From NCBI RefSeq assembly GCF_000308215.1, contig NZ_CAJE01000006.1, positions 1 to 50,647 of the forward strand: a stretch of 50,647 nt of DNA. The letters run 5' to 3'. Below the pieces are notes generated by a model. That model was not told the DNA's origin. It did no database searches and worked only from the letters and a program-made list of their open reading frames with translations. Below are positions 1-50,647 of this stretch, in pieces (positions within the stretch are counted from its first letter, which is position 1; every line of letters begins with the position of its first letter). The position numbers and the translations under genes are program-made. Source of the stretch: Methanomassiliicoccus luminyensis B10. GTDB lineage: Archaea > Thermoplasmatota > Thermoplasmata > Methanomassiliicoccales > Methanomassiliicoccaceae.

Positions 1-190
1 TAAGGAGATCCATACCGCCGGCCGTAGAGGCCGACCGCACAGTATCTCCAGCGTAAGCTGTCGATGTGCTCCGGACCAGAGAGATCGCCCCGTCTGACGA
101 ACGGAGCGTGTTCACATCACTAAGGCAAGGTCCTGGCTGTTCGACGAGGAGAAGCGCGGCATACTACTGACCACAATTTCTACGGCGACA

Positions 191-2035
<1,845 letters not shown>

Positions 2036-2038
2036 GGT

Positions 2039-3583
2039 TCAGAAGAAGTTGCTGTCCCGGGGCGCCTTCCTGAACTTCGGCTCCTCCTTGGCGGCCCGCT
2101 GCACGCTCTGGACATAGTCCTCGTACAGGTGTATCTTCACGGGGACGGCGAAGGGGGTGAAGGGCGAGGCGATGAGCGCCTCCCCGGGCATCAGCATCTG
2201 TATCTCATTGTCCAGCTGAGAGATGTCCTGCTTGGCCGAGTTCCTCAGGATCTCGCGGTCCTTGCGGTCCGCCAGTCCCAGGATGAACAGGGTGTTGAAC
2301 TGGGAGATGATCTCGTTGTCGATCAGCTTGGGCTGCTGCGACACCGCGCACAGTCCGGTCTTGAACTTGCGCCCCTCCCTGGCTATCTGCGCGAATATGC
2401 TGCCCTTCGCTTCGGTCAGGACCCTTTGGGCCTCCTCCATGGCGATGAGCATGGGCGGCAGCTTGTCGAACTCTTCCTTGTCGCCGTACAGCGCCTTGTT
2501 CTTCTCGAAGATGGCGCGGGACAGCACCGTGGAGATGAGCAGCTCCTCGGTCTCGTACATGTTGGAGGTGTCGACCAGCACAACCTTCCCGTCCTTCAGG
2601 CAGTCGATGATGTGGTCCGTGACCGACAGCTTGGTGTCGCGGGAGATGAGGTCGAAGCGGAAGAGGTTCTCCAGCCTCCGCTTGATGACGTTGATCGTCC
2701 CTTCATGATACTTGTTCTCGCCGAGGTCCTTGGAGATCTGCGGAACGGTCCGGTCGTTCAGTTCGATCAGCCAGCTGTCGCCGTATTTGTACTGCGCCGA
2801 CTGCATGCACTCCTTCTGCGGCTCCGTGAACTCGTAGAGGTTCTGCAGGTCCGGTATCTGGATCTCCGATGCCGCCACGTGCAGGGTGTTGTACGGTCCG
2901 TCGAGCTTGCGCGAGGAGAACACCACCAGGGCATCGGGGAAGCCGGCGTGCCTCAGCCCCTTCTTCCCGACCTCGCCGCCGTCGTAGTACTCGCCGTGGG
3001 GGTCGAGGATGAGGAAGCCGTACTTGCGAAGCCTCATGCACGAGAGGGCGAGGTTCTTCATCAGGTTGCTCTTCCCCATTCCCGTGGTGGCGAAGATCCC
3101 GATGTGGTGCGGGATGGCCCGCCCGGTGATGCCGACGGGGAAGTCCAGCACCTGGTCGCCGGAGCGGAGGTTGCCGACCTGCACGTCCCCCAGGCTGTTC
3201 TTGAGGAACTGATAATCGTCGATGGTGGTCCTGCGCACCTTGGAGAAGTGGTTCGGTATGGTCTTTGTCTTCTTGAACGAGGTCTCGCCCACGCAGCCGA
3301 GGGGCGAGCACACCCCGGTGCAGAACAGCTGGGGTTTAATGTTGTCGAGGCTGTACTCGTCATTGGCGGCATCGCTCCTGAGTATGGTCCCGGCCTCGGT
3401 CACCATCCAGTTCATCTCGTCGGCGTCCGCGCCGTGCTCGATGTCCATGACCCTGATGAGGTAGCGGTCCGGGGAGGTCCCGTTCTCCACCACCAGCATC
3501 TCGCCTACCTGCAGCGGCTCCCCGAAGTTCATCCTGAACCTGGTCTCCATGACGCTGTTGCCGACCACCCTTCCGATGTGCAA
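2039..3583 (-). CDS. herA: HerA-type hexameric DNA translocase/helicase
   Basis: ATP-driven DNA pump of the FtsK/HerA superfamily. HerA works with the NurA nuclease in archaeal double-strand-break end resection; no nurA is visible here. Seen: an N-terminal HAS-barrel start (HIGRVVGN), Walker A TTGMGKSN near residue 167 and Walker B MLIAMEEAQ near 380. I start it at TTG 3583. The frame can be extended to a GTG at 3724, but that adds 47 residues with no family resemblance and swallows a TATA box. TTG 3583 has a strong Shine-Dalgarno (GGGGAGG, eight bases upstream) and begins exactly at the conserved HAS domain. The product is 514 residues. It is divergent from the FtsZ-like gene. Confidence 0.9.
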   Translation of the reverse strand: MHIGRVVGNSVMETRFRMNFGEPLQVGEMLVVENGTSPDRYLIRVMDIEHGADADEMNWMVTEAGTILRSDAANDEYSLDNIKPQLFCTGVCSPLGCVGETSFKKTKTIPNHFSKVRRTTIDDYQFLKNSLGDVQVGNLRSGDQVLDFPVGITGRAIPHHIGIFATTGMGKSNLMKNLALSCMRLRKYGFLILDPHGEYYDGGEVGKKGLRHAGFPDALVVFSSRKLDGPYNTLHVAASEIQIPDLQNLYEFTEPQKECMQSAQYKYGDSWLIELNDRTVPQISKDLGENKYHEGTINVIKRRLENLFRFDLISRDTKLSVTDHIIDCLKDGKVVLVDTSNMYETEELLISTVLSRAIFEKNKALYGDKEEFDKLPPMLIAMEEAQRVLTEAKGSIFAQIAREGRKFKTGLCAVSQQPKLIDNEIISQFNTLFILGLADRKDREILRNSAKQDISQLDNEIQMLMPGEALIASPFTPFAVPVKIHLYEDYVQSVQRAAKEEPKFRKAPRDSNFF

Positions 3584-3648
3584 GTCCTCTGCCTCCCCGA
3601 GACCCTCTGAACGTGTCCCGCTCCTCCATCCGGGTTCTTTATAAAAAA
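3584..3648 (-). promoter_or_regulatory. herA promoter and ribosome-binding site
   Basis: On the minus strand TTTTTTATAAA (3638-3648) is a TATA box. A start of transcription about 25 bases downstream falls near 3617 and leaves a leader of about 34 bases. GGGGAGG (3592-3598) is the Shine-Dalgarno for TTG 3583. This arrangement decides the herA start. Confidence 0.6.
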
Positions 3649-3850
3649 CGCTTTGTGAATGATAGTCCCCCGTGAGAGCGTAAGGCCGAAGCGTGATGAG
3701 ATCGTTCTCTTTCATGCGCTGCACGAGGGGGCCACGCAGCCTATACTGTTCAGCTACAAGCAGTGTTCATAACTATTCCTGGCACGCACTGGCCGGTAGT
3801 TTCCACCCCCATCGAATTATTGTTCTCGCCAGATTTTTTGCCAAAAACAA

Positions 3851-3856
3851 TTATAA
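3851..3856 (+). promoter_or_regulatory. TATA box of the FtsZ-like gene
   Basis: TTATAA lies 22-28 bases before two in-frame ATGs (3875 and 3881), and no Shine-Dalgarno sequence is present. The transcript is therefore probably leaderless. Confidence 0.5.
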
Positions 3857-3874
3857 CTCATATGGGGATTGTCC

Positions 3875-4798
3875 ATGCGGATGGCAGCAGAACTTCTCCC
3901 CCTGGGATTAGGTGAGGGCAAGTCACGGCCGAAGCTCAGGGCCGTGGGCATAGGAGGAGCGGGCTGCAACGCCATATCCAGCTGTTCTTTCGACGCGGTG
4001 GCCCTGTGCAACGCCCGGGACACCTTCAGCTCCCCGCCGGGCCACCGGCGCATCGTGCTCTCCGCCGACGACATCAACATGATCCTCGCCACCTCGCCGC
4101 GCCTGAAGCTCACCATCGAGCACGAGGGCACCAGGAAGCTCAAGGAGGCCGTGGGGGAGAGCGACATGCTGTTCCTCTTCACCGGGCTGGGTGGGGAAAC
4201 AGGCAGCGGCCTGACGCCCAGCGTGGCGCGCTACGGGCGCAGGAGCAGCGAGCTGGTGGTGGCGTCCGCGGCCCTGCCGTTCTCGGTGGAGGGCGCCGGC
4301 CGGAAGAGCGTGGCCGCCAAGGCGCTTCCGGAGATCATGGACGCGGCGCACATGACCATCACCTACCCCAACGACGCGCTCTTGGAGCTGACCCCCAACC
4401 TGCCGCTGCGGCGCGCGTTCAAGGTCATGGACGGCATCATGAACATCCCGGCCGCCGAGCTGTCGCAGGTCATGACCAAGGACGACATCGTCGCCCTCCG
4501 CTCCGACCTGTCAGGGGTGAAGCAGATGCGCCTGGGCATGGGGCAGGGCCAGGGAATGAGGAAGGAGGAGCTGGCTCTCAACGACACCTTCACCTCGCCG
4601 TGGTTCGACTTCCCCCTTGAGGACGTGAAGCTCGCCATCGTCATCCTCACCGGCGGGGGCATGGACCGCTACGCTGTAAAGGAGGTCATGGACCGCCTGC
4701 TGCCGAGGATGCCCGAGGCCCGCGTGCGCTATGCGGTGAAAGAGGACCCCGCCATGGTGGATAAGCTCCGCATAACCCTGCTTCTGGGTCGTCCCTAA
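3875..4798 (+). CDS. Divergent FtsZ/tubulin-superfamily protein
   Basis: Tubulin-fold protein of 307 residues. Seen: GIGGAGCNAI near the N-terminus (FtsZ nucleotide loop), TGLGGETGSG where FtsZ has GGGTGTG, LPFSVEGAGR (FtsZ-like LPF..E...R), and a shortened C-terminal domain. In the region matching the FtsZ synergy loop (NxDFADV) it reads RSDLSGV. One catalytic aspartate is kept, while the Asn and the second Asp are replaced. GTP binding is plausible, but polymer-coupled hydrolysis may be weak or absent. Function is not known; I would not call it the main division FtsZ. The start is ATG 3875 or 3881 (leaderless). Its stop overlaps that of the convergent dph5 (4795-4798). Confidence 0.75.
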   Translation: MRMAAELLPLGLGEGKSRPKLRAVGIGGAGCNAISSCSFDAVALCNARDTFSSPPGHRRIVLSADDINMILATSPRLKLTIEHEGTRKLKEAVGESDMLFLFTGLGGETGSGLTPSVARYGRRSSELVVASAALPFSVEGAGRKSVAAKALPEIMDAAHMTITYPNDALLELTPNLPLRRAFKVMDGIMNIPAAELSQVMTKDDIVALRSDLSGVKQMRLGMGQGQGMRKEELALNDTFTSPWFDFPLEDVKLAIVILTGGGMDRYAVKEVMDRLLPRMPEARVRYAVKEDPAMVDKLRITLLLGRP

Positions 4799-5589
4799 TA
4801 TTCTTTCAGTATCTCCCCGGGGGCGCCGGCCAGGGCCACGAGGGCTTCTGCCTCCATGAAGTGAAGTTTCCCCGGCATCACCATGCAATGGAGCGGTGGC
4901 CCCATGTCCGCGCCGGCGATGTCCCCGGGCCTGCCGGCCAGGAGCGCCTGGCTTTTCGATCCTATGCGCGCTCCCGCGCAGAACAGCGAGGTCTCCCTGA
5001 CCAGCCCCTTGCCGATCCTCTCCTCCGCGTCGAGGAGCCACTGCATGGCCTGGCCCGCGGTCATGTACTTCCCCTGGTCCTCCTTGATGTCCAGAAGTAT
5101 CAGCGTATGCAGCCCCCGGGAGAAGTTCTCCAGGATGTTGTCGTATGGCGAGGACGGGAGGAACCCCGGCTCGGGGAAGGGGATGGTGACCGCTCTCCCG
5201 AACTTGTAGGGCTGCAGCCCGAAGGCGCCGGCGCAGGCGGTGAATATGGACACCCCATGAATAAGCTCGGTGGGAACGCCCGCCCCGATGGCCCTCAGGC
5301 GAAGGTCCACATGCGTGGTCGCCGACATGGGATCACCGGCAGTGATGAACGCTACCCTCCCCTCCCTGGCGGCATTGACGATGGCGTCGCCCTCTTCCAC
5401 CCCGCTGCGCTTCAGCACGGTGATCTTCTTCCCGATGAACGACTCCAGCTCGCCGGGGGTGGAATCGATCAGGCGGGAGGTATAGAACTCCGCGAATATC
5501 TCGTCACAGGAGCGCAGCGCCTCCAGGGCCCTTACGCTCATGTCCTCGGGCTTGGACATCCCTAAACCGACAAATATCAGCTCTCCCAT
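4795..5589 (-). CDS. dph5: Diphthine synthase (SAM-dependent methyltransferase)
   Basis: Methylates the modified histidine of elongation factor 2 during diphthamide synthesis, using S-adenosylmethionine in the cytoplasm. Seen: family N-terminus GELIFVGLGM, the TAGDPMSATTH loop at residues 84-94, and PYDNILENFSRGLHTLILLDIKE, all typical of Dph5. The product has 264 residues, the usual archaeal length. I start at ATG 5589. An upstream extension would run through the trm5 coding sequence and has no family match. Its start codon and that of divergent trm5 are one base apart. Confidence 0.93.
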   Translation of the reverse strand: MGELIFVGLGMSKPEDMSVRALEALRSCDEIFAEFYTSRLIDSTPGELESFIGKKITVLKRSGVEEGDAIVNAAREGRVAFITAGDPMSATTHVDLRLRAIGAGVPTELIHGVSIFTACAGAFGLQPYKFGRAVTIPFPEPGFLPSSPYDNILENFSRGLHTLILLDIKEDQGKYMTAGQAMQWLLDAEERIGKGLVRETSLFCAGARIGSKSQALLAGRPGDIAGADMGPPLHCMVMPGKLHFMEAEALVALAGAPGEILKEY

Positions 5590-5590
5590 C

Positions 5591-6619
5591 GTGAACACCG
5601 TGCGCTCCGTATGCCTGAAGGTACCGAGGGGGGAAGCTGAGTCCACCCGTAAAAAGCTTTTAGAGCTGGGCCTGCTCGACATCTCCCGCCGCATCAGGAA
5701 CCAGGACGGCGTCGTATATGTCCCGGTGACGTCGGAGAGCGCCGCCGAGCTGGGGTACGAGCTTGTGGAGATGGATCTGCAGGAGAGGGAGGTCATGGAG
5801 ACCGACTACCGCAACGTGGCCGAGGTGCCTCCCGATCTCAAGGGCCTGCTGCCGGTATCGTTCGACATCATCGGCGAGGTTGCCATCATCAGGCTCGACG
5901 ATCCCCTGCTGCCGTACGCCAAGGAGGTGGGCGCAGCGCTGAGGAAGGTGTTCCCCCGCCTTAGGACCGTCGCTCTCGATCGCGGCGTGAAGGGGGAGCT
6001 CAGAGTGCGGGACCTCGAGGTCATCGCCGGCGAGGACCGCACGGAGACGGTGCACACGGAATACGGCATCAGGCTCCTCATCGACCCGGCCAAGGTATAC
6101 TTCAATCCCCGCCTGTCTACGGAAAGGAAGCGCATTGCCTCGCTGGTGAAGGACGGCGAGACGGTGGTGGACATGTTCGCGGGGGTCGGCCCGTTCTCCG
6201 TCATGATCGCAAAGTACGCGAGACCGGAGGTCGTCATCGCCATGGACCTCAATCATGATGCGGTCGAGTACATGAAGATGAACATCGAGCTGAACAAGGT
6301 GAAGAACGTCGTTCCCATGGAAGGCGACTCCCGCCAGCTGGTGTTCGAGGTCCCCTGCGCCGACCGCATCATCATGAACCTGCCCCACTCCGCCATGGAC
6401 TTCTTCCACGACGCCCTGACCAGGCTGAAGATCGGCGGGACCATCCACTTCTACACCATCTGCGAGCGGGATGACATCGAGCCCATCCTCATCCGCCTGG
6501 TTCAGGAGGCGAGGGGCATGGGAGTGCGCATCTCCATCGACCGGGTGGAGGAGCTGAAGACCTACTCACCCTCGATGAGCGTGTTCTCCGCGGACATCCG
6601 GCTTAGCGAGTGGAGCTAG
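5591..6619 (+). CDS. trm5: tRNA (guanine37-N1)-methyltransferase Trm5
   Basis: Methylates G37 of tRNA, next to the anticodon, which prevents frameshifting; it is also the entry step to wyosine in archaea. Seen: an N-terminal Trm5 domain, LIDPAKVYFNPRLSTER, the SAM motif VVDMFAGVGPFS near residue 193, MDLNHDAVEYMKMN, and NLPHSAMDFF, the family's NPPY-equivalent loop. GTG 5591 gives 342 residues; GTG 5600 is an alternative. AAATAT around 5573 could be a TATA box for a leaderless start. The last 54 bases overlap the convergent dCTP deaminase-family gene. Confidence 0.93.
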   Translation: MNTVRSVCLKVPRGEAESTRKKLLELGLLDISRRIRNQDGVVYVPVTSESAAELGYELVEMDLQEREVMETDYRNVAEVPPDLKGLLPVSFDIIGEVAIIRLDDPLLPYAKEVGAALRKVFPRLRTVALDRGVKGELRVRDLEVIAGEDRTETVHTEYGIRLLIDPAKVYFNPRLSTERKRIASLVKDGETVVDMFAGVGPFSVMIAKYARPEVVIAMDLNHDAVEYMKMNIELNKVKNVVPMEGDSRQLVFEVPCADRIIMNLPHSAMDFFHDALTRLKIGGTIHFYTICERDDIEPILIRLVQEARGMGVRISIDRVEELKTYSPSMSVFSADIRLSEWS

Positions 6620-7087
6620 AGTAATGCCTTTCTGCCCCTGGTAGTTCCCGCTCCTCCTCTCGTAGGTCCGCTGGCAGGGGGAGTGCATGGTCTCGAACAC
6701 GATCTGCACGAACCTGTCGCCCACCGGTACCTCCAGCGGAACACCGGACATGTTCACCGCCATGAACGTCAGCGTCCCGTGGAAGCCGGCGTCCACCTTG
6801 CCCAGGCCGAACAGGCAGCCCTTCCTGACCCAGGAGGTCCGGGGCCACAGCTGCGCCGCCACGTCGTCCGGCAGCTCCACCCTCTCCACCGTGGAGGCGA
6901 AGAACATGGTCTTGGGCGGGACGACGGCCGTCCCCTCGCTTATCTTGACCCCTGTCTCCGGTACGGATATCTCCGCGATGCGCAGGTCGTAGCCGTTGGG
7001 GGTCAGGGAGGCTTCCGAGTATTCGGTGATCTTGAGGTTCCCGCTCTGCATCCATTCAACGATCTCGTGGTCGGGGAGGAGGCACAT
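6566..7087 (-). CDS. dCTP deaminase/dUTPase-family protein, probably dUTPase-like
   Basis: Member of the trimeric dCTP deaminase/dUTPase family (173 residues), which supplies dUMP and keeps uracil out of DNA. Seen: LPDHEIVEWMQSG, SLTPNGYDLRI, WPRTSWVRKGC (where enzymes have GRSSLAR), VDAGFHG and FVQIVFETM. By my hand alignment the aspartate of the IDxGF motif is kept. The glutamate that dCTP deaminases carry in the following strand (LEFYNSG in E. coli Dcd) is replaced (TFMAVNMSG). Deamination may therefore be lost. The 3' end overlaps trm5 by 54 bases. A TATA-like TTATTTTA lies about 25 bases before the ATG. Confidence 0.8.
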   Translation of the reverse strand: MCLLPDHEIVEWMQSGNLKITEYSEASLTPNGYDLRIAEISVPETGVKISEGTAVVPPKTMFFASTVERVELPDDVAAQLWPRTSWVRKGCLFGLGKVDAGFHGTLTFMAVNMSGVPLEVPVGDRFVQIVFETMHSPCQRTYERRSGNYQGQKGITLAPLAKPDVRGEHAHRG

Positions 7088-7192
7088 GCCCCGGCATCCC
7101 CGTGTCCGCTAAAATAACGAGCGCCACCATTAGAGGGGATGAAAAACGTGGGGCAGGATTTATTTATGGCCGGCGGCTGACAGGCCGGCATC

Positions 7193-7585
7193 ATGGACCA
7201 CATGGTTTATCTGGACGAGAAGGAAGGGGACCTCAGGGCTTTGCGCAGCGGGAAGAAGACCATGCTTGCCATAGGCATGAGCGACAGGGCCTCCTGCGGA
7301 GCCATCAGCGAGAACGACATGCTGCTGTTCGTCAATGAGGCCGCCAATGGAGAGGTCGCGGCCAAAGCGACAGCCTCAAAGGTCATCATCCCCCCGCCCC
7401 TGTCCCAGGAGTCATGCGCCGAGCTCCTGGCCGCTCACGCCATGGCCCTCGCCCTCACCGCCAACCAGGCCCGCGAGCTCGTCAACCGAAAATACCTCGT
7501 GCTCGTGGAGATCCGCGGCTTCGAGATGGTGGCGGCGGACCCAGGCGACCGTCCGCCCGAGGCTGCTCAGGCCAGCGTCTCCTGA
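7193..7585 (+). CDS. Small protein, possible ASCH/PUA-like fold
   Basis: A 130-residue protein I do not firmly recognise. The LRALRSGKKTMLA segment, the alternating strands (NDMLLFVNE, EVAAKATASKVIIPP) and KYLVLVEI near the end resemble ASCH/PUA-like RNA-binding domains, but this is a weak visual match. The ATG at 7193 lies about 30 bases after a TATA-like TTTATTTATGG, so the message is probably leaderless. ATG 7202 is an alternative. It is divergent from the dUTPase-like gene. Confidence 0.6.
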   Translation: MDHMVYLDEKEGDLRALRSGKKTMLAIGMSDRASCGAISENDMLLFVNEAANGEVAAKATASKVIIPPPLSQESCAELLAAHAMALALTANQARELVNRKYLVLVEIRGFEMVAADPGDRPPEAAQASVS

Positions 7586-7748
7586 ACCGCTCCTTTGTCT
7601 CCCGGGCGCCGCCATCCATGAACGTTCTTCTTGACCGCGCGGCAATTCTAGCATTTTTTTGTCGGTCAATCCAGATGGGCTGGGTTAGGATAAAGCTGTA
7701 AATATAGGGTCACCCTTACCGAAGGGGACAGTACGCGTGGCGATATAG

Positions 7749-8810
7749 GTGAACATCGAGACTCGCAAGGTGGAAAAGAGCAGAGTGAAGGAGGTCGACT
7801 TCGACCATCTGAGCTTCGGGGAGACCTTCTCCGACCATATGTTCCAGATGGACTATGCCGATGGTGCCTGGAGCACTCCCAGGATCGTACCCTTCGGGAA
7901 GATCGAGATACTCCCCTCTTTGACCACCCTTCATTATGGGCAGAGCGTCTTCGAGGGCCTCAAGGCTTTCCGCGCCAAGGACGGCGGGATCAACATCTTC
8001 CGGCCGGACAAGCACGTCGAGCGGATGAAGCACTCCTGCGAGCGCCTGTGCATCCCCAAGGTGGATACCGAGACGTTCATGGGAGGCATCGATGCCCTGG
8101 TCAAGCTGGATGAGAAGTGGATCCCCCGGCAGAGAGGTTCCTCCCTGTACATCCGGCCGCTGATCTTCGCGACCGAGGACTACATCGGCGTCAGGGTCTC
8201 CGAGACCTATTCCCTCATAATCATGACCGGCCCGGTGGCCGCCTATTACAAGGAAGGGTTCAATCCGGTCAAGCTGATGACCTCGGGGGACTACGTCCGG
8301 GCGGTGCGCGGAGGGCTGGGAGAAGCGAAGACCGCGGCCAACTACGCTGCGTCCCTGCGGCCCGGCGAGGTGGCTAAGAGGAAAGGGTATGCCCAGGTCA
8401 TCTGGCTGGACGGGGTCGAAGGGAAGTGGATCGACGAGGTGGGCACCATGAACATCTGCTTCGTCAAGGACGGCGCCCTCGTCACCCCTCCCCTGGAGGG
8501 GACCATCCTTCCCGGCGTCACCAGGGACAGCGTGCTGCAGCTCGCCCGCCACTGGGGCATCAAGGTCGAGGAGAGACGCATCTCCATCGACGAGGTGGTG
8601 TCCTCCATCAAGGACGGCAGCATGACCGAGGTCTTCGGCACCGGCACCGCCGCGGTCATCTCCCCGGTCGGGGAGATCTTCCATAAAGGGGAGACGCTCA
8701 GGATCAACGATTTCAAGACCGGCCCGCTGGCCCAGAGGCTCTACGACGAGATCACCGGGATACAGTACGGGGAAAAGAAGGACCTCTTCGGATGGGTCCA
8801 CCGTCCCTGA
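7749..8810 (+). CDS. ilvE: Branched-chain amino acid aminotransferase
   Basis: PLP-dependent transaminase for the last step of leucine, isoleucine and valine synthesis, or the first step of their breakdown. Seen: LHYGQSVFEGLKAFR, the SSLYIRPLIFATE strand, EAKTAANYAASL with the PLP lysine near residue 194, WLDGVEGKWIDEVGTMNICFV, and GTGTAAVISPVG near the C-terminus. All are typical of a full-length (353-residue) BCAT. It starts at GTG 7749. A TATA box (TGTAAATATAG, about 7697-7707) gives a leader of about 20 bases. A strong stem-loop follows the stop, and the gene appears monocistronic. Confidence 0.95.
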   Translation: MNIETRKVEKSRVKEVDFDHLSFGETFSDHMFQMDYADGAWSTPRIVPFGKIEILPSLTTLHYGQSVFEGLKAFRAKDGGINIFRPDKHVERMKHSCERLCIPKVDTETFMGGIDALVKLDEKWIPRQRGSSLYIRPLIFATEDYIGVRVSETYSLIIMTGPVAAYYKEGFNPVKLMTSGDYVRAVRGGLGEAKTAANYAASLRPGEVAKRKGYAQVIWLDGVEGKWIDEVGTMNICFVKDGALVTPPLEGTILPGVTRDSVLQLARHWGIKVEERRISIDEVVSSIKDGSMTEVFGTGTAAVISPVGEIFHKGETLRINDFKTGPLAQRLYDEITGIQYGEKKDLFGWVHRP

Positions 8811-8828
8811 GATCGGAAACATAACAGG

Positions 8829-8861
8829 GGGAGCGAGGCCGGGAGGTCTCGCTCCCATTCT
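8829..8861 (+). terminator. Stem-loop terminator after ilvE
   Basis: GGGAGCGAGGCC pairs with GGTCTCGCTCCC around a GGGA loop (one G-T pair, otherwise perfect, 12 pairs). It is followed by a T-rich tail, ATTCTATTCTT. It lies 18 bases after the ilvE stop. Confidence 0.65.
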
Positions 8862-9057
8862 ATTCTTGTGCATTGCGCCGTTCTAACGGGTCGATCGATA
8901 CACATCGATGTAAGCCAGCAGATAATGTTCTCAGGCGGTCCGCATGTTCAGTTCATGTCTGTCCCCTTCTGCAATGGGTCCGACCGTCTGCATCCCCTGT
9001 CCGCCCAAGGCCGCTCGAAATAACTCACTGATGATGGTTGCTGGTAAAAAAGCTAAG

Positions 9058-9100
9058 AATAAATAGGACCTTGTCGATTCTGTTGGAGATATAATCCAAC
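9058..9100 (+). promoter_or_regulatory. TATA box plus operator copy 1 of the GTTGGAT palindrome
   Basis: AATAAATA (9058-9065) is the probable TATA box. Operator GTTGGAG-ATATA-ATCCAAC (9082-9100) covers the predicted transcription start near 9087. A further single half site, AAGTTGGAT, follows at about 9110-9118. It controls the small Cys protein at 9233. See also copies 2-4. Confidence 0.6.
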
Positions 9101-9187
9101 TAATATGTTAAGTTGGATGTATCTGCCGATAATTGAAGGATGAGCGGCCCCGGCGACATTGCCGCTGGCCCCGTCCCTCGCGAAAGG

Positions 9188-9210
9188 ATGGCCGATCCGG
9201 GATCGGCCAT
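9188..9210 (+). other. Perfect hairpin in the leader of the small Cys protein
   Basis: ATGGCCGATC and GATCGGCCAT form ten perfect pairs around a CGG loop. The hairpin ends nine bases before the ribosome-binding site GGAGGA (9219-9224). It could be an RNA control element or simply leader structure. Confidence 0.5.
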
Positions 9211-9232
9211 GAACATCTGGAGGAATAACAAG

Positions 9233-9508
9233 ATGACCATCGAAGCGAGCGAGATGTATGGGGATCCCCGTCCCCGGTGCCCCTTCGTGCCGGGCTTGCG
9301 ATGCGGTTCCAAGTTCGAACCTTTATGGAACGATAAGAACGGCAAGTACACCTGCCGCGACCCGATCTGCGCCTCCGTGTTCAGGTTCCCGGTCGTGGAG
9401 GGACCGAACACCTGCGGCAGGACCACGCGGCGAAGGAAGGCGTCGAAGCCCGCGGCCAAAGCAGGGGGTGTCATCATGGCCGTTGCAGGGCTCGACACCT
9501 GCCCATGA
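9233..9508 (+). CDS. Small Cys-containing protein of unknown function under the B12-linked operator
   Basis: A 91-residue protein I do not recognise. Cysteines in RCPFVPGLRC and YTCRDPIC (residues 16-47) could form a zinc site. The C-terminal third is basic and low in complexity (TTRRRKASKPAAKA). I choose ATG 9233 because GGAGGA lies eight bases upstream. The frame can be extended to ATG 9140, but this would run through the leader hairpin. Reality of the gene rests on the promoter, operator and ribosome-binding site, so confidence is moderate. Confidence 0.5.
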   Translation: MTIEASEMYGDPRPRCPFVPGLRCGSKFEPLWNDKNGKYTCRDPICASVFRFPVVEGPNTCGRTTRRRKASKPAAKAGGVIMAVAGLDTCP

Positions 9509-9633
9509 CGAGGTCTTCCCTTCACGGTATCCTCCACCTCTCGGCCGTGATGTCCGCGCGTACAGCGGCGCGGTCCATCCATGGTCCCGGAGGACGATGG
9601 GACCTTCTGTTCTATTCCATCGCCGGAAAGGGT

Positions 9634-9680
9634 GATATATCCAGTCCGGCATCTAGGGTCGGTTGGATGGGCCATCCAAT
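9634..9680 (+). promoter_or_regulatory. cobD operon promoter with operator copy 2
   Basis: GATATAT (9634-9640) is the TATA box. GTTGGAT-GGGCC-ATCCAAT (9662-9680) is a near-perfect palindrome sitting on the predicted start of transcription. The leader to the cobD ATG is about 150 bases, unusually long for this window. Confidence 0.65.
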
Positions 9681-9764
9681 AATGATCTTCCTCAGAAATG
9701 GCCTCAGACGGGGCCTCCCGGCGAAGGACTGAAATAGAGATATGGCCCTGAGCAGGAAAGGCCG

Positions 9765-9784
9765 CCCCCATGCGAGAATGGGGG
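9765..9784 (+). other. Leader hairpin upstream of cobD
   Basis: CCCCCAT pairs with ATGGGGG around a six-base loop, 21 bases before the ribosome-binding site AGGAGGAG (9806-9813). It is placed like the hairpin in the leader of the small Cys protein at 9188. Confidence 0.45.
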
Positions 9785-9818
9785 TCGCCATCGCGGACGG
9801 GACCTAGGAGGAGTATGC

Positions 9819-11021
9819 ATGGAGGGTAGCGAGATGGAGCAGCGCGAAGGATGCGGCGACTCCCGGGCAGGCCGGAAGCGGAAAGGCCTCGCCACGAGCG
9901 TGGAGGAGAGGGTCCGCCCGGAGGTCCGGAGCATGGCCCGCCCCCGGCACGGCGGGGACGTGTGGGGCTACAATGGGATCGAGGATTACAGCTCCAACGT
10001 CAACCCTCTCGGCGCTCCCGAGCGCCTCGCCGAGTACATACGCGACGCTGCCGGGGACCTAATCAACTATCCCGACGACACCGCTTCCGGACTGAAGGGA
10101 GCTATCGCCTCCCGGTACGATGTTCCCGCGGGCAGCATCGTGGTCGGCGCGGGGTCCGCCGAGCTGATACGCCTGTTCCCGGAAGTGTTCATTTCCCCCG
10201 GCGACAAGGTGGTCATGCCCAAGCCCACCTTCTCCGAGTACGGCTTCGCCTGCCGCCTGATGGGCGCGAGGATGGTCGACCACCCCCTGAGGGAGGAGGA
10301 TGGCTTCCGAGTCGACGTCGGTTCCCTGATCAACGCCCTGGACCGCGAGACCAAGGCGGTGTACCTCTGCAATCCCAATAATCCCGTGGGCCGCATGATC
10401 GGACGCCGGGAGGTAATGGAGCTGGTGGAGGAAGCGGGCCGCCGCGACGTGATGGTGTTCCTCGACGAGACGCTCCTGGAGCTGTCCGAGCGGGACCAGG
10501 ACGTCACCTGCGTTCACGAGGTCGAGTCGCACGACAACATGTTCCTGATCCGATCGTTCACCAAATCGTTCGCCATGCCCGGCCTGCGCATCGGCTACGG
10601 GTTCGGCAGCAAGGAGGTCATGCGCTTCATGGAGGCGGGACGCCTCTCCTGGAACATCGGGACGCTGGAGCAGAGGGTGGGGGCGCGCCTGATGTCCGAG
10701 GAGCAGGAGCACGTCCGCAAGGCCGTGCGCATGCTGGTGGACGAGAAGAAGCGGATGCATTCCGAACTGTCAAGGATATTGCCGTACCGGGTCCCCCTGC
10801 CCGACTCGTACTTCTTCTTCTGCCCCGTCCACCCGCTGGGCGTATCGTCCCGCCAGTTCCGCGCCGCCATGCTGGAGGAAAGGATGCTGGTCCGCGACTG
10901 CTCCTCCTTCGGGGCGCCATGCGACCGCTACTCCCGCTTCTGCGTGAAGACCCCCGAGAGGAACGAGGCGTTCCTCGGCGCCATGAGGTCCGCGGTGGAG
11001 AAGCTGGGGACGGGGCGGTGA
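9819..11021 (+). CDS. cobD: L-threonine-O-3-phosphate decarboxylase (CobD-type PLP enzyme)
   Basis: Makes (R)-1-amino-2-propanol phosphate, the linker attached to cobyric acid by CbiB. Seen: the aminotransferase class I/II fold with NYPDDTASGLKGAIA, VGAGSAELI, NPNNPVGRMI, and SFTKSFAMPGLRIGYGF with the PLP lysine at residue 249. This fold is shared with HisC, and a separate hisC exists at 34409. Position at the head of the B12 operon favours CobD. The first 45 residues or so are a charged extension. The start has a strong Shine-Dalgarno. Its TGA overlaps the region where cbiB begins. It sits behind operator copy 2. Confidence 0.88.
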   Translation: MEGSEMEQREGCGDSRAGRKRKGLATSVEERVRPEVRSMARPRHGGDVWGYNGIEDYSSNVNPLGAPERLAEYIRDAAGDLINYPDDTASGLKGAIASRYDVPAGSIVVGAGSAELIRLFPEVFISPGDKVVMPKPTFSEYGFACRLMGARMVDHPLREEDGFRVDVGSLINALDRETKAVYLCNPNNPVGRMIGRREVMELVEEAGRRDVMVFLDETLLELSERDQDVTCVHEVESHDNMFLIRSFTKSFAMPGLRIGYGFGSKEVMRFMEAGRLSWNIGTLEQRVGARLMSEEQEHVRKAVRMLVDEKKRMHSELSRILPYRVPLPDSYFFFCPVHPLGVSSRQFRAAMLEERMLVRDCSSFGAPCDRYSRFCVKTPERNEAFLGAMRSAVEKLGTGR

Positions 11022-11025
11022 TGAG

Positions 11026-12021
11026 CTGGATATTATCTGGTACGCCCTGCTGATCCCCATCATCGCGCTGGCCATCGATCTGGCGCTGGGGGACCCCCCC
11101 AACCGCTACCACCCGGTGGCGTGGATGGGCAGGGTCATGGGCTTCCTGGACGACCGGATCGCGAGGACCGGCCGCCCTGCCCGGGACAGGGCCATGGGCG
11201 TACTGGTGGTCCTGGTCCCCATCATCATCTTCGTGACCGGCCTCACCTTCCTGGTGGCCGCCGTCCGCAGCTGGCTGGGCATCATCGCCTGGGTCATCGC
11301 CTGCGCCGTGGTGTTCAAGATCACGTTCGCCATCCGCACCCTGGAGACGCACACCGCGCCGATGATCGAGCAGCTGAAGAACGACGACCTCGAGGGGGCG
11401 CGGAAGAAGGCGGCCATGGTGGTGTCCCGGGACGTGTACAAGCTCGACAAGGCCCATGTCACCTCGTGCGCCGCGGAGACGGTGGCCGAGAACCTGGTGG
11501 ACTCGGTCCTCTCCCCTATGTTCTGGTTCGGCCTGGCCGGCATCCCCGGGGCGGTGCTGCTCAGGACCTCCAACACCGCGGACGGGATGGTGGGGTACCT
11601 CAGCGAGAAGCACCGTTACGTGGGCTGGTTCTCCGCCCGGCTGGACGACGCCATGCACTATGTGGTGGCCCGGCTGTCGGTGCCGTTCATAATGCTGGCC
11701 CTGGCCATCATGGGCAAGGACTGGAGGAACGCCTGGAAGGTGGCGCTGCGCGATCACAAGCAGACATCCAGCCCCAACAAGGGGTGGCCCATGGCCGCGG
11801 TGGCCGGGGGCCTGGGGGTCAAGTTCGAGAAGATCGGCTATTACTCCATGGGGGACGGCGAGGTGGTGTGCGATCCCGAGAAGATAAGGGAAACGATCAA
11901 TGTGATGAAGCTCACCGGGGTGCTGTTCCTGTTCCTGGTACTGCTGCCTTTATTTGCCCTCATCGGCATCCATGTCCAGCTGTTCCTGGAGGACCTGCTG
12001 CTCGGCCTCATCGGACGGTGA
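11026..12021 (+). CDS. cbiB: Adenosylcobinamide-phosphate synthase CbiB, non-canonical start
   Basis: Integral membrane enzyme that joins cobyric acid to aminopropanol phosphate. Seen: several membrane helices, the family N-terminus DLALGDPPNRYHPVAWMGR, KLDKAHVTSCAAETVAENLVDS in two parts, TSNTADGMVGYLSEKH, and the C-terminal helix. The first usual start in frame is GTG 11116, inside the conserved HPVAWMGR, and would remove the first membrane helix (ALLIPIIALAIDLAL). The frame upstream is open to 10987 without ATG/GTG/TTG. CTG 11026 is the nearest plausible start, and I use it. Alternatively one base is missing after the ATG at 11021, which overlaps the cobD stop (TGATG context). Confidence 0.85.
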   Translation: MDIIWYALLIPIIALAIDLALGDPPNRYHPVAWMGRVMGFLDDRIARTGRPARDRAMGVLVVLVPIIIFVTGLTFLVAAVRSWLGIIAWVIACAVVFKITFAIRTLETHTAPMIEQLKNDDLEGARKKAAMVVSRDVYKLDKAHVTSCAAETVAENLVDSVLSPMFWFGLAGIPGAVLLRTSNTADGMVGYLSEKHRYVGWFSARLDDAMHYVVARLSVPFIMLALAIMGKDWRNAWKVALRDHKQTSSPNKGWPMAAVAGGLGVKFEKIGYYSMGDGEVVCDPEKIRETINVMKLTGVLFLFLVLLPLFALIGIHVQLFLEDLLLGLIGR

Positions 12022-12025
12022 TGTA

Positions 12026-13180
12026 TTGACGGAACTTGATGTCAAAGTGGAATTGAAGGACTATCATTTGTACAAGAGGCCGGTGGCCATCATCAGGCTG
12101 CCTTCCAACTTCAGGACACTGAGCTCGACCATCATGGGCGGGGGGTACATCGAGACCGACACCCTGTTCATCTTCGAGGTGCCGCTAGGATATGATGAGA
12201 GAGATCCCGAGGGGGACCTGGAGAAGGTGTGCCGCGAGTATGGCCTGGGGCCGCCCTGCGTGGGCTTCATGACCGCCGCGGACGTGAAGAGGGTCATCAC
12301 CGTGACCAAGGAAACGGTCAACGGCGTCACCGCCGTGACAGTGGCCACCGCTGGCACCACCAACGCGCTGGTGGCAGGGGAGCGGATATCCCAGGACATC
12401 CTCGACTCCCTCAATAAGCGCAAGGCGGGGACCATCAACATCATCACCGCCGTGGACGTGCCGCTGGAGGACTGCGGCATGGCCAACGCCATCATGACCA
12501 TGACCGAGGCCAAGGCCGCCGCCCTGAAGGATGTCGGGCTGAACGCGACGGGGACCACCAGCGATGCCGTGGCGATATGCTGCCCGCCCGGGAAGGGAGG
12601 CAAGTATGCCGGGACCGCCACCGACGTGGGGGTGGCCGTCGCTCGGTCCGTGAGGGCCGCGGTGGCCGGGTCGGTGCGCAAGTGGACCAACGGGAAGAAG
12701 GGCCCGGCCAAGGACTTCATGTCCCGGCTGGAGGAGATGGGGGTCGGCGAGGCGGAGATGTGGGAAGCGGCCGCCGGACTTTACGTGCCGGACCCCTCGT
12801 GGGGCGAGGAGATGATCCGGGAGAAGTTCCGCAAGCATCTTCGCGTGCTCCGCAAGGACATCAACGTCAACGCCATGGTCTTCGCGGCCATCAACATGGA
12901 GGAGATGGGGTGCCGCGACGAGATGTACGGCCTGGACCGGGGCCGCTATTTCCAGGACCCCGTGCACCTGGTGGCCGACGAGCTCTTGGGCATCGCCCTG
13001 GCGGAGTACATCGCCGGCACCAAGGGACTGTTCGAGTACGTCCGCTATGACAAGAAGAAGCCGGGCGTGCTGGGCACCCTCGGCCCGTTCCTCGACGACA
13101 TCGTCGCGTCCCTCATCGGCTCGATAATGTCCCGCATATACACTGAACTTCTGGAAGGTGAGGACAAATTAGGCTCCTGA
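12026..13180 (+). CDS. cbiZ: Fusion of adenosylcobinamide amidohydrolase (CbiZ) and alpha-ribazole-phosphate phosphatase (CobZ)
   Basis: Two-domain B12 protein of 384 residues. Residues 1 to about 225 match CbiZ, which cleaves salvaged cobinamide to cobyric acid: GGGYIETDTLFIFEV, TAGTTNALVAGE, GTINIITAVDVPLED, GTTSDAVAICCPPG and YAGTATDVGVAVARSV. Residues from about 235 resemble the PgpA-like CobZ phosphatase of methanogens: DPVHLVADELLGIALAEY and KKPGVLGTLGPFLDDIVA. CobZ removes the 5' phosphate late in nucleotide-loop assembly. It starts at TTG 12026, five bases after the cbiB stop. Domain calls are from motif memory; the CobZ assignment is the less certain half. Confidence 0.85.
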   Translation: MTELDVKVELKDYHLYKRPVAIIRLPSNFRTLSSTIMGGGYIETDTLFIFEVPLGYDERDPEGDLEKVCREYGLGPPCVGFMTAADVKRVITVTKETVNGVTAVTVATAGTTNALVAGERISQDILDSLNKRKAGTINIITAVDVPLEDCGMANAIMTMTEAKAAALKDVGLNATGTTSDAVAICCPPGKGGKYAGTATDVGVAVARSVRAAVAGSVRKWTNGKKGPAKDFMSRLEEMGVGEAEMWEAAAGLYVPDPSWGEEMIREKFRKHLRVLRKDINVNAMVFAAINMEEMGCRDEMYGLDRGRYFQDPVHLVADELLGIALAEYIAGTKGLFEYVRYDKKKPGVLGTLGPFLDDIVASLIGSIMSRIYTELLEGEDKLGS

Positions 13181-13956
13181 GCGCGGTAAAGGCGCAGTTC
13201 TCGCTGTTCACCATCCTGCCGGTGAACGCCTCGATGGAGGATGTGGACGAGCTCTCGCGCAACTTCTGGACGGCGCCGCTGATCGGCCTGTTCTACGGAC
13301 TGATCGCGGGCAGCCTGTTCTGGTTGCTGCACGATGTCTTCGGCGGCCTGGTGTCCGCGACCATCGTAATCCTGGTCGTGCACATGCTCAATCGCTTCCT
13401 GCACTTCGACGGCCTCATTGACCTCGGCGACGGCCTCGTCGCCACCGGAACGCAGGAGAAGAGGCTGGCGGCGATGAAGGACACCCGGGTGGGCGCCGGC
13501 GGGGTCAGCTACGGCGTGATGTTCACGCTGCTCATCGTAGCGTCCCTCGCCTCCCTGCCGGGGGTGGCCGGGCTGCTGTTCTTCGTCCCCCTGGCCATGG
13601 AGGTCCTGGCCAAGAACGGCCTGGTATCGGCGGCGTCCCTGGGCAGAGAGAGGGAGGGGCTGGGCAGCCCCTTCGTCAAGAACGCCGGTACCTCCGCCAT
13701 GCTGATGTCCACGGCCCTGTCGTTCGCCATCGTCATGCTCCTGGCCATCCTGTTCGTCGCTCCCCGGTCCGGGTTCCTGGTAGCGATCTTCCTGGCCTTC
13801 TGCATGGTCCTCGCCAGCGTGGTGGCCGGGGTGGTGGTGTCGGTGATAGCGACCCGCGCCTTCGGCTGCGTCAACGGCGATGTGATGGGCGCCACGAACG
13901 AACTGTCCAAGGCGGCGGTGCTCCTGGCCACCCTGGCGGTGCTGGCGTGGCTGTAG
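13168..13956 (+). CDS. cobS: Adenosylcobinamide-GDP ribazoletransferase CobS, possible ATT start
   Basis: Membrane enzyme that attaches alpha-ribazole to GDP-cobinamide. Seen: FSLFTILPVN (family N-terminus), FWTAPLIGLFYGLIAG, RFLHFDGLIDLGDGL, KDTRVGAGGVSYGV, and several membrane helices. A GTG at 13222 is the first usual start but lies behind the conserved N-terminus. In frame, ATT 13168 begins IRLLSAVKAQFSLFTILP and has GGTGAGG five bases upstream. No ATG/GTG/TTG lies between the upstream stop and 13222. I therefore take ATT 13168 (262 residues). It overlaps the end of the cbiZ-cobZ gene by 13 bases and cobY by 10. Confidence 0.85.
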   Translation: MRLLSAVKAQFSLFTILPVNASMEDVDELSRNFWTAPLIGLFYGLIAGSLFWLLHDVFGGLVSATIVILVVHMLNRFLHFDGLIDLGDGLVATGTQEKRLAAMKDTRVGAGGVSYGVMFTLLIVASLASLPGVAGLLFFVPLAMEVLAKNGLVSAASLGREREGLGSPFVKNAGTSAMLMSTALSFAIVMLLAILFVAPRSGFLVAIFLAFCMVLASVVAGVVVSVIATRAFGCVNGDVMGATNELSKAAVLLATLAVLAWL

Positions 13957-14567
13957 ACGCCCTCATCACCGCCGGGGGCAAGGGCACCAGGATGAGGGAG
14001 CTGGGGGGCGAAAAGCCCATGATCCCGGTGCTGGGGCGTCCGCTCATAGATTATGTCCTGGATGCAGTGAGGGGGTCGAGATCGGTCGGCGATGTGTACG
14101 TTTCCGTGAGCGACAACACTCCCCTGACGCGAGCATACCTGAAGGAGCGCGGAGTCAACGTGATCGAGACCTCCGGCGAGGAGTACGCTCATGACCTTGG
14201 CCAGGCCCTGGGGGCCCTGCGGACCGACCAAGTGCTCATCTGCCCGGCGGACATGCCCCTGATGTCTTCCAGAGAGATCGACGACATCATCGGCGGGTAC
14301 TCCCGCTCCGGGGTGGAATCGTACTCCGTGGCCATACCTCACGAGATGCTCCAGCGGCTGGGGGCGAGGCCGACGACCTACCGGTTCACCGTGGGCGGCG
14401 TGGACACCGTGCTGTGCGGAATATCGGTCGTCGACCGGAAGAAGATGGTCTCGGGAGCGGTGCTCACCGAGGGCTACCTGGTCATGAGATCTGAGGACCT
14501 CGCGCTCAACGTCAACACCGCGGACGATCTCAGAGCGGCGGAGAAGAGGCTGAGGGAGAGGGCCTGA
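13947..14567 (+). CDS. cobY: GTP:adenosylcobinamide-phosphate guanylyltransferase CobY
   Basis: Archaeal replacement for the guanylyltransferase of CobU: makes adenosyl-GDP-cobinamide. Seen: nucleotidyltransferase start ALITAGGKGTRM, GEKPMIPVLGRPLIDYVLDA, the CPADMPLMS metal-binding strand, and LALNVNTADDLRAAE at the end. The length of 206 residues is typical. It starts at GTG 13947 inside the last codons of cobS. It is the last gene of the cobD-cbiB-cbiZ/cobZ-cobS-cobY run. A weak inverted repeat (AGCCCA/TGGGCT) follows just after the stop. Confidence 0.9.
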   Translation: MAVDALITAGGKGTRMRELGGEKPMIPVLGRPLIDYVLDAVRGSRSVGDVYVSVSDNTPLTRAYLKERGVNVIETSGEEYAHDLGQALGALRTDQVLICPADMPLMSSREIDDIIGGYSRSGVESYSVAIPHEMLQRLGARPTTYRFTVGGVDTVLCGISVVDRKKMVSGAVLTEGYLVMRSEDLALNVNTADDLRAAEKRLRERA

Positions 14568-14639
14568 GCCCATCGCCTCGCTTGGGCTTGGAGGAGGTTC
14601 CGCCGGCGATGGCCCCCACTGGTTTTAAAATCTCATAAT

Positions 14640-15286
14640 GGGAATATACCTGGATTCGACGATAGCCGCATCTACTTCGGCGCATGGTGCAGCACCGGCA
14701 GCGCTCCTGGAAAATACTGTTGCCTGAACGCCGAGAACGGGACGACGATGTGGGAACGTTCGTCATCTAACAGCCACGGCTATCACTGGGCTGGCGCCGT
14801 GGTCATCGGCGACTACCTTGTGTACGACGACGAAGGAGGCAACCTGATTTCGGTGGACAAGCTCACCGGGGCGACGATCGAGGACAGGAACGTCACCGCT
14901 CTGCTGGGCATACCGATCAGCAGCATTCGCTCCTCCGTTTCACATTCGGCGGAGTCCGACCGCGTGCTCCTCACCGTCCAGGACGGCTATGTCTGCGCCC
15001 TCGGCTTCAATGCCGACGACGGCACTTTCGACAATGGGGACAAGTGGGCCGCGAAGTTCAGCGATCGCTCCACATCGACCCCGGCTGTATGCGGCGGCAA
15101 GATCTATGTGGGGAGCGGCGCTTACATGGGCGCTCCCGCCGGCACGGCTGCTATTGTCTGAGCGAGAGCGACGGCTCGGTCCTGTGGAACTATGTGGACA
15201 AGGTCGACGGCGTGGCGACAGCGCACAATACTGTCCAGTCCTCCACGGTGATCTCGACCCACTACGACGACGGCGACGGAGAAGGA
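14640..15286 (+). pseudogene. Broken PQQ-type beta-propeller repeat protein
   Basis: Remnant of a secreted or surface propeller protein. In one frame: DDSRIYFGAWCSTGSAPG, CCLNAENGTTMW, GDYLVYDDEGGNLISVDKL, and TPAVCGGKIYVGSGAYMG. This frame stops at 15161. In the next frame the repeat continues (YCLSESDGSVLWNYVDK, QSSTVISTHYDDG), so there is a frameshift near 15140. No signal peptide or start codon is seen at the front and no continuation after about 15286. It is a fragment, not a working gene. Confidence 0.6.
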
Positions 15287-15467
15287 TTAGAACAGACCGA
15301 GGATGACGAACTCCGTCGTCCGCAAACCCCTTCGTCCATCCTCTTTTTCGTTCTTGACAAAGATCATCTTTGCCCATCAGGAATATCCAGCAACATTTTT
15401 TTCCCAAGAGTTTGGTCTCTAATGCACTCTCTAATCTATTAGTAATTGTTATCAATAATATGGAAAT

Positions 15468-15517
15468 GATATATATTGGAAGGGCTTATACCGATTTAGT
15501 TGGATATTGCATCCTAC
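15468..15517 (+). promoter_or_regulatory. Promoter with operator copy 3
   Basis: GATATATATT (15468-15477) is the TATA box. GTTGGAT-ATTGC-ATCCTAC (15499-15517) is the palindrome with one mismatch between arms, again at the predicted start of transcription. The 67-residue gene at 15556 follows 38 bases later. Confidence 0.6.
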
Positions 15518-15555
15518 TTATCAAACTGGCTGGATGATTTAATGGTGGAAACGGC

Positions 15556-15759
15556 ATGAAGATGGGAAATGGTGAGATTCCAGAGGAAGCGATCGGCCCC
15601 AATGACGGGAAAGGCCCTGTTCCTGAAGTGAGGAGCACTGTGATCGAGACATATATCGTCACGGAGGAAGGGCCTCTCAAATTGGCGGGGTTCTATGTCC
15701 GCGTAGATAGGAATACGGGGGAAAAGAGCCCCCTCAGGCGGCTGATAGAATCGGAATGA
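15556..15759 (+). CDS. 67-residue protein of unknown function, candidate B12-linked gene
   Basis: Small acidic, proline-containing protein with no family I recognise. It reads as a flexible N-terminus followed by strands VRSTVIETYIVTEEG and LKLAGFYVRVDRNTG. GGTGG lies nine bases before the ATG. A TATA box and operator copy 3 precede it, and stem-loops follow the stop. This good gene architecture for so short a frame argues that it is real. Its operator is shared with cobT and the cobD operon. Confidence 0.55.
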   Translation: MKMGNGEIPEEAIGPNDGKGPVPEVRSTVIETYIVTEEGPLKLAGFYVRVDRNTGEKSPLRRLIESE

Positions 15760-15797
15760 CCTTCTCGCTACGGCGCCGGGCCGCGCCGGAGAAAGGT
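15760..15797 (+). terminator. Stem-loop after the 67-residue gene
   Basis: CGGCGC and GCGCCG pair around CGGGCC, with an outer CTTCTC/GAGAAAG arm that pairs imperfectly. It starts right after the stop codon. Confidence 0.4.
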
Positions 15798-15819
15798 CTC
15801 ATCTGACCAAAACAATGAA

Positions 15820-15840
15820 GAAAGGGGCCGAAGCCCCGTT
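15820..15840 (-). terminator. cobT terminator with TTCG loop
   Basis: On the minus strand the hairpin GGGGC-TTCG-GCCCC stands just after the cobT stop and is followed by TTTCTTC. The TTCG loop makes it very stable. On the plus strand the same stem ends in GTTTTA, so it may serve both directions. Confidence 0.6.
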
Positions 15841-16947
15841 TTACCGCCGTGATACCAGTCTAGCGTAGTTCTTCTCGATCTCGTCCAGCATGGTCCGCGC
15901 GGTGATCTTGCCCTCACTTTTGGCCATGGCCGCGATGGTCGTTCCGCCGGCGCCGACGCCTTCCTTGACCAGCCCGGTCTCGTAGATCTTGAGGCCGTCG
16001 TAGCGGGACTGCGTGAAGTTCAGGTTCGCGGCGAGCACCGGGACCTTGCCTATCTTGGCGACAAGGTTGCGTATGTCCGAGGTCTTGTCCTTGCTGATCC
16101 ACCGGGTGGTCCCGATGGCCACGTTGTCGAGGACGGTGTCGTCCATGCCCGCGACTATCGCCAGCACCGCGGCCATCTGGGTCCCTCCGGCCATGAGCAC
16201 GGGGACGGATTCCGCCGCGCCGACCACCAGGCCCGCGGCCGCCGCCATCATGGGGTCGCCAACGGCCTCTATGGCGGCCATGGGGTCCTTCTTAAGCGCC
16301 TCCCTGCTCATCCCGCATTTGCTGAGGCCTTCCGCGACCACCTGAGTCTTGAGGTCATGGGGGTTGGCCGGGAGAGTGCTGGAGACCTTCCCGTCGGCCT
16401 CGTAGCCCAGAGCGTTCAGCACGCCCAGCGCGGTGGTGGTGCCGCCCGGGATGGACTCGCTGACGATCAGGTATTCGCCGATCTTGGCGAGGTTCTTCCC
16501 GGCCAGCACGGCACGGTCGAAGCACTTCTCGGGATCCTTTACCGCCCTTCCGGTCCTGATGTCCTCTCCGGTGACGCCGTCGACATCGATGTATGGCACG
16601 TGCGGGCGCACCCTCACGCCGCCGTTCACCACGATGATGGGCATGTTGACCAGCTTGGCCGCGGACATGGTGATCAGGCCAGGGGTCGGTATGCCATCAG
16701 GGGTCACCGGCACGCCGTCCATGCATTTGCACTTGCCGTAGAACAACAGCTCCATGTCCGCCGCGGGCGTGAAGTCGCAGGCCTCGGGGTTGGCCCCCGC
16801 GGCCGATACGCCGGGGATCTTGGCCGTCTCGGTGTTGCCGATGACGCACGTATAGGTGGGGTTCTTCCCCCAGATGCGTTCAACGAATTTCCTGCCCTTT
16901 TCTTCCTCCAGACAGAGGATAATATCTTCCGGGACTTTGAACGACAT
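15841..16947 (-). CDS. cobT: Nicotinate-nucleotide-dimethylbenzimidazole phosphoribosyltransferase-like CobT (archaeal)
   Basis: Activates the lower-ligand base to alpha-ribazole phosphate for the B12 nucleotide loop. Seen: an archaeal CobT-like sequence with SAAGANPEACDFTPAADME, MPIIVVNGGVRVRPHVP, ESIPGGTTTALGVLNALGY, VGDPMMAAAAGLVVGA, LMAGGTQMAAVLAIV and GVGAGGTTIAAMA. ATG 16947 is chosen (368 residues). GGAG lies about ten bases upstream, and an earlier start at 16965 would add six unsupported residues. It is transcribed alone towards the 67-residue gene, behind operator copy 4. With the cobD operon it completes nucleotide-loop assembly. Confidence 0.9.
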   Translation of the reverse strand: MSFKVPEDIILCLEEEKGRKFVERIWGKNPTYTCVIGNTETAKIPGVSAAGANPEACDFTPAADMELLFYGKCKCMDGVPVTPDGIPTPGLITMSAAKLVNMPIIVVNGGVRVRPHVPYIDVDGVTGEDIRTGRAVKDPEKCFDRAVLAGKNLAKIGEYLIVSESIPGGTTTALGVLNALGYEADGKVSSTLPANPHDLKTQVVAEGLSKCGMSREALKKDPMAAIEAVGDPMMAAAAGLVVGAAESVPVLMAGGTQMAAVLAIVAGMDDTVLDNVAIGTTRWISKDKTSDIRNLVAKIGKVPVLAANLNFTQSRYDGLKIYETGLVKEGVGAGGTTIAAMAKSEGKITARTMLDEIEKNYARLVSRR

Positions 16948-16970
16948 GGTTTCAGCTCCGAACAACCACA

Positions 16971-17015
16971 GTTGGATGATTCATCCAACGGAATGCCTAC
17001 AGTCTATTTAACTAT
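16971..17015 (-). promoter_or_regulatory. cobT promoter with operator copy 4 (perfect palindrome)
   Basis: GTTGGATGATTCATCCAAC (16971-16989) is a perfect 19-base palindrome about its central base. On the minus strand TTAAATAG (17004-17011) is the TATA box, which puts the predicted transcription start inside the palindrome. The position fits repression by blocking polymerase. Confidence 0.7.
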
Positions 17016-17093
17016 GGTGTCCGGTGCGCCCATGACGTAGCGGCACTTAGAACTATGTCGCCCCTGAGAGAAAGAGAGAAAGGCCCGCCCGGC

Positions 17094-18137
17094 TCAATCC
17101 AGCATCTTGCCGAGCAGGTCCTTGAGGGGGACGTAGTTGGTGGCCTTCTCGCAGAACTTGACGGTGGGAGCGGTGGGCTCGACCACTTCGGACACGGCGA
17201 AAGGCACGTTCATCTTGAGGTGCTGGCCCGATAGCGAGGAGGTCCCATGATCGATGATGAAGGCCACGCGGTGGCCGATTAGGCGGTCGATGTTCTCCAT
17301 CAGGAGGCTGTCCACCTCCCTGAGCATGGAGACCTTCTGGTCGGGGGCCCTGCGGTGGGAGATGTCGTCCGTTTCCTCCACATGCATGAACACGTCGCCC
17401 TGCTCCAGCCTCCGGAACGCTTCCTGGAAGCCGCTCCACATGTTGTCGACCTGCTTGCGGTGCATGCCCAGGAGGCCGCCCACGCCCAGCGCGGAGGGGC
17501 TCTTGGACACCATGACCATGTTCCTGGCCTTGGGTATCGGCCTCGGCCGCCCCGCCTCGTTCAGGGAGCCGCCGCCCCAGGGAAGGACCGTCAGGCCGTC
17601 CATCTCCTTGGCCATCCTGTGAATGTAGCTCTCGAACGCGCCCATATCGAAGGTGCTGCTGGGCACGGGGGTGGGGGGCATGGGGAACCCGTGGACCTTG
17701 TCCGTCTCCACCGTCATAACGCCCCTGCCGTCCTCGTAGAAGTACAGCTTTGGATTGAGGTCGCCGAGGATGTCCAGATTGCGTACCATGCAATCCTGGA
17801 GCTTCCGGTGCATGTCCAGGTCAACCCTGTAAACCCATTCCATGTGGCCGTTGACCATCTTGATGGGAGAGAAGCGATACGCCACCTGGCCTTCCTCGAC
17901 CGGAACGCCCAGACCTATGGCCTCCACCAGCCCGCGGGGAGTGGTGAGGCCCAAGCCGGTGAAGAATTCCAGCAGATACAGGTGAGTGTAGGCCTTGCCA
18001 TCGGTCCAGCCGAAGTCGCCGTTGGTGGCCACGCCGTCGATGAACGGCTTGTCCAGGTACTCCAAGGGGGTCTGGTCCCCTAGTTCGGGTATTTTGTCGT
18101 CCGCCGCCCCATCCAGGAGTACTACCATAGTGTTCAA
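17094..18137 (-). CDS. Phosphoglycerate-mutase-like (archaeal aPGAM family) protein lacking the catalytic serine
   Basis: Alkaline-phosphatase superfamily protein of 347 residues. Seen: VVLLDGAADDKIPELGDQTP at the N-terminus, GLVEAIGLGVPVEEGQVAYR, and HVEETDDISHRRAPDQKV with IDHGTSS near the C-terminus. In active archaeal enzymes the region before the GLG..EA motif reads GSDTAHLALLGYDP. Here the matching stretch is GKAYTHLYLLEFF, so by hand alignment the nucleophilic Ser and the next metal-binding Asp are gone. Mutase activity is therefore doubtful. It starts at TTG 18137 (GGTGGG upstream) or ATG 18128. TATA-like ACTATATTAG lies upstream. Its place behind cobT may be only chance. Confidence 0.75.
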   Translation of the reverse strand: MNTMVVLLDGAADDKIPELGDQTPLEYLDKPFIDGVATNGDFGWTDGKAYTHLYLLEFFTGLGLTTPRGLVEAIGLGVPVEEGQVAYRFSPIKMVNGHMEWVYRVDLDMHRKLQDCMVRNLDILGDLNPKLYFYEDGRGVMTVETDKVHGFPMPPTPVPSSTFDMGAFESYIHRMAKEMDGLTVLPWGGGSLNEAGRPRPIPKARNMVMVSKSPSALGVGGLLGMHRKQVDNMWSGFQEAFRRLEQGDVFMHVEETDDISHRRAPDQKVSMLREVDSLLMENIDRLIGHRVAFIIDHGTSSLSGQHLKMNVPFAVSEVVEPTAPTVKFCEKATNYVPLKDLLGKMLD

Positions 18138-18609
18138 GTTCTACCCACCCATTCCTTCTTCTGGATGGACATGCAAAGAATGGCTAATATAGTTTCCTTA
18201 AGTGGTCGTTCAGCGGCCTAAACCAAACGTCCGCCCCCTGCGGACCGCGGTCCTGCGGGAAAAACTAGATATTGCGAACTAGATACCGGTGGCAGGGGAT
18301 ACGAATATACCGAATGAGCGGAGCCTGCGAAGGCATTCTCGAATTCGGAGAACAACGCTGGTAAGGGCCGGCAGGGCGGCGTATCCCCTTGTCACGATTC
18401 TTGGAAATCAACCGCCCCACCGGCCCCCAGAAACAACACTGGCTGGCACACATCGCAGGATAATGAAGGAATTTATTAAAAAGTCGAATGGTAATTACTT
18501 GAAGCGGCTCGTAATACATTGCTCTCGTTATTGATAACCAGGTCCGAACCTAGTTAAGTAATGGTGCCGAAATGCTTGTTTCGTCAAAAAAGGGATGGAG
18601 AAATAAACT
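18138..18609. other. Intergenic region with repeats and a long hairpin
   Basis: No gene seen over 470 bases. It holds the promoter of the phosphoglycerate-mutase-like gene, a direct repeat AACTAGATA (18263-18271 and 18277-18285), a small hairpin TTCTC/GAGAA (about 18334-18350), the long hairpin listed separately, and palindrome GTTATTGATAAC (18527-18538) before the next gene. Confidence 0.5.
18365..18426 (+). ncRNA. Candidate structured RNA hairpin
   Basis: GGGCCGG-CA-GGGCGG pairs with CCGCCC-CA-CCGGCCC: seven pairs, a symmetric CA/CA internal loop, six pairs and a 32-base apical loop that can fold a small GATT/AATC stem. It lies in a non-coding gap. I cannot assign a family, and the strand is a guess. 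It may also be a remnant of a mobile element end. Confidence 0.3.
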
Positions 18610-19050
18610 ATGAATGTAACTTTCGACGAGTTCCTCGCGTTAGCAAAGAAATACCAAGCCCTGGGTGGAGCGACCCAGGCTCTGATAGAGGACATCAGGC
18701 GCGGCCCCTTCAAGGTCCAGGACGGAGTCAGGCTCCGTCAGCTCTACGAGTTCCTGCTCGACCTGCAGTACGTACAGGAGGACCGCGGCGAGGTCCACGC
18801 CCTGGTCGGTGCCGTCGGGCGCATGCTCGCGGAATGCCAGGATGAGGAGGAGGAAAGAATCATCGCCGAGAAGTGGGTCCCCGAGAAAGGCTTCCCCGGA
18901 GCCACCCTGTGGCTCCAGAGGGAGGACGAGAAGTGGGCCATCGCCCCCTCTCCCAAGGAAGGCGCCTGCCTCGGCAGGTGCGTGAAGGACCTCGGCACCA
19001 CCAAGTGGTTCGAGAAGCCCCTTCCTCTGCTGGTCGACGGCCAGCGTTAA
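18610..19050 (+). CDS. 146-residue protein of unknown function
   Basis: Not recognised. It is a helical N-terminal half (FDEFLALAKKYQALGGATQA, LRQLYEFLLDLQYVQED, VGRMLAECQDEEEERIIAEK) followed by a strand-rich C-terminal half with GATLWLQREDEKWAIAPSP and a CLGRC pair of cysteines. GGAG lies 11 bases before the ATG. No membrane segment or signal peptide. Codon use matches the surrounding genes, so it is probably a real cytoplasmic protein. Confidence 0.65.
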   Translation: MNVTFDEFLALAKKYQALGGATQALIEDIRRGPFKVQDGVRLRQLYEFLLDLQYVQEDRGEVHALVGAVGRMLAECQDEEEERIIAEKWVPEKGFPGATLWLQREDEKWAIAPSPKEGACLGRCVKDLGTTKWFEKPLPLLVDGQR

Positions 19051-19474
19051 ATCTCTTACCGGGGGCCTCCCCAAACCTCTCCATTGCCCTCCTTCATCAT
19101 ATCGCTGCTTCGAGCATATGCGCCCGCAGCAATATGCTGTCGACCCCGTTTTTGGAGCGATGGGCAATGATCAAATTATCGGAAAATTTTAGTCGGCTTC
19201 GAACATCTTGCTTGATCGGCAGGTAAGTCCCGTACGGTATTGGGCACCCCACGGTGTTCCTTGCGCAACACTCCGCCGGGGCTGCCATCTTCTTCACCAA
19301 CGCGGTTTTCCAAATACGATTTTTTTCTAGATTACATGCTGATATGTGCATTTTCACCTTGCTACCGGCCGGGATCGGGCGCACTCGCCTCTTCCCTTTC
19401 CGGAACATGGGAATGCAGCGTACAATGCAAAATGCGAAGTCAGGTCCGCCTTCGCTTGTGCACGCAGCGCCATC
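19051..19474. other. Gap with no supported gene
   Basis: About 420 bases of lower-GC sequence between the 146-residue gene and the end of hypF. Short open frames exist on both strands, but none has a ribosome-binding site, family match or the window's usual codon bias. I see no terminator, repeat or RNA gene in it. Confidence 0.5.
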
Positions 19475-21655
19475 TCACCGGGACTTCTTGAGCGCGATGG
19501 CGCACTGTCCGCTGGACACACAGCCATCACCGTTGGGAAGGCGGTCGTGGCATACGAATTCCAGCCCCCTCTCCTCGACCATCTGCTTGGTCAGTGAGGA
19601 CACCGGGCCGTTGTAGGATACGCCGCCGGTCAGCCCTATGTGACGTATCCCTCTCTTTTCCGCCTCATCGCACGCCGCTTCTACCAGAGACTCGAGCAAT
19701 GCCGCCACGAATGACAGGGACAGGTCCTCCTTTCTCCCCTTGGCCTCGGTCATCTGCCGGTAGAGGTCGGCGGTCATCACCGTGCCGTTCACCCTTTGGG
19801 CCTTGAACGGGTGGATGCGCTCCCCCGCTTCCAGCACCGGCTCCAGCTTCATGGCCGGCTCGCCGTCGTAGGTGCGCTTCCGGCACACCCCGAAGTAGCA
19901 GGACAGGGCATCCAGCACTCGGCCGAACCCCGAGCTCCCGGCGCTGGTATGCATGATCTTCCTCAGCACCTCGGCCTCGCGGTCGCTGAAGTAGCCGTTC
20001 GTTCGCCCGCTCATCTCGTCCAAGGCGAACACCAAGCGGCGGGGGTCCCGGACCGCCATCTCCCCGCCCAGCAGAGGGATCTCCTGCAGATGGGCGACGC
20101 GGTCGAACGAGTCCAGATCGGCCCGCAGGACCTCTCCGCCCCAGGCGTTGCCGTCCGAGCCGTACCCGGTGCCGTCCAGGGTGAGGGCGACGATCTCGTC
20201 GACGCCGGAATCGACCATCAGGGCGGCGGCGTGGGCCCAGTGGTGCTGCACCATCACCAGCTCGGCGTCGTAGCGTACCGCCAGCTGCTTGGCCAGTTTG
20301 CGGTTCGAGTACCCGGGGTGGAGGTCGGCCCCCACCGCCTGCACCCGGTCCACTCCCAGCAGCTTGCAGAAATGCTCGATGGCATGCCCCAGAAAATCTA
20401 CCACTCGGGGAGAGTCGCCGTCCCCGATGTACTGGGTGGTGAACAGCTTTCCGTCCTTGGCCACCGCCCCGCATAGGTTCTCCTGCGCCCCCACCGCCAG
20501 GGCCTGTCCTTTCAGCTTTATGTCGATGGACGAGGGGATGTTCCCCCTGGATTTGCGTATGAAATAGGTATGCTCGCCGAAGGTCCTCAGGACGGAATCG
20601 TCGCACCGGTTGATGATCTCCCGGTCGTGCATGAGATATACCTCGGCGTTCAGCTCCAGGGCGTCAGAGTCGCGCAGCACCATCGGCTCGCCCGGAACGT
20701 TGGCCGAGGTCATGACCAGCGCGTCCTCTTCGAGGTGGCGGAACAGCAGGTGGTGCATTCCCGAGTACGGTAGGAACAGCCCCACGTTCCCCAGGCCGGG
20801 GGCGATGAGTTCGGTGATGCTGCTGTCCTTCTTCCTGACGAGCACCACCGGGCGGTGGCTGGAGGTCAGCAACTTCTTCTCGAACGCGGTCGGCTCCCCG
20901 TATCTCCGCAGGGCGTCGAGGTCCCTCACCATCACCGCAAAGGGCTTCTGGTCACGGTGGTACCATTTCCGGAGCCGAGGCAGCGTGGCCAGAGTGGCAC
21001 ATATGTGCATCCCCCCCCAGCTCTTGGCCACCCCGATGGCCCCGCTGCGGAGCATCTTGGCGAACTCGCCGATGGGATCGGCCGAGCTTATCGCGCTGCC
21101 ATTGGCCGACAGCAGATAGTACGAAGGGCCGCAATGGGGGCACGAGATGGTCTGATGGTGAAACCGCCTGTCCGCGGGGTCGTCATACTCGTTGCGGCAG
21201 TCCGGGTCCATAGGGAAGTCCCGCATGGAGGTCTTGTCCCGGTCGTAAGGAAGATCGGCAATGACGGTGAACCTGGCGCCGCAATTGGTGCAGTTGGTGA
21301 ACGGATAGAGATATCTCCGGTTCCCGGGGTCGAACATCTCCTCGACGCACTGGTCGCACACCGCGGCATCGTTCGGTATCCCTACTCCCCTGCTCCCGCC
21401 GGAGCTGTGGGTGATGCGGAACGTATCGCCGAGGTCGGAACGGTCCTCGTGCAGTTCCACTGAGTCCAGCCTCGCCAGCGGCGGGAGCTCGGCCTTGAGG
21501 CGCCGCACGAACTCCTCGGCGTCGCGGTCCACCGCGATGACCACGTCGGAGCCGTTGTTCTGCACGTACCCCCGCAGGCCCATGGACCTGGCGATGCGGT
21601 ATACGGTGGGGCGGAAGCCCACTCCCTGCACGATGCCGCGGACGGTTATCCTCAT
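19475..21655 (-). CDS. hypF: Carbamoyltransferase HypF (hydrogenase maturation)
   Basis: Uses carbamoyl phosphate to make the thiocarbamate on HypE, the source of cyanide ligands for [NiFe] hydrogenases. The 726 residues contain, in order: an acylphosphatase domain (VQGVGFRPTVYRIA), zinc-finger pairs CDQC/CTNCG and C/CPHCG (about 110-180), a YrdC-like domain (KSWGGMHICATLA, TSANVPGEPM), and a Kae1-like domain with VQHHWAHAAALM, LTLDGTGYGSDGNAWGGE and LPNGDGCVSSGQ at the end. Full length. TATA TTTTTATAAT lies about 25-30 bases before the ATG. No other hyp or hydrogenase gene is in the window. Confidence 0.95.
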   Translation of the reverse strand: MRITVRGIVQGVGFRPTVYRIARSMGLRGYVQNNGSDVVIAVDRDAEEFVRRLKAELPPLARLDSVELHEDRSDLGDTFRITHSSGGSRGVGIPNDAAVCDQCVEEMFDPGNRRYLYPFTNCTNCGARFTVIADLPYDRDKTSMRDFPMDPDCRNEYDDPADRRFHHQTISCPHCGPSYYLLSANGSAISSADPIGEFAKMLRSGAIGVAKSWGGMHICATLATLPRLRKWYHRDQKPFAVMVRDLDALRRYGEPTAFEKKLLTSSHRPVVLVRKKDSSITELIAPGLGNVGLFLPYSGMHHLLFRHLEEDALVMTSANVPGEPMVLRDSDALELNAEVYLMHDREIINRCDDSVLRTFGEHTYFIRKSRGNIPSSIDIKLKGQALAVGAQENLCGAVAKDGKLFTTQYIGDGDSPRVVDFLGHAIEHFCKLLGVDRVQAVGADLHPGYSNRKLAKQLAVRYDAELVMVQHHWAHAAALMVDSGVDEIVALTLDGTGYGSDGNAWGGEVLRADLDSFDRVAHLQEIPLLGGEMAVRDPRRLVFALDEMSGRTNGYFSDREAEVLRKIMHTSAGSSGFGRVLDALSCYFGVCRKRTYDGEPAMKLEPVLEAGERIHPFKAQRVNGTVMTADLYRQMTEAKGRKEDLSLSFVAALLESLVEAACDEAEKRGIRHIGLTGGVSYNGPVSSLTKQMVEERGLEFVCHDRLPNGDGCVSSGQCAIALKKSR

Positions 21656-21842
21656 GACCTTCTTTCCAATGCCCAGTAATTATAAAAAGTATCGCCAGAG
21701 AACCTATCTTTTAGATGATGCGATCGCACGCGGCCAGAGCTGACGATTGTGAACTCGGCGATCCGCGATGGCCCTTTCCTGCTGAATGCGCGGCAAACAA
21801 ATAAATCCCAGGCACAGGATGAAGGCCCGTCAAGTGAGCCCC

Positions 21843-22238
21843 ATGGCGGACAAGAGCGTAGTGAAGGACGGCCTCAAATACACGATCGACCACGAATGGG
21901 TGAAGGAGGAAGGATCCAACGTCCGCATCGGGATAACGGACCACGCGCAGCTGGAGATGACCGAGATCGTTTTCGTCGAGCTGCCCAAGGTGGGCAAGAG
22001 GTACCAGCGAGGCGAGGTCATCGGACAGGTGGAGAGCGTGAAGACCGTCGCATCCATCTACACGCCGGTGGGCGGCGAGGTGGTGGAGGCCAACCAGGAG
22101 CTGGAGAACATGACCCAGTTCATCAACGAGTCGCCGTACGATAAGGGCTGGATCGCCGTCATCAGGGTTGACGACCCTTCTTCTTTAGTAGGCCTCATGG
22201 ACGCGGCGGCGTACCGCAAGGTCCTCAACGGTGGCTGA
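21843..22238 (+). CDS. gcvH: Glycine cleavage system H protein
   Basis: Lipoate-carrying shuttle protein of about 131 residues. Seen: YTIDHEWVKEEGSNVRIGIT, FVELPKVGKRYQRGE, the lipoylation site VESVKTVASIYTPVGGEV with its lysine, and NESPYDKGWIAVI. ATG 21843 is chosen: TATA-like AAACAAATAAAT (about 21797-21808) puts the transcript start near 21833, so the earlier ATG at 21819 is unlikely. No P- or T-protein gene is near, so it may act as a free-standing H protein, for instance in lipoate handling. Confidence 0.93.
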   Translation: MADKSVVKDGLKYTIDHEWVKEEGSNVRIGITDHAQLEMTEIVFVELPKVGKRYQRGEVIGQVESVKTVASIYTPVGGEVVEANQELENMTQFINESPYDKGWIAVIRVDDPSSLVGLMDAAAYRKVLNGG

Positions 22239-22255
22239 GCACTTCACATCGTCGG

Positions 22256-22282
22256 GAGCGGTCAGCCAGGCGTCTGGCGCTC
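22256..22282 (+). terminator. Possible terminator after gcvH
   Basis: GCCAG-GCGT-CTGGC with an outer GAGC/GCTC arm and a five-base bulge (CGGTCA side), 18 bases after the stop. No clear T-run follows, so this is weak. Confidence 0.3.
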
Positions 22283-22524
22283 TCCGGGAATCGCGAGGTC
22301 CCTATCGAGGATTCCGGAAAGATAGCCACATGTCGAGCTCGCTATGCCGCTGTCCGGAACGGGCGTTTGAGCATCTTTGCTTAGGCCCTTGATCATGCGT
22401 TCGTGCTCACCGGCGCGCTGGGGACTTTGCGGTGGGGTGCGAGATGTTGCAATGGAACGTCAGAATCGGTCACTTTTTATCCACCCCCTGATGGAGTTAT
22501 ATATCTAATGAAAAATGCTCTGCC

Positions 22525-23262
22525 ATGGACAGGATGCAGGCTTACACACTATATGTCGACGCCAGTGGAGGGACCTCATGGCCTGCTCCATTTGGAAAAG
22601 GCGAAGACGTTTACTATGTTCAAGCTGGCGTTGCATTGACGCCTGAGCAGGATTATTTTGTACATAAGCGCCTCCCCAACATTATGGGGAAGTATCTCGG
22701 CAAGCCAGAAAAAGGAACCTTTGAGCTTATCAGTCGTAATTATCAGTCGTAATTTAGAGAGGGGTAAGGAGCCTTTTGATACGCTCGAACCGAAAGACCG
22801 TAAGGCCCGGTCTGACGATGTGATTGCCTTATTGCATGATATCAAGCCAACTCTTTTTTCAACAGTAATTAATAAAAGGAGGATAATGGAGCGATATGTA
22901 AATGCTTACGATCCGAAAAGCTATGCATTTAGGGCGATGGTCGACAGATTCACAGTAAATTTCTGACACGTACCGACTCCGTTGGATATGTCGTGATGGA
23001 CCTAGAAGAATCAAGGAACGACAAGAACCTTCAACAGTTGATTCACGAATCTAGACGGCAGGGGATATCGTTAGCGGGTTGGAACTATTGGCCAACGACG
23101 AATTCATATCTGGAGAATATTATGAACACCGCGAGCTTTTTATCATCGTTCAATTCTCCTGGCCTACAACTCGCAGATTTTTGCGCTAGGAAGGTGTTTT
23201 TAACATATGAGCGAGAGAAGGGCGATGATTTCAGATTTCAGGAGACTATCCTCGCTCTTTGA
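22525..23262 (+). pseudogene. Broken DUF3800-family gene
   Basis: Remains of a DUF3800 protein, a family often found with mobile or defence genes. Seen: N-terminal YTLYVDASGG, middle ERGKEPFDTLEPKDRKARSD, and C-terminal VVMDLEESRNDKN with FNSPGLQLADFCARK. Two lesions break it. A perfect 13-base tandem duplication (22728-22740 and 22741-22753) throws the frame into a stop. Removing one copy restores FELISRNLERGKEP. A second shift near 22950, most simply one lost base, separates MVDRF from SKFLTRTDSVGYVVMD. TATA (GTTATATATC) lies about 25 bases before ATG 22525. The GC content is lower than that of its neighbours, suggesting acquisition. Confidence 0.75.
22728..22753 (+). repeat. 13-base tandem duplication that breaks the DUF3800 gene
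   Basis: TATCAGTCGTAAT is present twice in direct contact. Reading across a single copy gives an uninterrupted protein, so the second copy is the inactivating event. Confidence 0.85.
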
Positions 23263-23492
23263 CATGCACGACGGAAAGAAGTGGGAGCCATCGGTTCTAC
23301 CACGATAAATGGGACGGAAGGGTGGGCCATTAAGCCCAATGAACCTTTCGGTCCTCCCCTCCTCGAAGTATGCATGCGACCTCTGTGGTTAAAAACCTTT
23401 CTTAAGATCATCGAAATTATATGATGGGGCGGTAACGATCCTATTGAGGCCTCAGCGCTCCGCTGTGCTACGCTATGGATATGGAAATGGTA

Positions 23493-23512
23493 GCCCCGGG
23501 CGGTCCCGGGGC
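23493..23512 (-). terminator. Stem-loop after mtnP
   Basis: GCCCCGGG and CCCGGGGC pair perfectly around a four-base loop, 11 bases beyond the mtnP stop on the minus strand. There is no long T-run. Confidence 0.45.
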
Positions 23513-23523
23513 CTTTGAACGCC

Positions 23524-24309
23524 TCAGAGCCCAGCTTCCTTGAGCGTATTGGGACAGGGGCACTTCTTCCTGGCCGCGGGTATCTTCGGGAGTGTGGCGG
23601 AGATGAGCTTCCGGACCTTCTCCACGTTCTCGGCCATGACCTTGAGGACTATGCTGATGTCAACCGGCTCCTCCGCCCATACATCATAATCGGTAACGGT
23701 GGCCAGCGAGGTGTAGCACATGTCCAGCTCCCTGGCCAGCTGGCATTCCGGCACAAGGGTCATGCCGATGATGTCGGCGAACTGCCGGTACATCCTCGAC
23801 TCCGCGCGGGTGCTGAACCTCGGTCCCTCGATGCAGACGTAGGTGCCTCCGACGTGGTGCGGGATCTTGAGCCGCTTGGCCTCCTTAGCGAACAGGGAGT
23901 TCAGCTCCGGGCAGAACGGGTCGGCGAGGGAGATATGGACCGTCTTGGCGCCGTCGTAGAAGGTGTAGTCGCGGCCCTTGGTGAAGTCGATGAACTGGTC
24001 CACGATGACGAGCTCGCCGGGCTTGATGTCCTCCTTGAGGGAACCCACCGCGCAGGGGGAGATGATCCTCTCCACGCCCAGCTGCTTCATGGCCCAGATA
24101 TTGGCGCGGTAGTTGACCTTGTGCGGAGGGTACACGTGCCCGCTGCCGTGGCGGGGGAGGAATGCGACCTCTACACCGTCCAGCTCGCCGACCTGCAGTG
24201 CGTCGGAAGGAGCGCCGTAGGGTGTTGACAACGTTATCTTGTCCTTGATCTTGAACATCTTGGGGTCGTAGACCCCGGTCCCGCCTATGATCCCGATGCG
24301 AGGTGCCAT
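23524..24309 (-). CDS. mtnP: S-methyl-5'-thioadenosine/thioinosine phosphorylase
   Basis: Phosphorolysis of methylthioadenosine (or methylthioinosine), salvaging adenine and methylthioribose phosphate. Seen: [65 protein letters not shown], and [20 protein letters not shown] where many MTAPs have MTxxPEAxLARE. The length is typical (261 residues). TATA ATTTAAAT lies about 25 bases before the ATG, so the transcript is probably leaderless. MTA versus MTI preference cannot be told from sequence by eye. Confidence 0.92.
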
Positions 24310-24542
24310 GAGGACGGGGATTTATCAAAGAGGATTTAAATCAATCGAGCGGGCGGCCCCCCTGCGTAGACGTGAACGAGCATGTGCCTGACGTTCTATT
24401 CCCGCTCTTCATGCGATAAAGTAAGCTTTTGGAGCGGATCAGGGACCATCTGACCGCAGAGATGGCCCTCACACTGACGCTTTGGACCGAACGATGGATG
24501 CGAGGGTTTTTTATTAAGGACCAAGCATCCCAACCCGAAAGC

Positions 24543-25064
24543 ATGGCAGTCAAGACGGAGTTGAACCCGGTCAGAGGGATCAGGACCTTCCCTGCGTTCC
24601 CCATAGTATTGGCCGTAGTGGGGAAAGAAGAAAAGAACATCATCACCATCGCGCTCGTGCATGTCTTCTCGTTCAACCCGCCCCTGGTGGGCATCGGGGT
24701 GTCCCCATGCCGGTACAGTCACGAACTGCTCCACCGCTCTCCCGATTTTACCGTCAACATACCAGGCAAGGACCTGGTGGAGGAGACCATCTTTTGCGGC
24801 GAGAAGTCCGGCAAGAACTGCGACAAGTTCATGGAGACCGGGCTCACTCCCGTGCCGGGGAAGAGGGTCGGCACACCCACCATCGCGGAGTGCATCGTCA
24901 ACCTAGAATGCAAGAAGGTGCAGACCTTCGACACCGGTGACCACACCTGGTTCATCGGAGAGGTCGTCAGCGCGGACGTGATCGAGGATTTCGACCGGGA
25001 ACGGGCGCTCATCTATTGGGCCGGGGAGTTCCGCACCCTTGGCGAGACCATCCGGGGACGCTGA
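24543..25064 (+). CDS. Flavin reductase-like FMN-binding protein
   Basis: A 173-residue protein of the flavin reductase/FMN-binding split-barrel family. Seen: FPIVLAVVGKEEKNIITIAL, FSFNPPLVGIGVSPCRYSHE, FTVNIPGKDLVEETIFCG, and TWFIGEVVSADV, the usual barrel strands. The partner enzyme is unknown. Methanogens have many such flavoproteins. A TTTTTTATTA TATA box about 27 bases upstream fits a leaderless start at ATG 24543. A strong terminator follows. Confidence 0.85.
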   Translation: MAVKTELNPVRGIRTFPAFPIVLAVVGKEEKNIITIALVHVFSFNPPLVGIGVSPCRYSHELLHRSPDFTVNIPGKDLVEETIFCGEKSGKNCDKFMETGLTPVPGKRVGTPTIAECIVNLECKKVQTFDTGDHTWFIGEVVSADVIEDFDRERALIYWAGEFRTLGETIRGR

Positions 25065-25079
25065 CAAGGACGTTCTATC

Positions 25080-25111
25080 GTGCCCGCCCAGCTCATGCGG
25101 CGGGCACTTTT
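25080..25111 (+). terminator. Terminator after the flavin reductase-like gene
   Basis: GTGCCCGCC pairs perfectly with GGCGGGCAC around a ten-base loop and is followed by TTTT. Confidence 0.7.
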
Positions 25112-25263
25112 CCGTCCTGAACGCGCCATCGCGCTTCAGCAGGATGGGGAAAAGGCCATATGGCCGGGGTCGGAGGACGGTTCCAGCCGTGAGGGACCGA
25201 CCGGCCGCTGGGCCCTGCGGGGCGCAGGCATCGTGACAATATAATACTCACATTTTTAGAATA

Positions 25264-26688
25264 ATGACCGAAACCTGTTTTCTCGGATCATGCGAGCGAA
25301 AGCGCAGGGTTAAAATCGAACTCCGGGCATACAATTTCGGTACCTCCGTGAGCTCGAGCAGTAAGGTCGCAGCGGTAGTGGCAGTGGTGATGGCGGGCAC
25401 GCTGCTCTTCCTTCACGTCGGAGGCTGCTTTTCCAACGGCATCGAATGGAATCCCTTTGATTTTCTGCTCAACCACTCCAGCAGGGATACCGACGGCGAC
25501 GGCTACCCTGACGGTGTGGATGCGTTCCCCCGCAACCCCCTGGAATGGGTCGACTCCGACAGCGACGGCATAGGCGACAATGCCGACAACTTCCCGTACG
25601 ATCGAGATAACGACGGGTTCAACGACACCGTGGACCTGGTCCCTGACGCGGATGCGGGGATAAATCTCACCATTGAATCCATCTCGATATGGGATGCCGT
25701 CGACTATCTCTCTGACACTACTGCCGAGGTCTATATTCTCCTAGTGATCGACGGTGTCAACATGGGCATGCTTAACAGCTCGGGAGCGGTATGGAATTGC
25801 CCGGTCGGTTCGACAACGCTGATCAACGAGACGTTCACGTTCGATCTGGACGACGACGTCAGGAACCACACTATCGAGCTGACGATGATGGACGCTGACG
25901 TGATGGGTGACGGCGACATCCTGGACATCGACGGTACATCCCCCGCGGGCCGTACTCTGATAGTGGTCTACGACATAGTGGCGGGCACCTGGACCGGGAA
26001 CGACGTCGACGGTCTGGCCAACGGGTCGGCGGACGGCACTTCCACCACCGATGACAATGATGCCGCGCTCCGCTTCGACATCACCCCGTACGTTTTTGAC
26101 GAGGTCAGGCTGTTCGAGTGGACATTTGACGGGAAGGAGTACTCGCTCCAGCTGACCATCCCCTCCAGCTCGTACGCGGAATGCCTTTCCAACGGCGTCG
26201 AAAGGCAGACCCACTACGATTACGCCGATGCCAAGGCCTTCGTGACCTCGGACGATCCCATCATACTGGACCTGCTGTCGAAGCTGGAGGACATGGCGGA
26301 GGACGAGCAGTTCTCCGACCGCAAGACCGTCGATTTCGTCCTGAGCTTCTGCCAGGGCATAGAGTACTCATTGGACGATGATACGGTCGGCGTGATCGAG
26401 TACTGGCGGTTCCCGGTGGAGACGCTGTACGATCAGACAGGGGATTGCGAGGACACCTCCCTGCTGTTCGCCTCCCTGATAGAGGCCATGGGCTACGACG
26501 CGGTGATGATCATGCCCCCGGAGCACATGGCGGTCGGGGTGGCGTGGAGCACGATCCCCGGCGGCGCCTCCATCCAATACGGGGGCAAGAGCTATTATTA
26601 TTGCGAGACCACCGGCGTGAATATGGTGATGGGATATTGGCCACCCGAGATCGAGGATAAGAATTGCACTATAGTCCAGGTCGAGTGA
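25264..26688 (+). CDS. Surface protein with calcium-type Asp repeats and transglutaminase-like domain
   Basis: 474 residues. A hydrophobic segment near residues 38-55 (VAAVVAVVMAGTLLFLHVGG) acts as signal or anchor. Next come thrombospondin-3-like repeats (DTDGDGYPDGVDAFP, DSDSDGIGDNADNFP, DRDNDGFNDTVD, residues about 77-125) that likely bind calcium. The C-terminal domain has the transglutaminase/cysteine-protease pattern TGDCEDTSLLFASLIEAMGY (Cys395) and EHMAVGV (His421). It is probably an exported enzyme or cell-envelope protein. TATA CAATATAATA about 25 bases before ATG 25264 fits a leaderless start. The 30-residue N-terminus before the membrane segment is unusual, and a later start is possible. 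Confidence 0.8.
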   Translation: MTETCFLGSCERKRRVKIELRAYNFGTSVSSSSKVAAVVAVVMAGTLLFLHVGGCFSNGIEWNPFDFLLNHSSRDTDGDGYPDGVDAFPRNPLEWVDSDSDGIGDNADNFPYDRDNDGFNDTVDLVPDADAGINLTIESISIWDAVDYLSDTTAEVYILLVIDGVNMGMLNSSGAVWNCPVGSTTLINETFTFDLDDDVRNHTIELTMMDADVMGDGDILDIDGTSPAGRTLIVVYDIVAGTWTGNDVDGLANGSADGTSTTDDNDAALRFDITPYVFDEVRLFEWTFDGKEYSLQLTIPSSSYAECLSNGVERQTHYDYADAKAFVTSDDPIILDLLSKLEDMAEDEQFSDRKTVDFVLSFCQGIEYSLDDDTVGVIEYWRFPVETLYDQTGDCEDTSLLFASLIEAMGYDAVMIMPPEHMAVGVAWSTIPGGASIQYGGKSYYYCETTGVNMVMGYWPPEIEDKNCTIVQVE

Positions 26689-26895
26689 GGCCGGCGCGCG
26701 TCCAGGCACCATTTCGTCATTATCATCGATATCATTTCAAGTAATCATCTGTAAATACGTCAATCCTTCATTCTGCCGCGGTGGAGCCTTCGGAACTGGA
26801 CATTGCGCCTTAATCGCTCTGTTCATTGGGAGGGCCATCGATGATATCGGCCGGTGAAATGATCCCCGGCGCATCGCAGAGGAGTTTGACATCGC

Positions 26896-28221
26896 ATGAA
26901 CAAGCACATCGCGGCAGCGGTCTCGTTAGCGTTAGCAATGGTGATAGGATTCCCGGTGATCTCGGACAGCATCCAGGCCCAGAGCTGGGTCGGTCCTCCC
27001 GGGACCCCTGCAGGGACGGGGGGCGCGGGCGCCATGGAGGTGTCCTGGGCCCCCGCCCCGGGGAGCCCCACCTATTATGTCCTGTACTGGGGAACAGTGC
27101 CGGGCACCGTGCAGGGCAGCTCCGGCAAGCTCGCCGCCACTTCCTTCGAGCTCGATTCGCTCGGGGACGATGGTCCCATTCCACCGCTGACCACCCTGTA
27201 TTTCCAGGTAGGCGCGTTCTACGCGAATGCCTGCAGCTGGTGCTATTCCGGATGGTCCTGCGCTGTCACCACCGCCGGCGCGCCCGGCGCACCGACGGAC
27301 CTGGCGGCCGCTTACACGAGCGAAGGCATCGCCCTGACCTGGAACGCCCCCGCCTCCGACGGAGGTGCGGGGATCACCAGCTATCTCATCAACAGGTCCA
27401 CCGCCAGCGGGGAAGGCACCTACTACGACACCATGGCCCCCGGGGCCTCCTACCTCGACGAGGACGTCGAGCTCGGCCACACCTACCACTACACCGTGAT
27501 CGCCAGCAATGGGTACGTCGGCTCGCCGAGCAATGAGGCGAGCGCGTCGGCGGGTCCCTTCCCCCCTTCCGCCCCCACCGGCGTGAGCGCGGCGGGCGGG
27601 CTCAGGAACGTCACCGTGACCTGGGGCCCCCCGCAGCTGGACAACGGCTCGGCCATCCTTGGTTATCGCGTTCACCTTAGCCACGGGACGACGTTCTCCC
27701 TGTCCGCGGACGCCGGCCCGGCGGCCAGCTTCGTGTTCGACGGCCTGGACAGCGGCACCGAGTACACGGTCACGGTCCAGGCATACAACGCGGCCGGGGA
27801 CGGCGCGCTCAGCGCTTCGGCCACCGCCACCACGTTCACTCCTCCGGGAGCGCCGTCGGCATCGGTCTCCCTAACCGGCGGCACGGCGCGCGTCAGCTGG
27901 TCGACGCCCTCTTCCGAAGCGCCCGTGCTCGGCTACAAGCTGTACAGGGGGACCTCGTCCGGCTCCCTGGAGCTGTACCGGGTCCTCGGCGACGTCCAGC
28001 AGTACGACGACGCGGTGGCGGACCGCACCACCGGCCTCTTCTACGCGGTGGCGGCCTTCAGCGGGGCGGGCGACGGCGCCCTGAGCAACGAGGTCTCCGT
28101 TCCCCTGCCGGCCGTGCATAAGGAGGCGGCGGGCGGCACAGACCTCTGGCCGCTGCTCGTGGTGATCCTGGCCGCGATCGTCCTGGTCATCATGGCGGTC
28201 AGAAAGCTGAGGAAGAAATGA
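26896..28221 (+). CDS. Membrane-anchored fibronectin type III repeat protein
   Basis: 441 residues. N-terminal signal peptide (MNKHIAAAVSLALAMVIGF) and about four fibronectin type III domains, recognisable from repeats such as APGAPTDLAAAY, SAPTGVSAAGGLRNVTVTWG, SGTEYTVTVQAYNAAGDG and PPGAPSASVSLTGG. A C-terminal membrane helix (LLVVILAAIVLVIMAVRK) with basic tail anchors it. It is probably displayed on the outside of the cell, for adhesion or binding. GGAG lies 12 bases before the ATG. Adjacent to the transglutaminase-like surface protein, 207 bases after its stop. Confidence 0.85.
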   Translation: MNKHIAAAVSLALAMVIGFPVISDSIQAQSWVGPPGTPAGTGGAGAMEVSWAPAPGSPTYYVLYWGTVPGTVQGSSGKLAATSFELDSLGDDGPIPPLTTLYFQVGAFYANACSWCYSGWSCAVTTAGAPGAPTDLAAAYTSEGIALTWNAPASDGGAGITSYLINRSTASGEGTYYDTMAPGASYLDEDVELGHTYHYTVIASNGYVGSPSNEASASAGPFPPSAPTGVSAAGGLRNVTVTWGPPQLDNGSAILGYRVHLSHGTTFSLSADAGPAASFVFDGLDSGTEYTVTVQAYNAAGDGALSASATATTFTPPGAPSASVSLTGGTARVSWSTPSSEAPVLGYKLYRGTSSGSLELYRVLGDVQQYDDAVADRTTGLFYAVAAFSGAGDGALSNEVSVPLPAVHKEAAGGTDLWPLLVVILAAIVLVIMAVRKLRKK

Positions 28222-28247
28222 TCCCGGCCAAAACCCTTTCACCTCTT

Positions 28248-28266
28248 CCCCCTCGCTTCGCGGGGG
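28248..28266. terminator. Possible shared terminator between convergent genes
   Basis: CCCCC and GGGGG pair around TCGCTTCGC between the stops of the fibronectin-repeat gene and pheA. It could serve both directions; no T-run is evident. Confidence 0.35.
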
Positions 28267-28275
28267 CGAGCCGGA

Positions 28276-29109
28276 TCAGCCGGGAACCTGGGCCCTGCGG
28301 TAGGTCCCCAGGACCTTGACGAACGATGCCCTCCTCACCAGGTCGGTGAGCGCGTCGGCGACCGGCTTGTCGTCCACATGGCCGTCCAGGTCGACGTAGA
28401 ACACGTACTCCCACTGCCTGTCCTTGCGGGGCCGGGACTCCAGCTTGGTCATGTTCACGCCCCTCTCGTCGAAGGCCCCCAGGGCCCGGTACAGGGTGCC
28501 GGGCATGTTGCGGACCGCGAACACCACCGAGGTCTTGTCCCCTTCCTTGGACAGGGCAGGGGTCTTCTGGATGACGAAGAAGCGGGTGAAGTTGCGGTCG
28601 CTGTTCTGGATGCCCTCTCTGAGCACCGTCATGCCGTACTCCTGGGCCGCCCGCCTGGAGGCGATGGCCGCCTCTTCCCTGAGGCCGTGGTCCCTGATGA
28701 TGCGGACGCTGCCGGCGGTGTCGAAGGCGGGGACCTTCTCCCACTGCGGGTACTTCGCCAGGAAGGCGCGGCTCTGGCCGAGCGCTTGGGGATGGGAGTA
28801 CACTCTCTTGATCTCCCTGATCTCGACGCCGGGGTGCGCGATGAGGTTCTGCACGATGGCCACGTAGGCCTCCCCCACCACGTTCAGGTCGAAGTCCAAC
28901 AGAAGGTCCGAGACCGCGGATACGCTCCCCTCCAGAGAGTTCTCCACCGGGACCATGCCGTAGGCCACCCTGCCCTGGTCCACCGCCCTGAACACGCTCT
29001 CGAAGTCGGGGCAGGGCACGCTCTCGGCCTTCTCGCCGAAGAACTGCACTATGGCGTCCTCGCTGAACGCTCCCTTGACCCCCTGGAACGCCACCCTGAT
29101 CATGCTCAT
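28276..29109 (-). CDS. pheA: Prephenate dehydratase
   Basis: Converts prephenate to phenylpyruvate for phenylalanine synthesis. Seen: VAFQGVKGAFSEDA, YGMVPVENSLEGSVSAVSD, HPQALGQSRAFL, the catalytic NFTRFFVI, and a C-terminal ACT domain (TSVVFAVRNMPGTLYRALGAF, NMTKLESRPRKDRQWEYVFY) whose ESRP motif is the site of phenylalanine feedback. 277 residues, with no chorismate mutase domain; that domain is fused to prephenate dehydrogenase at 44364. Its ATG overlaps the aspartokinase stop (ATGA). Last gene of the his operon. Confidence 0.94.
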   Translation of the reverse strand: MSMIRVAFQGVKGAFSEDAIVQFFGEKAESVPCPDFESVFRAVDQGRVAYGMVPVENSLEGSVSAVSDLLLDFDLNVVGEAYVAIVQNLIAHPGVEIREIKRVYSHPQALGQSRAFLAKYPQWEKVPAFDTAGSVRIIRDHGLREEAAIASRRAAQEYGMTVLREGIQNSDRNFTRFFVIQKTPALSKEGDKTSVVFAVRNMPGTLYRALGAFDERGVNMTKLESRPRKDRQWEYVFYVDLDGHVDDKPVADALTDLVRRASFVKVLGTYRRAQVPG

Positions 29110-30473
29110 GCCTCGAAGAAGACCTGGTGGATGGTCCTGGTGGTCTTCTCCAGGTCCTTCCCGTTCACCGTGAAGTGCAGCGCGACGGTCGACGCGCCGG
29201 CGGAGATCAGCTGTATGTTGACCCCGAGGCTCGCGACAATGGTGAACACCTTGGCCGCGACCCCTTCCCTGGTGCCGAGGCCCTCGCCCACCAGGCACAG
29301 CAGGGCGATATCCTTCACCAGCTCGATCCGGTCTATGACCCCCCTCTTCGCGCCGGCCAATGCTTTCTCCGCCCTCTTCAGCTCCCCCTCCTCGATGAGC
29401 AGGGAGATGCCCGTTTGGGACGTCGCGGCGGAATAGATATTGACGTTGGCATTGGACAGCAGCTCGGAGATCTCCAGCATGACCCCCGACCGGGAGCCCA
29501 GGCCGGCGCCGTACACCTTGAGCATGGTCATGTTGCTCATGAAGGAGATGCTCTTGACGGTCTGGGCGTTCTCCACGCCCTGGGGCCTGATGGCGCTTCC
29601 CTCCACGTGAGGCTTGAATACGTTCTTCACCCTGATGGTAATGCTCTTGGCCCTGGCTGGCTCGACCGTCCGGGGGTGCAGGACCTTGGCGCCGAAGTAT
29701 GCCAGCTCGGCCGCTTCCTCGTAGGAGAGGTACCCGATCGGAACCGCTCCCGGCACTACCTTGGGGTCGGCGGACATGAACCCGTCCACGTCCTTCCATA
29801 TCTCCAGGGTGTCGGCGTCGATGGCGTTGGCGATCACGCTGGCGCTGTAGTCTGTCCCGTTCCTCCCCAGGAGGGTGATGACGCCTTCCGGCCCCTTGCC
29901 GAAGAAGCCGGTCACGACCGGCACCTCCTGGCGCTTGAACATGTCGCGGATACTGGGAGCGGCGTTGACCCTGGTCCGCTCCATGTCCACGGTGGCGGAG
30001 CCGAATGTGCCGTCGGTCATGATCCCCAGCTCGTCCGCCTCCACCGGTACGGCGTTTACGCCCATGTCCTGAAGCATGGCGCTCATGACGATGACGCTCA
30101 TCCTCTCCCCGAACGACTGCACCAGGTCCTTGGTGCGCGGCGTCAGCTCCTCAAGGTAGGTGATGCCGTACAGGGTCCGCTCCAGGCGGACCAGGCGCGC
30201 GTTGAGCTGGGCCACCGCCTGCTGCTTGACCGGCATGGTGGACGCCACCTCCGCCAGTATCTTGAGGTGCCGCTCCCGCAGCTCCTTGACGAACACCTGG
30301 ACCTCTTCCTCCTTCCGCACCGCGGACATGAACCTCAGCAGCGAGTCGGTGATGCCCTGGATGGCCGAGACCACCACTACCTTCTCCTCCTTCTCCGCGG
30401 CCACGATCTCGCCCACGCGGAGCATGCTGGTCCCGTCCCTGAGGGAGCTGCCGCCGAACTTGAGGACCTTCAT
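29106..30473 (-). CDS. lysC: Aspartate kinase
   Basis: Phosphorylates aspartate, the first step to lysine, threonine, methionine and, through Asd (43297), homocysteine. Seen: KVLKFGGSSLRDGTSML, FGERMSVIVMSAML, GFFGKGPEGVITLLGRNGTD, KDVDGFMSADPKVVP, and two C-terminal ACT domains (about 315-455) that are likely feedback sensors. ATG 30473 matches the family N-terminus; the frame upstream is unsupported. ATGA overlap with the PHP gene upstream. It is odd to find it in a his operon, away from asd. Confidence 0.94.
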   Translation of the reverse strand: MKVLKFGGSSLRDGTSMLRVGEIVAAEKEEKVVVVSAIQGITDSLLRFMSAVRKEEEVQVFVKELRERHLKILAEVASTMPVKQQAVAQLNARLVRLERTLYGITYLEELTPRTKDLVQSFGERMSVIVMSAMLQDMGVNAVPVEADELGIMTDGTFGSATVDMERTRVNAAPSIRDMFKRQEVPVVTGFFGKGPEGVITLLGRNGTDYSASVIANAIDADTLEIWKDVDGFMSADPKVVPGAVPIGYLSYEEAAELAYFGAKVLHPRTVEPARAKSITIRVKNVFKPHVEGSAIRPQGVENAQTVKSISFMSNMTMLKVYGAGLGSRSGVMLEISELLSNANVNIYSAATSQTGISLLIEEGELKRAEKALAGAKRGVIDRIELVKDIALLCLVGEGLGTREGVAAKVFTIVASLGVNIQLISAGASTVALHFTVNGKDLEKTTRTIHQVFFEA

Positions 30474-31132
30474 CGACCCCGTATCCTCCGGACGATCTCC
30501 CGGGGCATCCTGTCCACGCACATCTCCGCCTCGACCCTGGACATCCCCGCCCCCATGGCGATGGCGTAGGCCTTCTCGGTGGTGATGATGTCCCCCGGGG
30601 AGTGGGTATCGGTGTTGACCACCATCTTGGCGTCGACCTGGCTGGCCATGCGGTACACGTGCCCGTTGGTCATGCCGTGCGAGGGCCGGGAGGTGATCTC
30701 CAGCACCACCCCGTTGTCGGCGGCGGCCTGGGCATCCTCCAGGGTGATGAAGCCGGGGTGCGCGAGGATGTCCACGTCGGGATTGTTCACCGCCGCGCGA
30801 TTGGTGCCCTTCTCCACCGGCTCCGAGATCGTTTCCCCGTGGACCACCACGAGATCGGCGCCGGCCCTCTTGGCCTTGGCCACGACCTCATCGAACCGGG
30901 AGACCGGGACGTGGGTGATCTCCACTCCCACGATGACATCGAGCCCCCATTCCCTGGCCAGCTCGGCGTCCCTGGCGCACTCCGGGACGATCCGGTCCAC
31001 GTTGCTGAGGGAGGCGTGGTCCGTGAACGCGATGGCCTCGAAGTCCATGCTCGCGCATCTCCTCGCCAGTTCGATGGGGAGCAGGGCGCCGTCGCTCATC
31101 AGGGTGTGCATGTGGAGATCGATCCTCTTCAT
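30470..31132 (-). CDS. PHP-family phosphoesterase, candidate histidinol-phosphatase
   Basis: Metal-dependent PHP phosphatase, 220 residues. Seen: metal ligands in RIDLHMHTLMSDGA, FTDHASLSNVDR, GVEITHVP, VVHGETI, ILAHPGF and NTDTHSPGD. It lies inside the his operon directly after hisIE. No other histidinol-phosphate phosphatase is in this operon, and HisB here has only the dehydratase domain. This gene is therefore the best candidate for that step. Coupled to hisIE and aspartokinase by ATGA overlaps. The function is inferred from context; the family alone is broad. Confidence 0.85.
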   Translation of the reverse strand: MKRIDLHMHTLMSDGALLPIELARRCASMDFEAIAFTDHASLSNVDRIVPECARDAELAREWGLDVIVGVEITHVPVSRFDEVVAKAKRAGADLVVVHGETISEPVEKGTNRAAVNNPDVDILAHPGFITLEDAQAAADNGVVLEITSRPSHGMTNGHVYRMASQVDAKMVVNTDTHSPGDIITTEKAYAIAMGAGMSRVEAEMCVDRMPREIVRRIRGR

Positions 31133-31746
31133 CTTCTCACTCCCCGGTGGCGCTCGGACAGCTTCTTGAAGACCTCGTCCATGGGGAGGTCGAGGTACTC
31201 GAACAGCACCATCTGGTGGTAGATCAGGTCGGCGGCCTCCCATATCTGGGACTGGCGGTCGCTGCCCTTTCCGGCTATGGCCAGCTCGCCCGCCTCCTCC
31301 ACCACCTTCTTCAGCACCTTGTCCTCGTTGGAAAGGAGCTGGTTGGTGTAGCTGCCCTCCTTCGGGTTCTCCTTGCGGTCCCTGATGACCCTCCTCAGCT
31401 CGGGCACGATGGCCGCGGTGCGCTCGAGGTCGCCGTACAGGGCGTCCCCGAAGCACGAGGGGCGCTCCAGGTGGCAGGCGTTGCCGGTCTGCTTCACCCG
31501 GACGAGCAAGGTGTCGGAGTCGCAGTCGGTCTGTATCGACACGATGTCCTGGACATGGCCCGATTCCTCGCCTTTCATCCACAGCCTCTTGCGGGAGCGG
31601 GACCAGAAGTGGGTCCGCCCCGTCTTCAGCATGAGGTCGTACGCCTCCTGGTTGGCCCATGCCATCATGAGGACCTCGTTGGTCCCGGCATCCTGAACGA
31701 TCACGGGAATGAGGCCGTCGGCGTTGAACTTGAAGGGAAGGGTCAT
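31129..31746 (-). CDS. hisIE: Phosphoribosyl-AMP cyclohydrolase / phosphoribosyl-ATP pyrophosphohydrolase
   Basis: Bifunctional enzyme for histidine steps 2 and 3. Residues 1 to about 110 are HisI ([57 protein letters not shown] with its zinc-binding cysteines). The rest is HisE ([35 protein letters not shown]). 205 residues, the usual length of the fusion. Joined to hisF by an ATGA overlap. Confidence 0.95.
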
Positions 31747-32501
31747 CGGACCAGCACCCCCCGGTCCCTCAGGTAATTCTTCACGTCGGCCACCGTGTAG
31801 GTCCCATAGTGAAATATCGACGCGGCCAGGGCGGCGGAGGCGTTGGTCTCCTGGAACACCTGGTATATGTGCTCCGGGCTCCCCACCCCGCCCGAGGCGA
31901 TGACCGGTATGTTGACGGAGTCGGCCACCAGCTGGGTGAGCTTGACGTCGTAGCCCTGGGTGGTGCCGTCGGCATCCATGCTGGTGAGCAGGATCTCCCC
32001 GGCCCCGCGGTCCTCGGCCTCGTAGGCCCAGTCGGCCGCATCAAGCTCGGTGCGCTGCCTTCCCCCGTGCGTATACACCTTCCACCTACCTCCCTCGCGC
32101 TTGGCGTCTATCGCCACCACCACGCACTGCCTCCCGAAGTCCTCGGCGCAGGCGGTGATGAGGTTGGGGTCGTGCACCGCGGCGGTGTTCACCGAGACCT
32201 TGTCGGCGCCGGCGTTCAGAGCGAGGCGCATGTCCTCCTTGGTGCGGATGCCCCCGCCCACGGTCAGGGGTACGAACATTCTCTCGGCGGTCTTCTCCAC
32301 CACATCCAGCAGGGTCTTCCTGGCGTCGGAGGACGCGGTGATGTCCAGGAACACGATCTCGTCGGCCCCCTGCTTCTCGTACGCCTCCGCGAGGTCGGGC
32401 GGGTACCCGATCCCGCTGAGGTTCTGGAACTTGACGCCCTTGACCACCTTTCCCTCGGTGACGTCGAGGCAGGGGATGATGCGCTTGGTGAGCATGCTCA
32501 T
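31743..32501 (-). CDS. hisF: Imidazole glycerol phosphate synthase, cyclase subunit
   Basis: TIM-barrel partner of HisH that closes the imidazole ring. Seen: [65 protein letters not shown], and [17 protein letters not shown]. 252 residues, complete. ATGA overlaps at both ends (hisB, hisIE). Confidence 0.96.
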
Positions 32502-33046
32502 GCGCTCCTGAACTTCACGGCGTCCTTGGTACTGAGCACGTTCTGCCTCGGCACCACCGATCTCTTCAGCGCGGTCCCCAGGGCCTTGAACGACGCCTCC
32601 ACTATGTGGTGCTCGTCGATCCCGCGGTGCAGCATTATGTGTACCGTGATCCCCGAGGACATGGCGAAGGAGCGGAAAAAGTGCAAGTACAGGACGTCAG
32701 GGCAATCGGCGTCGCAGTAGGGGCGATCGATGATGTCCACCGCCGCGGTCACCAGGGCGTCGTCCATGGGGACCATTGCCGACGCCATGCGCTCCACCGG
32801 CTGGTCGCCGAGGGCCTGGCGGAACGCGGAGCCCAGCGCTATCGCGACATCCTCGACCAGGTGGTGCTGGTTGTCGCCCGTCGCTTCGACCGTCAGGTCG
32901 AACCCGGCATAGCGGGTGAGGGTCTCCAGCATGTGGCGGAGGAACTGATCGTCGATGTCGATCTTGGCGGCCCCGCCCCCGTCGATGTTCAGCTTCAGGG
33001 AGATGTCGGTCTCCCTGGTCTTCCGGGCGACCTTGGCCTCGCGCAT
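32498..33046 (-). CDS. hisB: Imidazoleglycerol-phosphate dehydratase
   Basis: Dehydrates imidazoleglycerol phosphate using manganese. Seen: [30 protein letters not shown] and [14 protein letters not shown], the His-rich metal motifs of the family. 182 residues. It is the single-domain form: no N-terminal histidinol-phosphatase domain. The start at ATG 33046 overlaps the hisA stop (ATGA). Confidence 0.95.
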
Positions 33047-33753
33047 CACTTCTTCCCCCATACCTGCTCGGGCTGAATGATGTTGACGTACAACGCCAGG
33101 CCCACTACGGCCGAGGGGATGCCGATGCTCTCCAGGGCCTCGAGGTCCTCCATGGTGGTGACGCCGCCCGAGGCGGTCACCGGGTGGGGGCACATGTCCG
33201 CGAACGAGCGTATCTCGTCCAGGTCGATGCCCGCGGCCTTCCCCTCCACGTTGACGTTGGTGTGCAGCACCCCCGCCAGGGGCAGTCCGGCGGTGGCGGC
33301 GAGGATGTCCTTCAGCTTCTTTTCCGACGATTCGCGCCATCCCCTCATCTGGATCTTCCCGTCCCTGATGTCCAGGGCCAGCATGATCTTGTTGTAGTTG
33401 GAGCGCACCAGGTCGGCGAACCACTCGGGGTCGGTGATGGCCCTGGTGCCCACGACCACTCTCGCGGCGCCCAGGTTCAGCAAGGTCTCCGCGGCCTCGG
33501 TGGTGCGGATGCCCCCGCCCACTTGCAGGGGGACCTTCACCTTGGCCATGATGGAGGTGATGGCGTTGAAGTTGTCACCCCGCCCCATGGCGGCGTTCAG
33601 GTCCACCACGTGAATGGCCGGGGCCCCTTTCTTCTCCCAGTCGAGGGCGACCTCGCGGGGGTTGTGGAGCGAGACCTTCTCTGTTCCCGGTCTCCCGCCT
33701 ACGAGCTGAACGACCTTGCCGTCCAATAAGTCAACTGCCGGTAATACGATCAT
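33046..33753 (-). CDS. hisA: ProFAR isomerase (HisA)
   Basis: TIM-barrel isomerase for histidine step 4. Seen: VLPAVDLLDGKVVQLVGG, IHVVDLNAAMG, QVGGGIRTTEAAETLLN, GAARVVVGTRAI and TASGGVTTMEDL. 235 residues. Overlaps hisB and hisH by ATGA junctions. In methanogens lacking trpF a HisA may double as TrpF, but nothing here tests that. Confidence 0.95.
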   Translation of the reverse strand: MIVLPAVDLLDGKVVQLVGGRPGTEKVSLHNPREVALDWEKKGAPAIHVVDLNAAMGRGDNFNAITSIMAKVKVPLQVGGGIRTTEAAETLLNLGAARVVVGTRAITDPEWFADLVRSNYNKIMLALDIRDGKIQMRGWRESSEKKLKDILAATAGLPLAGVLHTNVNVEGKAAGIDLDEIRSFADMCPHPVTASGGVTTMEDLEALESIGIPSAVVGLALYVNIIQPEQVWGKK

Positions 33754-34415
33754 AGTTTAGCCTCGATGAACTTGACGAAGTTTCGGAGGAACACCGCTCC
33801 CGAAGCGCTGCTCTTCTCCGGGTGGAATTGCACTCCGAGCACATTCTTTTTTCTGAAGGCGGAGGGGAACTCCCCGAAGTAGTCGGTGGTCGCCACCGCC
33901 ACGTTCTCCGCCGGGCCGCCGTGGTAGGAGTGGGCGAAGTAGAAGTACGGCGACTCCACCCCCTCGAAGGCGCTGTCCTGGGAGACCACCCGGTTCCATC
34001 CCATGTGGGGGACCCTCTCGGCCTGGAGCTTTACGACCTTTCCCTTCATGAACCCCAGGCCCGGGGACGCCCCCTCCTCGCTCTCCTCGAACAGGATCTG
34101 CGCGCCTATGCATATGCCCAGGCAGGGGGTGCCCGCGTTGAGGCGGTCCACGATGATGTCCCTGTAGGGGAGCAGCTTCTGCATGCAGCTGTCGAAGGCC
34201 CCCACGCCGGGGAACACGATGACCTCGGCGTCCAGGAGGCTCCTCATGTTGGTCTCGATGACCGGCCTCGCGCCGGCCAGCTCAAGGGCCTTGCGGATGG
34301 AGTGCAGGTTCCCCACGCCGTAGTCGGCGATGGCCACCCTGACCTTGGGCCGCTGCCCGATGCGGTAGGAGTCGTTCTCCTCGGGGTACTTGACCGAGCG
34401 CCGTACGTTCACCAT
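33750..34415 (-). CDS. hisH: Imidazole glycerol phosphate synthase, glutaminase subunit
   Basis: Class I glutamine amidotransferase feeding ammonia to HisF. Seen: VAIADYGVGNLHSIRKALE, FPGVGAFDSCMQKL, nucleophile cysteine in GICIGAQILFE, and GVQFHPEKSS with the catalytic His and Glu. 221 residues, about 20 longer than usual because of a charged N-terminal extension. The Shine-Dalgarno GGAGG is almost touching ATG 34415, so GTG 34412 may be the true start. Overlaps hisC by seven bases. Confidence 0.94.
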   Translation of the reverse strand: MVNVRRSVKYPEENDSYRIGQRPKVRVAIADYGVGNLHSIRKALELAGARPVIETNMRSLLDAEVIVFPGVGAFDSCMQKLLPYRDIIVDRLNAGTPCLGICIGAQILFEESEEGASPGLGFMKGKVVKLQAERVPHMGWNRVVSQDSAFEGVESPYFYFAHSYHGGPAENVAVATTDYFGEFPSAFRKKNVLGVQFHPEKSSASGAVFLRNFVKFIEAKL

Positions 34416-35458
34416 TCCTCCATCACCTCCTTCAGCTTCGTCAGCAGCAGCCGGTTCAGCTCCTCCGTTCCCACGGTGGTGCGGACGCAGTCCTCCAGCA
34501 GTCGGAGCTTGCCGAAGTCCCGGATCAGCACGCCCTTGGCGGCGAGGCGGGATACGAGATCGGAGGACGGCACCGGGCTCTTGAACAGGATGAAGTTGCT
34601 GGCAGAGGGGAACACCTTGAACCCCAGGGCGCGGAGGCCGTCGGACAAAGCGTCCCTCTGCTCGTTGACCAGCTTCACTCCCTCCTCGACGTACCGGGGG
34701 TTCTCCAGGGCGGCGATGGCGGCGGCCTCGCTGACCCTGTTGAGCGAATAAGGTATCTTGACCCTCTGCAGCTGATCGGCCATCTTGAGATTGGAGGCCA
34801 TGTAGCCGATCCTGAGGCCGGCGAGGCCGTAGGCCTTGGAGAAGGTCCTGGTAACGATGAGGTTCTCGTAATCATCCACCAGAGGCATGAAGCTCTCCTT
34901 GGCGAACTCGCCGTAGGCCTCGTCCACTACGACGGGACCGTCATGCTCTCGTATGACCTTCTCCACGTCGCGGTGGTCGAAGGTGTTGGCGGTGGGGTTG
35001 TTGGGAGTGCACAGGATGATGACCTTGCTCTTCTCCTTCAGCAGCGCGTCGGGGTCCAGCTCGAACCCGGGGGCCAGGTCCGCCGTGACCGATCTCCCGC
35101 CGTTGATCTTGACGAAGAAGCTGTGCAGCACGTAGGACGGGTATGGCGTCGCCACCGTTTCCCCCGGCTCCATGAACGACTTGAACACCACGTCCAGCAT
35201 CTCGTCAGAGCCGTTGCCGACCACGAAGTTGTCCTCGTGCAGGCCGTATTTCCGGGCCAGCGCCCTTCGAAGCCCGTCGGAATACGGGGCGGGGTACTGG
35301 TTCAGGTCCATTTCCCGGCACTTGTTCAGGACCTCGTCGAGGCAGGTGTTGGGGCCGAGGACGTTGATGGAGGTGTCCATGCGGATGGCCTTCACCTTGG
35401 GGTTGTAATATAGAGGAATATCCTTCAGCGATGCGCGGACCCAGCTGTCCTTCATCAT
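34409..35458 (-). CDS. hisC: Histidinol-phosphate aminotransferase
   Basis: PLP enzyme for histidine step 7. Seen: NQYPAPYSDGLRRALA, VGNGSDEMLDVVFKSF, TPNNPTANTFDHRDVEKV, VVDEAYGEF, and RTFSKAYGLAGLRIGYM with the PLP lysine. 349 residues, complete. Starts five bases after hisG. Distinct from the related CobD at 9819. Confidence 0.94.
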   Translation of the reverse strand: MMKDSWVRASLKDIPLYYNPKVKAIRMDTSINVLGPNTCLDEVLNKCREMDLNQYPAPYSDGLRRALARKYGLHEDNFVVGNGSDEMLDVVFKSFMEPGETVATPYPSYVLHSFFVKINGGRSVTADLAPGFELDPDALLKEKSKVIILCTPNNPTANTFDHRDVEKVIREHDGPVVVDEAYGEFAKESFMPLVDDYENLIVTRTFSKAYGLAGLRIGYMASNLKMADQLQRVKIPYSLNRVSEAAAIAALENPRYVEEGVKLVNEQRDALSDGLRALGFKVFPSASNFILFKSPVPSSDLVSRLAAKGVLIRDFGKLRLLEDCVRTTVGTEELNRLLLTKLKEVMEEW

Positions 35459-35463
35459 ATCAC

Positions 35464-36327
35464 CTACGGCACCATGCGGTCGATGGGCATGATGAGAATG
35501 CCCGTGGCCCCGAGCCGCTTGAGCTTGTTCACCGAATCATAGATCTTGGATTTGTCCACCACCACGTGGATCGCCACCACGTCATCCCGCCCCACGATGT
35601 TCATGATGGTGGGGCCGGCGATCCCGGGGAGGAACTTCCTGATGTCGTCGAGGGCGGTCACCGGCACGTCGGCCATGAGGTATTTCTTGTCCTCGGCGTC
35701 GGCCACGCTCCGGAGCGCGGAGGCGAGATCGCGCATCTCCTCGCCCTTTTCTTCCAGAGACCTCTTGGAGGCGATGACCACCGCCTCCGACTCGGCGATG
35801 ACGGCGATCTCCTTCAGGTGGTTGGTCTTAAGCGTACTTCCGCTGGACACCAGGTCCACGATGAGGTCCGCCACCCCCAGCCGGGGAGTGACCTCGGCCG
35901 CGCCGGATATGACGGTGATGTCCACCTTCTTGCCGAGCTTGGCGAAATACTTCCTGGCCATGTTGGGGAAGGAAGTGGCCACTAGGGCGCCGTCCGGGAC
36001 GTCCTCCGCCTCCTCCATCCCCGCTTCCTCGGGCACCGCCACGGAAAGGCGGCATCGCCCGAAGCCCATGTCCAGCATCACTTCCACGTCCAGCCCGGAC
36101 TCCAGCACCAGGTCCCTGCCGGTGATGCCCATGTCCACCGCGCCCTTGTGCACGAAACTTACGATGTCAGAGGCTCTCAGGAACATTACCGAGAAGTCCC
36201 CGTTCTTGACGGTGGCGTAGAGCTTGCGCTCGACCCCGTCCTCGATCTCCAAGCCCGCTTGCTTCAGGATCTGCAGCGATCTTTCGTTGAGCCGTCCCTT
36301 GTTCGGCACGGCCAGTTTGATGGACAT
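35464..36327 (-). CDS. hisG: ATP phosphoribosyltransferase (long form)
   Basis: First and feedback-controlled step of histidine synthesis. Seen: IKLAVPNKGRLNERSLQIL, DMGITGRDLVLESG, VATSFPNMARKYF, GAAEVTPRLGVADLIVDLVSSGSTL in parts, and a C-terminal regulatory ACT-like domain (PTIMNIVGRDDVVAIHVVV), so it is the self-contained HisG-L form. 287 residues from ATG 36327. TATA-like TTAATTATG at about 36370-36378 marks the operon promoter. First gene of the operon. Confidence 0.95.
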   Translation of the reverse strand: MSIKLAVPNKGRLNERSLQILKQAGLEIEDGVERKLYATVKNGDFSVMFLRASDIVSFVHKGAVDMGITGRDLVLESGLDVEVMLDMGFGRCRLSVAVPEEAGMEEAEDVPDGALVATSFPNMARKYFAKLGKKVDITVISGAAEVTPRLGVADLIVDLVSSGSTLKTNHLKEIAVIAESEAVVIASKRSLEEKGEEMRDLASALRSVADAEDKKYLMADVPVTALDDIRKFLPGIAGPTIMNIVGRDDVVAIHVVVDKSKIYDSVNKLKRLGATGILIMPIDRMVP

Positions 36328-36617
36328 TGCTTTTCCCTCTCGCTCGGCATGGTGATAACCGGACCCCATAATTAACATATGGGCAAAACTCGCCGTCCAC
36401 CCCGCTCTGGACGGCCCCGCCCCGGCGGTCTGGCTCGCGATCTCCTCCCCCTCTTTCCGCGCCGCGCGCCCAGATCTTGGCGGCCTCGGTCCGCTGTCAT
36501 TCCCAGCTGTCCCGCGTCAGGATGCGCTCCCTTCGAGGAAATTTCGGGCAAGCGCTTTAGTAACGCGCGGTCCAAGGAACGGTCCAAGGAAGCTAGGACA
36601 TCAAAGGAGGGTTCGAG

Positions 36618-37772
36618 ATGGGCGGAAGCGTCGAGCGGTTCAAGATCGAGGTGCCCCAGGAGGTGTTGGATGACCTATCAGAACGTCTTGGCAGGACCAG
36701 ATGGCCCGACGACCTGGAGGGGGCGGGATGGAAGTACGGGGCGAACCTGGAGTACATGAAGGACCTGGTGCGGTACTGGCGGGAAGAGTACGATTGGCGC
36801 AGGCATGAGGCCGAGATCAACGCCTTCGACCACTTCATGGCCGATGCTGGAGGGACCAGGGTGCATTTCATACATCAGAGAGGGAAGGGAGAGGGCAGCG
36901 TCCCTCTTCTGCTGGTACACGGGTGGCCCGATTCCTTCTATCGCTATCACAAGGTCATCCCCCTGCTGACCGGCCAGGCCGGGGCCCCCGGCGCTGCCTT
37001 CGATGTGGTGGTGCCGTCCATCCCCGGGTTCGGCTTCTCCGAGCGAAAGGCCCTCGCCCCGCGCGCCGCCGCCGAGCTGCTAAATGAACTGATGACCGAT
37101 GTCCTCGGGTACGATCGTTACATGGCCGCGGGCGGGGACATGGGAGCAATCATCGTCAGGTCGCTCTCGCTCGATCACTCCGACAGGCTGGTGGCCGCTC
37201 ACTATACGGATGTGGGCTACCCGGACGCTAGTACCGACTTCTCGTCCCTGTCGCCTGCTGAGAGGGAGTACTCCCAGTTCATCCAGGGGTGGTGGATGGA
37301 GCAGGGGGCTTTCAACATGGTCCAGTCCACCAAGCCCCAGAGCCTGGCGTACGGCCTGAGCGATTCGCCGGCGGGCCTGGCAGGGTGGCTCATCAACTTC
37401 TTCGCCATGATGGAGCCAGGGGAGGAGATAGAGAAGCGCATCCCCCGGGACGAGATCCTGACCAACATAATGATCTACTGGGTCACCGGGACCATCAACC
37501 CCTCGATGCGCATATATTACGAGGCCGCTCATGATCCCGGGCCGGCCAAAGGGCGCGGCGAGGTGCCGGCCGCGGTGGCACACGGGCCCATGGACGGCCC
37601 CCTTCCCAGGGAGTGGGCCGAGCGCAGGGTGAACCTGAAGCGCTTCACCGAGCTCCCCAGGGGCGGCCACTTCCTGGCCTGGGAGGAGCCTGAGCAGTTC
37701 GCCTGGGATGTGCGGGAGTCGGCGGAGACGATGGGGGCGAGGAAGATCATGGCCGGCCATGCCGGACGGTGA
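36618..37772 (+). CDS. Epoxide hydrolase (microsomal type, alpha/beta hydrolase)
   Basis: Opens epoxides with water. Residues 1 to about 100 form the epoxide-hydrolase N-terminal domain (RFKIEVPQEVLDDLSERL, WRRHEAEINAFDHF). The catalytic fold follows, with oxyanion motif HGWPDSFYRYHKVI, nucleophile Asp174 in GGDMGA, and His351 in GGHFLAWEEPEQFAWD. 384 residues, as in bacterial relatives. It has an excellent GGAGG ribosome-binding site. The family is common in bacteria and rare in methanogens, so transfer is likely (inference). It stands alone and divergent from the his operon. Confidence 0.88.
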   Translation: MGGSVERFKIEVPQEVLDDLSERLGRTRWPDDLEGAGWKYGANLEYMKDLVRYWREEYDWRRHEAEINAFDHFMADAGGTRVHFIHQRGKGEGSVPLLLVHGWPDSFYRYHKVIPLLTGQAGAPGAAFDVVVPSIPGFGFSERKALAPRAAAELLNELMTDVLGYDRYMAAGGDMGAIIVRSLSLDHSDRLVAAHYTDVGYPDASTDFSSLSPAEREYSQFIQGWWMEQGAFNMVQSTKPQSLAYGLSDSPAGLAGWLINFFAMMEPGEEIEKRIPRDEILTNIMIYWVTGTINPSMRIYYEAAHDPGPAKGRGEVPAAVAHGPMDGPLPREWAERRVNLKRFTELPRGGHFLAWEEPEQFAWDVRESAETMGARKIMAGHAGR

Positions 37773-37965
37773 GAGCGGCGGCCAGCGCCATCCTTGTTCC
37801 GGGGCGCCGTTGGACCCCGTCGCGATCGTATGATGGAAAAAGATCCGCCAGCAGCGGGCCGGCCGCCGGGCACGGTAGGAGGCCAGGCCCGGCCTTCTGA
37901 TTATCGAAGAATATACCAGAAATCTATAAAGCGTGAATAAGTCATATTCGGGCCTCGGGGATGCT

Positions 37966-39381
37966 TTGAAAGTTCTGTTAGCTACTCCGCCGTGGAAGTC
38001 CACCGAGTTGTGGCCGCCTCTGGGTCTGTTATATCTTGCCGGTTCCCTGAAAAGGTCCCGCGGCGACGAGGTAGTGGTGGTGGACGCCTTCTGCGAGAAC
38101 CTCACCAAGGAGGAGTTCCTCGACCGCGTGGAGAGGGAGCGGCCAGACATGCTGGGCATGAACTGCTCCACCCACACCTTCATCGCTACCATGGACGTGC
38201 TGCAGGAAGCTCACCGGAGGTTCCCGAGCATGCTCATCATCCTGGGCGGCTATCACGCCACCTTCGCGCCCAAGGAGATCCTCCGCGATTACCGCTTCAT
38301 CGACTATATCATCAAGGGGGAGGCCGAGTTCTCGCTCCCGAAGCTGCTGGACCATCTGGACAAGGGCACCGATCCGGCGGACGTCGAGGGCGTGGCGTAC
38401 CTCACCCCCGAGGGCGCGCTGGTGGAGAACCCTCTCTCCCTGGTGGAGGACCTCGACTCCCTGCCCTTCCCTGACCGCTCCCTGCTGGACAAGGTCAACT
38501 ACGGCTACTACTTCCAGGGGATACCGCTGACCTTCGGGAAGTTCACCACCATATCCACGTCCCGGGGCTGCCCCTTCTCCTGCTCCTATTGCTCCTGCGC
38601 CGCCTTCTCGGAGCGCAAATGGCGGCACCGCTCCGCCAAGAACGTGGTGGACGAGCTGGAGATGCTGTATGAGCAGGGGTACCGCGAGTGCGTGTTCGTG
38701 GACGACAATTTCACCCACAATGTGGCCAGGGTGGAGGAGATCTGCGGCCTCATCCGGCAGCGCGGCATCAAGATGAAGTTCTACTGCGAGGGGAGGGTCA
38801 GCCACTCGTCCCTGCCCATGTTCGAGCAGATGAAGGCGGCAGGGTTCAACGTCATCTACTTCGGAGCGGAGTCGGCGTCCCCCCACGTGCTGGAATATTA
38901 CAACAAGAAACAGACGGCCGAGAGGACCGCCGAGGCGGTGGCCAACGCCAAGAAGGCCGGCATGCTGGTGATATGCTCTTACATAATCGGGGCGCCGGTG
39001 GAATCGAAGGAGGACATCAAGGCGACCATACAGCTTTCCCAGTCCATGCGGCCCCATGGGGTCCAGTACAACATCCTCGACTATCTCCTCGGCACGCCGC
39101 TGTGGCACGACATGAGCGAGAAAGGAGTAGTGGGGGCGGAGGATTGGAAGACCAACCACCGCGTGTACGAGTATTTCCCGGAAAACGCCAGCAGGGAGGA
39201 TCTGGAATCGCTGGTGAACGAGGGTTATGGCTCCTTCATAGGCGCATGGAAGAGCATGGACGGGCTGCTGGAGCTCCTGCGCGTGATACTGGTCAACTCC
39301 ACCGCCCGGGAGGTAATATTCGGAAACCTCACCAACCCCGCCGCGCGCAAGGCCATCACCAACGGGATCAAGACATTTTGA
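37966..39381 (+). CDS. B12-binding radical SAM protein
   Basis: Cobalamin-binding domain (LKVLLATPPWKSTELWPPLG to about residue 130, with ILGGYHATFAPKEIL) followed by a radical SAM domain with CPFSCSYC (Cys202, 206 and 209), DDNFTHNVARVEEICGLI and FGAESASPHVLEYYNKK. Members act as methylases or in lipid and cofactor chemistry; the substrate cannot be told here. I start at TTG 37966. The GTG at 37933 lies only a few bases after the TATA box (TCTATAAAG) and would precede the transcript start. 471 residues. Confidence 0.88.
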   Translation: MKVLLATPPWKSTELWPPLGLLYLAGSLKRSRGDEVVVVDAFCENLTKEEFLDRVERERPDMLGMNCSTHTFIATMDVLQEAHRRFPSMLIILGGYHATFAPKEILRDYRFIDYIIKGEAEFSLPKLLDHLDKGTDPADVEGVAYLTPEGALVENPLSLVEDLDSLPFPDRSLLDKVNYGYYFQGIPLTFGKFTTISTSRGCPFSCSYCSCAAFSERKWRHRSAKNVVDELEMLYEQGYRECVFVDDNFTHNVARVEEICGLIRQRGIKMKFYCEGRVSHSSLPMFEQMKAAGFNVIYFGAESASPHVLEYYNKKQTAERTAEAVANAKKAGMLVICSYIIGAPVESKEDIKATIQLSQSMRPHGVQYNILDYLLGTPLWHDMSEKGVVGAEDWKTNHRVYEYFPENASREDLESLVNEGYGSFIGAWKSMDGLLELLRVILVNSTAREVIFGNLTNPAARKAITNGIKTF

Positions 39382-39396
39382 CGCCGGACCGGGACC

Positions 39397-39440
39397 GGCC
39401 CCGTGGGGGCGGGGAGGGGCACGGCCCCCGGCCTCTTTTT
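39397..39440 (+). terminator. GC-rich terminator after the radical SAM gene
   Basis: GGGGGC/GCCCCC with an outer GGCC/GGCC arm (four-base bulge), followed by CTCTTTTT. It starts 15 bases after the stop. Confidence 0.6.
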
Positions 39441-39505
39441 CTCATCTACCTCCATGGGTGAACTTGATGTTGCCCCAGCCCATTATGGGCCCAAGATAGG
39501 TGGGC

Positions 39506-39661
39506 ATGATGACGGCTGAGAAAGGGGATATCGAGCTCAAATGGACCACCAGATGCATCACCTGCAAGAACCGCGTCCGGTGCCTCAACGAGAAGGTGGA
39601 GCGAGGTTCAAAGAAATGCCTGAACCTCCTCCGCCTCCTGGAGAAGCAAAAGACGTCATGA
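39506..39661 (+). CDS. 51-residue four-cysteine protein
   Basis: A very short gene: MMTAEKGDIELKW, then CITCKNRVRC and, after a basic stretch, KKCLNLLRLLEKQ. The spacing C-x2-C-x5-C-x11-C suggests a small metal-binding (zinc) knuckle with a helical tail. AGGTGGG stands just before the ATGs at 39506/39509. The last six bases overlap the end of the convergent metallo-beta-lactamase gene. I do not recognise a family; it could be a small nucleic-acid-binding protein. Confidence 0.5.
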   Translation: MMTAEKGDIELKWTTRCITCKNRVRCLNEKVERGSKKCLNLLRLLEKQKTS

Positions 39662-40882
39662 GATGACCGCGCCGGCCACCGTGATCACGTAGGTACCGGC
39701 GAGGTCTGTCCGGACGATGGTGGCGCCGTGTGCGGTCAGGCGGTCCACTGCCTCCGCGTGGGGATGGCCGTAGGAGTTGCCGGCACCGACCTCGATGATC
39801 GCTATATCAGGAGTGACGGCGTTCAAGAACTCGTCGGAGCTGGAGTACCTCGAGCCATGGTGAGCGGCCTTAAGCACGTCGACGTCAAGATCGTATGAGT
39901 AGTGCTCCACCAGCCACGCCTCGACCTCGGCTCCGATGTCCCCGGTGAACAGGAAGGAGCGGGACTCCGCGGTCATGCGCACCACGATGCTGGCATCATT
40001 GGTGTCATCGGCCGCGGCGTTGATGGTCAGGAGCCTGAAGTCCTCGGTGACGCTTATGTTGAGGTAGTCGCCGGGGTCGAGGTCCTCGTCGGTGAAGATG
40101 GGGCAGCCCTCCGCCTGCGCCGCAGCCAGGAAGTCCCGGTAGGTAGTGGTGTTCTGGGCGGGCAGGGGGACCCCGGGATGGTAGACGCTCCGCACCTCCA
40201 GCTGCTCCAGGACCTCGTCCGCTCCGCCTATGTGGTCCGCGTCTGGGTGGGTGAGTATGAACGCATCCAGCGCTGTCACCGATCTGCCTTGCAGGTAGGA
40301 CAGCAGCGTCGAGTAGGACCTGGTGCCGGCGTCGATGAGGACGACCTTCCCGTCCGAGGTGGTGATCAGCTCGGCGTCGCCCTGGCCGACATCGATGAAG
40401 TCGACCCTAACGTTCTCCTGATAGCTGGTACCCTCGGGCAGAACGCGGAAGGTGAAGGTGACATTGCCGGCCGCGTGGCCTGGGTACGACATCTCCAGGT
40501 GCCATATGCCGGTCGCCAGCGGGCCGTCGGTATCCTGCACGGTGAGGTACTCCCCCTTGCTGACCGCGGAGTCGTTGTTGAGGTCGCGGAACAGCAGGTC
40601 TACGGTAGGAAGGACGTCCTCCATGAGGTAGGTGCCGTTCACCGGCCCCGCCGAGGAGGCGCCGCGGTCGCCGTGGCCCATGCCGGGGCCGTACAGCCGG
40701 AAGCTCAGGTCACCGACGCTCGGCTCCGGGGAGAGGTCCCCGAAGTAGATGCTCTGGGCGCTCTGGTTGACCCGAACGATGTCAGGAGCCGCCGGCGGAC
40801 CGTCCGGCGGGGAGCCCAAGGGGCCTCCCAGCCTGACGTACGCGAACGCGGCCGCGCACAGCAGCATCACTGCGAAAAGCAT
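39656..40882 (-). CDS. Secreted ComEC/Rec2-like metallo-beta-lactamase-fold hydrolase
   Basis: 408 residues: an N-terminal hydrophobic signal or anchor (FAVMLLCAAAFAYVRL), a strand-rich region with Asp-rich FRDLNNDSAVSKGEY, then the hydrolase domain: VDFIDVGQGDAELITTSDG, LTHPDADHIGGADEV, FLFTGDIG and KAAHHGSRYSSSDEF. This is the soluble hydrolase half of ComEC without its membrane channel. Such proteins may be nucleases acting on outside DNA. The frame extends upstream by a basic stretch (LKRGTRIVVA) without a usual start, so the mature N-terminus is uncertain. Confidence 0.85.
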   Translation of the reverse strand: MLFAVMLLCAAAFAYVRLGGPLGSPPDGPPAAPDIVRVNQSAQSIYFGDLSPEPSVGDLSFRLYGPGMGHGDRGASSAGPVNGTYLMEDVLPTVDLLFRDLNNDSAVSKGEYLTVQDTDGPLATGIWHLEMSYPGHAAGNVTFTFRVLPEGTSYQENVRVDFIDVGQGDAELITTSDGKVVLIDAGTRSYSTLLSYLQGRSVTALDAFILTHPDADHIGGADEVLEQLEVRSVYHPGVPLPAQNTTTYRDFLAAAQAEGCPIFTDEDLDPGDYLNISVTEDFRLLTINAAADDTNDASIVVRMTAESRSFLFTGDIGAEVEAWLVEHYSYDLDVDVLKAAHHGSRYSSSDEFLNAVTPDIAIIEVGAGNSYGHPHAEAVDRLTAHGATIVRTDLAGTYVITVAGAVIS

Positions 40883-40986
40883 CGCTACGACGATCCTAGT
40901 CCCTCTCTTCAGAGAACATCCCGCAGGCGCTCATGCCCTGCTGCGTCTTGAAGTTTTCCTGGGGTGAGAGCGGACCAGGCCCGGCA

Positions 40987-41715
40987 TCAGAGATCGGTGC
41001 TCAGCTCGATCTTGGCGATCTTGGACCTCTCGCACTCCATTCGCGTCAGGGGAGGGAGCTTGCCCTTCATGGCCATGAGGTCCCCTGCCACCACCAATGC
41101 GCCTTCCACGCCCGCTATGGCTGTGACATCATCGAGAGCGGCCCTTAAGCTCTCCTCCGACCTGACGGTCACAAGGTTCCCCAGGCGGGTGGCGCAGGCG
41201 TCCGCCAGGGTGACGTTGGCGGAGATCACCGTGGCCGCGTCGGCGACGCCGAAGGAGATGGATGGTCCGATGGTCGCCGACGAGGTGCACATGCCGAAGA
41301 CGCCCTCGCGAGGGGGCACAGCAAAGCCTATCCCCCTGACGTGTTCGCCGGCGTACAGGCCGATGCTGGCGCTCTCGTTCAAAAGCAGCGCGACGTCCCC
41401 GCCGTTGTCCACGATGGCCCGCTCCGCGCCGGCCTCGCACATATCCCGGACCGCTCTCTCGGCGATCGCGCCGGCCACGCTGGCCATGGGGCCGACCCCC
41501 GCGGACGCGGCCGCCTCGCACATTCTGACGATGAGGGGATCGGCGCCCTCCGGCGCGGGGTACGGCTCGAGGGTCAGCCGGAAAAGGGGGTCCTGCCGGA
41601 TGAACCGCTGTATGGTCTGCCTCGAGCGGAAGATGGACGCTTCGGCCACCGGGACGAACTGCTCGTCCGCGACGATGGTGACCGCGGTCTCCCCGACCTC
41701 GAAGTGCTTCCGCAT
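40987..41715 (-). CDS. UPF0280/COG2122 protein, sulfur transfer for homocysteine synthesis
   Basis: 242 residues of the ApbE-like UPF0280 family: RKHFEVGETAVTIVADEQF, GPMASVAGAIAERAV, ERAIVDNGGDVALLL and GMCTSSATIGPSISFG. In Methanosarcina the COG2122 protein has been linked to sulfide use for homocysteine and cysteine synthesis. Here it is the last gene of an asd-DUF39-NIL/ferredoxin-COG2122 run, which supports that role. Stop and start of the ferredoxin gene and this one overlap (TGATG). Confidence 0.85.
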   Translation of the reverse strand: MRKHFEVGETAVTIVADEQFVPVAEASIFRSRQTIQRFIRQDPLFRLTLEPYPAPEGADPLIVRMCEAAASAGVGPMASVAGAIAERAVRDMCEAGAERAIVDNGGDVALLLNESASIGLYAGEHVRGIGFAVPPREGVFGMCTSSATIGPSISFGVADAATVISANVTLADACATRLGNLVTVRSEESLRAALDDVTAIAGVEGALVVAGDLMAMKGKLPPLTRMECERSKIAKIELSTDL

Positions 41716-42119
41716 CAGACCTTTAGCCTCATGGCCCCCGGCGGGCAGGCGGTGATGCACATGCCGCAGGCGATGCACCGGTCCGAGCGGAACTCCACCT
41801 TCCAGGTGCCGCGGTCCAGCTCCATGGCCTCGGCGGGGCATATGGACACGCAGGCCCCGCAGTGAGTGCACCGGGTGTCGTCCTTGGTCACGAACTCGTT
41901 CAGCTCCCTGACTAGCACCCCCATGTCCTGGAGGTAGGCAACGCCCTTGCTGAGCTGGGCAGGGGTGCCCTCCACCTCGATCAGGAGCTGCCCCCCGTCC
42001 ACCTTCACCTCCGCCTTGAGGATATTGAACTTGAGGTCGAACTCCTTGACCAGGGCGTAGGCCACCGGCTCGTTCGCTTTCTCGGGGGTGAAGCGCAGCT
42101 CCACCTTCTTCTTGGGCAT
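41715..42119 (-). CDS. NIL-domain 2x[4Fe-4S] ferredoxin of the homocysteine pathway
   Basis: 134 residues. Residues 1 to about 75 form a NIL domain (KKVELRFTPEKANEPVAYAL, GGQLLIEVEG). Then come two [4Fe-4S] motifs, CTHCGACVSICP and CIACGMCITACPPGA. It matches the ferredoxin that partners the DUF39 protein in converting aspartate semialdehyde and sulfide to homocysteine, shown genetically in Methanosarcina acetivorans. Its ATG overlaps the DUF39 stop by one base (TAATG). Confidence 0.92.
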   Translation of the reverse strand: MPKKKVELRFTPEKANEPVAYALVKEFDLKFNILKAEVKVDGGQLLIEVEGTPAQLSKGVAYLQDMGVLVRELNEFVTKDDTRCTHCGACVSICPAEAMELDRGTWKVEFRSDRCIACGMCITACPPGAMRLKV

Positions 42120-43285
42120 TACAGCACCTCCTCTCGGGAGCGGACGTCCAGCGGCTTCTGGACCCGTTCCTTCGGCAGCACCTCCACCGGCGGGGTGAGG
42201 GTGAACTCCCTGTCCGCGATCATCTTCTTCAGCTTGTCGGCGATGATCCTGGCCTTGTAGTACGACGAGAGCGAGGAGGTCTTGACCTTCTTGCCGAAGA
42301 GGTCGACGTGCCCTGATCTCAGCTCGGCGTAGCTGACCTCGGCCATGGGCTTGCGGTTGCGGGACTGGATCGAGTAGTCCAGGACCGGCGCGAAGATCTT
42401 GTCGTCGGTGATCGACGCGGACCTCATGAGGTCCTCGTCCAGTATGGGGATGGGGACCCCGATGCCGATGCCCAGGGTGGTCCCGTAGCCGGTGAAGCTG
42501 AGGGCCCGCACGAACTCGTCGCTCATGCCGTTGAGGTCGCCGATCACCGCCAGCGCCCTGGCCGAGGAGGCCGGCACCCCGTTCCTCACCGGAACGTTGG
42601 TCTTGTACTGCGTCCCTTCCCATGCCACGTACCCGATGCCCCCGCCCAGGAAGATCCTGGTGCCCATGCCGATGGTGCGCAGCTGGGGGTCCTTGAGCAA
42701 GGGAGAGAGCTGGCCGGCGCTGCTGTACGTCACGTTGCCGTAGCTCGGCAGAAGCTCGCCCATGTAGGTGTACAGCGTCTTCTCCGACGAGTTGGTGGCA
42801 ACGCCGTAGTTCTGGTACATGTTCCTGGGATTATACATGTACGCCTGGTTCACCGTCTTCAGTGAGATGTAGGTGTCGATGTCCTTGCGGGGGTAGCAAT
42901 CAGTGCCGTACGCGGTGGCTCGCAGGTGCACCGCCTCCCCCTTGATCAGGGACTCGATGACATGCGCTCCCCCATAGTCCAGCTTCATGTCCTCTTTCAG
43001 CTCCGTCGCCCCGATGTACGCGTCGACGGCGGCCAGTCCGGTATAGGCCGGGACGTCGTTCAGCCACACCTTGGACATCTTGATCGGCGGCTCGGAGTGC
43101 CCGAAGTTGATGAACGCGCCGGAGGAGCACATGGCGCCGAAGGTGCCAGTGGTCACGACATCGACCTCCTTGGCCGCCTTCTCGACTCCCTTCTCCTCCA
43201 CCAAGCGGATGGCTTCTTCCGCCGTCAGAACTACGGCGTCGCCCTTCGCGATCTTGGCGTTTATCTCCTCATAGGTCCTCAGCAA
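42119..43285 (-). CDS. DUF39/COG1900 homocysteine biosynthesis protein
   Basis: 388 residues, DUF39 family: VDVVTTGTFGAMCSSGAFIN, GHSEPPIKMSKVWLND, ATAYGTDCYPRKDIDTYI, GMGTRIFLGGGIGYVAWEG. Two conserved-looking cysteines (AMCSS, TDCYP) may carry persulfide. In methanogens this protein, with the NIL-ferredoxin, makes homocysteine from aspartate semialdehyde and sulfide without O-acylhomoserine. No CBS domains at the C-terminus. Starts at TTG 43285 with GGTGAT upstream, 11 bases after asd, the gene for its probable substrate. Confidence 0.92.
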   Translation of the reverse strand: MLRTYEEINAKIAKGDAVVLTAEEAIRLVEEKGVEKAAKEVDVVTTGTFGAMCSSGAFINFGHSEPPIKMSKVWLNDVPAYTGLAAVDAYIGATELKEDMKLDYGGAHVIESLIKGEAVHLRATAYGTDCYPRKDIDTYISLKTVNQAYMYNPRNMYQNYGVATNSSEKTLYTYMGELLPSYGNVTYSSAGQLSPLLKDPQLRTIGMGTRIFLGGGIGYVAWEGTQYKTNVPVRNGVPASSARALAVIGDLNGMSDEFVRALSFTGYGTTLGIGIGVPIPILDEDLMRSASITDDKIFAPVLDYSIQSRNRKPMAEVSYAELRSGHVDLFGKKVKTSSLSSYYKARIIADKLKKMIADREFTLTPPVEVLPKERVQKPLDVRSREEVL

Positions 43286-43296
43286 CGTATCACCTT

Positions 43297-44358
43297 TTAC
43301 AGCAGTCTCCTGGCCAGGGCGAGTTCGGCGTTGAGCACCGAGCCTCCCGCCCCGCCGCGGATGGTGTTGTGGGACAGCACGAACATCTTGAAGTAGTTGT
43401 CCTTTTTCCGTACGCGGCCCACCACCGCGGCCATCCCCGCGGCCCGGGCGGGCTCGCCGGCGTTCACGTCGATGGCCGGCTGGGGGCGGTTATCCTCCCT
43501 CCTGACGATGACCGGCCTGACGGGAGCGGTGGGCAGCCTCAGCTTCTGCGGCTCGGCGGCAAAGGTCTCCAGGGCCTTGATCATGCCCTCGACGTCGGCG
43601 TCCTCGGAGGTCTGCAGCACCAGCGATTCCAGGTGGCCGTCGACGACCGGCACGCGGGCACAGTTGGCCAGCACCTGCACCGGAGAGTACGCGAACTTGC
43701 CGTCATTCACTGTGCCAAGGATCTTGGCCAGCTCCATCTCCATTTTCTCCTCCTCGCTCTTGATGAAGGGGACGATGTTGCCCATTATGTCCAGAGACGG
43801 TACCCCGGGGTACCCGGCCCCGGAAACGGCCTGGTACGTGGACACGCTGACGAACTTGAGGCCGAAGGCCACGTCCACCGCCTTCAGCGGCAGGGCGATC
43901 CCGGTGGTGGAGCAGTTGGCGTTGGTGACGATGTACCCGCCGTCGGCAAAGGTCCTCTGCTCCTTGACCATGTCCAGGTGGTCGGAGTTGCACTCCGGTA
44001 TCAGCAGCGGAACGTCCGCTTCCATGCGGTGGGGCGCGGCGTTGGAGAAGACGGCGTTCCCGGCCCTGGCAAGCTGGGTCTCGAAGTCGCCGGCGATGTC
44101 GGTGGGCAGCCCGGAAAAGGAGACCCTGGCGGCCTTGGCGATCTTCTTGACGTCAAGCTGCTCAATCCTCGCCTCCAAGGTGTCCTCCTTGAACTGGTGG
44201 TCCTTGATCTTCAGGGTGTCGCCCAGCCTCTTGCCGTCGGACCTCTCCGAGGCGTACAGCCCGGCCATCTCGAACTGCGGGTGGTCCTCCAGAAGCTGGA
44301 TGAACCTTTGGCCTATCATGCCTGTCGCCCCTAGGACGGCGACCTTGATCTTTGCCAT
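43297..44358 (-). CDS. asd: Aspartate-semialdehyde dehydrogenase
   Basis: Reduces aspartyl phosphate to aspartate semialdehyde, the branch point to lysine, threonine and, here, homocysteine. Seen: NADP loop VAVLGATGMIGQRFIQLLED, catalytic Cys149 in NANCSTTGIALPLKAVD, VSGAGYPGVPSLDIMGN, and SHNTIRGGAGGSVLNAELA. 353 residues, archaeal/fungal type. Sits between tyrA and the DUF39 gene in one operon. Confidence 0.95.
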   Translation of the reverse strand: MAKIKVAVLGATGMIGQRFIQLLEDHPQFEMAGLYASERSDGKRLGDTLKIKDHQFKEDTLEARIEQLDVKKIAKAARVSFSGLPTDIAGDFETQLARAGNAVFSNAAPHRMEADVPLLIPECNSDHLDMVKEQRTFADGGYIVTNANCSTTGIALPLKAVDVAFGLKFVSVSTYQAVSGAGYPGVPSLDIMGNIVPFIKSEEEKMEMELAKILGTVNDGKFAYSPVQVLANCARVPVVDGHLESLVLQTSEDADVEGMIKALETFAAEPQKLRLPTAPVRPVIVRREDNRPQPAIDVNAGEPARAAGMAAVVGRVRKKDNYFKMFVLSHNTIRGGAGGSVLNAELALARRLL

Positions 44359-44363
44359 CGTTA

Positions 44364-45431
44364 TTATCCTCCGAAGTATTCCTTGCCTTCCCTCATCATC
44401 CGGTCGAAGGCCTCCCGGTCCCCTTTGGCCGCGGCGTCCTTGAGGTCGTCCACGGCCTTCTGCAGATAGGTCAGCGCCTCGTTGTTGAAGGGGTTCAGGT
44501 GCTGGATCTCATAGTAAAGCTGAGCGTTCTCCGACGCCACCCCCCTGGCCGTCTCGGCCTGGCGGCGGAAGGTGGTGGAGGCGGCCCGGTTGAGGTCGCC
44601 GTAGCTCTTGCCGCTCTGGTTGAGGGCCTCGGCGAAAGCGATGTTGACGGCGTGGCTCATTCCCAGCACGTACGCCATGAGGGGGTCGTGCTCCTCCACT
44701 TCGATGGGTATGAGGTTGGCCCCGTCCATCAGCTCCCGGGCGCGGTTCGACGCGGACGGGGAGCCGCAGTCGCACACCACCACGTTGCGGTCGATGATGG
44801 AGGCGGTCTCCGGCCCGAACATGGGATGGACCGAGCAGACCTCCAGGCCGTCAGCGGCAGCATTCCGGAGGGTGCCTAGGAGCGGCGCCTTGATGGAAGC
44901 GATGTCGAAGACCAGCGCCTTGGGCTGGAGGGCCAGGATGCTCTTCAGCACCTCCTCGGTAGTGGAAATGGGCACCGCCACCACGATGACCTCGGCGTCC
45001 TTGACGCCCTTGTCCAGGTCCCTCTCCACCGGGAACTTGTCATTGTCCCCGCTGTCGTAGATCCTGATCTTATGGCCCCTGGCGGCGAAGAAGCGGCACA
45101 TCCAGTCGCCCATCTTGCCGTTCCCGCCGACCACCAATATGCGCTTGGACAGGGCCGGGCGGGGGATCCTCCCCTGCTGCTCTATGGACTCGTGGATGAG
45201 CAGGGTGGCGATCTCGCTGGCCGATTCAGCGGACATCCCGAACTCCTTGGCCCTTTCCACGTAGCGGGCCACGACCTTCTCTTCCACCGCCGGCGCGCGC
45301 AGGGGGATGCCGTCGGCAGCCTTCATCTGCCCCATCTCCACCGCCGCGGCCGTTCGGTTGGCCATCATGCGCAGGATCTCATAGTCTATCTTCTCGATCC
45401 TCTTCCGGATGTCCTCGATGCTCTCACGCAA
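44364..45431 (-). CDS. tyrA: Chorismate mutase / prephenate dehydrogenase fusion
   Basis: Two-step enzyme of tyrosine synthesis. Residues 1 to about 90 are an AroQ-type mutase (IRKRIEKIDYEILRMMANRT, MKAADGIPLRAPAVEEKVV). From about 95 a Rossmann dehydrogenase follows (ILVVGGNGKMGDWMCRFFAA, VPISTTEEVLKSIL, HPMFGPETASI). 355 residues. Starts at TTG 45431, overlapping the aroC stop by eight bases. It supplies the mutase activity that pheA (28276) also needs. Confidence 0.94.
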   Translation of the reverse strand: MRESIEDIRKRIEKIDYEILRMMANRTAAAVEMGQMKAADGIPLRAPAVEEKVVARYVERAKEFGMSAESASEIATLLIHESIEQQGRIPRPALSKRILVVGGNGKMGDWMCRFFAARGHKIRIYDSGDNDKFPVERDLDKGVKDAEVIVVAVPISTTEEVLKSILALQPKALVFDIASIKAPLLGTLRNAAADGLEVCSVHPMFGPETASIIDRNVVVCDCGSPSASNRARELMDGANLIPIEVEEHDPLMAYVLGMSHAVNIAFAEALNQSGKSYGDLNRAASTTFRRQAETARGVASENAQLYYEIQHLNPFNNEALTYLQKAVDDLKDAAAKGDREAFDRMMREGKEYFGG

Positions 45432-46500
45432 TGAAATCGCCTCTCAGGCATAGGTCTGCCAATACTAAAGCTGTGGCGGCCTCCACCACCACTACTGCTC
45501 GGGGCACGATGCAGGGATCGTGCCTCCCTTCCACCTTTATGGTGGTGTCCTCCATTCGTTCCAGGTCCACGCTCCTCTGCTCCATGGATATGGACGCGGT
45601 GGGCTTGAACGCCACCTTGAAGTCCAGCGGCATGCTGTTCGATAGGCCGCCCAGCACCCCCCCGGCATTGTTCGTGACGGTCTGAATGTCCCCGTTGACC
45701 ACGGTGAATATGTCGTTGTGCTCGGAGCCGCGCATCTCCGCGGCGCGGAATCCCACCCCGAACTCGACGCCCTTCACCCCGGGGATGGCGAAGATCATCT
45801 TGGCCAGTTCGCCCTCCAGCGTGTCGAAGAAAGGCTCCCCCACTCCGATCGGAAGCCCCAAGGTCAGGCAGCGGACCACCCCGCCCACACTGTCCCCTTC
45901 CTCCTTGGCCTCCATGATCTCGTGGATCATATCCAGGGCGATGGCCGGGTCGGCGGCCCTCACGGGGTTCTCCCTCGCTGCCCTCCGCACCTCCTTGAAG
46001 GTGCGGTCCTCCTCGTCCACTACCTTCCCGAGCCTCTGGGTGTACGCGGCCGTCTGCACTCCCAGCGAGCGCAGCATCTCTTTGGCCACCGCGCCTGCTG
46101 CCACGAGCGGCGCGGTCATGCGGCCGGAGAACTGCCCTCCCCCGCGGATGTCGTGCGAGGCCCCGTACTTCCTGAGGGCGGTGAGGTCGGCATGGCCGGG
46201 GCGGGGAACGACCTTGAACTTCTCGTACTTGCTGGAATCGGTGTCCCCGTTGGCGATGAAGATGACGATGGGAGCCCCGGTGCTGGAGCCGTCCTTGGTC
46301 CCGGCGAGCAGCTCCACCCTGTCCGCCTCCTGCCTAGGCGTCCCCAGCGCTCCCGACGGGCGGCGCAGGTCCACCTCTCTCTGCAGGTCGTCAAGATCGA
46401 CCTCTATACCCGCCGGCACCCCGTCCAGCACACACCCTATCCCGGGGCCGTGGCTGGAGCCGAATATGGTCACTCTCAGCGCGGTGCCGATGGTATTCAT
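45424..46500 (-). CDS. aroC: Chorismate synthase
   Basis: Flavin-dependent last step of the shikimate pathway. Seen: LRVTIFGSSHGPGIGCVLDG, RRPSGALGTPRQEAD, GHADLTALRKYGASHDIRGG in parts, and NNAGGVLGGLSNSMPL. 358 residues, complete. ATG 46500 overlaps the aroA stop (ATGA). Confidence 0.96.
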   Translation of the reverse strand: MNTIGTALRVTIFGSSHGPGIGCVLDGVPAGIEVDLDDLQREVDLRRPSGALGTPRQEADRVELLAGTKDGSSTGAPIVIFIANGDTDSSKYEKFKVVPRPGHADLTALRKYGASHDIRGGGQFSGRMTAPLVAAGAVAKEMLRSLGVQTAAYTQRLGKVVDEEDRTFKEVRRAARENPVRAADPAIALDMIHEIMEAKEEGDSVGGVVRCLTLGLPIGVGEPFFDTLEGELAKMIFAIPGVKGVEFGVGFRAAEMRGSEHNDIFTVVNGDIQTVTNNAGGVLGGLSNSMPLDFKVAFKPTASISMEQRSVDLERMEDTTIKVEGRHDPCIVPRAVVVVEAATALVLADLCLRGDFIA

Positions 46501-47765
46501 CCCGACGCCCCCACGTCGGCCCCCAGGGCCTTGAGGTGCTCCAGGAACCGGGGGTAGGAGACGTCGTAGCAGCTCCCGTCGGATATGGCGGTCGGCCCTT
46601 CCGCCACCAGGCCCGCCACGGCCGCCGACATCAGGATGCGGTGGTCGCCCAGCGGGCTGATGTTCTTGCCCTTCAGCTTGGCGGGGCCCTTGACCACGCA
46701 TCCGTCGGCGGTGGCCTCGATGTCGGCCCCCATGGCTTTGAGGAATGAGGTGACGGCGGCGATGCGGTCGCTCTCCTTGAACCTGAGGTGCTCGGCGTTG
46801 GTGAGGCGCGTGGTCCCTTCGGCCTGGGTCGCCAGCACCGCCACTATGGGGAACAGGTCGGGGCAGTCACCCATGTTCACGTCCATGGCCGCCAGCGCGC
46901 CCTTCTCCACGGTGACGGCGTCGCCGACCCTCTTCACCGGGGCCCCGAAATCGCCCAGGATCTCCAGGATCCTCCTGTCGCCCTGAGGGTCGTGGGGGTC
47001 GAGGCCGCTGACGGTCACCTTCCCGGTCAGCGCGGCGGCCGCCAGGGGGAACGCGGCCGAGGAATAGTCCCCTGGAACGGCATAGTCCAGGGAGCGGTAC
47101 GACTGTCCTCCCAGGACCCGGTAGCCGTTCTTGGTCTCGTAACATATCGCCCCGAACTTGGACATCATGTCCACGGTGATGTCCACGTACGGCTTGGACT
47201 TAAGGGGGGTGGTGATGACGATCTCGGTGTCCCGCTCCTTGAGGATGGAGGAGATGAGCAGGGAGGAGATGAACTGCGACGAGATGTCTCCCTTGATGTG
47301 CGCCCACCTGCCTTTGTTGGGGCCCCTGATGATGAGGGGGGCCATCCCGTCCCCGCGCGCCGAGACCGCTTTCACCCCCAGTTCGTTGAGGGCGTTCAGC
47401 AGCGGCTTCATGGGGCGGGACTGCAGGGAAGCGTCCCCGGTCAAGGTGACGTTGTACGGCAGGAGCGAGGCTACCCCGGCGAGCAGGCGGATCGTAGTTC
47501 CGGAGTTGCGGCAGTCGATCTCCCCGGAGGGGGCTTTGAGCCTGCCGCCCCGGACAGTGCAGGCGTCGCCCTCCGCGTCGATGATGGCACCCAGCGCCTC
47601 CACGCCCTTCAGGGTGGCCATGGTGTCCTCGCTCAGCAGCATATTGCTCAGCCTGGAATCGCCCTTGGCAAGGGCCGCCAGCACCAGCGCTCGGTGTGTG
47701 TAGCTTTTCGAGGGCGGTGCCGCGATGGCGCCGCTCACGTTGGATGGCCTGACCTGAAGCTTCAT
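46497..47765 (-). CDS. aroA: 3-Phosphoshikimate 1-carboxyvinyltransferase (EPSP synthase)
   Basis: Joins phosphoenolpyruvate to shikimate 3-phosphate. Seen: AAPPSKSYTHRALVLAALA, the GNAGT-equivalent CRNSGTTIRLLAG, LTGDASLQSRPMKPLLNAL, and LRFKESDRIAAVTSFL. 422 residues. Coupled to aroK upstream by ATGA. Confidence 0.96.
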   Translation of the reverse strand: MKLQVRPSNVSGAIAAPPSKSYTHRALVLAALAKGDSRLSNMLLSEDTMATLKGVEALGAIIDAEGDACTVRGGRLKAPSGEIDCRNSGTTIRLLAGVASLLPYNVTLTGDASLQSRPMKPLLNALNELGVKAVSARGDGMAPLIIRGPNKGRWAHIKGDISSQFISSLLISSILKERDTEIVITTPLKSKPYVDITVDMMSKFGAICYETKNGYRVLGGQSYRSLDYAVPGDYSSAAFPLAAAALTGKVTVSGLDPHDPQGDRRILEILGDFGAPVKRVGDAVTVEKGALAAMDVNMGDCPDLFPIVAVLATQAEGTTRLTNAEHLRFKESDRIAAVTSFLKAMGADIEATADGCVVKGPAKLKGKNISPLGDHRILMSAAVAGLVAEGPTAISDGSCYDVSYPRFLEHLKALGADVGASG

Positions 47766-48613
47766 TTGTTCCCCTCTCCGTTGTATATGTCCACCACGGC
47801 GAGCTGGCGGCCTTTCATGGCGGACAGGAAGTCGCGGACCTTATCCTCTTCCACCAACATTACAGTTGCCGGTCCCGTTCCGGTGACCCCGGCGGAGAGC
47901 GCCCCGCTCTGCAGGGCGGCCATGGCCACCTCCTGGTCCAGGCCCGCGGCCGCGGAGTAGCACATGCCGTTGAGCGTGAGCGCCAGATGGTAATCGCCCT
48001 CCAGGGCCCGGCGGAACGCCAGGTCCGTTATCCCGGACACCGCCCTGATGCGGTCGAGGGGCAATGAACCCTTGCGTATCTGGAGGTCGGGGATGTCGAT
48101 CACGACCTTGAGATGATCGGGCATGATGTCCCGGGCCAGCAAGGTCTCGCTGCGGTTGTCCGTCATCACGATCCCGCCCAGCATGGAAGCGCAGGCGTCG
48201 TCGAAGGCGCCGGTGACCGATACGCCGGCCTCGATGGCCGCCCTGGTGCCCATGCGCACCAGGTCCAGGGGCTCGTCCGCCAGGCCGAGGGCGTCCACGG
48301 CCGCCTTGATAATGGCGTTGGCCGCGGCGCTGCTGCTCTTCAAGCCTCTCGATATGGGGATCTGGGAGGAGGTCCTCACCCGGGCGTGGTACCTCTCCCC
48401 GGGAGCGTGGCGGTCCAGGACCGCCCGCACGCACCTCTCCGCCAGGCCGGGGTCCTCGCCGGGGAACCCGTCCATGACGACCTCCACGCCATAGCCCTCG
48501 GTGAGCTCCACCTCGGCCACGGTCCTGAGGTCGATGCCGAAGGCTGCGCCCTTGCCGTTGGCAATGGCATTGACGATGGTCGCCGCGCCGTGACTGGTCC
48601 CGCTCCCCCGCAT
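47762..48613 (-). CDS. aroK: Archaeal shikimate kinase (GHMP family)
   Basis: Phosphorylates shikimate; the archaeal GHMP-fold replacement for bacterial AroK. Seen: GAATIVNAIANGKGAAFGID, ATP loop PISRGLKSSSAAANA, GAFDDACASMLGG, and GVTGTGPATVMLV. 283 residues. It begins nine bases after the aroDE stop. Confidence 0.95.
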   Translation of the reverse strand: MRGSGTSHGAATIVNAIANGKGAAFGIDLRTVAEVELTEGYGVEVVMDGFPGEDPGLAERCVRAVLDRHAPGERYHARVRTSSQIPISRGLKSSSAAANAIIKAAVDALGLADEPLDLVRMGTRAAIEAGVSVTGAFDDACASMLGGIVMTDNRSETLLARDIMPDHLKVVIDIPDLQIRKGSLPLDRIRAVSGITDLAFRRALEGDYHLALTLNGMCYSAAAGLDQEVAMAALQSGALSAGVTGTGPATVMLVEEDKVRDFLSAMKGRQLAVVDIYNGEGNK

Positions 48614-48622
48614 CGGTATCCC

Positions 48623-50077
48623 TTACTGCCCCGCTGCCCCGGACATGACCTCATAGGCCGGCCTCTGTCCGGTCCAGGCCTCAAAAGCATCCATGGCTTG
48701 ATAGATTAACATTTCCATGCCCGAGATGGTCTTGGCACCGCGGGCCCCCGCTTCCGCGAGGAAGGGGGTGATCCTCGGATTGTATATGGCGTCCATGACC
48801 ACCTGCCCGGGACGGAACACCCGCGGATCGATGGGCAGCTCGTGGGGGAACCCCGCCATGCCCAGGGGGGTGCAGTTGATCACCGCGTCGAACCTCTCCG
48901 AGGCGGCCTCGCCGTGCCCTATGGTCTGAGCGGAGAAGTCCTCGGCCACCTCTTCCGCGCGGGAGATGGTGCGGTTGGTGATCCATATGTCCGCTTTCTG
49001 GTCGCGGAGGAACGAGCAGAACGCTCTGGCTGCTCCCCCGGCCCCGATGACCAGGGCGCGCTTCCCGCGCACATCGGCGCCGGCGGCCCCGAACGCTGCG
49101 GCCAGGCCGGTAACGTCGGTATTCCTCCCGATGAGGCGGCCGTCCTTGTTCACGATGACGTTGACCGCTCCGACATTCTTGGCCGTTGGGTCAACCTCGT
49201 CAAGGTGCTCCATCACGCTCTCCTTGTGGGGAATGGTGACGTTCATCCCATTGATGCCGAGGTCCCGCATGACGCTCATCAGCTGGCCAAGTTCCTCCTC
49301 GCTGCAGGGGAACTTAAGATATCTGCCGGGGATGCCCAGGGCCTCGAACGCGGCGTCGTGCATCTTTGCCGAGTAGGAATGGCCAAGGGGCTGCCCCGTC
49401 AGGCCGGTGATGATGGGCTTCTGCCCCAGCCCCTTCAGCGTGGCGATGTCCATCTGCCCGGGGGCGGTCTCCTTCCCTCTCTCCAGAGCCGCGTAGGTGA
49501 ACTCGCACCCCATGCGGTCGGAGAGGAGCCTGGTCACTTCCCCGAGCTCGCCCATGCCCAGCAGGATGAACTTGTGCTGCGTCTGGGAGAACAGCTTGGC
49601 GGCGCTGACGAGGTCATGGAGATCGCTCACCGACCTCACCATGAACGCCGCCTTGACGAGGCGGCCGTGAGAGGCAACGCTCACCAGGGTCTCGACGATC
49701 TTCGATACCTTCGGGGTCTTCTCGAAATCGTGGTACGAGGCGATGACGTTCGCCCCTCGCAGGTCGTGGTCCGCCCTCCTCATCAGGGATGAGCTGACCT
49801 CCAGGTCGATGTGCTCGAAGCCGCCCCGGACGACCCGGCGGAAGAAGCGCAGCCTGGCCTCATCATCCAGCGCGCACCTGCCTCCCTGGTCCGCGGTCCT
49901 TAGGGTTGCTATCTTCGGCACCTTGACCTGCTTGAAGGGAGCGAGGTCTTCAGGCAGGTGGTCCATTAGGTCGAACCGGACCTCCACCAGATCCGCGCCC
50001 CTCTCCTGGGCCGCCAGGCAGGAGCGGACCGCCTCGTTCACGTCCTTCTCCGCCACGGCCACGCAGGCCTTCATCAT
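48623..50077 (-). CDS. aroDE: 3-Dehydroquinate dehydratase (type I) / shikimate dehydrogenase fusion
   Basis: Two steps of the shikimate pathway in one 484-residue chain. Residues 1 to about 215 are type I dehydratase (DLVEVRFDLMDHL, ASYHDFEKTP with the catalytic His, VKAAFMVRSVSDL with the Schiff-base Lys region). From about 220: shikimate dehydrogenase (TGQPLGHSYSAKMHDAAF, NVTIPHKESVMEHLDE, VIGAGGAARAFCSFL, NCTPLGMAG). The fusion is also seen in plants and some bacteria and archaea. ATGA overlap with the upstream aroB'. Confidence 0.95.
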   Translation of the reverse strand: MMKACVAVAEKDVNEAVRSCLAAQERGADLVEVRFDLMDHLPEDLAPFKQVKVPKIATLRTADQGGRCALDDEARLRFFRRVVRGGFEHIDLEVSSSLMRRADHDLRGANVIASYHDFEKTPKVSKIVETLVSVASHGRLVKAAFMVRSVSDLHDLVSAAKLFSQTQHKFILLGMGELGEVTRLLSDRMGCEFTYAALERGKETAPGQMDIATLKGLGQKPIITGLTGQPLGHSYSAKMHDAAFEALGIPGRYLKFPCSEEELGQLMSVMRDLGINGMNVTIPHKESVMEHLDEVDPTAKNVGAVNVIVNKDGRLIGRNTDVTGLAAAFGAAGADVRGKRALVIGAGGAARAFCSFLRDQKADIWITNRTISRAEEVAEDFSAQTIGHGEAASERFDAVINCTPLGMAGFPHELPIDPRVFRPGQVVMDAIYNPRITPFLAEAGARGAKTISGMEMLIYQAMDAFEAWTGQRPAYEVMSGAAGQ

Positions 50078-50647
50078 ACCTCCGTGATGGTCTCGTTTAT
50101 CGCGTGGCCGAAGTGCCTTCCGCCCTCCTCCAGTCTTACGAGGACCATCTGTCCCACTTTAAGGTCGGAGATGGACACCGGCCCGTCGGGGGTGCACAGT
50201 CTGATCGTCTCAGCGTTCTGCAGGATGGTGCTGAACCTCCTGCCCTTGGCGTCCACTTCCACCAGGAGGAGGGGGCGCCGCTCCACCTTGGCCCGGCCGA
50301 CCACCACATTGCGCGCTTTCCCCTCGGAATCGACGGCCAGGAGCTCCTCGCCGCCCTTGACCTCGGAGAGGTACTTGGTCTTCCCGGAAGAGGTCAGAAC
50401 GTACGCGTGCACCGCCCCGGCGTTGACGCGGAACGGGCGCGAGGCGACGTACTCGCTTTCCATGCTCTCCGAGCTGATGAGGAACAGGCAGGCGGACTGC
50501 GAGCCGATGAGCATCCCCTCCCCTACGCGGAGGAGGGAGCAGGTGTCCACACACACTCTGTCGCCCACAGTAAGTGGGGTGATCTTGGTGACCTTGACGG
50601 GAGCGAGCTCGACCTGCGACCCTGCCTGCGCGGCCACGGGCGTAAAA
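50074..50647 (-). CDS. Archaeal 3-dehydroquinate synthase (AroB'), C-terminal part
   Basis: Cut by the window edge: only the last 190 or so residues are visible. Seen: VGEGMLIGSQSACLFLISSE, VASRPFRVNAGAVHAYV, KTKYLSEVKGGEELLAVD, conserved in DHQ synthase II. This enzyme makes dehydroquinate by oxidative deamination and cyclisation of an aspartate-semialdehyde-derived sugar in archaea lacking the DAHP route. It is the first visible gene of the aro operon; its start lies outside. Confidence 0.93.
   Translation of the reverse strand, partial: FTPVAAQAGSQVELAPVKVTKITPLTVGDRVCVDTCSLLRVGEGMLIGSQSACLFLISSESMESEYVASRPFRVNAGAVHAYVLTSSGKTKYLSEVKGGEELLAVDSEGKARNVVVGRAKVERRPLLLVEVDAKGRRFSTILQNAETIRLCTPDGPVSISDLKVGQMVLVRLEEGGRHFGHAINETITEV

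Follow-up and report, generated by a model that had tools for sequence, protein, structure and literature searches.

The window, the whole stretch of 50,647 nucleotides from Methanomassiliicoccus luminyensis B10 that was analysed (contig 6 of the genome), carries a cobalamin gene cluster, two small open reading frames (ORFs) and four short palindromes ahead of them. The features are given below, with mismatches counted against GTTGGAT-N5-ATCCAAC and with the TATA elements and the additional half-site read from the sequence.

9058..9065, plus strand: TATA-like AATAAATA, centre ~20 bp upstream of site 9082
9082..9100, no strand: predicted operator GTTGGAGATATAATCCAAC, 1 mismatch
9112..9118, plus strand: additional half-site GTTGGAT near site 9082
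9233..9508, plus strand: 91-aa cysteine-rich ORF, GGAGG upstream of its ATG; no Pfam match
9634..9640, plus strand: TATA-like GATATAT, centre 25 bp upstream of site 9662
9662..9680, no strand: predicted operator GTTGGATGGGCCATCCAAT of the cobalamin operon, 1 mismatch
9819..11021, plus strand: class I/II aminotransferase, CobD/CobC-like, first gene of the operon (PF00155)
11023..12021, plus strand: CbiB/CobD cobinamide synthase (PF03186)
12026..13180, plus strand: CbiZ adenosylcobinamide amidohydrolase with a PgpA-like tail (PF01955)
13171..13956, plus strand: CobS cobalamin-5-phosphate synthase (PF02654)
13947..14567, plus strand: MobA-like NTP transferase, CobY-type (Pfam search)
15470..15477, plus strand: TATA box TATATATT, centre 25 bp upstream of site 15499
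15499..15517, no strand: predicted operator GTTGGATATTGCATCCTAC, 1 mismatch
15556..15759, plus strand: 67-aa ORF; no Pfam match
15841..16947, minus strand: CobT-type phosphoribosyltransferase (PF02277)
16971..16989, no strand: predicted operator GTTGGATGATTCATCCAAC of cobT, perfect match
17005..17012, minus strand: TATA-like GTTAAATA, centre 19 bp upstream of site 16971 on the minus strand

All four palindromes have the sequences and positions originally predicted for them (9082, 9662, 15499 and 16971), and the TATA boxes claimed upstream of each are present at a distance of ~19-26 bp. At site 9082, a second TATA-like element, CTAATATG, lies immediately 3' of the operator. These four sites are exactly the matches with 0-1 mismatch found in the window. 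When up to three mismatches were allowed, we obtained 7 matches vs 1.6 expected, a number reached in 0 of 100 shuffles. The Pfam identities agree with the earlier assignment of two sites to B12 genes (the cobD operon and cobT) and of the other two to small ORFs; neither the 91-aa nor the 67-aa ORF has a Pfam match or a homologue among the fetched loci. An operator is also found at cobT in a second genome (G003, locus L102), like that at 16971.

Scanning the entire genome (2,620,233 bases, i.e., 2.62 Mb, in 26 contigs) with up to two mismatches yielded 34 sites, five of them exact, 14 with one and 15 with two mismatches, vs 2 matches for the reversed pattern in the same scan. Judging from our own count, which like all site and gene counts here rests on a simple custom gene caller, ~17 of 24 promoters serve corrinoid, cobalt or tetrapyrrole genes. 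Operators precede an operon of a precorrin-2 dehydrogenase-like NAD_binding_7 gene and hemA (GlutR), the cbiT...cbiG...cbiD operon, cbiC, cbiA together with cobQ-type genes, and cbiM. Moreover, they lie upstream of BtuD/BtuC/BtuF-type importers, several of them with CobN, and of secreted PQQ/PKD and DUF4430 proteins accompanied by CbiQ and an ECF S component. The Pfam domains among the targets include NAD_binding_7 and GlutR, CbiG, CbiD, CbiX, FecCD, CobN, CbiC, CbiM, CbiA/GATase_3, Peripla_BP_2, CbiQ with the ECF S component, DUF4430 and B12-binding. At about seven promoters the link to B12 is not obvious; the targets of less clear role are a radical-SAM/amidohydrolase pair, a Zn-dehydrogenase/Glycos_transf_3 pair, a BspA-LRR protein, an Lrp-type gene, a Sel1-like gene and the two small ORFs of the window.

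The same motif is present in 37 of 41 Methanomassiliicoccales genomes, with 0-1 control matches per genome, and it is kept at orthologous promoters across genera (cobT, cbiT, cbiA, BtuF, the dehydrogenase and the radical-SAM/amidohydrolase pair). Good sites are few or absent in G020 and some relatives. The regulon had been described as local and B12-linked; the B12 link is supported, but the set of sites extends through the genome and the order. Within this regulon, the sequence, position and conservation of the operator and the identity of its targets are direct observations. A scan of this and related genomes had been proposed as a check, and its result strongly favours the B12 reading: it placed the matches in intergenic DNA ahead of B12, cobalt and corrinoid genes; the motif did not occur equally often within genes or ahead of unrelated genes.

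Aligning 84 sites gave the consensus RTTGGATG-WWW-CATCCAAY, a 19-bp palindrome in which GGA/TCC is almost invariant. Among 90 sites with up to two mismatches in loci from 16 genomes, 88 were intergenic, while 87% of this DNA is coding. At 41 of 88 sites, a further half-site occurs no more than 60 bp away, vs 2 with a reversed hexamer control, and this abundance suggests that binding may be cooperative or tandem. With respect to the promoter, two geometries recur. In 8 of 30 sites with an unambiguous target, a TATA element is centred 18-29 bp upstream, placing the operator over the transcription start; in another 8 of 30, the TATA lies 20-29 bp past the first base of the operator, which then abuts its upstream edge. 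Either position was found at 16 of 30 sites, vs a mean of 3.8 and a maximum of 13 with shuffled flanks. Coverage of the start, as originally proposed, fits the geometry in the window, but it is one of two recurring arrangements in related loci. The repressor reading is likewise plausible, but operators over the start and operators touching the upstream edge of the TATA are about equally frequent; both geometries fit repression, and the operator-before-TATA arrangement could fit activation too.

Outside the order, the motif recurs rarely, and again mostly ahead of genes of the B12-uptake type. It was found in 0 of 19 sampled genomes from other orders of the same class and is sporadic in the remainder of the phylum. 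Several of the matches GTTGGATTGCTAATCCAAT outside the order are anticodon arms of tRNA-Ser(GCU) and were rejected as operators, as were those in G186 and the second match in G176, which are intragenic and look like chance. For these matches, a chance or structural origin (tRNA-like sequences or RNA hairpins) is apt; for the main set, it is refuted by the excess of 34 vs 2 matches genome-wide, the 98% intergenic placement and the retention at orthologous promoters. A scan for the exact sequence GTTGGATGWWWCATCCAAC across 84,980 species genomes returned 31 stretches, the majority from Methanomassiliicoccales. In the Nitrososphaerota neighbourhood, the consensus lies upstream of BtuF in two genomes (L183, L246), and in Candidatus Benthortus (Nitrososphaerota) it stands ahead of a btuF-btuC-btuD set; a strict match occurs in only 2 of 61 genomes around Benthortus, the second likewise ahead of a Peripla_BP_2 gene. 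Furthermore, the consensus is found upstream of DUF4430/DUF6580 in L070 and upstream of transcobalamin-like toroid genes in L213 and L185. In a Micrarchaeota genome and a relative, the operator is positioned between a gene for a winged helix-turn-helix protein with a DUF4443 domain (wHTH-DUF4443) and one for a secreted alpha/alpha-toroid protein, near DUF4430; in the Micrarchaeota genome itself, ribonucleotide reductase is also near this locus. The strict match occurs in only 3 of 60 genomes of the Micrarchaeota neighbourhood, one of them intragenic.

Bacteria place B12 capture, import, salvage and synthesis and the supply of cobalt under B12 riboswitches (PMC7689651). The regulons of the bacterial cobalamin riboswitch RF00174 likewise bring B12 synthesis and the import of both B12 and cobalt under one control, but in M. 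luminyensis the promoters carry a short palindrome in the DNA instead, and neither the window nor seven regulon loci (139 kb) contained an Rfam riboswitch, RF00174 included, at the gathering score. Since operators stand genome-wide at B12, cobalt and tetrapyrrole promoters across the order, B12 is very probably controlled by a DNA-binding protein in Methanomassiliicoccales, rather than by a riboswitch of the bacterial kind. We thus favour, with a probability of roughly 0.8, the reading that a single transcription factor uses the palindromes as its operators and thereby controls corrinoid (B12) synthesis, salvage and uptake, cobalt uptake and early tetrapyrrole synthesis throughout the order, by the following mechanism. 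A dimeric winged-helix protein would bind the operator. With sufficient corrinoid, the bound protein would block transcription by covering the start or by occupying the BRE/TATA edge; at low corrinoid, it would release the operator and the genes for synthesis, salvage and import would come on together. Protein binding, repression and the corrinoid as effector are thus steps that we infer.

The effector might differ from that proposed, and cobalt or a tetrapyrrole intermediate could serve as the signal in place of the finished corrinoid. The cobalt importer, the CobN chelatases and the hemA operon among the targets would suit such a signal. Yet import and salvage (BtuFCD, CbiZ, DUF4430/ECF, CobT) account for the majority of targets, and the need for these proteins follows the finished corrinoid, and in DPANN genomes the operator is found only at B12-capture-like genes, which makes a cobalt or tetrapyrrole signal unlikely.

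Which protein binds the operator? One answer is a protein of the FUR family, encoded by the first gene of the cobalt operon cbiMNQO; it would sense cobalt or another metal and act on the same operator and regulon. Its gene is directly at an operator in G003 and G011 and adjoins cbiM in the genome of the window (G000), and the regulon includes cobalt genes. However, its domain, PF01475, is absent in G002, G004 and G013, all of them well covered and with 8-10 sites, and also in G005, G017, G015 and G037, the genomes lacking it having 6-10 sites. This phyletic pattern led us to reject FUR as master regulator, a role we consider improbable; the protein looks like a member of the regulon.

The original prediction saw no obvious regulator nearby; indeed, the wHTH-DUF4443 gene is not near the window, but genome comparison allows a candidate to be named. 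We consider it slightly better than even odds that the regulator is this short (~195 aa) protein of the PH0730 family, which combines PF14544 with a CggR_N-like N-terminal domain and would bind operator DNA such as GTTGGATGATACATCCAAC. In the genome of the window (G000), its gene lies on C12 at ~204,140-204,723, plus strand. The family is present in 40 of 41 Methanomassiliicoccales genomes (in 32 of 32 when only good genomes are counted) and in all four operator-bearing archaea outside the order that were tested for it (L183, L185, L187, L213). In most genomes examined, the wHTH-DUF4443 gene follows that of SAM synthetase. It adjoins an operator in G017, G028, G031, G040, G019, G022 and G025 and, outside the class, in G060; in total, adjacency was seen in at least nine genomes, spanning families f3, f4 and f6, G060 and L213/L185. 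In family f6, the operator beside DUF4443 is the sole site found in the genome, and in the Micrarchaeota-type loci L213 and L185 an exact operator lies within the promoter that the DUF4443 gene shares with its divergent neighbour. Co-occurrence of motif and DUF4443 in the remainder of the phylum gave a Fisher p of 0.002, on small numbers.

Other observations argue against DUF4443. It is not confined to genomes with the operator: most of 45 sampled relatives of G173 carry it, almost none of them has the strict motif, and there DUF4443 lies among genes unrelated to B12. In the family of the window itself, no operator was found beside the DUF4443 gene. In genus g9, the wing residues of DUF4443 change along with the operator; as proof, this co-variation is weakened by outgroups whose wings differ although their operator is the same. 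For g9, a symmetric variant of the motif was also tried and dropped, its scan giving only one site per genome. The adjacency of DUF4443 and operator could moreover stem from inherited gene order, which leaves room for another factor acting on the same operator and regulon: an Lrp/AsnC protein (L016, 9164), whose gene has an operator 306 bp upstream, an XRE-CBS protein, which adjoins SAM synthetase in G017, G028 and G031, or a protein never adjacent to the operator. We judge this rather unlikely, with neither Lrp nor XRE-CBS linked to the operator across phyla and XRE-CBS missing from the loci of both G060 and the Micrarchaeota. If wHTH-DUF4443 is the regulator, it could represent an ancient archaeal B12 sensor from Micrarchaeota to Thermoplasmatota, acting through a near-invariant 19-bp operator on B12 capture, B12 synthesis, cobalt supply and a small RNA as a counterpart of the riboswitch; we put forward this wider view tentatively, at somewhat less than even odds.

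The candidate matches PH0730 (PDB 2P8T; phmmer E 2.5e-17, Foldseek TM 0.70), a protein of the same wHTH and DUF4443 build. Our searches of the open literature returned nothing on DUF4443 and PH0730 only as a table entry in a list of Pyrococcus furiosus transcription factors; it is without an assigned function in the literature found, and the proposed B12 link is new. The N-terminal domain also matches CggR_N and CggR-operator structures, but CggR/SorC proteins carry a sugar-phosphate effector domain where the candidate has DUF4443. RbkR, an archaeal CTP-dependent riboflavin kinase and regulator, also uses a winged helix-turn-helix to control vitamin genes; its fold matches the candidate weakly, and effector domain, vitamin and operator differ. 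CarH and LitR are MerR-type proteins with a B12-binding domain that control the light response. CarH is a protein regulator that senses B12 (PMC7689651). The likeness to the proposed system lies in a B12-sensing protein repressor, but DUF4443 has no B12-binding Pfam match. No archaeal B12 regulator was described in the open literature that we searched.

Methanomassiliicoccales grow on methyl compounds and rely on corrinoid proteins, so that a corrinoid regulon is central to methane production in gut and rumen (corrinoid methyltransferases: PMC4153887). The operator predicts functions for secreted proteins, importers and nitrogenase-like enzymes that lack known roles, and it is a ready DNA bait. 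It also suggests a function for a protein family whose structure is solved but had lacked an explanation.

In three species, an operator and a TATA box lie between two convergent genes, those for mevalonate kinase and geranylgeranyl reductase. Behind them comes a conserved stretch that could encode an RNA closed by an 11-bp stem, its loop containing CCTCCTA. Its support comprises three sequences in which compensatory changes are few; for the third, folded by itself as a truncated stretch, the result is no better than shuffles. Judging from these sequences, we regard it with modest confidence as a candidate for a small RNA belonging to the regulon.

Nitrogenase-like genes are among the neighbours of the operator (coordinates are within each locus, L, taken from the genome of the window or from the compared genomes):

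L026 7609-11060, L205 6503-7999, L211 3308-5401, L116 16152-17000: nitrogenase-like proteins, either a NifH-NifD fusion or NifD-like

At these loci, CobN and ChlI/D-like genes lie close to the genes for the fusion or NifD-like proteins, several of which are immediately preceded by the operator. The proteins could possibly represent an unknown enzyme that modifies tetrapyrroles or corrinoids.

Further operator-linked genes were the following:

L023 9620-11779, L091, L105, L110 (four genera): Zn-dehydrogenase, one or two operators ahead
L021 8222-11039, L104 6731-9613 (two genera): radical-SAM and amidohydrolase genes, divergently oriented, with two operators in common
L018 9510-10832, L019 305-1618, L116, L199, L206: secreted proteins, dockerin-like calcium-repeat segment followed by a BtuF-like part

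The Zn-dehydrogenase, which adjoins a Glycos_transf_3 protein in the genome of the window, may have a role in corrinoid lower-ligand chemistry. Two of the dockerin-like/BtuF-like proteins had no Pfam match at 1e-6.

Secreted proteins were also found in DPANN archaea:

L213 79-4378, L185 4223-5728: secreted alpha/alpha-toroid proteins

Their architecture, and that of a DUF4430 protein also encoded in L213, resembles that of transcobalamin, and in a Micrarchaeon a ribonucleotide reductase lies close by. The toroid and DUF4430 proteins might serve B12 capture.

One operator placement recurred in three species:

L101 8092, L106 7885, L208 3748: operator with TATA box, flanked by the genes for mevalonate kinase and geranylgeranyl reductase, which converge on it

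Downstream of it lies a conserved potential RNA with the stem GCCCGTTCGCC/GGCGAACGGGC and the loop CCTCCTA, a candidate operator-controlled small RNA. The matches in L062-L067 and L071 were rejected as operators, as here the tRNA-Ser(GCU) anticodon arm, GTTGGATTGCTAATCCAAT, resembles the motif and yields false positives in the scan.

FUR-family genes occur in cobalt contexts:

L103 8266-8649, L111 4768-5151: heads a cbiM(N)QO cobalt operon that follows the operator
L026 368-1270: tandem pair near cbiM, genome of the window

The eight matches to DUF4443, the domain of the candidate regulator, in genome G029 reflect expansion within one genome. Its congener G020 has lost the short version, retains only the form of ~338 aa and carries just one AT-type site.
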